Shown here: piece by piece, positions 1-27,985 of the stretch | How positions within the stretch are numbered: position 1 is the stretch's first letter | Layout of the letters: each line of letters begins with the position of its first letter | Source of the DNA: a bacterium | GTDB lineage: Bacteria; SM23-31; JAUVVT01 | NCBI GenBank assembly: GCA_030616165.1 | Contig: JAUWXV010000023.1 | Location: forward strand, 1-27,985 | Direction: 5' to 3' | DNA: 27,985 bases | Program-made: the position numbers and the translations under genes | The notes under the pieces: model-generated | What the model saw: only the letters and a program-made list of their open reading frames with translations | The model's database searches: none | Told to the model about the DNA's origin: nothing

Positions 1-40
1 CTGTGTTCTGTCCTTACATTAAATACATTTTTTCATGCAT

Positions 41-66
41 TGTAGGGGCTTGATTTATCAAGTCCG
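41..66. repeat. Family D hairpin repeat
   Basis: GTAGGGG is followed by an inverted repeat, CTTGAT-tt-ATCAAG, closing on TCC. It has the same layout as the copies at 8584-8608 and 19041-19063: a GTAGGG start and a self-complementary core. It lies upstream of ccmC and is not coding in my reading. Confidence 0.55.
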
Positions 67-75
67 TTCCATACA

Positions 76-98
76 GGGCGGGGTGTTCTTCACCTCGA
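76..98. repeat. Family B hairpin repeat
   Basis: The arms CGGGGTG (79-85) and CACCTCG (91-97) pair around the loop TTCTT. Loop and stem base match the other GGTG-ttctt-CACC copies at 5886, 16536, 16815 and 17188. It sits in the apparent 5' extension of the ccmC frame, which is one reason for rejecting that extension. Confidence 0.6.
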
Positions 99-130
99 CA
101 CTTTCAAAAATTATAAGGAGGTCTTATTTA

Positions 131-847
131 GTGCACAAAGAAGAAAGTAATATTCTAAAGAAGAGAAATTTAATTTTTTACATATTTTCGATATTAACTT
201 TTTTAAGTATGCTTACAGCGATTTTTTTCGTTTTTATTTATGTTCCCACAGAAAGGACTATGGGGGTGGTGCAGAGAATATTTTATTTCCATGTTCCTTC
301 TGGATGGATTGCATTTCTTGCTTTTTTTATTGTTTTTATTTCCGGAATAATTTATCTGATAAAAAAAGATAAATATTGGGATATAGTAAGTTCATCTTCT
401 GCTGAAATCGGAATAATTTTTTGCACCCTTGTCCTTATTACAGGTCCAATCTGGGCTAAAAAGGCATGGGGAATTGCGTGGACGTGGGATGCCAAATTGA
501 CAACCTCCGCTGTTTTGTGGTTGATTTATATCTCCTATATCATGCTCAGAAAATATGTTTATGACGAATCTAAGAGGGCTAATCTTTCTGCTGTTGTTGG
601 GATTATCGGTTTTATTGATGTTCCCCTTGTTTATATGTCAACGAGGTGGTGGAGAACACAGCATCCAGGACCGGTCGTCGGGGGCGGTGAAAATTCTGGA
701 CTTGAACCCCCGATGCTGCTGACCTTTATTATTTGTTTGATTGCTTTTACTTTGCTTTTTTTCTTCATCCTTTATTTAAAAATTGCATTTGAAAAGGCTA
801 AAGATGAGATAGACTATCTATACAAACTCATCGAACCAGAAAGATAA
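131..847 (+). CDS. ccmC: Heme exporter / cytochrome c maturation protein CcmC
   Basis: Integral membrane protein of about 238 residues in the CcmC/CcsA heme-handling family. It presents heme for transfer to CcmE and then to apocytochrome c at the outer face of the inner membrane. The sequence shows about six hydrophobic segments and the tryptophan-rich signature WGIAWTWDAKLT. A His lies in FYFHVPSGW and another in the RTQHPGPVV stretch; these are candidate heme ligands. The frame stays open back to 35, but I chose GTG at 131. It has a clear GGAGG at 117-121, gives the usual family length, and the upstream part is made of family D and B repeats. ccmD follows. The expected upstream ccmA/ccmB genes are outside the window. 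Confidence 0.88.
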   Translation: MHKEESNILKKRNLIFYIFSILTFLSMLTAIFFVFIYVPTERTMGVVQRIFYFHVPSGWIAFLAFFIVFISGIIYLIKKDKYWDIVSSSSAEIGIIFCTLVLITGPIWAKKAWGIAWTWDAKLTTSAVLWLIYISYIMLRKYVYDESKRANLSAVVGIIGFIDVPLVYMSTRWWRTQHPGPVVGGGENSGLEPPMLLTFIICLIAFTLLFFFILYLKIAFEKAKDEIDYLYKLIEPER

Positions 848-880
848 CAATAAAAAATTTTATCAAAAAGAAAATTACTG

Positions 881-942
881 TCTTCTATTAATGGTAGGTC
901 AGACATTCTTGCCTGTCCTGTGGGCTTGCCTTGGGGTCTGAC
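881..942. repeat. Family A hairpin repeat, long variant
   Basis: GGTCAGAC (897-904) pairs with GTCTGAC (936-942) around an insert rich in TGTCCTGTGGGCTTGCC. The 5' edge (cttctattaatggtagg) is identical to the copies at glcE/glcF. The same long insert recurs at 19214-19262. It separates ccmC from ccmD. Confidence 0.75.
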
Positions 943-964
943 AATAATTCTGGAGGAAAACATT

Positions 965-1120
965 ATGAGTTACCTGTTTGCTGCGTATTCAATTATATGG
1001 GTTGTATTATTTTTATACATTTTCAGTATTTTTAAAAGGCAAAAAAAATTGTCTGATGAAATAAGAAATTTAAAACAAATGATTAAAGAAAAAAAGGTTT
1101 CTGACCTGAATAGTTCATAA
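965..1120 (+). CDS. ccmD: CcmD-like small membrane protein
   Basis: A 51-residue protein with one N-terminal membrane helix (YLFAAYSIIWVVLFLYIFSI), then a basic stretch (KRQKK) and a charged, probably cytoplasmic tail. This is the layout of CcmD, which helps release holo-CcmE from the CcmABC heme transporter. Position right after ccmC supports the call, since similarity alone is weak at this size. The frame opens at 920, but those residues come from the family A repeat. ATG 965 has GGAGG about seven bases upstream. Confidence 0.72.
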   Translation: MSYLFAAYSIIWVVLFLYIFSIFKRQKKLSDEIRNLKQMIKEKKVSDLNSS

Positions 1121-1270
1121 AATTCTTTATTTTAGCAAACAAATTATTAATCATGAAACGAGTTCATAATTGTAGCAAAATTGTTTTTAAAACAGATTTT
1201 CATTATATTCCTGTTGTCATTCTGAAGCACCCACACAACCAGTTATTCTTTAACGCAGTCACCACCTGTC

Positions 1271-1314
1271 ATTCCGAATCCTGTGCTGAACTTGATTCAG
1301 TATTGTTTCGGAAT
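1271..1314. repeat. Two-stem intergenic palindrome
   Basis: ATTCCGAA (1271-1278) pairs with TTCGGAAT (1307-1314). Inside, TGCTGAA pairs with TTCAGTA with one G-T pair. It sits between ccmD and glcD. The 60-residue reading frame over it (1153-1335) looks spurious. Confidence 0.6.
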
Positions 1315-1361
1315 CTGTCAATAAGTTTGAAATAGAATAGTATATAGGAGTTTAAATATAT

Positions 1362-2738
1362 ATGTTGAATAATAAAATTATTAAAAAATTAGAATCTGTG
1401 GTCGGCAGAGAGTATGTTATTACAGATGATAATGAATTGATAGTTTACGAATGCGATGGATTTACAAAGGAAAAGCACAAACCTGAGGCGGTAGTATTTC
1501 CCGCTGATACTGAAGAGGTATCAGAGGCTGTAAAAATTTTATATAATGAAAAGATTCCATTTACTGCAAGGGGGGCTGGGACTGGTTTAAGCGGGGGATG
1601 TTTGGCTGTATATGGAGGTGTCATTATTTGTTTAACACGGATGAATAAAATCATTGATATTGATTTTTGGAATAGGACTGCTGTTGTAGAGCCCGGAGTC
1701 ATAAATTTACTAATCTCAGAAAAAATATCAAAAAATGGATACCTTTTTGCCCCGGATCCTTCAAGTCAGCAGGTTTCCACCATTGGTGGTAATGTTGCAG
1801 CAAATGCTGGTGGACCTCATACCTTAAAATATGGTTCTACCATAAATCATATACTTGGTGTCGAGGTAGTTTTGCCCGACGGCACTATTGAGCAGTTCGG
1901 TGGCAAAATAGAAGATACTAACGGATTTGATATAACGGGGCTGATGATTGGTTCCGAGGGAACTCTGGGGATTATTACCAAAATAATTATCAAAATTATC
2001 CATCTGCCAGAAGGATATGAAACATTTCTCGCTGTTTTTGAAACTATGGATGATGCCACAAGTACCTGTTCAGAAATAATTTCCTCTGGCATTATACCTA
2101 CTGCAATGGAAATCATTGATGATGTAATGATAAATGCCCTTGAAAAAGCATTTAAATTTGAATTCCCAAAAAATGCAAAAGCGGTGGTGGTCATTGAAAT
2201 AGATGGCATAAAAAAGGGAATGGCGAGAATAGGGGAAAAAATTACTAATATATGCACTGCCAACAATGCTCGTGAAGTAAAGACAGCAAAGAATGATGAG
2301 GAAAGAGACCTTTTGTGGCTTGTAAGAAAGAATGCATTTGGTGCTATTGGAAGAATTGCTACAAATTATTTTACTAATGATGCAACTGTTCCAAGAACCA
2401 AACTCCCGGAAATGTTAAAATTTATTAATGAAATTGGCATAAAATATTCTTTAACAATTGCTAACACTTTTCATGCAGGTGACGGCAATCTTCATCCCGC
2501 GGTAATGTATGATGAAACGGATACTGACCAGGTTGAACGAGCGTTTCGTGCCAGTGAAGAAATTATGAAAAAATGTGTCGAATCTGGAGGAACTATCTCT
2601 GGAGAACACGGAATTGGCTTTTATAAAAAGGGATTTATGCATTGGATATTTTCAGAGGAAGACCTGAAATTTATGAAAAATATTAAAAAAATTTTCGACC
2701 CGGATCGATTATGCAATCCCGGAAAAATAATCGAGTAA
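1362..2738 (+). CDS. glcD: FAD-linked oxidase, glycolate oxidase / D-lactate dehydrogenase subunit GlcD
   Basis: A 458-residue flavoprotein that oxidises a 2-hydroxy acid (glycolate or D-lactate) and passes electrons through the Fe-S subunit encoded downstream. The N-terminal FAD_binding_4 domain shows TARGAGTGLSGG (about residues 68-79) and a glycine-rich IGGNVAANAGG stretch. The C-terminal FAD-oxidase domain carries HAGDGNLHP and SGGTISGEHGIG, the usual substrate/flavin-side motifs, and ends with a DPDRLCNPGKI signature. Length is normal for GlcD. ATG 1362 has AGGAG at 1346-1350. It heads a glcD-glcE-glcF set on the same strand. Substrate cannot be settled from sequence alone. Confidence 0.9.
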   Translation: MLNNKIIKKLESVVGREYVITDDNELIVYECDGFTKEKHKPEAVVFPADTEEVSEAVKILYNEKIPFTARGAGTGLSGGCLAVYGGVIICLTRMNKIIDIDFWNRTAVVEPGVINLLISEKISKNGYLFAPDPSSQQVSTIGGNVAANAGGPHTLKYGSTINHILGVEVVLPDGTIEQFGGKIEDTNGFDITGLMIGSEGTLGIITKIIIKIIHLPEGYETFLAVFETMDDATSTCSEIISSGIIPTAMEIIDDVMINALEKAFKFEFPKNAKAVVVIEIDGIKKGMARIGEKITNICTANNAREVKTAKNDEERDLLWLVRKNAFGAIGRIATNYFTNDATVPRTKLPEMLKFINEIGIKYSLTIANTFHAGDGNLHPAVMYDETDTDQVERAFRASEEIMKKCVESGGTISGEHGIGFYKKGFMHWIFSEEDLKFMKNIKKIFDPDRLCNPGKIIE

Positions 2739-2783
2739 AAAACTTTTTATTAAATCTTTCCTCTTACGAGAAGAAATTTAACC

Positions 2784-2869
2784 ATTTCTCATTCATCCCG
2801 AGGATTCGGGATGAATGAGAAATAAGTATAAAGTTTTCTTTGCTACTTTCATTTTCAAAAGAAAGTAGG
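2784..2869. repeat. Family E composite palindrome, copy 1
   Basis: A perfect 18-bp arm palindrome (2784-2801 with 2806-2823, core CATCCCGA/TCGGGATG) is followed by AAGTTTTCTTTG. A second hairpin CTACTTTC (2843-2850) / GAAAGTAG (2861-2868) comes next. The two-module order recurs at 5800, 6212, 17947 and 19150. It fills the glcD-glcE gap. Confidence 0.85.
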
Positions 2870-2894
2870 GATTTTAAAAAAATAAAAATTAATT

Positions 2895-4220
2895 ATGAAA
2901 AAAGAATTAATAGATATTGTTGGTGAGAGTAATCTAATTGATGATGAAAGGCTTGATGATTATTTAGTTGATGGAAAAAATTCTAAATTTAGGGTCATTC
3001 CTGAGAACATCGGGCAGATTTCTGAAATAATGAAACTGGCATTCAGAGAAAATCTTAAAGTAGTTCCATACGGCAGTGGGACAAAAATAAATATCGGCAA
3101 TATACCATCAAGAGTTGATCTGTTGTTGTCTCTTTCAAAATTAAACAAAATCCTTGAATTTAACCCTGATGATTTAACGGTTTCCGTTGAAACTGGAATT
3201 AAGGTTTCTGATTTTAATCGATTCTTATCCGAAAAGGGGTTGTTCCTTCCGGTCGATCCACCGTTTGCTGATAAATGCACTATCGGTGGAATAACCGCTG
3301 TTGATTCAAATGGACCTATGAGATTAAAATTCGGCAAGATAAAAGATATGGTTACTGCAATGAAGATTATCCTTTCGGATGGTTCTATTGTTAAAACCGG
3401 TGCAAGAGTGGTCAAGAATGCTTCGGGTTATAATATAAGCAGGCTTTACATTGGTTCTATGGGTACAATAGGTATTATTGCTGAAATAAGTTTAAAATTG
3501 CATCCTTTCCCGGAATCAGAAAAAAATGCGCTGTTGTTTTTCAACGATATTTCAGACTTTATAAACTTCTGTGAATCGGTTAGAGATTCTTTTCTAATAC
3601 CTTCATATTTGGAATATCTTTCCCCTTCTTTTGTCAGGTTTCTTCCGAAGGGAATTGTTGAAAATTTTGTGAAAAACTATCATTTATCTCTTATTGGTTT
3701 TGATGGCTTTTCTGAAACAGTCGATTGGCAGTTGGAACAGATAAAAGTTCTCAGCAAAAAAAATAATTGTCAGAAAACTTTTATCCCTTTTGATGCAGGG
3801 AATTCTTTGTTGAGTCATATTAGAAATTTTTATTTACTTTTTGCAGATTCTTTGATTTTTAAAGTAAGTGTTGTTATCCCGGAATTTAAGAATGTATTGC
3901 ATAAAATAAAAAGTTTACCTTTTGAAAATAAATTTCAGGAGGCTGTTTTATCGCATTTTGGAAGTGGAATAATTTATGTAATTTATCCTTTAGACAATAT
4001 AAATGACGATAACAAAGTCATTGAACTTATTAATATGGTAGAGGATATCGCAATTGATTCAGGGGGAAATTTTATGATAGAAGACATTCCTTTGAAATTT
4101 AAGGAAAAGGTTTCGGTTTGGGGGCGTAAAAATAAAAACTCTAAAATAATGAAAAGGATTAAAGAACAATTTGATCCAAATAATATCCTTAATCCAGGTC
4201 GTTTTGTTGGAGGAATCTAA
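2895..4220 (+). CDS. glcE: FAD-binding oxidoreductase, GlcE-type subunit
   Basis: A 441-residue second flavoprotein of the hydroxy-acid oxidase. The N-terminal FAD_binding_4 domain includes VVPYGSGTKINIG (about residues 58-70), DLTVSVETGIKVSDFN and CTIGGITAVDSNGPMRLKFG. The GARVVKNASGYN segment is also typical of GlcE. The C-terminus FDPNNILNPGRFVGG is characteristic of GlcE. It lacks the HAGDGNLHP motif seen in the upstream GlcD, so it is not a second GlcD. At 441 residues it is longer than the roughly 350-residue enterobacterial GlcE. ATG 2895 has no clear ribosome binding site. A family E palindrome lies upstream, and a duplicated family A repeat begins at its stop codon. Confidence 0.83.
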   Translation: MKKELIDIVGESNLIDDERLDDYLVDGKNSKFRVIPENIGQISEIMKLAFRENLKVVPYGSGTKINIGNIPSRVDLLLSLSKLNKILEFNPDDLTVSVETGIKVSDFNRFLSEKGLFLPVDPPFADKCTIGGITAVDSNGPMRLKFGKIKDMVTAMKIILSDGSIVKTGARVVKNASGYNISRLYIGSMGTIGIIAEISLKLHPFPESEKNALLFFNDISDFINFCESVRDSFLIPSYLEYLSPSFVRFLPKGIVENFVKNYHLSLIGFDGFSETVDWQLEQIKVLSKKNNCQKTFIPFDAGNSLLSHIRNFYLLFADSLIFKVSVVIPEFKNVLHKIKSLPFENKFQEAVLSHFGSGIIYVIYPLDNINDDNKVIELINMVEDIAIDSGGNFMIEDIPLKFKEKVSVWGRKNKNSKIMKRIKEQFDPNNILNPGRFVGGI

Positions 4221-4280
4221 ATTGAATCCCGCTTTCTATTAATGGTAGGTCAGACATTCTTGTCTGACCAGGTCGAAGTT
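4217..4280. repeat. Direct repeat copy 1 with family A hairpin
   Basis: A 64-bp unit starting at the glcE stop codon and containing GGTCAGACA-ttct-TGTCTGACC (4248-4269). It matches 4397-4460 at 61 of 64 positions, exactly 180 bp away. Confidence 0.9.
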
Positions 4281-4282
4281 GC

Positions 4283-4353
4283 TGTGTGTTGGTCTTGTGA
4301 CCAACACACATTTTCTCTGTTGGTGACAACACCAACCCGAAGGGCACGCAGAG
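4283..4353. repeat. Twin GTTGGT hairpins between the direct repeats
   Basis: The first hairpin pairs TGTGTGTTGGTC with GACCAACACACA around a TTGT-type loop (about 4284-4310). The second pairs GTTGGTG with CACCAAC around ACAA (about 4319-4336), followed by CCGAAGGGC. Both lie inside the 180-bp duplicated unit and nowhere else in the window. Confidence 0.75.
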
Positions 4354-4396
4354 AGCTATATTATATTTTATACGTTATATTACTGTTGACGTAACA

Positions 4397-4460
4397 CTAA
4401 ATTGAATCCCGTCTTCTATTAATGGTAGGTCAGACATTCTTGTCTGACCAGGTCAAAGTT
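4397..4460. repeat. Direct repeat copy 2 with family A hairpin
   Basis: Second copy of the 64-bp unit, with the hairpin at 4428-4449. It runs to just upstream of the glcF coding region and supplies an in-frame ATG at 4422 that would add repeat-derived residues to GlcF. Confidence 0.9.
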
Positions 4461-4481
4461 TTATCAGAAAACCAAAAAATA

Positions 4482-5756
4482 ATGAATAAAGGTGAAATAA
4501 ATTACGATTTAATCCTTGGTTGCATTCATTGCGGGCTCTGTTTGAATAATTGTCCGACATATATAGAACTTGGCTTGGAGATGGACTCCCCTCGCGGCAG
4601 GATTTATCTTATGAGGGCGTTATCTGAAAATAGGATAAATCCCAGTGAAAGTCTGTTCCGACATATAGACCTTTGTCTGGAATGCCGTGCATGTGAAACT
4701 GCATGTCCATCCGGAGTTAAATATGCTCGCCTTATAGAAGAAACACGAGAAATACTCGAACCTCAAAAAAAATACGGTTCGTTTAAAAAATTTTTAAAAA
4801 GTCTCGTTTATGAAAAAATTATACCATCTCAAAAAAGGCTTTTGGCTCTATTCTGGTTTTTATGGTTTTATAAAAAATTCGGAATTCAATGGATAGTCAG
4901 AAAATTAAAAATTCTGAAACTCATCTCAAAAAGATTATACGAAGCGGAGATACTCTTACCTGACATACCAAGACCCTCAAAAAGAAAATTAATCAGAGAA
5001 TTAATGAAACCAACGAGAAAAAGGCGGTATAGAGTTGGATTTTTTAAAGGTTGTATCATGGAGTTTATGTTTATCGATATTAATATTGCAACAGTGAATG
5101 TTCTTCTCAAGAATGGCTGTGAGGTAATAACACCAGAAAATCAGGTCTGCTGTGGGGCTCTTCATATCCACGGAGCAAAAACGAATATCGCAAAAGAACT
5201 TGCAAAAAAAAATATAGAAACATTTGAAAAATTAAATCTTGATGCGATTGTTGCCAATACAGCAGGATGCAGTGTCGTTTTAAAGGAATACCCTGAACTT
5301 CTCAAAGATGAAATCGATTATTACGTCAGAGCGGAAATTTTCAGCAGTAAGGTCAAAGATATAAGCGAATTTCTTTATGAAATTCAGATTAATGATAAAT
5401 TTAGTGAAGTAAGTATGAGAGTTGCCTACCACGATTCCTGCCATCTTGCTCATGGTCAGGGAATAATAAAAGAACCAAGAGAATTACTCAAGATGATTCC
5501 GGGTCTGGAACTGATTGAAATTTCTGAGTCCGATCTCTGCTGTGGTAGCGCTGGTATTTATAACATTATACATCCGGAAATGGCTAAGCGACTCCTTAAA
5601 AGAAAAATGGATAATATACATTCGACCGGTGCTGAAGCGGTCGTCTGCGGCAATACAGGATGCATAATCCAACTTCTCAAAGGTGCACAAAATAATCTAA
5701 AAGTCTTCCACACCGTAGAACTAATCGATATGGCTTATAAAAATAATAAGATATGA
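4482..5756 (+). CDS. glcF: (Fe-S)-binding protein, glycolate oxidase subunit GlcF
   Basis: Iron-sulfur subunit of the GlcDEF-type enzyme, about 424 residues. It takes electrons from the flavin subunits towards the membrane. Two ferredoxin-like [4Fe-4S] motifs lie near the N-terminus (CIHCGLCLNNCP and CLECRACETACP). Two CCG (cysteine-rich) domains follow: CCGALHIHGAK, then HDSCHLAHGQG with DLCCGSAGIYN. This is the normal GlcF order. The frame opens at 4422, but its first 20 codons are family A repeat. I prefer ATG 4482, which starts MNKGEINYDLILGCIHCG, although no strong ribosome binding site marks it. The true start is therefore uncertain. Confidence 0.87.
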   Translation: MNKGEINYDLILGCIHCGLCLNNCPTYIELGLEMDSPRGRIYLMRALSENRINPSESLFRHIDLCLECRACETACPSGVKYARLIEETREILEPQKKYGSFKKFLKSLVYEKIIPSQKRLLALFWFLWFYKKFGIQWIVRKLKILKLISKRLYEAEILLPDIPRPSKRKLIRELMKPTRKRRYRVGFFKGCIMEFMFIDINIATVNVLLKNGCEVITPENQVCCGALHIHGAKTNIAKELAKKNIETFEKLNLDAIVANTAGCSVVLKEYPELLKDEIDYYVRAEIFSSKVKDISEFLYEIQINDKFSEVSMRVAYHDSCHLAHGQGIIKEPRELLKMIPGLELIEISESDLCCGSAGIYNIIHPEMAKRLLKRKMDNIHSTGAEAVVCGNTGCIIQLLKGAQNNLKVFHTVELIDMAYKNNKI

Positions 5757-5799
5757 TATATTATATTAATATTTCATAAAATTTGATTAAATAATCACA

Positions 5800-5879
5800 A
5801 TTCCTCATCCCCCGAGTACTCGGGGGATGAGGAATAATATAAAAGTTTTTTTGCCTACTTTTTTTACAAAAAAAGTAGG
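5800..5879. repeat. Family E composite palindrome, copy 2
   Basis: 5800-5835 is a perfect 36-bp palindrome centred on GAGTACTC with CCCCC/GGGGG arms. After AAAAGTTTTTTTG comes a second perfect hairpin: CCTACTTTTTTT (5854-5865), loop AC, AAAAAAAGTAGG (5868-5879). It lies downstream of glcF and could act as a transcription end, though it is clearly part of the dispersed family. Confidence 0.9.
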
Positions 5880-5885
5880 TTTCCG

Positions 5886-5913
5886 CTGACGAAGGTGTTT
5901 CTCACCTTCGCCC
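5886..5913. repeat. Family B hairpin repeat
   Basis: CGAAGGTG-tttct-CACCTTCG, immediately after a family E copy. Stem and loop size match the other family B copies. Confidence 0.75.
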
Positions 5914-5995
5914 TTATTAATAATAGGTTTATCCAAACTAAAAATAGAAAAATTTAAGAGAATCAAAAAAATCTTTCCCCGGAACAATTTTTTCC

Positions 5996-6024
5996 TTGAC
6001 ATTTTAAAAATAAATTCGTATATT
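5996..6024 (+). promoter_or_regulatory. Strong sigma70-type promoter with no gene assigned
   Basis: A perfect -35 TTGACA (5996-6001), a 17-bp spacer and -10 TATATT (6019-6024). No convincing protein gene follows before galT at 7052. The predicted transcript would begin near 6031 and run into a family A hairpin inside a larger stem (CTTATCA 6122-6128 / TGATAAG 6170-6176). Confidence 0.6.
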
Positions 6025-6145
6025 CACTAACAGTCTGTACGTTTTTTGCAGTTATGTTAACACCATTCTGCCAACGCAAGCGGAATGTGACGGGGATAGC
6101 GTGTAAGACATGTACTCTCGTCTTATCAATGTGTCCAATTAGTAG

Positions 6146-6165
6146 GACAGACATTCTTGTCTGTC
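6146..6165. repeat. Family A hairpin repeat
   Basis: GACAGACA (6146-6153)-ttct-TGTCTGTC (6158-6165). An outer stem CTTATCA/TGATAAG (6122-6128, 6170-6176) encloses it. Confidence 0.85.
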
Positions 6166-6211
6166 TTTATGATAAGGTGAAGCTTGGTTTTACTATAAAG
6201 CAAAAAAATAA

Positions 6212-6320
6212 AAATTCCTCACCCCCGGGTACTTGGGGGTGAGGAATTTGTTAAAATTTTCTTCCGCCATGGGTGGATCCGCCTTTGGCGGATGCCCACT
6301 TTCTTTTCAAAGAAAGTGGG
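6212..6320. repeat. Family E composite palindrome, copy 3
   Basis: AAATTCCTCACCCCC (6212-6226) pairs with its exact complement at 6235-6249. A central ATCCGCC-ttt-GGCGGAT hairpin (6277-6293) is an extra module. The last hairpin is CCCACTTTCTTT (6295-6306), loop TC, AAAGAAAGTGGG (6309-6320), a perfect 12-bp stem. The middle module recurs in degenerate form at 25376-25404. Confidence 0.88.
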
Positions 6321-6756
6321 GCGGTCGGGTCTGCCGGGATTTTTTGCTTTGTATAACTCCCGGTCTGAGAATGCAAGCATCTTTCATGAAGGCTCTGTCA
6401 AATGTTCGTAGCAACGACAGAGTGAAGTATTAACATAAAATCCAAAAGGCAATCCAGGCGTCCGGTAGACCCGTAAGACCGCATAAATAAAAAAGATATA
6501 AAAGAAAGGGGGTAAAAAAAACATAAATTTATTACTATTTTTTGCTTGCATCTGAATGGATTAAATAAGATCTGATATAATAAAATGTTCTTTTAAATAC
6601 TAACTCTGTTATATTTTACTCTATTAACTCTATTTATACTATTGGGAAAATTATATCCAATCTCTTTCTAATTCTTTTCCATTTGTAATATATGTATATC
6701 TACTCCTCATATTAACATAACTAATTGTTAATCAAGTAATTAACCTATCATAATTT

Positions 6757-6784
6757 TTGACTTTCTCAGGTATTGGGGTAAAAT
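6757..6784 (+). promoter_or_regulatory. Candidate promoter upstream of galT
   Basis: TTGACT (6757-6762), 16-bp spacer, TAAAAT (6779-6784). It would give galT a leader of about 260 bases containing the CCACCA/TGGTGG inverted repeat. In this AT-rich stretch the -10 is weak evidence. Confidence 0.4.
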
Positions 6785-7051
6785 AAAAATGTTTTTCTCC
6801 ACCACAGACAGACTGAAACGAAATATGGTGGAACTGCAACATTTACAACAAAAAAGTCGCAAATCTTAAATTTCTATACAATTTTAATATATTATCAATT
6901 TATAAGTTATTAAAAAAATTATATATATTTTATATTTTTTAATAAGATATTTCAGACAAATAAAATTTTTATTGATTAATTCTTTGTTTATTTATACTTT
7001 TATAGTCAAAATAAATGATTTATATTTTACATAATTTAAGAAAGATAAAAA

Positions 7052-8077
7052 ATGTCAATATTAAGAAAAGACCCGATTACCGGGAGGTGGGTGATATTAA
7101 TAGAGGAAAGGCGTCGAAGTCGTCGTCATTTTCCTCATCAATATCGGGAGCATCATGAAGAAAAAGAATGCCCATTTTGTGAAGGGAAAGAGCATCTTAC
7201 ACCACCGGAGATACTTGCTTTCAGAGATAAGAACACAAAGCCAAACACTCCAGGATGGAGATTAAGGGTTGTGCCTGATAAGTCTCCAATACTAAGGGTG
7301 GAAAGTGAACTTGATAGTCAGGGGAGTGGGATGTATGATACTATGAATGGACTTGGAGCTCATGAAATTGTTATCGAAAACAATATTCATAATGCGGCTT
7401 TTGATACTATGTCGGTTAAGATGATAAAAGACATATTCTTGGCATATCAGCAGAGGATTACAGACCTTGCTAAAGATATAAGGCTGAAATATATGCTTAT
7501 TATCAAAAATTTTGGGGCAGGAGCAGGAGCAGTTATGCCGTTTCACCATCCGCACTCTCATCTGGTTGCTTATCCGTTTATACCACATGTTCCGAAAGCT
7601 GAATGTGATGGTGCTAAAATTTACTGGAAATATCACAACAGATGTATCTATTGTGATATGGTTGCACAGGAATTGAATAATCCCAATGAAAGGATTATCT
7701 ATTCCAATGAAGATTTTGTTATGCTTGCACCTTTTGCATCGAGATTCCCTTATGAAATGTGGATTATTCCGCTTAAGCACAGCCATATCTTTTCAGCTGA
7801 TGATACGCTGTTTGAATCTCTTGCGTTAACCTTTAAAGAATTCATTATCCGAATGAATGCTGTTCTTTCTATTCCACCATATAATCTTGTGATTCATTCA
7901 GCCCCTTTAAGTGATGAATTTGCAGAATTCTATCACTGGCATATAGAGATAAGACCAAGGATAAATCTGGCGGCGGGGTTCGAATGGGGTTCAGGAACTT
8001 ATATAAATGCGATATTTCCTGAAACCGCTGCTAAAGAACTGAGGGAAGTTGAAATAAAGAGTGACGATATTTATTAA
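7052..8077 (+). CDS. galT: Galactose-1-phosphate uridylyltransferase-like protein (GalT, HIT superfamily)
   Basis: A 341-residue nucleotidyltransferase of the GalT branch. GalT moves UMP between UDP-glucose and galactose 1-phosphate through a uridylylated histidine. Visible features: the N-terminal RKDPITGRWVII signature; Cys pairs C40/C43 (CPFC) and C198/C201 (CIYC), likely zinc ligands in two half-domains; the active-site stretch H166-P-H168-S-H170; and the C-terminal YHWHIEIRPR with GFEWGSGTYIN. Classical GalT has HPHGQ or HPHSQ, with Gln at the last position. Here that residue is His, as in HIT hydrolases, so an ADP-sugar phosphorylase-like or other nucleotidyl transfer activity is possible. 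It stands alone between repeat-rich gaps with no galactose genes nearby. ATG 7052 has only a weak AAGAAAG upstream. Confidence 0.8.
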   Translation: MSILRKDPITGRWVILIEERRRSRRHFPHQYREHHEEKECPFCEGKEHLTPPEILAFRDKNTKPNTPGWRLRVVPDKSPILRVESELDSQGSGMYDTMNGLGAHEIVIENNIHNAAFDTMSVKMIKDIFLAYQQRITDLAKDIRLKYMLIIKNFGAGAGAVMPFHHPHSHLVAYPFIPHVPKAECDGAKIYWKYHNRCIYCDMVAQELNNPNERIIYSNEDFVMLAPFASRFPYEMWIIPLKHSHIFSADDTLFESLALTFKEFIIRMNAVLSIPPYNLVIHSAPLSDEFAEFYHWHIEIRPRINLAAGFEWGSGTYINAIFPETAAKELREVEIKSDDIY

Positions 8078-8150
8078 ATCCGAACATTGCGATACAAGAA
8101 TAATAATTTCCAAAAAAACCCGTATTTTTAATAAAATTTAAAAAATAAAA

Positions 8151-8252
8151 TGTCATTGCGAGGAGTCCCGAGTACTCGGGACGACGTGGCAATCTCATTT
8201 TTTAGTTAGAATTATTTCGTGAGATTGCCACGACTGCGGACCCCCAATGACA
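8151..8252. repeat. Family C long inverted repeat
   Basis: Nested palindrome. TGTCATTG (8151-8158) pairs with CAATGACA (8245-8252). CGTGGCAATCTCA (about 8184-8196) pairs with TGAGATTGCCACG (8220-8232). GTCCCGAGT-ACTCGGGAC (8165-8182) is an inner perfect palindrome sharing the GAGTACTC core of family E. A second, rearranged copy lies at 21390-21475. Confidence 0.88.
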
Positions 8253-8583
8253 AAAAGGGCGATTTTTTTATAACACCAATTTGATTTAAACAACTTTTTG
8301 TTTATATTAATCTTAAAAATTCTATCGCAATTTTCAGATTAAAAATATTAAATATAATCTTTTTTTGTGGATGATAAATAATAGAAAGTTTGCTTTTCTA
8401 CCTTGGACAGACCCGCTGTGGACGGACTGTGGCGAAGCCTGCTTTCTTTCAAAGAGTGCAGGCTCTTTTTCAAAATATACAAAGTAGAGTTCCCCAAATA
8501 GATGATTTAATTAAAGATAAAAATTTACCAAAATTCAATTGGAACTTTTTAAAGTCAGAAAAATGTTTTTAATATCGAAAAGT
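8253..8583. other. Gene-free gap with a degenerate hairpin
   Basis: AT-rich spacer between galT and the bifurcating operon. 8436-8464 holds AGCCTGC-tttctttcaaagagt-GCAGGCT, which looks like a worn family E second module. A 60-residue frame (8390-8572) runs across it, but it has no recognisable domain and starts inside repeat sequence, so I do not call it a gene. Confidence 0.5.
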
Positions 8584-8608
8584 AGGGGCGACCCGCTGGG
8601 TCGCCCCT
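8584..8608. repeat. Family D hairpin repeat
   Basis: AGGGGCGACCC (8584-8594), loop GCT, GGGTCGCCCCT (8598-8608): a perfect 11-bp stem. Related copies are at 41-66 and 19041-19063. Confidence 0.85.
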
Positions 8609-8620
8609 GTGCGAATTTGA

Positions 8621-8699
8621 AATGTTACTAATATGTAAAAGAGAGTTTGTAACATTAAAGACAAAAGGAACCCTTATGGAACATAATAGGAGAATGTTC
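8621..8699 (+). promoter_or_regulatory. Leader of the bifurcating operon with two inverted repeats
   Basis: AATGTTAC (8621-8628) and GTAACATT (8649-8656) form a perfect 8-bp inverted repeat with a 20-bp gap, a possible operator. Just before the first gene, GAACAT (8679-8684) and ATGTTC (8694-8699) can pair, leaving the ribosome binding site AGGAGA (8688-8693) in the loop. No convincing -35/-10 pair was found here. Confidence 0.4.
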
Positions 8700-8700
8700 T

Positions 8701-9186
8701 GTGACAAATAAAGATTATATAGATATATTTTCCAGATTCAATGGTGAGGAAGGAGATTTAATCCCACTCCTCCAGGAGATTCAAGAAAAATTCGGATATA
8801 TCTCGGAAGAAGCAATAAAAAATATTTCCCGTTTTTTGAAAATCTCAGAAAATCAAATATTTGGAGTTGCTTCCTTCTATTCCCAGTTCAAGTTTATCGA
8901 GTCAGGAAAATACACAATTAAAGTCTGTATGGGAACAGCCTGCCATGTAAGAGGTTCGCTGAACATCCTGGATGAATTCAGGAGAAACCTTCACGTAGAG
9001 GCAGACGAGACAACTGACGACAAATTGTTTACTCTGGAAACGGTGAATTGTGTGGGAGCATGCGCCTTGGGTCCAATTGTTATCTTTAGTGGAGATTACC
9101 ATGGACAGATGAAAATAAAAATAGTCAGGGAACTCCTCGAAAAATATAAATCTAAGAATGAAAAGGAGAGTGAGACTGCTGTATGA
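8701..9186 (+). CDS. nuoE: NuoE/HydC-like [2Fe-2S] subunit of an electron-bifurcating complex
   Basis: A 161-residue thioredoxin-like ferredoxin, the size of HydC/HndA/NuoE subunits. The [2Fe-2S] ligands are visible as C76-x4-C81 and C117-x3-C121 (VCMGTACHVRG and VNCVGACALGP). The N-terminal helical part has LIPLLQEIQEKFGYI, typical of the family. It relays electrons to or from the NuoF-like flavin subunit. GTG 8701 is the start: AGGAGA lies at 8688-8693, and the nearby ATG at 8694 is out of frame. The next gene overlaps it by four bases (ATGA), a sign of translational coupling in a five-gene operon. Confidence 0.9.
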   Translation: MTNKDYIDIFSRFNGEEGDLIPLLQEIQEKFGYISEEAIKNISRFLKISENQIFGVASFYSQFKFIESGKYTIKVCMGTACHVRGSLNILDEFRRNLHVEADETTDDKLFTLETVNCVGACALGPIVIFSGDYHGQMKIKIVRELLEKYKSKNEKESETAV

Positions 9187-11069
9187 AAAACGGAATCAGT
9201 ATCAGACAACTGGAAGAGATTAGAGCCGGGATTTCGCAAACCAGAGAAAAAGATAAACCCTGTATAACGGTCTGCAGTGGGACAGGTTGTCATGCCCAGG
9301 GATGCGGAGAAATCGTTCGCGCATTCAGAGAAGAAATCAGGAAACTGGATATTGAGGAGTCCGTTGACATAAGGACTACAGGATGCCATGGCTTCTGCGA
9401 GCGAGGACCGATTGTTGTCATCTACCCCGAGGGCATATTCTATGAAAAGCTCAAAATCAAGAATGTTGCAGAGGTTGTTTCAGAAACAATAGTGAACAAG
9501 AGGATTATTGACAGACTTCTCTTTGTTGACCCCGTGACAAAGAAAAAAATTGTTCATGAGAAAGATGTGCCCTTCTATAAGAAACAGAAGCGTGTCGTTT
9601 TTGGGAACAACGGATTGATAGATCCGACTGATATCAAAGACTACATAGCTGTGGGCGGATATCAGGCTCTTGTGAAGGCATTTCGTGATATGACTCCAGA
9701 GGAGGTCATCGCTGAAATTAAAGTTTCGGGCTTAAGAGGAAGAGGAGGAGCAGGATTCCCCACAGGAAGAAAATGGGCGGACTGTCGCGGCACTATCTCC
9801 GACACGAAGTATCTCATTTGCAACGCCGACGAAGGAGACCCGGGTGCCTTCATGGACCGAAGCTTGCTGGAAGGTAATCCCCACAGCGTCATAGAAGGTA
9901 TGATAATCGGAGCATATGCTATTGGCGCTTCGGTGGGCGTTATCTACGTCCGAATGGAATATCCGCTTGCCGTAAAACATATAAAAATTGCTCTAAAAAA
10001 GGCAAGAGAATACGGGCTGTTGGGCAAATCAGTCCTTAAATCTGACTTTCGATTTGATATTCATGTGTTTCAGGGAGCGGGAGCCTTTGTCTCTGGAGAA
10101 GAGACTTCTATGATGGCTTCCATTGAAGGCAGGCGCTCTTTTCCAAGACCAAGACCGCCTTTTCCCACTCAGTCCGGTTTGTGGGGAAAACCCACGACTA
10201 TCAACAATGTGGAAACATGGGCTAATGTTACTCACATAATTGCGAAAGGAGCCGACTGGTATTCAAAGATTGGTACCAGGGACAGCAAGGGAACAAAGAT
10301 ATTCTCTCTGGTGGGCAAAATCAACAATACAGGCTTGGTTGAAGTACCTATGGGAATCACGCTGAGACAGATTATCTACGAAATCGGTGGCGGAATAAAG
10401 AACAAAAAAAAGTTCAAGGCTGTTCAGACTGGAGGTCCCTCGGGAGGATGTATCCCTGAGAATATGATTGATCTGCCCATAGACTATGAAACGCTGGCTG
10501 AGGCTGGTTCTATCATGGGCTCCGGCGGTATGATTGTGATGGATGAGGACACATGCATGGTGGATGTGGCTCTCTATTTCTTGAAGTTTACTCAGGAGGA
10601 GTCTTGTGGGAAATGTGTCCCCTGTCGGATAGGAACCGTGAAAATGGTAGAGATCCTGACTCGCATCACTGAAGGAAAAGGAGAAGAAGGAGATATTGAA
10701 AGGTTAGAAAATCTTGCCAGGACCATCAAAACACTTTCGCTTTGTGGGTTAGGACAGACTGCTCCGAATCCGGTGTTAACGACACTCCGCTATTTCAGAC
10801 CAGAATATCTGTCGCATGTGAAGGAGAAGCATTGTCCGGCTGCAGTCTGCAAGGAACTATTCGAATACCGAATAATCCCGGAAAAATGCACCGGATGTCA
10901 GCAGTGCGTCAAGGTGTGTCCCACAGATGCTATTACTGGAGCCAAGGCAGAATTACATATCCTTGATCCATTAAAATGTATTAAGTGCAGAGCCTGTTAT
11001 GAAATCTGTCGTTTCGACGCTATAGTCGGTGATGCTGTTCATCATCAGGTACAAACGGAGAATCTCTGA
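9183..11069 (+). CDS. nuoF: NuoF/HydB-like FMN- and NAD(H)-binding subunit with extra Fe-S domains
   Basis: A 628-residue protein with the full HydB/HndC layout. An N-terminal thioredoxin-like [2Fe-2S] domain has C31-x4-C36 and C68-x3-C72. The NuoF core has the FMN/NADH motif GLRGRGGAGFPTG (about residue 183) and NADEGDPGAFMDR (about 214). An SLBB-type region follows. A [4Fe-4S] site uses ESCGKCVPCRIG (about 472) plus the later SLCGLGQ Cys. The C-terminal ferredoxin domain holds two clusters (KCTGCQQCVKVCP and KCIKCRACYEICR). In HydABC- and Nfn-like bifurcating complexes this subunit contains the FMN proposed as the bifurcation or NAD(H) site. A plain complex I NuoF lacks both terminal Fe-S domains, so this is the soluble bifurcating type. 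It overlaps its neighbours by four bases and one base. Confidence 0.92.
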   Translation: MKNGISIRQLEEIRAGISQTREKDKPCITVCSGTGCHAQGCGEIVRAFREEIRKLDIEESVDIRTTGCHGFCERGPIVVIYPEGIFYEKLKIKNVAEVVSETIVNKRIIDRLLFVDPVTKKKIVHEKDVPFYKKQKRVVFGNNGLIDPTDIKDYIAVGGYQALVKAFRDMTPEEVIAEIKVSGLRGRGGAGFPTGRKWADCRGTISDTKYLICNADEGDPGAFMDRSLLEGNPHSVIEGMIIGAYAIGASVGVIYVRMEYPLAVKHIKIALKKAREYGLLGKSVLKSDFRFDIHVFQGAGAFVSGEETSMMASIEGRRSFPRPRPPFPTQSGLWGKPTTINNVETWANVTHIIAKGADWYSKIGTRDSKGTKIFSLVGKINNTGLVEVPMGITLRQIIYEIGGGIKNKKKFKAVQTGGPSGGCIPENMIDLPIDYETLAEAGSIMGSGGMIVMDEDTCMVDVALYFLKFTQEESCGKCVPCRIGTVKMVEILTRITEGKGEEGDIERLENLARTIKTLSLCGLGQTAPNPVLTTLRYFRPEYLSHVKEKHCPAAVCKELFEYRIIPEKCTGCQQCVKVCPTDAITGAKAELHILDPLKCIKCRACYEICRFDAIVGDAVHHQVQTENL

Positions 11070-13600
11070 TGAGCAAAGAGAATAAAACGGTAACTATAAA
11101 TATTGACGACCAAATCCTTGAAGTGGAAAAGGGATTAACTATACTTCGGGCTGCCGAACAGAATAACATCTACATTCCTGCACTCTGTTCCCACAAGAAT
11201 TTGACTCCTTTTGGAGGATGTCGCATGTGCATAGTGGAGGTGGAGGGAATGAGCGGTTTCCCCACGGCCTGCACCACACCGGTCGAGGAGGGAATGGTAA
11301 TAAAGACTCATACCGCTCAAGTTCAGGCATCGAGAGTGGAGATTTTACAGCTGATTTTGAGCGAACATACTTCAAGCTGCCTGATATGTGAAGAAAAGGA
11401 TGAATGCAAAGAATACATGGGCACCATCCGGAAGGCTGGTGTGACCACCGGATGCCGGTATTGTCCTAAGGATGGTCAGTGCGAACTGCAGGACCTGGTT
11501 GAGAAACTGGGTGTGAAAGAGATTAACTACCCCATCTATTATCGCAATCTCCGGGTGGAAAAAGATGACCCCTTCTATGACCGGGATTATAACCTTTGTA
11601 TCCTTTGTGGAAGATGTATCAGGGTCTGTCAGGAGATTCGCATTGCTAACACCTTGGCTTTTAAACAAAGGGGACCCAAAACGGTAGTCGGTCCGGCTTA
11701 TGACCGCACTCATATCGATGCGGGCTGCGAATTCTGCGGAGCATGCGTCTCAGTTTGTCCTACCGGTGCTCTCTCGGAAAAAGTTAGTAAGTGGGAGGGT
11801 AAAGCGGAACGAGAGGAGCTCACAACATGTCCCTTGTGTGGAGTGGGATGTCAAATCCGCCTTTTGATAAAGAAAAATGAAATCATTGGAAGTCTGCCTG
11901 CGGAAGACCCGTTGGTGAATAATGGACAGCTTTGTGTCAAGGGAAGATTCTGTGTTGCCGAACTGGTAAATAACTACCAACGTTTGAGGAAACCATATAA
12001 GACCCAGAACGGCACTAAGGTAGAAATCTTTTTGGAGGAAGCTGTCGAGTTGTCGGCTGAAAAACTCTCAGCATGCTCACCTGAACAGTTTGGAATGCTT
12101 GTTTCGCCCAACTGTTCCAATGAAGATTTATACATCGCCCAAAAATTTGCCCGTGTCGCCGTGGGTTCACATAATATTGATACCACTGCGAGAACCTTCT
12201 ATGGAACCGGATTCAACGCATTCTTGAACCTTATGAGAATGGCTGTTCCTCTTTCGGACGTTCTAAAAGCCTCAATAATCCTTTGTATCGGGCTGGATAC
12301 AAGGTTCGGAAGGTCAGTAGTGGGTGTCGAACTCCGAAAGGCAGTTGAAAGGGGGGCTAAAATTATTACCATCAATCCCCGCCATCATAATCTCACAATG
12401 ATCGCCGAGAAAGAGTTTCAACCTGTTCCTAAAATGGAAGTTAATCTTCTCAATTCACTTGTAATGTTGACAGAAAAAAAGAAAACACCGACTTCACAGT
12501 TCAGGTCAAAGAGAACGACTGGAAGTCTCAGTGGGGAACTTTCCACGGTTGCTAAAATGCTTAAGGAAGCCTCCGCTCCTGTATTCCTTGTGGGTTCAGA
12601 ATTTCTGCAATACGACGAAAGTCCGCAGATCCTTGAGGCAGTCGAAAAATTAGCCCGAAATGTTAGTGCCGGGATTCTTCCCTTGCCAGTTCAGAACAAT
12701 CTATTCGGTTCCGTTCTCATGGGCGTTTACCCTGAATTTTTGCCCGGCGGGTTTTCTTCCACTGGTAAAGAAAGGATAGATAATCTCAGAAAAAGGTGGA
12801 GTGCGGATGTTCCTAATTTCTCTTCTCAGTGGAACGCAGAAACACTTTCATCGGGGTCGAGGATGAAGGTACTTTATTTTATAGGAGAGGTTCCGCCGAA
12901 CAGCAGACCTCCATCGGATTTCTTGATTTTTCAAAACATTTATCCCCCGGATATTTCGTATGAACCCGACCTTGTCATTCCTTCTGCAGCCTTTACAGAG
13001 ATGGACGGGACATTCATCAATGGTGAAGGGCGAATTCAGCGGGTAAGAAAAGCTGTGGACCCTCCGGGTGAAGCCTTACCCGATTGGGAGATACTCTGTC
13101 GAATCGCCCAGAAAATGGGAATAAAAGGATTTGATTTCTCCAATGCACGCGAGATTTATGAAGAAATCTCCTCTTTGATAAAAGGATTTGGAGACTTTGA
13201 TAATACAAAACGCAAAGCGAATCCCATGATATGCGAAGGAGAGTTGAATATTCCTGAGACCAGGCCCTCAAGGACAAAGAAGGCAGACAAAAAGTTCCCA
13301 TTTCTTCTCAGTGTTTCAGTCGGTGAGCATACTTATCGTGGTTTCCCACTCTCAACCTGGGTGGAGGGATTAAAAAAATTGTTTACCGAGGGTATAATAG
13401 ACATAAACCCGGAAGATGCCAGAAAAACTGGAATATCCCGGAGTGATGAGGTCATAGTGACATCAGCCTACTTCGAGAAAATCTGGTCTGCAAATATTCT
13501 GAGTGAACAGACGCAGGGAACCCTTCACGTCACGCTGCCTCAGGGCGAATCCATTGGAAATAACCCACATCCAGTTAAAATAAGGAAGAAAGATGTTTAG
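11069..13600 (+). CDS. NuoG/FdhA-like Fe-S and molybdopterin-family subunit lacking formate dehydrogenase active-site residues
   Basis: An 843-residue protein. The N-terminus is NuoG-like: a [2Fe-2S] ferredoxin (CSHKNLTPFGGCRMC, from about residue 39), a His-Cys cluster region (HTSSCLICEEKDEC and CRYCPKDGQC), and two [4Fe-4S] motifs (CILCGRCIRVC about 177, CEFCGACVSVC about 220). The rest is a molybdopterin oxidoreductase fold: the Fe-S motif CPLCGVGC with CVKGRFC (about 254-293), DGTFINGEGRIQ, and a C-terminal molydop-binding segment (INPEDARKTGISRSDEV). Formate dehydrogenases have Cys/Sec-His here; this protein reads TTARTFYGTG (about 371-380), with neither. I infer an electron-relay or structural role as in NuoG, not formate oxidation. 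It is placed between NuoF-like and NfnA-like genes, overlapping the latter by eight bases. Confidence 0.85.
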   Translation: MSKENKTVTINIDDQILEVEKGLTILRAAEQNNIYIPALCSHKNLTPFGGCRMCIVEVEGMSGFPTACTTPVEEGMVIKTHTAQVQASRVEILQLILSEHTSSCLICEEKDECKEYMGTIRKAGVTTGCRYCPKDGQCELQDLVEKLGVKEINYPIYYRNLRVEKDDPFYDRDYNLCILCGRCIRVCQEIRIANTLAFKQRGPKTVVGPAYDRTHIDAGCEFCGACVSVCPTGALSEKVSKWEGKAEREELTTCPLCGVGCQIRLLIKKNEIIGSLPAEDPLVNNGQLCVKGRFCVAELVNNYQRLRKPYKTQNGTKVEIFLEEAVELSAEKLSACSPEQFGMLVSPNCSNEDLYIAQKFARVAVGSHNIDTTARTFYGTGFNAFLNLMRMAVPLSDVLKASIILCIGLDTRFGRSVVGVELRKAVERGAKIITINPRHHNLTMIAEKEFQPVPKMEVNLLNSLVMLTEKKKTPTSQFRSKRTTGSLSGELSTVAKMLKEASAPVFLVGSEFLQYDESPQILEAVEKLARNVSAGILPLPVQNNLFGSVLMGVYPEFLPGGFSSTGKERIDNLRKRWSADVPNFSSQWNAETLSSGSRMKVLYFIGEVPPNSRPPSDFLIFQNIYPPDISYEPDLVIPSAAFTEMDGTFINGEGRIQRVRKAVDPPGEALPDWEILCRIAQKMGIKGFDFSNAREIYEEISSLIKGFGDFDNTKRKANPMICEGELNIPETRPSRTKKADKKFPFLLSVSVGEHTYRGFPLSTWVEGLKKLFTEGIIDINPEDARKTGISRSDEVIVTSAYFEKIWSANILSEQTQGTLHVTLPQGESIGNNPHPVKIRKKDV

Positions 13601-14435
13601 ACTGATAACAAACCAGATGATTGTGCCTAATATTCATCTCTTAACGCTGGAGGCTCCGGCTGTTGCACGTCAGATGAAGCCGGGTCAGTTCGTGATTTTG
13701 CGTGCCGAGGAAGACGGAGAAAGAATACCAATCTCCGTCTCTGACTGGGATGCAGAAAAAGGGACTGTAACTGTTATGGTTATGAACGTGGGTATCACCA
13801 CTGATAGACTGGCATCACTTGAAACTGGAATCAGCATTCCAACTGTGGTGGGACCACTTGGTAATCCAACGAAAATTGAGAAATTTGGCACTGTTCTGTG
13901 TCTTGGCGGATGCTATGGGATTGGAAGCATTTTCCCGATTGCCAGAGCACTGAAAGAGAAAAATAACAGGGTTTTCACAGTTATCGAGGCCAGAAGTTCA
14001 TACCTTTTTTACTGGGAGGAAAAACTCAGAAAAGTTTCTGACAGAATTGTCCACATTACACGAGATGGAACGAAGGGCTACCGGGGACATGTGGGAAGAC
14101 TTCCCGAAATCATCAAGTCATTTCAAGAGCCTGTTAATAGAATCATCATTAACGGATGCACCTTCCTTTTGAAGAGAGGGTCGGATGTGAGCAGACCTCT
14201 GGGCATAGAAACTGTGGTCAGCTTGAATCCAATAATGATCGACGGAACTGGAATGTGCGGTGTGTGTCGTGTCACTGTCGGTTCTACAACAAAATTTGCT
14301 TGTGTGGATGGTCCCGATTTCGATGGACACCAGGTAGATTGGGCTGAACTTTTGCAAAGGCGAAAAACATACATGAAAGAAGAGGTTATCCCTCATAGGA
14401 CAAGCAGGTGCGAAGAGCACGCCAGAAAATCTTAG
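13593..14435 (+). CDS. Ferredoxin:NADP oxidoreductase alpha-like subunit (NfnA/SudB/PyrK family)
   Basis: A 280-residue flavoprotein of the NfnA family. The FAD domain has ERIPISVSDWD (about 47-57), in place of the usual RIPLTIADYD. The NAD(H)-binding half starts at LCLGGCYGIGSIFPIARALK. The C-terminal [2Fe-2S] site reads MIDGTGMCGVCRVTVG followed by FACVDGPDFDGH, giving Asp-x4-Cys-x2-Cys-x11-Cys. This is the Asp plus three Cys ligand set described for NfnA. In Nfn, this subunit carries FAD and a [2Fe-2S] cluster and uses NAD(H). Its start lies within the last codons of the upstream gene, and the NfnB-like gene follows 11 bases downstream. Both points support one complex. Confidence 0.87.
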   Translation: MFRLITNQMIVPNIHLLTLEAPAVARQMKPGQFVILRAEEDGERIPISVSDWDAEKGTVTVMVMNVGITTDRLASLETGISIPTVVGPLGNPTKIEKFGTVLCLGGCYGIGSIFPIARALKEKNNRVFTVIEARSSYLFYWEEKLRKVSDRIVHITRDGTKGYRGHVGRLPEIIKSFQEPVNRIIINGCTFLLKRGSDVSRPLGIETVVSLNPIMIDGTGMCGVCRVTVGSTTKFACVDGPDFDGHQVDWAELLQRRKTYMKEEVIPHRTSRCEEHARKS

Positions 14436-14446
14436 GAGATTAAGTT

Positions 14447-15850
14447 ATGTCTGAACCGAAGCCGAAAAAGGTGGACTTGAATAGAAGGGGAATGCCCAAA
14501 CAACTCCCAGAAGTGCGACGGCACAATTTCAACGAGGTGGCACTGGGATATCCTGTTAAAATTGCTGTGGAAGAGGCAGAGCGGTGCCTGCAGTGCAAAA
14601 AGCCAAAGTGTGTTTTAAAGTGTCCGGTGGAGATAGACATCCCAGGTTTTATAAAGTCTATTTCAGATAGAAACTTTACTGCCGGAGCCAGGATACTAAA
14701 GCAGAAAAACTGTCTTCCTGCAGTCTGTGGTCGAGTCTGCCCCCAGGAGGAACAGTGTGAAGAAGCATGCGTTTTGCTAAAAAAAGGAGGTCAGATTGCA
14801 ATTGGTCGCCTGGAGCGGTTCCTGGCAGACTGGGAGGCTGGGCAGGGAGAACTTGAGATGCCCAAAATTTCACCATTTACTGGAAGAAAGGTCGCCGTTG
14901 TGGGCGGTGGACCTGCGGGACTCACTGTGGCTGGCGATTTGATAAAATTAGGTCACCAGGTTACTATCTTTGAGGCTCTGCATGAGATGGGTGGAGTCCT
15001 GACTTACGGAATCCCGGAATTTCGACTTCCTAAGGCTATCGTGAACAGAGAAGTTGACTATCTCAAAAAACTCGGCGTCAAAGTAGTGAAAGACTTTGTA
15101 GTTGGCAAGACCAGAACAGTGGAAAGCATTCTGGAGGAATTTGACGCTGTATTTATCGGTTCGGGTGCTGGACTTCCCTGGTTTATGAAGATTCCCGGTG
15201 AAAATCTCAATGGTGTTTATTCGGCAAATGAATATCTGACCAGAATGAACCTGATGAAGGGTTTTCTATTCCCCCGGTTTAATACTCCCATAAAGAATCA
15301 TAAGCGCGTTGCGGTTATCGGTGGCGGAAATGTGGCAATGGACTGTGCAAGAGTTGCCCTGAGGCTCGGGGCAGAAACCAGGATCGTATATAGAAGGTCA
15401 AGGAAGGAACTTCCAGCACGCTTGGAGGAGATAGAAAATGCTGAAGAGGAAGGAGTTGTTTTCGATTTTTTGACCCTTCCTATTAAATACGCTGGTGATG
15501 AAAACGGATGGGTGAAAGAAATCGAGTGCCTGAGAATGAAACTGGGTGAGCCCGACTCCTCTGGAAGGAGAAGACCCATTCCAATTGAGGGCTCTGAATT
15601 TACTCTTCCTATGGACGCTGTAATCTGCGCTATTGGTAACAGCCCCAATCCGCTCATCTCCGCCGTAACACCTGGACTGGAAGTGGGGAAGTGGGGAAAC
15701 ATCGTTGCTGATGAAGAGACTGGCAAAACATCAATGGAGAGGGTTTGGGCTGGTGGGGATGTAGTAACCGGCGCGGCAACGGTTATACTCGCTATGGGAG
15801 CTGGACGAAAAGCCGCCAGATCTATCCACGAATATCTTTCCTCTCTTTAA
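14447..15850 (+). CDS. NfnB / glutamate synthase small subunit-like NADPH-binding flavoprotein
   Basis: A 467-residue protein of the NfnB/GltD family. The N-terminal double [4Fe-4S] domain has CLQCKKPKCVLKCP (about 47-60) and CGRVCPQEEQCEEAC. The FAD-binding Rossmann motif is VAVVGGGPAGLTVAG (about 148) with GIPEFRLPK. The NADPH-binding motif is VAVIGGGNVAMDCAR followed by YRRSRKELPAR, typical of NADP(H) specificity. The C-terminus has VWAGGDVVTGAATVILAMGAGR. No glutamate synthase large subunit lies nearby, and the NfnA-like gene is next door, so a transhydrogenase role fits better than glutamate synthesis. In Nfn this subunit holds the bifurcating FAD. The start at ATG 14447 has AGGAGATTAAG just upstream. 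It is the last gene of the operon. Confidence 0.87.
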   Translation: MSEPKPKKVDLNRRGMPKQLPEVRRHNFNEVALGYPVKIAVEEAERCLQCKKPKCVLKCPVEIDIPGFIKSISDRNFTAGARILKQKNCLPAVCGRVCPQEEQCEEACVLLKKGGQIAIGRLERFLADWEAGQGELEMPKISPFTGRKVAVVGGGPAGLTVAGDLIKLGHQVTIFEALHEMGGVLTYGIPEFRLPKAIVNREVDYLKKLGVKVVKDFVVGKTRTVESILEEFDAVFIGSGAGLPWFMKIPGENLNGVYSANEYLTRMNLMKGFLFPRFNTPIKNHKRVAVIGGGNVAMDCARVALRLGAETRIVYRRSRKELPARLEEIENAEEEGVVFDFLTLPIKYAGDENGWVKEIECLRMKLGEPDSSGRRRPIPIEGSEFTLPMDAVICAIGNSPNPLISAVTPGLEVGKWGNIVADEETGKTSMERVWAGGDVVTGAATVILAMGAGRKAARSIHEYLSSL

Positions 15851-16027
15851 ACAAATTACTGATAACAGAATATTATTTTGTCTGATTTACCAACTTTGAA
15901 GAACCTGCTTAACTGCGGCACTATAGTTTAACTAATACAGGGTATGGTTTTTCATAAAAATTTGTATGATACTATTGTTTTACTTGAACTTATTTATAGG
16001 ATTGAAATCCTGAAGTTTAAGATTAAT
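15851..16027. other. Gap downstream of the bifurcating operon
   Basis: AT-rich, with no gene and no clear stem plus T-run terminator. It ends at the stop of the convergent small gene. Confidence 0.4.
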
Positions 16028-16201
16028 TTATATCTCCTCAAACTCATACGAAAACAATTTTATAGTGTGGTTTGATTTTGGGTCCATAACCCAATTCGTG
16101 TTATTGGGTAATTTTTTAATAAATACAATTTCTCCCCTCTTTAGTTGGCAGTTCGATATATAAGAAAGGTCTTTCAATAATTTTGCTTTAAATATTTTCA
16201 T
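16028..16201 (-). CDS. Small hypothetical protein
   Basis: A 57-residue, lysine-rich protein that I do not recognise. It begins MKIFKAKLLKDLSY, has a GEIVFIKKLPNN segment and ends SYEFEEI. The alternation of hydrophobic and charged residues resembles a small beta barrel, but that is only an impression. I chose ATG at 16199-16201 (complement) because GAGGT lies about eight bases upstream on that strand; an upstream ATG at 16222 is also in frame. It is the only supported - strand gene and is isolated between repeat-bearing gaps. No transmembrane segment or signal peptide is visible. Confidence 0.5.
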   Translation of the reverse strand: MKIFKAKLLKDLSYISNCQLKRGEIVFIKKLPNNTNWVMDPKSNHTIKLFSYEFEEI

Positions 16202-16535
16202 AATATACCTCTTTTCTCGCACTTTAATCTTCTAAGAAAGATTGTTATTTATAGTTTACATCACAAGTAATTATATAAGATTTATGAATTTTGAGTTGAC
16301 AACTAATTTGATGAAATAGAATTGTAATTCTTTTATTCTATCATAATTAATAATTGCAACTTTCGTGCCACCTTGATAATAACAAATACCCGTATAAATT
16401 AGTTCCATAAATTTGTATTATTGTTAACATTTTGTCATAAATTTATCAAAATTTTTAATAGTAAAAGAAAAATTTAATGAATATTTGTAAATTATTTTAA
16501 TTTTTGTGTCTATATTTTTACAGTTCTCAAATTAC

Positions 16536-16568
16536 TGCTTGCGAAAGTGTTCTTCACCTTCGCCAGCA
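16536..16568. repeat. Family B hairpin repeat
   Basis: TGCTTGCGAAAGTG-ttctt-CACCTTCGCCAGCA, a long stem with two mismatches. Confidence 0.8.
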
Positions 16569-16625
16569 ACAATACACCCAAAAATTTGACAGTTAGGTTT
16601 AATAATATATTGTTAATGTGGGTAG

Positions 16626-16646
16626 GGCAGACATTCCTGTCTGTCC
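16626..16646. repeat. Family A hairpin repeat
   Basis: GGCAGACA-ttcc-TGTCTGTCC, preceded by GTAGG as in other copies. Confidence 0.82.
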
Positions 16647-16775
16647 ATTTAAAATTATTGTCCATCAAAAATATCCTTCTTAATGGTAAGAAATTGTAAA
16701 TATACTATTTAACTGTATTTCTGCCCATTACTAAATTATAATTTAAAAATTCGAGAATTTAGTTATAAAATAAAA

Positions 16776-16804
16776 TTGACAAAATGATTAATTTTCATTA
16801 TATT
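16776..16804 (+). promoter_or_regulatory. Sigma70-type promoter for tRNA-Val and possibly pyrRBC
   Basis: TTGACA (16776-16781), 17-bp spacer, TATATT (16799-16804), identical in both hexamers and spacing to the promoter at 5996. Transcription would pass a family B hairpin, the tRNA and the PyrR attenuator. No separate promoter was evident between the tRNA and pyrR. Confidence 0.65.
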
Positions 16805-16814
16805 CAAATAATTA

Positions 16815-16847
16815 TGTTGGTGAAGGTGTTCTTCACCTTCACCAGCA
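16815..16847. repeat. Family B hairpin repeat
   Basis: TGTTGGTGAAGGTG-ttctt-CACCTTCACCAGCA. It sits just downstream of the predicted transcription start for the tRNA. Confidence 0.8.
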
Positions 16848-16926
16848 GCAATATTTAAATAATTTACAAAACTGCAAAATATATTGAATTTTTAAAATTT
16901 GCTAAGGTTTTGTAAATAAAATATCT

Positions 16927-17000
16927 GGGCGATTAGCTCAGTCGGTTAGAGCGCTGGTCTCACATGCCAGAGGTCGTTGGTTCGATTCCAATATCGCCCA
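16927..17000 (+). tRNA. tRNA-Val (anticodon CAC)
   Basis: A 74-base cloverleaf. The acceptor GGGCGAT (16927-16933) pairs with ATCGCCC (16993-16999), with discriminator A at 17000. The D arm is AGCTCAGTCGGTTAGAGC. The anticodon stem CTGGT/GCCAG encloses loop CTCACAT, giving anticodon CAC, which reads GUG. The T arm is GTTGG-TTCGATT-CCAAT. CCA is not encoded. The PyrR-type attenuator starts within five bases of its 3' end. Confidence 0.95.
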
Positions 17001-17004
17001 CTTT

Positions 17005-17067
17005 AAAGGTTTATTTAGGGATTATCATAATATCCTTTAAACCTTTCCCGTGAGGAAGGAAAGGATG
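17005..17067 (+). promoter_or_regulatory. PyrR-binding attenuator (anti-antiterminator and antiterminator elements)
   Basis: 17046-17055 reads TCCCGTGAGG, an exact match to the UCCNGNGAGG core of known PyrR RNA-binding loops. It sits at the top of a six-pair stem (CCTTTC 17042-17047 / GGAAGG 17054-17059) with hexaloop CCGTGA. 17052-17064 can instead pair with 17083-17095 (12 of 13 positions, counting G-U), destroying the terminator stem. That makes it the antiterminator. A further hairpin, AAAGGTTTA (17005-17013) / TAAACCTTT (17038-17046), competes for the same bases. By analogy with Bacillus, UMP-bound PyrR would hold the loop and force termination ahead of pyrR. Confidence 0.72.
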
Positions 17068-17081
17068 TATTAATAAAATAG

Positions 17082-17118
17082 GTCTTCTCTTTCTCTTTGG
17101 GAAGGGAAGGCTTTTTTA
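17082..17118 (+). terminator. Intrinsic terminator of the pyr leader
   Basis: GTCTTCTCTTTC (17082-17093) pairs with GAAGGGAAGGC and the preceding G (17100-17111). The 12-bp stem includes G-U pairs and is followed by TTTTTTATTTT. It is about 200 bases ahead of pyrR and fits the terminator arm of the PyrR switch. Confidence 0.82.
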
Positions 17119-17187
17119 TTTTGTTATCTAAATGTTTTTTTTGATTAAGATTTAATAAATTATATTGCTAAACGTGGGAATATATTT

Positions 17188-17221
17188 CTGATGGCGAAGT
17201 GTTCTTAACATTCGCCAGCAG
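17188..17221. repeat. Family B hairpin repeat, degenerate
   Basis: CTGATGGCGAA pairs with TTCGCCAGCAG around gtgttcttaaca. It lies between the pyr terminator and pyrR. Confidence 0.65.
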
Positions 17222-17316
17222 TTAATAAAGATTAATAAAGATATTTCAAATATGTGAAAATTTACATGAAATTACTTAATTATCACAAAAAATCAGAAAA
17301 ACCTGAGAATATATAA

Positions 17317-17862
17317 ATGAAAGTACAGATTAAATCAAAAATAATGGATGACCAGGACCTCGGAAGAACCATAGCTCGACTTACTCACGAAATTCTTGAA
17401 AAGAATAAAGGACATGAAAATATAGTAGTAATCGGGATGAGAACAAGGGGCGTTTATCTTGCAGAGCGAATAACCAAAAAACTCAAGGAGGTTGAAAATA
17501 AAGAAGTTCCATTAGGAATCCTTGATATTACTTTATATCGGGATGATTTTCGAACCGTCCTCAAACAGCCAAAGGTTCAAATTACTGATATTCCATTCTC
17601 TATTGATAATAAAAATATTATTCTTGTGGATGATGTATTATATACAGGTAGAACAGTTCGTGCTGCTTTGGATGCACTTATGGACTTTGGAAGACCTGCC
17701 AGCATCCAGTTGGCTATACTTGTTGATAGGGGGCATCGCGAACTGCCTATTAAAGCGGATTTTATTGGAAAAAATGTCCCAACATCTTATGGAGAGGAAA
17801 TCAGAGTTCATTTGAAAGAAATAGATGAGGATGATGGAGTCTTTTTGGTCGATATATCTTAA
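17317..17862 (+). CDS. pyrR: PyrR: pyrimidine operon RNA-binding attenuator / uracil phosphoribosyltransferase
   Basis: A 181-residue PyrR, normal length. PyrR binds UMP/UTP and then the leader RNA to promote termination; many also make UMP from uracil and PRPP. Seen in the sequence: the type I phosphoribosyltransferase PRPP loop IILVDDVLYTGRTVRAALD (about 101-118), DITLYRDD, GMRTRGVYLAERI and the C-terminal VPTSYGEEIRVHLKEIDEDDGV. All are standard for PyrR. It is the first gene of pyrR-pyrB-pyrC and lies downstream of a matching PyrR-binding loop and terminator (17042-17118), so it probably regulates its own expression. ATG 17317 has only a weak ribosome binding site. Confidence 0.95.
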   Translation: MKVQIKSKIMDDQDLGRTIARLTHEILEKNKGHENIVVIGMRTRGVYLAERITKKLKEVENKEVPLGILDITLYRDDFRTVLKQPKVQITDIPFSIDNKNIILVDDVLYTGRTVRAALDALMDFGRPASIQLAILVDRGHRELPIKADFIGKNVPTSYGEEIRVHLKEIDEDDGVFLVDIS

Positions 17863-17946
17863 ATTGTTTAATTTTATGTTGTGGATAAAACTTTATTAAA
17901 AATATTTTTTAGACAAAATCTAAAATTGAAAAGTAATTTAAAGTTT

Positions 17947-18009
17947 TTTCCCCGAGTACTCGGGGAAACCGCTATAGCGGATGAGCAACTTTTTTTTAAA
18001 AAAAGTTGC
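17947..18009. repeat. Family E composite palindrome, copy 4
   Basis: 17947-17968 is a perfect 22-bp palindrome (TTTCCCCGAGT centre). CCGCTATAGCGG (17969-17980) is another perfect palindrome. GCAACTTTTTTT (17985-17996) pairs with AAAAAAAGTTGC (17998-18009). The last stem differs in sequence from the other copies but keeps its symmetry, as if the two arms changed together. It separates pyrR and pyrB. Confidence 0.85.
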
Positions 18010-18065
18010 AAATTTAATAACTTGTTAAAGTTTCATTTATAAACTTATTGAGGCTTAAAGATAAA

Positions 18066-19001
18066 ATGCCGTTATCAAGTAAACATTTATTAGGTTTGGA
18101 AGGGGTAAGTAAAAAGGAAATTGAATTAATTTTTAAGACTGCTGATATATTTAAAGAGGTTTTAGAAAGACCAATAAAGCGTGTGCCCACTTTGACCGGC
18201 AAAACAGTTGTCAATCTCTTTTATGAATCTTCTACGAGAACAAGAATCTCGTTTGAACTGGCAGAACGAAGACTATCAGCAGATATAGTTAGTTTCAGTG
18301 CAAGCACCAGCAGCACTTCAAAAGGGGAAACCTTAAAAGATACCGCAAGGAATATAGAAGCTATGAAAATTGACATTGTAGTGATTCGTCATTCAGCACC
18401 CGGAGCACCACTTTTTCTTTCTAAGATATTAAATTCATCAATAATAAATGCCGGAGATGGTGCACACGAACATCCGACTCAGGCTCTTTTGGATATGTAT
18501 TCGTTGAGAGAGAAGTTTGGGAAACTTGAGGGATTAAAAGTTCTTATTGTTGGAGACATCTCTCACAGCAGGGTTGCTCTATCCAATATTTATGGTATGA
18601 CTACTATGGGAATAGATGTATCTGTTTGCGGTCCGGCGACATTAATCCCGAGGGAACTTGATAAACTCGGTGTGAAAATTTTTTATAATCTCGATGAAGC
18701 AATAAAGCACAAGAATGTTATAATGGCTCTGAGAATTCAACTCGAAAGACAAAAAGTCGGTCTTTTCCCTTCGACCAGAGAATATTACAATTATTTTGGA
18801 ATTACTAAAGAAAGGCTTAAAAGTGCAAAAAAAGATGTTGTAATAATGCACCCGGGACCCATCAACAGGGGGATTGAACTCGACAGCGACATAGCAGACA
18901 GCAAATATTCCATTATCCTTGAACAGGTTGCAAATGGAGTAGCAATAAGAATGGCGATTCTCTATCTTTTGAGTGGAGTTGAAAGCAGCTTAAAAGTGTA
19001 A
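18066..19001 (+). CDS. pyrB: Aspartate carbamoyltransferase catalytic subunit
   Basis: A 311-residue catalytic subunit for carbamoyl phosphate plus aspartate to N-carbamoylaspartate, the committed step of pyrimidine synthesis. Motifs: FYESSTRTRISFE (carbamoyl phosphate site, about residues 51-63), SSTSKGETLKDT, HEHPTQALLDMYSL, GDISHSRVALSN and MHPGPINRGIELDSDIAD near the C-terminus. Length is standard. No pyrI regulatory gene lies nearby, so control is probably by PyrR. The frame could start at TTG 18048, but ATG 18066 follows a GAGG at 18050-18053. Confidence 0.95.
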   Translation: MPLSSKHLLGLEGVSKKEIELIFKTADIFKEVLERPIKRVPTLTGKTVVNLFYESSTRTRISFELAERRLSADIVSFSASTSSTSKGETLKDTARNIEAMKIDIVVIRHSAPGAPLFLSKILNSSIINAGDGAHEHPTQALLDMYSLREKFGKLEGLKVLIVGDISHSRVALSNIYGMTTMGIDVSVCGPATLIPRELDKLGVKIFYNLDEAIKHKNVIMALRIQLERQKVGLFPSTREYYNYFGITKERLKSAKKDVVIMHPGPINRGIELDSDIADSKYSIILEQVANGVAIRMAILYLLSGVESSLKV

Positions 19002-19040
19002 CCTTAATATATTGATTTAGTTTAATTTCCACAAATATGT

Positions 19041-19063
19041 AGGGACAACCCTCGGGTTGTCCT
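19041..19063. repeat. Family D hairpin repeat
   Basis: GGACAACCC (19043-19051), TC, GGGTTGTCC (19054-19062), preceded by GTAG. Confidence 0.8.
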
Positions 19064-19149
19064 TGATAAATTTTCATTTTTTGCCTCTTCATCTTGAAAA
19101 GGAAGTAAGCAATCTGAAGGAACCGCCTATGGCTGGTAAAACTTACTAT

Positions 19150-19212
19150 TATCCCAAATATTTGGGATAGGTATAAGGTTTCTTTGCCTACTTTCTTTAC
19201 AAAGAAAGTAGG
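19150..19212. repeat. Family E composite palindrome, copy 5
   Basis: TATCCCAAATATTTGGGATA (19150-19169) is perfect. CCTACTTTCTTT (19187-19198), AC, AAAGAAAGTAGG (19201-19212) is a perfect 12-bp hairpin. It runs directly into a family A copy. Confidence 0.9.
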
Positions 19213-19213
19213 T

Positions 19214-19262
19214 AGGACAGACATTTATGCTTGTCCTGTGGGCTTGCCTTGTGGTCTGTCCT
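19214..19262. repeat. Family A hairpin repeat, long variant
   Basis: AGGACAGAC (19214-19222) pairs with GTCTGTCCT (19254-19262). The insert is nearly the same as at 881-942. It creates the false N-terminal extension of the pyrC frame from 19231. Confidence 0.8.
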
Positions 19263-19311
19263 CATTTTAAAACAGTTCAAAAGTTTATATTTTTATATAC
19301 AAAATTTAAAT

Positions 19312-20631
19312 ATGGGTGAGAAATTGAATATCTATAGGAAAAAATTTAAAGTTGCGGATTGTTTAGAGCCGTATTTGCTTAGAGGCGGTAAATATTGGGA
19401 TATAAAGACTTCAAAGTTTATTAATGCTGATATAATAATAGAAAATGGGATTATAAAAGATATAGGTAAATTTAGTTCTTTTAATGGAAAAGTAGTAGAT
19501 ACCTCCGGACAGGTTATATTTCCGGGATTTATAGATATACATGTTCATTTTAGAGAACCGGGAAGGGAAGATGAAGAGACTATCTCAACAGGTTCAACGG
19601 CAGCAGCAGCAGGAGGATTCTCAGCGGTCTGTCCTATGCCTAATACAGATCCTGTTATCGATAATCAGGAAATGGTAAGATTTGTTCTGGAAAAGGGAAG
19701 GGATTTGATAACAGATATATTTCCAATTGGGGCAATTTCAAAGAATTTGAAAGGAGAGGAAATTTCCGAAATTGCAGATATGGTAAACGCTGGAATTGTG
19801 GCGCTCTCTGATGATGGTTTTCCTACTGCAAATTTAGGGATGATGAGAAGAAGTATGGAGTATGCAACTATGTTTGATATTCCCGTGATTCTCCATTCTG
19901 AAGAAAAAGCACTTTCGGGAGAAGGCGTTATGAATGAAGGGTATTATTCCACAAAACTTGGACTTGCTGGAATCCCATCAATATCAGAGGAAATTGCTGT
20001 AATTAGAAATATTATGATTGCTGAATATACGGGATGCAGACTTCATATAGCTCATGTTAGCACAGCCGGGTCTGTTGAAATAATAAAAAACGCCAAAGAA
20101 AGAGGTGTTAGAGTTACCTGTGAAGTAACGCCACATCATTTAACATTGACCGATAAATGCACTGAAACATTTGACCCGAACTTTAAAATGAATCCTCCAT
20201 TGAGAACAGAAAAGGATGTTGAAGTAATTAAAAATGCTCTGAAAAACGACGTCATAGATGTCATTGCAACTGACCATGCGCCGCATTCTATTGAAGAAAA
20301 AGAGGTAGAATTTGATAAAGCTCCTTTTGGAATTATTGGTCTTGAAACTGCATTCGGGATAATAAATGAAAGGTTAATCAATAAAAATATCATAACTTTT
20401 GAAAAACTAACAGAAAAATTAATTATAAATCCGAGGAATATTTTAAAGTTAGATATACCTGAAATCAAAAAAAACAATAGAGCAAATCTTGCAATTATTA
20501 AACTCGATAAAAAATGGACTGTTGAAAATGGAAACTTTTTTTCTATTTCGAGAAATTCACCTTTTGTAGGAATGAAACTTTCTGGTGAAATTAAGGGAGT
20601 TTTCAATAAAAATAAAGTATGGATTAGATAA
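19312..20631 (+). CDS. pyrC: Dihydroorotase, class I
   Basis: A metal-dependent amidohydrolase that interconverts N-carbamoylaspartate and dihydroorotate. About 439 residues, slightly over the usual class I length. Signatures: GFIDIHVHFREPG with the metal-binding His-x-His (about residues 77-89), CPMPNTDPV, HSEEKALSG, LHIAHVSTAGS, CEVTPHHLTL, MNPPLR, and the ATDHAPH motif near residue 324. The open frame reaches 19231, but its first 27 residues come from family A repeat. ATG 19312 is the first start outside the repeat, although it lacks a clear ribosome binding site. Third gene of pyrRBC. Confidence 0.93.
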   Translation: MGEKLNIYRKKFKVADCLEPYLLRGGKYWDIKTSKFINADIIIENGIIKDIGKFSSFNGKVVDTSGQVIFPGFIDIHVHFREPGREDEETISTGSTAAAAGGFSAVCPMPNTDPVIDNQEMVRFVLEKGRDLITDIFPIGAISKNLKGEEISEIADMVNAGIVALSDDGFPTANLGMMRRSMEYATMFDIPVILHSEEKALSGEGVMNEGYYSTKLGLAGIPSISEEIAVIRNIMIAEYTGCRLHIAHVSTAGSVEIIKNAKERGVRVTCEVTPHHLTLTDKCTETFDPNFKMNPPLRTEKDVEVIKNALKNDVIDVIATDHAPHSIEEKEVEFDKAPFGIIGLETAFGIINERLINKNIITFEKLTEKLIINPRNILKLDIPEIKKNNRANLAIIKLDKKWTVENGNFFSISRNSPFVGMKLSGEIKGVFNKNKVWIR

Positions 20632-20818
20632 TATATATAATTTAAAAATATCAAGAAAATAAGTAGATAAATTTAAGAATAATTTAACAGAAACTCATTA
20701 ATACTACTTTTTATTTTTTTAATTATAATTAATAGCAACAGATATCTTTTATTATTAAAAATTTAATTTATTAAAAAATTACAGAAAGAATAACAAATAA
20801 GTACTTAAATATTTTTAC

Positions 20819-20847
20819 TTGACATTATTGTTTAATATTGATAAATT
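20819..20847 (+). promoter_or_regulatory. Promoter of the ribosomal protein operon
   Basis: TTGACA (20819-20824), 17-bp spacer, TAAATT (20842-20847). The predicted RNA start near 20854 is just ahead of the rplM ribosome binding site (20864-20868). That also rules out the upstream TTG at 20838 as the rplM start. Confidence 0.68.
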
Positions 20848-20876
20848 TAAACTTATATAAAATTAAGGCAAATAAA

Positions 20877-21305
20877 TTGAAGACTTTTGTTTATAAAGGA
20901 GAATATAAAGACCGAAAATGGTTTTTGGTTGATGCAAATGGGAAAGTTTTGGGACGAATAGCAAGTAGAATAGCATCAATATTAAGAGGTAAACATAAAC
21001 CAATTTATACTCCTCATCTTGATTTGGGTGATAATATTATTTTAGTTAATGCTGAAAGAGTCCGACTTACAGGAAAAAAGGCTAAAAAAAAGTTATATTA
21101 CCACCATACTGGTTATCCCGGGAGTTTAAAATCGGCAAGTTTTGAAAAACTTATTAGAGAGAAACCTGAATGGGTTATCTATCACGCTGTTTGGGGTATG
21201 TTGCCGCACAACAAACTTGGTCGGAAGATGGTAAAAAAATTGAAGATATATAGAGGCAGTGAGCATCCACACGCAGCCCAAAAACCACAAGTTTTAGAAA
21301 TATGA
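20877..21305 (+). CDS. rplM: Large subunit ribosomal protein L13
   Basis: A 142-residue L13, exactly the common bacterial length. It begins [20 protein letters not shown] and has the family stretches [59 protein letters not shown] and the C-terminal [12 protein letters not shown] place the start at TTG 20877. It restores the normal N-terminus, has TAAGG at 20864-20868, and the earlier TTG at 20838 lies inside the predicted promoter. First gene of rplM-rpsI-rpsB-tsf-pyrH-frr. Confidence 0.95.
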
Positions 21306-21389
21306 TATATTTAAGCAGTTATATGAAACACAATAAATAAACAGACAACATGATTAAAAATTTAGAAAAAAATGGTTTATAATTTTTTA

Positions 21390-21475
21390 TGAGATTCACA
21401 CGCTTCACTCGCAATGACAGGGGTAACGTGTCATTGCGAGGAGTCCCGATTACTCGGGACGACGTGGCAATCTCA
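21390..21475. repeat. Family C inverted repeat, rearranged copy
   Basis: TGAGATT (about 21390) pairs with AATCTCA near 21475. Inside, CGCAATGACA (21411-21420) pairs with TGTCATTGCG (21429-21438), followed by GAGTCCCGATTACTCGGGACGA. Compared with 8151-8252 the two arm pairs are nested in the opposite order. It splits rplM from rpsI. Confidence 0.85.
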
Positions 21476-21556
21476 ACAACATCTTATATCATCTTATTTA
21501 AAACGTTTATAAATAATTAAATTGATGGATTATTAAAAATTATTTAGGAATTTTTT

Positions 21557-21943
21557 ATGGAATTATATTCAGCAACAGGTAGAAGAAAGACTTCAATTGC
21601 AAGGGTGCGTTTGAAAGAAGGGAAGGGTGAAATAATTGTTAATAAAAAGTCTGGATTAGATTATTTTCGAAGAGAAACATTGATGATTTTGATAAATCAT
21701 CCTCTTAAGGTTTCTAACTGCCTGGGTAAGTTTGATGTAATAGCAAATGTTGGGGGTGGCGGCCTTTCAGGTCAGGCTGGAGCGTTAAAACTTGGTATTG
21801 CAAGAGCTCTGGTAAAGTCTGATGAAAAATTGAGAAAAATTCTCCGCTCTGAGGGGCTTCTCTCCAGAGACCCAAGAATGGTTGAAAGAAAAAAATACGG
21901 ACAGAAAAAAGCCAGAAAGAGATTCCAGTTTTCAAAAAGATAA
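21557..21943 (+). CDS. rpsI: Small subunit ribosomal protein S9
   Basis: A 128-residue S9 with the expected start ([16 protein letters not shown]), the central [20 protein letters not shown] and the basic tail [12 protein letters not shown] that reaches the ribosomal P site. ATG 21557 has AGGA about eight bases upstream. rpsI normally follows rplM closely; here a family C repeat widens the gap to about 250 bases. Confidence 0.96.
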
Positions 21944-22062
21944 AATTCAAGAAATTTTTTATTCTATTAATAATAAGCACTACTTTATTAAATTGGTTTG
22001 AATATTTCTCTATAAAATTCAGATGCATTCAAATAGTAATTAGAAATTAAGAGAAAAAATAT

Positions 22063-22773
22063 ATGGCATCAGTTACTATACAGGAATTGCTAATAGCAGG
22101 TGTTCATTTTGGACATCTAACAAAGCGTTGGGATCCCAAAATGAAAAAATATATTTTTATGGAACGCAATGGGATATATATAATAGATTTAAAGAAGACT
22201 AAAGTCTTAATAGATGAGGCGTGTAAGGCAGTTGCAGAAGTGGTTGAAAAAGGTGAAAAGATATTATTCGTCGGAACGAAAAAACAGGCAAAGGACACTA
22301 TCCGCTCTGAAGCAGAAAGATGTAATATGTTCTATATCGCTGAGAGATGGCTTGGTGGGATGCTGACAAATTTTGCCACTATTAAAAAAAGTATAAGACA
22401 TTTGAAGTCTCTGGAAAAGATGGAAACCGATGGAACTTATGAAAAAATAACTAAAAAAGAAATTGGGGTAATTGAAAAAAAAAGATTAAAACTTAAAAAG
22501 GTTCTGGAAGGGATTGTGGAGATGAACAGACTCCCGGGAATGATTTATGTTGTTGATACTAAAAAAGATGCAATCGCAGTCTCGGAAGCTCGTAAACTTG
22601 AAATTCCAATCGTTGCAATACTTGATACTAATTGTAATCCAGACTATATAGATTATCCTATACCGGGGAACGATGATGCATATAATTCTATTAGTTTAAT
22701 AACAAAAGCAATAGCAGATACCATTGTAGAGTGTGCAATCACCAAAGAAGTGCTGGAAGAAGAAGAAACTTAA
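22063..22773 (+). CDS. rpsB: Small subunit ribosomal protein S2
   Basis: A 236-residue S2. Hallmarks: ELLIAGVHFGHLTKRWDPKM at the N-terminus, GIYIIDLKKT, LFVGTKKQAKDTI, ERWLGGMLTNFATI, LPGMIYVVDTKKDAIAVSEA and CNPDYIDYPIPGNDDA. The acidic tail (EVLEEEET) is typical. It precedes tsf as in most bacteria, but a gap of about 400 bases filled with repeats lies between them. Confidence 0.96.
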   Translation: MASVTIQELLIAGVHFGHLTKRWDPKMKKYIFMERNGIYIIDLKKTKVLIDEACKAVAEVVEKGEKILFVGTKKQAKDTIRSEAERCNMFYIAERWLGGMLTNFATIKKSIRHLKSLEKMETDGTYEKITKKEIGVIEKKRLKLKKVLEGIVEMNRLPGMIYVVDTKKDAIAVSEARKLEIPIVAILDTNCNPDYIDYPIPGNDDAYNSISLITKAIADTIVECAITKEVLEEEET

Positions 22774-22799
22774 AACATGTTCTTCTATATTTAGCTGGT

Positions 22800-22849
22800 A
22801 GGACAGACATTCCTGTCTGTCGAATTGGCAGACATTCTTGTCTGGCCAG
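22800..22849. repeat. Tandem family A hairpins
   Basis: GACAGACA-ttcc-TGTCTGTC (22802-22821), then GAATT, then GGCAGACA-ttct-TGTCTGGCC (from 22828). The paired block is nearly identical to the one inserted between pyrH and frr at 24621-24668. It sits just after rpsB. Confidence 0.88.
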
Positions 22850-22920
22850 TTAGGTTCTGTTCAATAAAAAATGAAAAATAGGATATTCTATTAAATTAAG
22901 ACTAAAAAGTATATAGTTTA

Positions 22921-23097
22921 ATTTCTAAATACTAAATTCTAAACAAATTCCTGTCTGCCGACAGGCAGGCAAATGAAAGAAATTCAAAACGATATAAGTT
23001 CAAATTCATAACAGAAAAGTTAAAATATGTTTATAAAATTTGAGATTTGAATTTTGGATTTATTTAGATATTAGGGTTTAGGATTTAGGATTTATTA
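22921..23097. repeat. Large imperfect inverted repeat with CTGTCTGCCGACAGGCAGG core
   Basis: The left arm near 22923-22945 (ctaaatactaaattctaaac) is complementary to the right arm near 23075-23095 (gtttaggatttaggattt), with scattered mismatches. A short palindrome CCTGTC-tgcc-GACAGG (22950-22965) lies inside the left half. Inner segments around 22981-23007 and 23041-23060 are loosely complementary too. No coding sequence here; the tsf leader begins after it. Confidence 0.6.
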
Positions 23098-23190
23098 TTT
23101 TGTGTGGCTGTTTTTCTAATGGGAGAGGAAGGTGAAAGCAAGTTGCACTTTTGAACAAAGTTTTAGATAAAAAATTCATAGGAGATTCGG

Positions 23191-23790
23191 ATGGGAATAT
23201 CGGCTTCTCAGGTAAAAGAATTAAGAGAAAAAACAGGTGCGGGTGTAATGGAGTGTAAAAAAGCTCTAACCGAAGCAGATGGCGACGTTACAAAAGCGAT
23301 TGATATTTTGAGAAAGAAAGGAATTGCAGCTGCCCAGAAAAGATTAAGGAAAACAACATCTGAAGGCGGTATCGAGGCTTATGTTCATCCTGGTAACAGG
23401 CTTGGAGTTTTGGTGGAAGTTGGTTGCGAAACCGACTTCGCGGCAAAAACTGAAGAATTCAGAAACTTTGTGAAAGATATTGCTATGCAAGTAGCCGCTG
23501 CCAGTCCCATAGTTGTTATCAGAGAACAATTAGATAAAGATGTAGTGGATAAAGAGATGGAAATTTACCGTTCTCAGGCAAGAGAGTTAAAAAAACCTGA
23601 ACATATTGTTGAAAAGATCGCTTTGGGAAAACTCGAAAAGTTCTACCAGGAAGTTTGCCTTATAGAGCAGCAGTTCATTAAAGACCCTGCTAAATCAGTT
23701 AAGGATATCCTGCTGGAATTAATGGGTAAAGTAGGCGAGAATATTTCTATTAAGAGGTTTACAAGATATAGATTGGGAGGAGATACTTAA
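23191..23790 (+). CDS. tsf: Elongation factor Ts
   Basis: A 199-residue EF-Ts, the guanine nucleotide exchange factor for EF-Tu. The N-terminal UBA-like domain reads VKELREKTGAGVMECKKAL. The TDFAAKTEEF motif, which contacts EF-Tu, is at about 79-88. The protein is the short single-core form rather than the roughly 280-residue enterobacterial form. ATG 23191 has AGGAG at 23180-23184. It follows rpsB and precedes pyrH, the conserved order. Confidence 0.95.
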   Translation: MGISASQVKELREKTGAGVMECKKALTEADGDVTKAIDILRKKGIAAAQKRLRKTTSEGGIEAYVHPGNRLGVLVEVGCETDFAAKTEEFRNFVKDIAMQVAAASPIVVIREQLDKDVVDKEMEIYRSQARELKKPEHIVEKIALGKLEKFYQEVCLIEQQFIKDPAKSVKDILLELMGKVGENISIKRFTRYRLGGDT

Positions 23791-23881
23791 TATATTTTTA
23801 ATACCATTCTTAATCTGATTCATATCCAATTTCTTGTATAGGTTATTTTCTGCAAAAAGTTCACATCAATATATAAAAATT

Positions 23882-24601
23882 ATGTCTGAAATAAAATATA
23901 AGAGAATATTATTAAAAATTAGTGGGGAGGTATTATCTGGCGGAAAGGGATTCGGACTTTATCCAGAGATGTTTGAAAGGATATCGAATGAAATAAAAAG
24001 TGTAAAAGAACTCGGTGTCGAGACTGGTATAGTTGTTGGTGGAGGAAATATATTTCGGGGTTCAAACGAACAGTTCAATCTAATAGACAGAGCATCTGCT
24101 GATTATATGGGAATGCTTGCAACTGTAATAAATGCTGTTGCACTACAGAACTATTTGGAGAAGATGGGCATGTTTACTAGAGTTTTAAGTGCTATAAACA
24201 TGGAGTCAATTGCTGAACCCTATATCAGAAGGAGAGCAATTAGACATCTTGAAAAGGGAAGGATAGTAATATTTGCAGCAGGTACCGGGAATCCATATTT
24301 TACCACAGATACTACAGCGGCTCTAAGGGCAATAGAAACAGAAGCTGAGGTTGTGCTGAAAGGGACAAGAGTTGACGGAGTTTATGCAACAGACCCCGAA
24401 ATTGACCCCGGTGCTTCTAAGTTCAATGAAATGGCATATCTTCAACTTGTTAAAGATGGGCTGAAGATTATGGATAATACAGCAGTTACTCTTTGTATGA
24501 ACCATAATGTCCCAATTATTATTTTTAATTTGCTTGTTAAAGATAATCTTAAAAATATTATCTTGGGAAAAAGTATAGGAACAATAATAGAGAACAAGTA
24601 A
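23882..24601 (+). CDS. pyrH: UMP kinase
   Basis: A 239-residue bacterial UMP kinase that phosphorylates UMP to UDP with ATP. Motifs: RILLKISGEVLSG, GIVVGGGNIFRG, DYMGMLATVINAVALQN, TGNPYFTTDTTAALRA and the GVYATDPEIDP loop. The frame runs upstream to 23834, but MSEIKYKRILLKISGE at ATG 23882 is the normal N-terminus. It ends GTIIENK with stop TAA at 24599-24601, which overlaps a relic frr start (TAATG). The last codons are duplicated 100 bases downstream as KTIVENR. Confidence 0.95.
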   Translation: MSEIKYKRILLKISGEVLSGGKGFGLYPEMFERISNEIKSVKELGVETGIVVGGGNIFRGSNEQFNLIDRASADYMGMLATVINAVALQNYLEKMGMFTRVLSAINMESIAEPYIRRRAIRHLEKGRIVIFAAGTGNPYFTTDTTAALRAIETEAEVVLKGTRVDGVYATDPEIDPGASKFNEMAYLQLVKDGLKIMDNTAVTLCMNHNVPIIIFNLLVKDNLKNIILGKSIGTIIENK

Positions 24602-24612
24602 TGCTTGAAGAG
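24581..24612 (+). repeat. Direct repeat copy 1 across the pyrH stop and a relic frr start
   Basis: 32 bases matching 24681-24712 at 27 of 32 positions. It holds the pyrH stop in TAATG and the codons ATG CTT GAA GAG, which would begin MLEE like RRF but stop after two more codons. Confidence 0.85.
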
Positions 24613-24620
24613 ACTTTGTA

Positions 24621-24668
24621 GGACAGACATTCCTGTCTGTCGAATTGGCAGACATTCTTGTCTGTCCT
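24621..24668. repeat. Tandem family A hairpins between pyrH and frr
   Basis: GACAGACA-ttcc-TGTCTGTC (24622-24641) and GGCAGACA-ttct-TGTCTGTCC. AGGACAGACA (24620-24629) can also pair with TGTCTGTCCT (24659-24668). It lies within the 100-bp duplicated unit. Confidence 0.9.
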
Positions 24669-24680
24669 GCTGTTGCAAAA

Positions 24681-24712
24681 ACAATAGTGGAAAACAGGTA
24701 ATGCTTGAAGAA
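24681..24712 (+). repeat. Direct repeat copy 2 at the frr start
   Basis: Copy 2 of the pyrH/frr junction. Read in the pyrH frame it gives KTIVENR and a stop in TAATG, whose ATG (24701) is the functional frr start. Confidence 0.85.
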
Positions 24713-25258
24713 ATATATAAAGATATTAAAAGGCGGATGGAGAAGGCTTTAGAAAAGTTAAAGGAAGAATTGTCAAAAATTCGGACTGGAAAAGCTACGA
24801 CTACACTTTTAGATGGAGTTAAAGTAGAGTATTATGGAAATAGGGTGCCTTTAAAACAGGTGGCTAATATAGGAACACCTGATATACATTTAATCGCCAT
24901 TCAGCCCTGGGAAAAGGGTATGCTTGAAGAAATAGAGAAGGCTATACTGAAATCTGAACTTGGACTTGTTCCAACAAACGATGGTAATATTATCCGTGTT
25001 CCTATTCCCAAACTCACCGAGGAGAGAAGACTTGAACTGGTTAAACTCGTCAAAAAATTCGGAGAAGAATCAAAAATCGCTATTAGAAATATCAGAAGAG
25101 ATGGAAATGATAAGGTGAAAAAAATGGAGAAAAATAGCGAAATCTCCGAAGATGAAATGAGAAAAGGTATAGATAAGATTCAAGAAACTACAGATGAGTT
25201 TATCGAGAAAATTGACAAAATTGTGAAATTAAAAGAACAGGAAATTATAGAAGTATAG
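24701..25258 (+). CDS. frr: Ribosome recycling factor
   Basis: A 185-residue RRF, exactly the family length, which splits post-termination ribosomes with EF-G. It has KLKEELSKIRTGKATTTLLDGVKVEYYG-type N-terminal sequence, PLKQVANI, AIQPWEK, IRVPIPKLTEERR and the basic C-terminal RNIRRDGNDKVKK. The open frame extends to 24605, but those residues are family A repeat. ATG 24701 gives the normal start MLEEIYKD. The sequence upstream of it is a duplicate of the pyrH end. Last gene before a terminator. Confidence 0.95.
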   Translation: MLEEIYKDIKRRMEKALEKLKEELSKIRTGKATTTLLDGVKVEYYGNRVPLKQVANIGTPDIHLIAIQPWEKGMLEEIEKAILKSELGLVPTNDGNIIRVPIPKLTEERRLELVKLVKKFGEESKIAIRNIRRDGNDKVKKMEKNSEISEDEMRKGIDKIQETTDEFIEKIDKIVKLKEQEIIEV

Positions 25259-25369
25259 CCTGAATCTGTTTTTTATAATTATTAAAAAATTTTTGTAAAT
25301 TTCGGGTAATTGGCTGAAAATGTTAAAATTAATCTTTTAACTCGACATATGAGAAATAGGTTTAAAGTT

Positions 25370-25448
25370 TCTTTTCCGCCTGAGGCGGATCAGCCTTTGG
25401 CGGAGCACACTTTCTTTTCAAAGAAAGTGGATTTTCAAAAGAAAGTAG
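25370..25448. repeat. Family E composite repeat, copy 6
   Basis: AAGTTTCTTTTCCGCCTGAGGCGGAT, then a worn copy of the middle module (cagcctttggcgg), then CACTTTCTTT (25408-25417), TC, AAAGAAAGTG (25420-25429). A partial extra copy, TTTTCAAAAGAAAGTAG, follows. The first long palindrome is missing. Confidence 0.8.
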
Positions 25449-25478
25449 CAAATTTATAAAATATATAAATTTGAAATA

Positions 25479-25510
25479 AGCTAATCTTTGAAAGATTGGC
25501 TTTTTTTGTT
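25479..25510 (+). terminator. Intrinsic terminator after frr
   Basis: AGCTAATCTT (25479-25488), loop TGA, AAGATTGGCT (25492-25501), then a run of T. The ten-pair stem has one G-U pair. It fits as the end of the rplM-frr transcript. Confidence 0.85.
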
Positions 25511-25617
25511 TAATAAAATATTTTATTTTAACCTCACTACTCTTTGACTTTTTTAAAATATAATTAAATTATAAAAAATATATTCCTATATTTATGATAA
25601 AAGACAATATGATGGTA

Positions 25618-25660
25618 GGTCAGACATTCTTGCCCGCCTGTCTGCGGACACGGTCTGACT
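25618..25660. repeat. Family A hairpin repeat, variant insert
   Basis: GGTCAGAC (25618-25625) pairs with GTCTGAC (25653-25659) around an insert of ttgcccgcctgtctgcgg type. It lies ahead of the NHL gene. Confidence 0.7.
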
Positions 25661-25734
25661 AAAATAACTGAGGGACAGACACAAGTGCAAGCAGGAATGC
25701 GAAATTTACTAAAGTAAAGTTATTTTATTACATT

Positions 25735-26709
25735 ATGAAGCAAGAATCTATTTTTAAAAGAGTATTTTTAAATAATATAAAATTTTTTCGCTTTTGTTTA
25801 CTTTTAAACTTAATTTTTTTATTGTGTTTTATTAAAATATCGAGTAAAGAGAAATCGGAAAATAATTTTATTTTTGTGGCATTTTTTGGTGGAAAGGGGA
25901 GTGCGGAGGGAGAACTTGAAAATCCTGCTGGAATAAGCGTTGATGTGAACGGATACATCTATGTTGCGGATGCTGGTAATCACAGAATTCAGAAGTTCTC
26001 CGAAAGAGGCGATTTTCTTGAATATAGGGGAGGATTTGGATGGAGTGGAGAGAATTTTGATAAACCTTTTGATATTTATGCTAAATCAGTACTTGATATT
26101 TTCGTGGTCGACCAAAATGCAAATAGAATTGTAAGATTTGATAAGGATTTAAATTATATTTCTTCACTTGCGGCTGATGATATTGAAGATAATGACCTCA
26201 TTTTTGGGTATCCGTCAGGAATTGCTGTGTCCAAAAGGGGCGATATTTTTGTTGTTGATGGTGAAAATAAAAGAATAATAAAGATAAACAGTTTTGGAAA
26301 TCCGGAGATGAGTTTTGGAGGATTTGAGAATCTTGATTTTAGATTAAACCAGCCGTTTCAGATTGCTGTGTCTCCAGATAATGAAATTTTTGTTTCCGAT
26401 ATTTCTCTAAAGAAAGTGATTGTATTCGATTATTTCGGGAATTTTTATTTTGAGATAGCAAGCAGTTCAATGAAATCTTCTGCAGGTATTGATATTGATA
26501 ATGAAGGCAGATTATTTGTCGCCGACCCAGAAGCTGCATCAGTTCACGTCTTTGACGTAAACGGTTCATTTTTATTTACCATAAAAGGAAACGAAATCGG
26601 AGGAGGTGAAATTATCGAAGAACCTGTTGATATTGTTTTTTTTAAAGGACTGCTTTATATTGTAGACAATATACAAAATAGAATTTATATACTCAAAGAA
26701 AGAAATTGA
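25735..26709 (+). CDS. NHL-repeat beta-propeller protein, secreted or membrane-anchored
   Basis: A 324-residue protein. A basic N-terminus and one strongly hydrophobic segment (about residues 17-37) look like a signal peptide or anchor. The rest is a series of NHL-type propeller blades, with repeated patterns such as NPAGISVDVNGYIYVADAGN, HRIQKFSERGD, YPSGIAVSKRGDIFVVDGEN and GIDIDNEGRLFVADPEA: five to six blades. NHL propellers usually bind proteins or carbohydrates. The next gene starts inside its stop codon (TGATG), so the two are probably co-translated and act together at the envelope. ATG 25735 lacks a clear ribosome binding site. Specific function is unknown. Confidence 0.75.
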   Translation: MKQESIFKRVFLNNIKFFRFCLLLNLIFLLCFIKISSKEKSENNFIFVAFFGGKGSAEGELENPAGISVDVNGYIYVADAGNHRIQKFSERGDFLEYRGGFGWSGENFDKPFDIYAKSVLDIFVVDQNANRIVRFDKDLNYISSLAADDIEDNDLIFGYPSGIAVSKRGDIFVVDGENKRIIKINSFGNPEMSFGGFENLDFRLNQPFQIAVSPDNEIFVSDISLKKVIVFDYFGNFYFEIASSSMKSSAGIDIDNEGRLFVADPEAASVHVFDVNGSFLFTIKGNEIGGGEIIEEPVDIVFFKGLLYIVDNIQNRIYILKERN

Positions 26710-27985
26710 TGACATTTTTTAATAATAAAATTTTTTTTATTTTTATATTCATATTTTTTATTTGTATTCAAAAAACTCACAGTGAAGACAAAAATATAGT
26801 TTTCCCTTTTACATTAAATCATCAATTTAAGACCTTTTATGGCAATGGTAAGCAGAATATATTCAATCTTGAAAGTTACAGGATTATCAAAGATTCTGTC
26901 AATGTTTATATAAATGGTTTCAAGATAAGACCTGAAAAAAGATTCAGTATAGATTATGATACAAACAACTTAACCTTTTTTGATCCCCCGCCAAAAGGAA
27001 GCATCATCAAAGTCTATTATAGGGTAATCCCGATAAATCTTAAAAGTATTTATTATAACAGAGAGGGATTTGGTGTATCCACAGAAAAGAACTACTCTGT
27101 TAATAATCCAATTAAAAATTCTCCAATTGAGAAAGAGGTCGATAAATCGATTTTTGAAAAGAGCGGCAGCCTTATCCGTGGATTCAGTATTCACACTGAT
27201 AGGGGCTTGACAATGAATTCTGGATTCAGGATGGATTTCAGAGGCGATATAGGAAAAAACCTTGAAGTAATTGCGAGCCTTACTGACCAGAATTCACCGT
27301 TACAGCCCGAAGGGAATACACAAACTCTGAGTGAAATAGATAGAATCTTTTTTAAAGTTCGTGGTAAAGGTTATGAAACGACGCTTGGTGATTTAAGCAT
27401 CGATTATAATGGGACAGAATTCTCTAATTATCACAGGAAACTTCAGGGAATATCCGGAGGAGGAAAAATTGGTTCTAAAGAGTTTGTATTTTCTGCTGCT
27501 GTTTCAAAAGGGAAATTTAATACGAACAGATTTATGGGGAGGGAGGGGAATCAAGGTCCATATCAATTAACCGGGAAGAGTGGGGAAAAATATATCGTTG
27601 TTATCGGTGGAACTGAAAAGGTCTGGATTGATGGTGAATTAATGAAAAGGGGAGAGGATAATGATTACATTATAGAATATGCAAATGGACAAATCACTTT
27701 TACAAGGCACAGATTGATAACAGATGAGTCTCGGATTGAAGTCGATTTTCAATATACGGACGGAAATTCAAGAGAAAATATCTATTCAATAAAATCAGAA
27801 GGCAATTTATATGTAAAAGGGCTTAAATATAATATGACCCTTATTAAAGAAAATGATGTTCAGGATGAAAATTCCACTTTCTCTCTTTCAGATATAGATT
27901 TTAATCCAAATTCGCTGCAAAAACTTCAAAAGGATGGGAATAATTATTATCAAAGCGGAGTTTCTTATGTTGGTCAGGGTAATGG
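26709..27985 (+). CDS. Large exported, probably outer-membrane beta-barrel protein (N-terminal part)
   Basis: Runs off the window end after about 425 codons. The N-terminus (MTFFNNKIFFIFIFIFFICI...HSEDK) is a signal peptide. The following domain has repeated short beta motifs: VNVYINGFKIRPEKRFSIDY, TDRGLTMNSGFRMDFRG, ASLTDQNSPLQPEGNTQTLS, KVWIDGELMKRGEDNDYIIE and RLITDESRIEVDFQY. This pattern resembles large uncharacterised envelope proteins of FCB-type candidate phyla. I cannot assign a function. ATG 26709 overlaps the upstream stop codon. It is missing from simple complete-frame lists because it has no stop in the window. Confidence 0.72.
   Translation, partial: MTFFNNKIFFIFIFIFFICIQKTHSEDKNIVFPFTLNHQFKTFYGNGKQNIFNLESYRIIKDSVNVYINGFKIRPEKRFSIDYDTNNLTFFDPPPKGSIIKVYYRVIPINLKSIYYNREGFGVSTEKNYSVNNPIKNSPIEKEVDKSIFEKSGSLIRGFSIHTDRGLTMNSGFRMDFRGDIGKNLEVIASLTDQNSPLQPEGNTQTLSEIDRIFFKVRGKGYETTLGDLSIDYNGTEFSNYHRKLQGISGGGKIGSKEFVFSAAVSKGKFNTNRFMGREGNQGPYQLTGKSGEKYIVVIGGTEKVWIDGELMKRGEDNDYIIEYANGQITFTRHRLITDESRIEVDFQYTDGNSRENIYSIKSEGNLYVKGLKYNMTLIKENDVQDENSTFSLSDIDFNPNSLQKLQKDGNNYYQSGVSYVGQGN

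What the first reader, a model, noticed from the sequence alone, without database searches (positions are those of the whole stretch)
8701..15850. Five-gene NuoE-NuoF-NuoG/FdhA-NfnA-NfnB operon: candidate multi-flavin electron-bifurcating transhydrogenase
Seen: five same-strand genes joined by overlaps of 4, 1 and 8 bases and a short 11-base gap. They encode HydC-like, HydB-like and NuoG-like subunits together with both halves of an Nfn-type NADH-dependent ferredoxin:NADP oxidoreductase. Known: HydABC- and Nfn-family complexes bifurcate electrons at flavins, and the acetogen Stn-type transhydrogenase combines NuoE/NuoF-like subunits with an NfnB-like subunit. Inference: this set would couple NAD(H), NADP(H) and ferredoxin in one enzyme, with an added large NuoG-like subunit and a separate NfnA subunit, so potentially two flavin bifurcation sites. 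No hydrogenase or active formate dehydrogenase subunit is present.
Basis: partly seen in the sequence, partly recalled or inferred. Interest (0 to 1): 0.78.

Follow-up and report, generated by a model that had tools for sequence, protein, structure and literature searches.

The report
Hybrid Bfu–NfnAB electron-bifurcating enzyme operon
Five co-directed genes encode what looks like one large enzyme that joins two known electron-splitting machines, and in every relative found the small Nfn subunit has had its usual NADH-binding pocket rebuilt, apparently to hand electrons to the other machine instead.

Summary
In detail: five same-strand genes (8701-15850) encode NuoE-, NuoF-, NuoG-, NfnA- and NfnB-like proteins with the stated overlaps. 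The order recurs in Zixibacteria, a Desulfomonile bin, Holophagales and at least nine other family groups. In three divergent genomes NuoG-like and NfnA are fused in one ORF, so physical linkage is well supported. The NuoEF core keeps every tested Bfu/HydBC cluster ligand. NfnB is the bifurcating type (Glu123, Arg193), not Lys-type StnC. In 47/47 NuoG-linked copies the NAD motif GGGxG has Cys at its third position and the second pocket loop GP is GC; 28 free-standing copies keep GGGxG/GP. NuoG-like partners carry an extra CxxCx5C triad (28/28 linked, 0/16 unlinked). Linked NfnA is one clade, while NfnB moved between free and linked contexts (p-AU 0.003). Best explanation: NfnA has lost NAD(H) and connects NfnB's bifurcating FAD to the NuoG wire and the FMN-based Bfu core, giving two bifurcation sites in series. 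The wiring is inferred, not shown. I found no published description. New variant of a known kind.

The parts
8701..9186 (+). Gene A: NuoE/HydC/BfuC-like subunit, one [2Fe-2S] (Cx4C...Cx3C)
   Evidence: best solved match 7t2r_C, bifurcating NiFe hydrogenase HydC
9183..11069 (+). Gene B: NuoF/HydB/BfuB-like subunit with FMN/NADH domain, N-terminal [2Fe-2S] and C-terminal 2x[4Fe-4S]
   Evidence: (7t2r_B E=2e-250)
10554..10850 (+). Stretch of gene B holding the B2 ligands C458, H545, C551, C556 (equivalents of A. mobile HydB C438, H525, C531, C536)
   Evidence: ligands from PMC8880783
11069..13600 (+). Gene C: NuoG/BfuA-like electron wire, 22 invariant Cys + 1 His, degenerate molybdopterin-type domain
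11453..11482 (+). Extra C129-x2-C132-x5-C138 triad inside an insert after the H100/C104/C107/C113 motif; signature of NfnA-linked NuoG-like proteins
   Evidence: 28/28 linked, 0/16 unlinked
13593..14435 (+). Gene D: NfnA-like FAD/[2Fe-2S] subunit with rebuilt NAD(H) domain
13905..13919 (+). NfnA loop 1: GGCYG (residues 105-109) in place of GGGxG; Cys107 invariant in linked copies
13986..13988 (+). NfnA Glu132 (EAR in place of GAR), 47/47 linked vs Gly 28/28 standalone
14157..14159 (+). NfnA loop 2: Cys189 (NGC in place of GP), 47/47 linked vs Pro 28/28 standalone
14447..15850 (+). Gene E: NfnB-like NADPH/FAD/2x[4Fe-4S] subunit, canonical bifurcating type
14813..14815 (+). NfnB Glu123, equivalent of P. 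furiosus NfnL E126 (Glu ligand of the proximal cluster); Lys in StnC-type proteins
15023..15025 (+). NfnB Arg193, equivalent of P. furiosus R201 next to the bifurcating FAD
   Evidence: role from PMC10482914

Best explanation
The operon encodes one soluble enzyme built from two bifurcating modules. Genes A-B-C form a BfuABC (HydBC-type) module whose FMN exchanges electrons with NAD(H) and ferredoxin. Genes D-E form a modified NfnAB module whose NfnB FAD exchanges electrons with NADP(H) and ferredoxin. NfnA no longer uses NAD(H): its NAD pocket has been rebuilt, and its FAD and [2Fe-2S] cluster now connect NfnB's high-potential branch to the clusters of the NuoG-like subunit and so to the Bfu FMN. 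The most likely net direction is making NADPH from NADH and reduced ferredoxin with two confurcation steps in series (formally 6 Fd-red + NADH + 4 NADP+ -> 4 NADPH if both steps are fully coupled). That pushes NADP+ reduction harder than plain Nfn can. Shown: gene order, fusions, conserved ligands, the linked/unlinked residue split, and the different histories of NfnA and NfnB. Inferred: loss of NAD binding in NfnA, the electron path, the direction and the stoichiometry.
For: Conserved order in distant genomes. NuoG-NfnA fused in one ORF in L183, L185 and L188. 47/47 linked NfnA have Cys in both NAD-pocket loops vs 0/26 standalone loci plus the two solved NfnAs. 21 positions separate linked from standalone NfnA, 14 of them in residues 100-211, against one position in NfnB. 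Extra NuoG triad in 28/28 linked and 0/16 unlinked. NfnA: linked copies fall on one side of a branch with the trait columns left out. NfnB: linked monophyly rejected, p-AU 0.003. B-cluster ligands intact. NfnB Glu123/Arg193 intact. Linked and standalone Nfn coexist in the same genomes, so the complex is not simply Nfn by another name. Precedent for an Nfn that does not use NAD: P. furiosus NfnII/Xfn.
Against: No biochemical data and no complex model. The high-potential branch of canonical Nfn (a-FAD about -280 mV, cited) lies near NADH, so the forward (bifurcating) direction through Bfu would be unfavourable. Only the confurcating direction is clearly downhill, and its cost in ferredoxin is high. 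The rebuilt pocket could instead serve another small molecule. The residue counts are not phylogenetically independent: one origin of linked NfnA is enough to explain the split.
Confidence: 0.6

Rival explanations
1. One complex, but NfnA's rebuilt pocket is a new active site (for a thiol/disulfide or another small oxidant) using Cys107 and Cys189 over the FAD, so the enzyme couples NADH, NADPH and ferredoxin to a fourth, unknown substrate.
For: Two invariant Cys at the two loops that line the nicotinamide site in this fold (fold knowledge, not measured here), plus invariant Glu132 and near-invariant Tyr/Phe108. Xfn has a changed NAD site and an unknown high-potential acceptor.
Against: The changes always come with a NuoG-like partner and sometimes with fusion to it, which suggests a partner protein rather than a free metabolite. 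No accompanying metabolic gene is conserved.
Confidence: 0.2
2. Two independent enzymes from one operon: a BfuABC enzyme with an unknown third substrate and a separate NfnAB.
For: Each module resembles a free-standing enzyme, and NfnB is interchangeable with free NfnB.
Against: NuoG-NfnA fusions. NfnA has diverged only in the linked context and a NuoG insert occurs only there. The NuoG-like subunit has no catalytic site of its own.
Confidence: 0.1
3. An Stn/Nfn-Bfu transhydrogenase in which NfnB merely became a separate gene; NfnB feeds NADPH electrons to the Bfu core without bifurcating.
For: Same substrates and a homologous Bfu core; Stn shows that a GltD-type subunit can feed a Bfu core.
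Against: NfnB keeps the Glu ligand rather than Lys, it is never fused to NuoG in these loci, and an NfnA is always present, whereas Stn has none.
Confidence: 0.1

Closest known systems
StnABC (Sporomusa type Nfn; 'Nfn-Bfu' type 1 of the Bfu family)
   Same: HydBC/BfuBC core plus a NuoG-like wire and a GltD/NfnB-type NADPH module; predicted NADH/NADPH/ferredoxin coupling
   Different: In Stn the GltD and NuoG domains are fused in StnC, the proximal cluster has Lys/Cys ligation, the FAD does not bifurcate and there is no NfnA. Here NfnB is separate with Glu123, and a modified NfnA is present.
NfnAB (NADH-dependent ferredoxin:NADP oxidoreductase; T. maritima 4ylf, P. furiosus 5jca)
   Same: NfnB 467 aa with all cluster ligands, Glu123 and Arg193; NfnA fold with FAD and Asp/Cys3 [2Fe-2S]
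   Different: NfnA has lost GGGxG and GP and carries Cys107, Cys189 and Glu132; next to or fused with a NuoG-like subunit.
P. furiosus NfnII/Xfn (5vj7)
   Same: An NfnAB whose NfnA does not use NAD(H); high-potential partner unknown
   Different: Its loops are GAYTG and GP without the two Cys; no Bfu module is reported in the papers read.
A. mobile NiFe-HydABCSL (type 3 Bfu, 7t2r)
   Same: Closest solved relative of the A and B subunits; same B2 ligands
   Different: Its third-substrate module is a NiFe hydrogenase, not NfnAB.

Membership tests
Bfu (HydBC/BfuABC) electron-bifurcating family | BfuB with B1, B3, B4 [4Fe-4S] and N-terminal [2Fe-2S] ligands | tested here: met
   C475/C478/C481/C521; C569-C579 and C599-C609; C31/C36/C68/C72 in window B
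Bfu (HydBC/BfuABC) electron-bifurcating family | B2 site: three conserved Cys and one His | tested here: met
   C458, H545, C551, C556 match A. mobile C438, H525, C531, C536
Bfu (HydBC/BfuABC) electron-bifurcating family | BfuC [2Fe-2S] subunit and a BfuA/NuoG-like subunit | tested here: met
   genes A and C
Bfu (HydBC/BfuABC) electron-bifurcating family | Coupled reaction of NAD(H), ferredoxin and a third substrate | not testable with these tools
   needs purified enzyme
Stn / type 1 Nfn-Bfu | GltD/NfnB and NuoG domains fused in one subunit (StnC), no NfnA | tested here: not met
   separate genes C, D, E; NfnA present (Stn definition)
Stn / type 1 Nfn-Bfu | Lys at the proximal-cluster ligand position of the GltD domain | tested here: not met
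   Glu123 in the window and in 47/47 linked NfnB
NfnAB | NfnB: proximal-cluster Glu, FAD-adjacent Arg, cluster Cys | tested here: met
   Glu123, Arg193, C47/50/55/59/94/98/104/108
NfnAB | NfnA: Asp+3 Cys [2Fe-2S] and FAD fold | tested here: met
   D217, C222, C225, C237; NfnA part of the L185 fusion matches 5jca_S, TMt 0.88
NfnAB | NfnA: NAD(H)-binding motifs GGGxG and GP | tested here: not met
   GGCYG and GC
Formate dehydrogenase / molybdoenzyme | Catalytic Cys/Sec-His in the alpha subunit | tested here: not met
   FDH 'ARVCHS' aligns with 'ARTFYG' in the window and is not conserved in relatives; short variants lack much of the domain
Respiratory complex I (Nuo) | Linked membrane and NuoB/C/D/I subunits | tested here: not met
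   none within the window operon; a separate complex I cluster lies on another contig, C274

The most novel reading that the evidence does not exclude
The first enzyme family with two chemically different bifurcation sites in series (an NfnB-type FAD and a Bfu-type FMN/Fe-S site), joined by an NfnA whose NADH pocket has become an internal junction. The invariant Cys107/Cys189 pair, possibly with the extra NuoG triad, holds a new redox centre or contact between the a-FAD and the NuoG wire.
Probability: 0.3. Interest if true: 0.88.

Novelty: new variant of a known kind. Interest (0 to 1): 0.72.

Why it matters
The Bfu family list and the Stn papers describe Bfu cores fed by many modules, but none of the papers read here describes one fed by a complete NfnAB. 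It would give the first likely partner for an NAD-blind NfnA, a question left open for P. furiosus NfnII/Xfn. It would also show how a substrate site turns into an internal wire. If two bifurcation sites work in series, the enzyme could drive NADPH formation at ferredoxin potentials where plain Nfn stops, which matters for the energy budget of energy-limited anaerobes such as Zixibacteria and sulfate reducers' relatives.

Tried and rejected
(1) Active FDH: rejected, catalytic Cys/His absent; several unlinked FDH-like relatives carry an in-frame TGA (probable selenocysteine), the linked ones do not. (2) Hydrogenase linkage: an Fe-hydrogenase-like protein (PF02906+PF04060) with HATPase and small regulatory genes precedes some copies (L047, L048, L050, L090, L191, L192), but its H-cluster motifs are degenerate, and it is absent from the window and from the copies L178-L181 that have upstream sequence. 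(3) A simple Stn: rejected on the Glu ligand and the presence of NfnA. (4) Structure of the natural NuoG-NfnA fusion (L185): mean pLDDT 77.6, pTM 0.52; the NfnA part is confident, but the cluster-bearing NuoG part is poor (many blocks under 60) and no coordinates are returned, so contacts could not be measured. (5) The script's 'no triad' result for L182, L184 and L195 came from a narrow pattern; reading the sequences shows the triad. (7) Literature searches for an earlier description found none; subscription papers and supplements were not searchable.
Full report
What is there. The window carries five overlapping or nearly adjacent + strand genes at 8701-15850 exactly as described. Profile searches identify them as a thioredoxin-like [2Fe-2S] NuoE, a NuoF with the extra C-terminal ferredoxin domain typical of HydB, a NuoG-family protein, an NfnA/PyrK-type protein and an NfnB/GltA-type protein. 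Against solved structures the best matches of A and B are the bifurcating NiFe hydrogenase of A. mobile and then other bifurcating HydBC/Stn/Bfu enzymes; those of D and E are T. maritima and P. furiosus NfnAB. The neighbouring genes analysed are a GalT-like protein upstream and a pyrimidine (PRTase, ATCase, DHOase) plus ribosomal protein L13 stretch downstream, so the neighbourhood gives no functional hint.

Conservation. A scan for relatives of C returned eight close loci: six labelled Zixibacteria, one labelled Desulfomonile and one Holophagales. All keep the same order wherever the contig is long enough (in L053 C is only 38% identical). In 132 genomes of the SM23_73_3 (Zixibacteria) phylum, NfnB homologues fall into two classes: about 25 at 74-86% identity to the window, and the rest at about 53-65%. 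In the first class a cluster-type NfnA and a NuoG-like C-terminus lie directly upstream wherever the contig allows; the six examples of the second class fetched in that search have only an NfnA upstream. At least five genomes carry both classes (G063, G105, G149, G151, G179), and the Desulfomonile bin carries the cluster plus two standalone nfnAB pairs. A survey of 386 genomes from many families found linked copies in 12 more genomes from nine family codes, and a sample of 297 genomes of the Desulfomonile bin's phylum found about 13. The window's own phylum has six held genomes and only this one has the cluster, so it was probably acquired by transfer.

Physical linkage. In three genomes (L183, L185, L188) the NuoG-like protein, shortened in its molybdopterin-type domain, and NfnA are one open reading frame of 830-841 aa. 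The NfnA part of the L185 model is confident and matches the P. furiosus NfnI small subunit (TMt 0.88). This is the strongest evidence here that the Nuo-like and Nfn-like halves touch, and at which subunits.

What the modules can do. Gene B keeps the ligands of B1, B3, B4, the N-terminal [2Fe-2S] and the unusual B2 site (C458, H545, C551, C556), which Schut et al. (PMC9304861) use to tell bifurcating from non-bifurcating homologues. Gene C has 22 Cys and one His invariant in 24 relatives: one [2Fe-2S], a His-ligated [4Fe-4S], a ferredoxin-type pair, an N7-type cluster, and an extra C129/C132/C138 triad for which C itself offers no conserved fourth Cys in the region aligned. Its formate-dehydrogenase active-site Cys/His is absent. 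Gene E keeps Glu123 (P. furiosus NfnL E126, the Glu ligand studied in PMC9503767) and Arg193 (R201) in 47/47 linked copies, so it is an NfnB of the bifurcating type. The GltD domains of StnC-type proteins have Lys at the first position (PMC10482914).

The unexpected part. Among 47 NuoG-linked NfnA proteins, loop 1 of the NAD domain has Cys in place of the third Gly of GGGxG in all cases (GGCYG in most), loop 2 has GC instead of GP in all cases, and Glu132 replaces the Gly of GAR in all cases. None of 26 standalone loci, nor the two solved NfnAs, shows any of these. One further copy (L158) has the linked-type loops but starts at a contig edge, so its neighbour cannot be seen. Fisher p = 4e-19 for loci, but this ignores common descent. 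Twenty-one positions separate linked from standalone NfnA, 14 of them within residues 100-211 (binomial p 0.012), whereas NfnB shows one. The NuoG-like partner carries the extra triad in 28 of 28 linked cases and in none of 16 unlinked NuoG/FDH-like proteins. On trees, linked NfnA is one side of a branch (support 95, seven trait columns removed), while linked NfnB needs six changes and one clade is rejected (p-AU 0.003). So NfnB has moved between free Nfn and this complex with little visible change, and NfnA is the part specialised for it. That the two loops flank the nicotinamide site is general knowledge of the FNR/PyrK fold, not measured here.

Mechanism. Because NAD(H) is already served by gene B and NfnA has lost its NAD motifs, the simplest reading is that NfnA's FAD now exchanges electrons with the NuoG-like clusters. 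Electrons from NADH plus ferredoxin, merged at the Bfu FMN, would run through C to NfnA's FAD and [2Fe-2S] and meet a second ferredoxin-derived electron at NfnB's FAD to make NADPH. With the potentials given in PMC9304861 (NADH -280, NADPH -380, ferredoxin -500 mV), plain Nfn yields about -2 kJ per NADPH and becomes uphill near -470 mV ferredoxin, while two steps in series yield about -12 kJ and stay downhill at -430 mV. The stoichiometry is hypothetical. The reverse direction looks unfavourable.

Comparison and novelty. Works like: Stn (NADH/NADPH/ferredoxin coupling on a Bfu core) and Nfn (FAD bifurcation). Membership: it meets the tested Bfu criteria; it fails Stn (no fusion, Glu instead of Lys, NfnA present); it fails canonical NfnAB on the NAD motif of NfnA. 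The closest precedent for an NAD-blind NfnA is P. furiosus NfnII/Xfn. The papers searched do not describe a Bfu core with a separate NfnAB, and the Nfn review has no mention of NuoE or NuoF. I rate it a new variant of a known kind, with a clear surprise in NfnA.

Noticed in passing
9183-11069 (gene B), residues 1-124 vs 435-620: Gene B looks mosaic: its first 124 residues are only 11-25% identical to most cluster relatives (63% to L187 at residues 63-124, 40-45% to A. mobile HydB), while residues 435-620 are 69-79% identical to the Zixibacteria copies L047/L048/L050. Possible recombination, or misalignment of the N-terminal domain.
   Followed up: partly
L185:5607-8726, L188:4567-7719: In two genomes with the NuoG-NfnA fusion, BfuB is also fused to a GltD-type domain (Lys type, LKRF, read in the L188 genome), giving an enzyme with a second NADPH-type module besides NfnB.
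   Followed up: partly
L067 (own genome contig C34): Own genome also encodes a BfuB-GltD fusion (1062 aa) with a BfuC-like protein, next to what look like NiFe-hydrogenase subunits, an NuoG/HydA-type Fe-S protein and Hdr-like genes.
   Followed up: no
L047:6284-7624, L048:6358-7626, L050:6361-7629, L191, L192, L090: A 422-446 aa Fe-hydrogenase-like protein with degenerate H-cluster motifs, with HATPase and small conserved genes, precedes several clusters; it looks like a sensor rather than a catalytic hydrogenase.
   Followed up: partly
L048:13376-14389: The NfnB gene of this Zixibacteria copy is cut to 337 aa and matches only residues 1-282, a frame break or assembly error.
   Followed up: no
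L190:4313-6736: NuoE- and NuoF-like subunits are fused in one ORF of 807 aa in this linked cluster.
   Followed up: no
gene C in L051, L053, L178-L180, L089: The molybdopterin-type domain of gene C shrinks in some lineages (843 aa in the window, 813, 754, about 750, 543) while the Fe-S ligands stay, suggesting that domain is only scaffold.
   Followed up: partly
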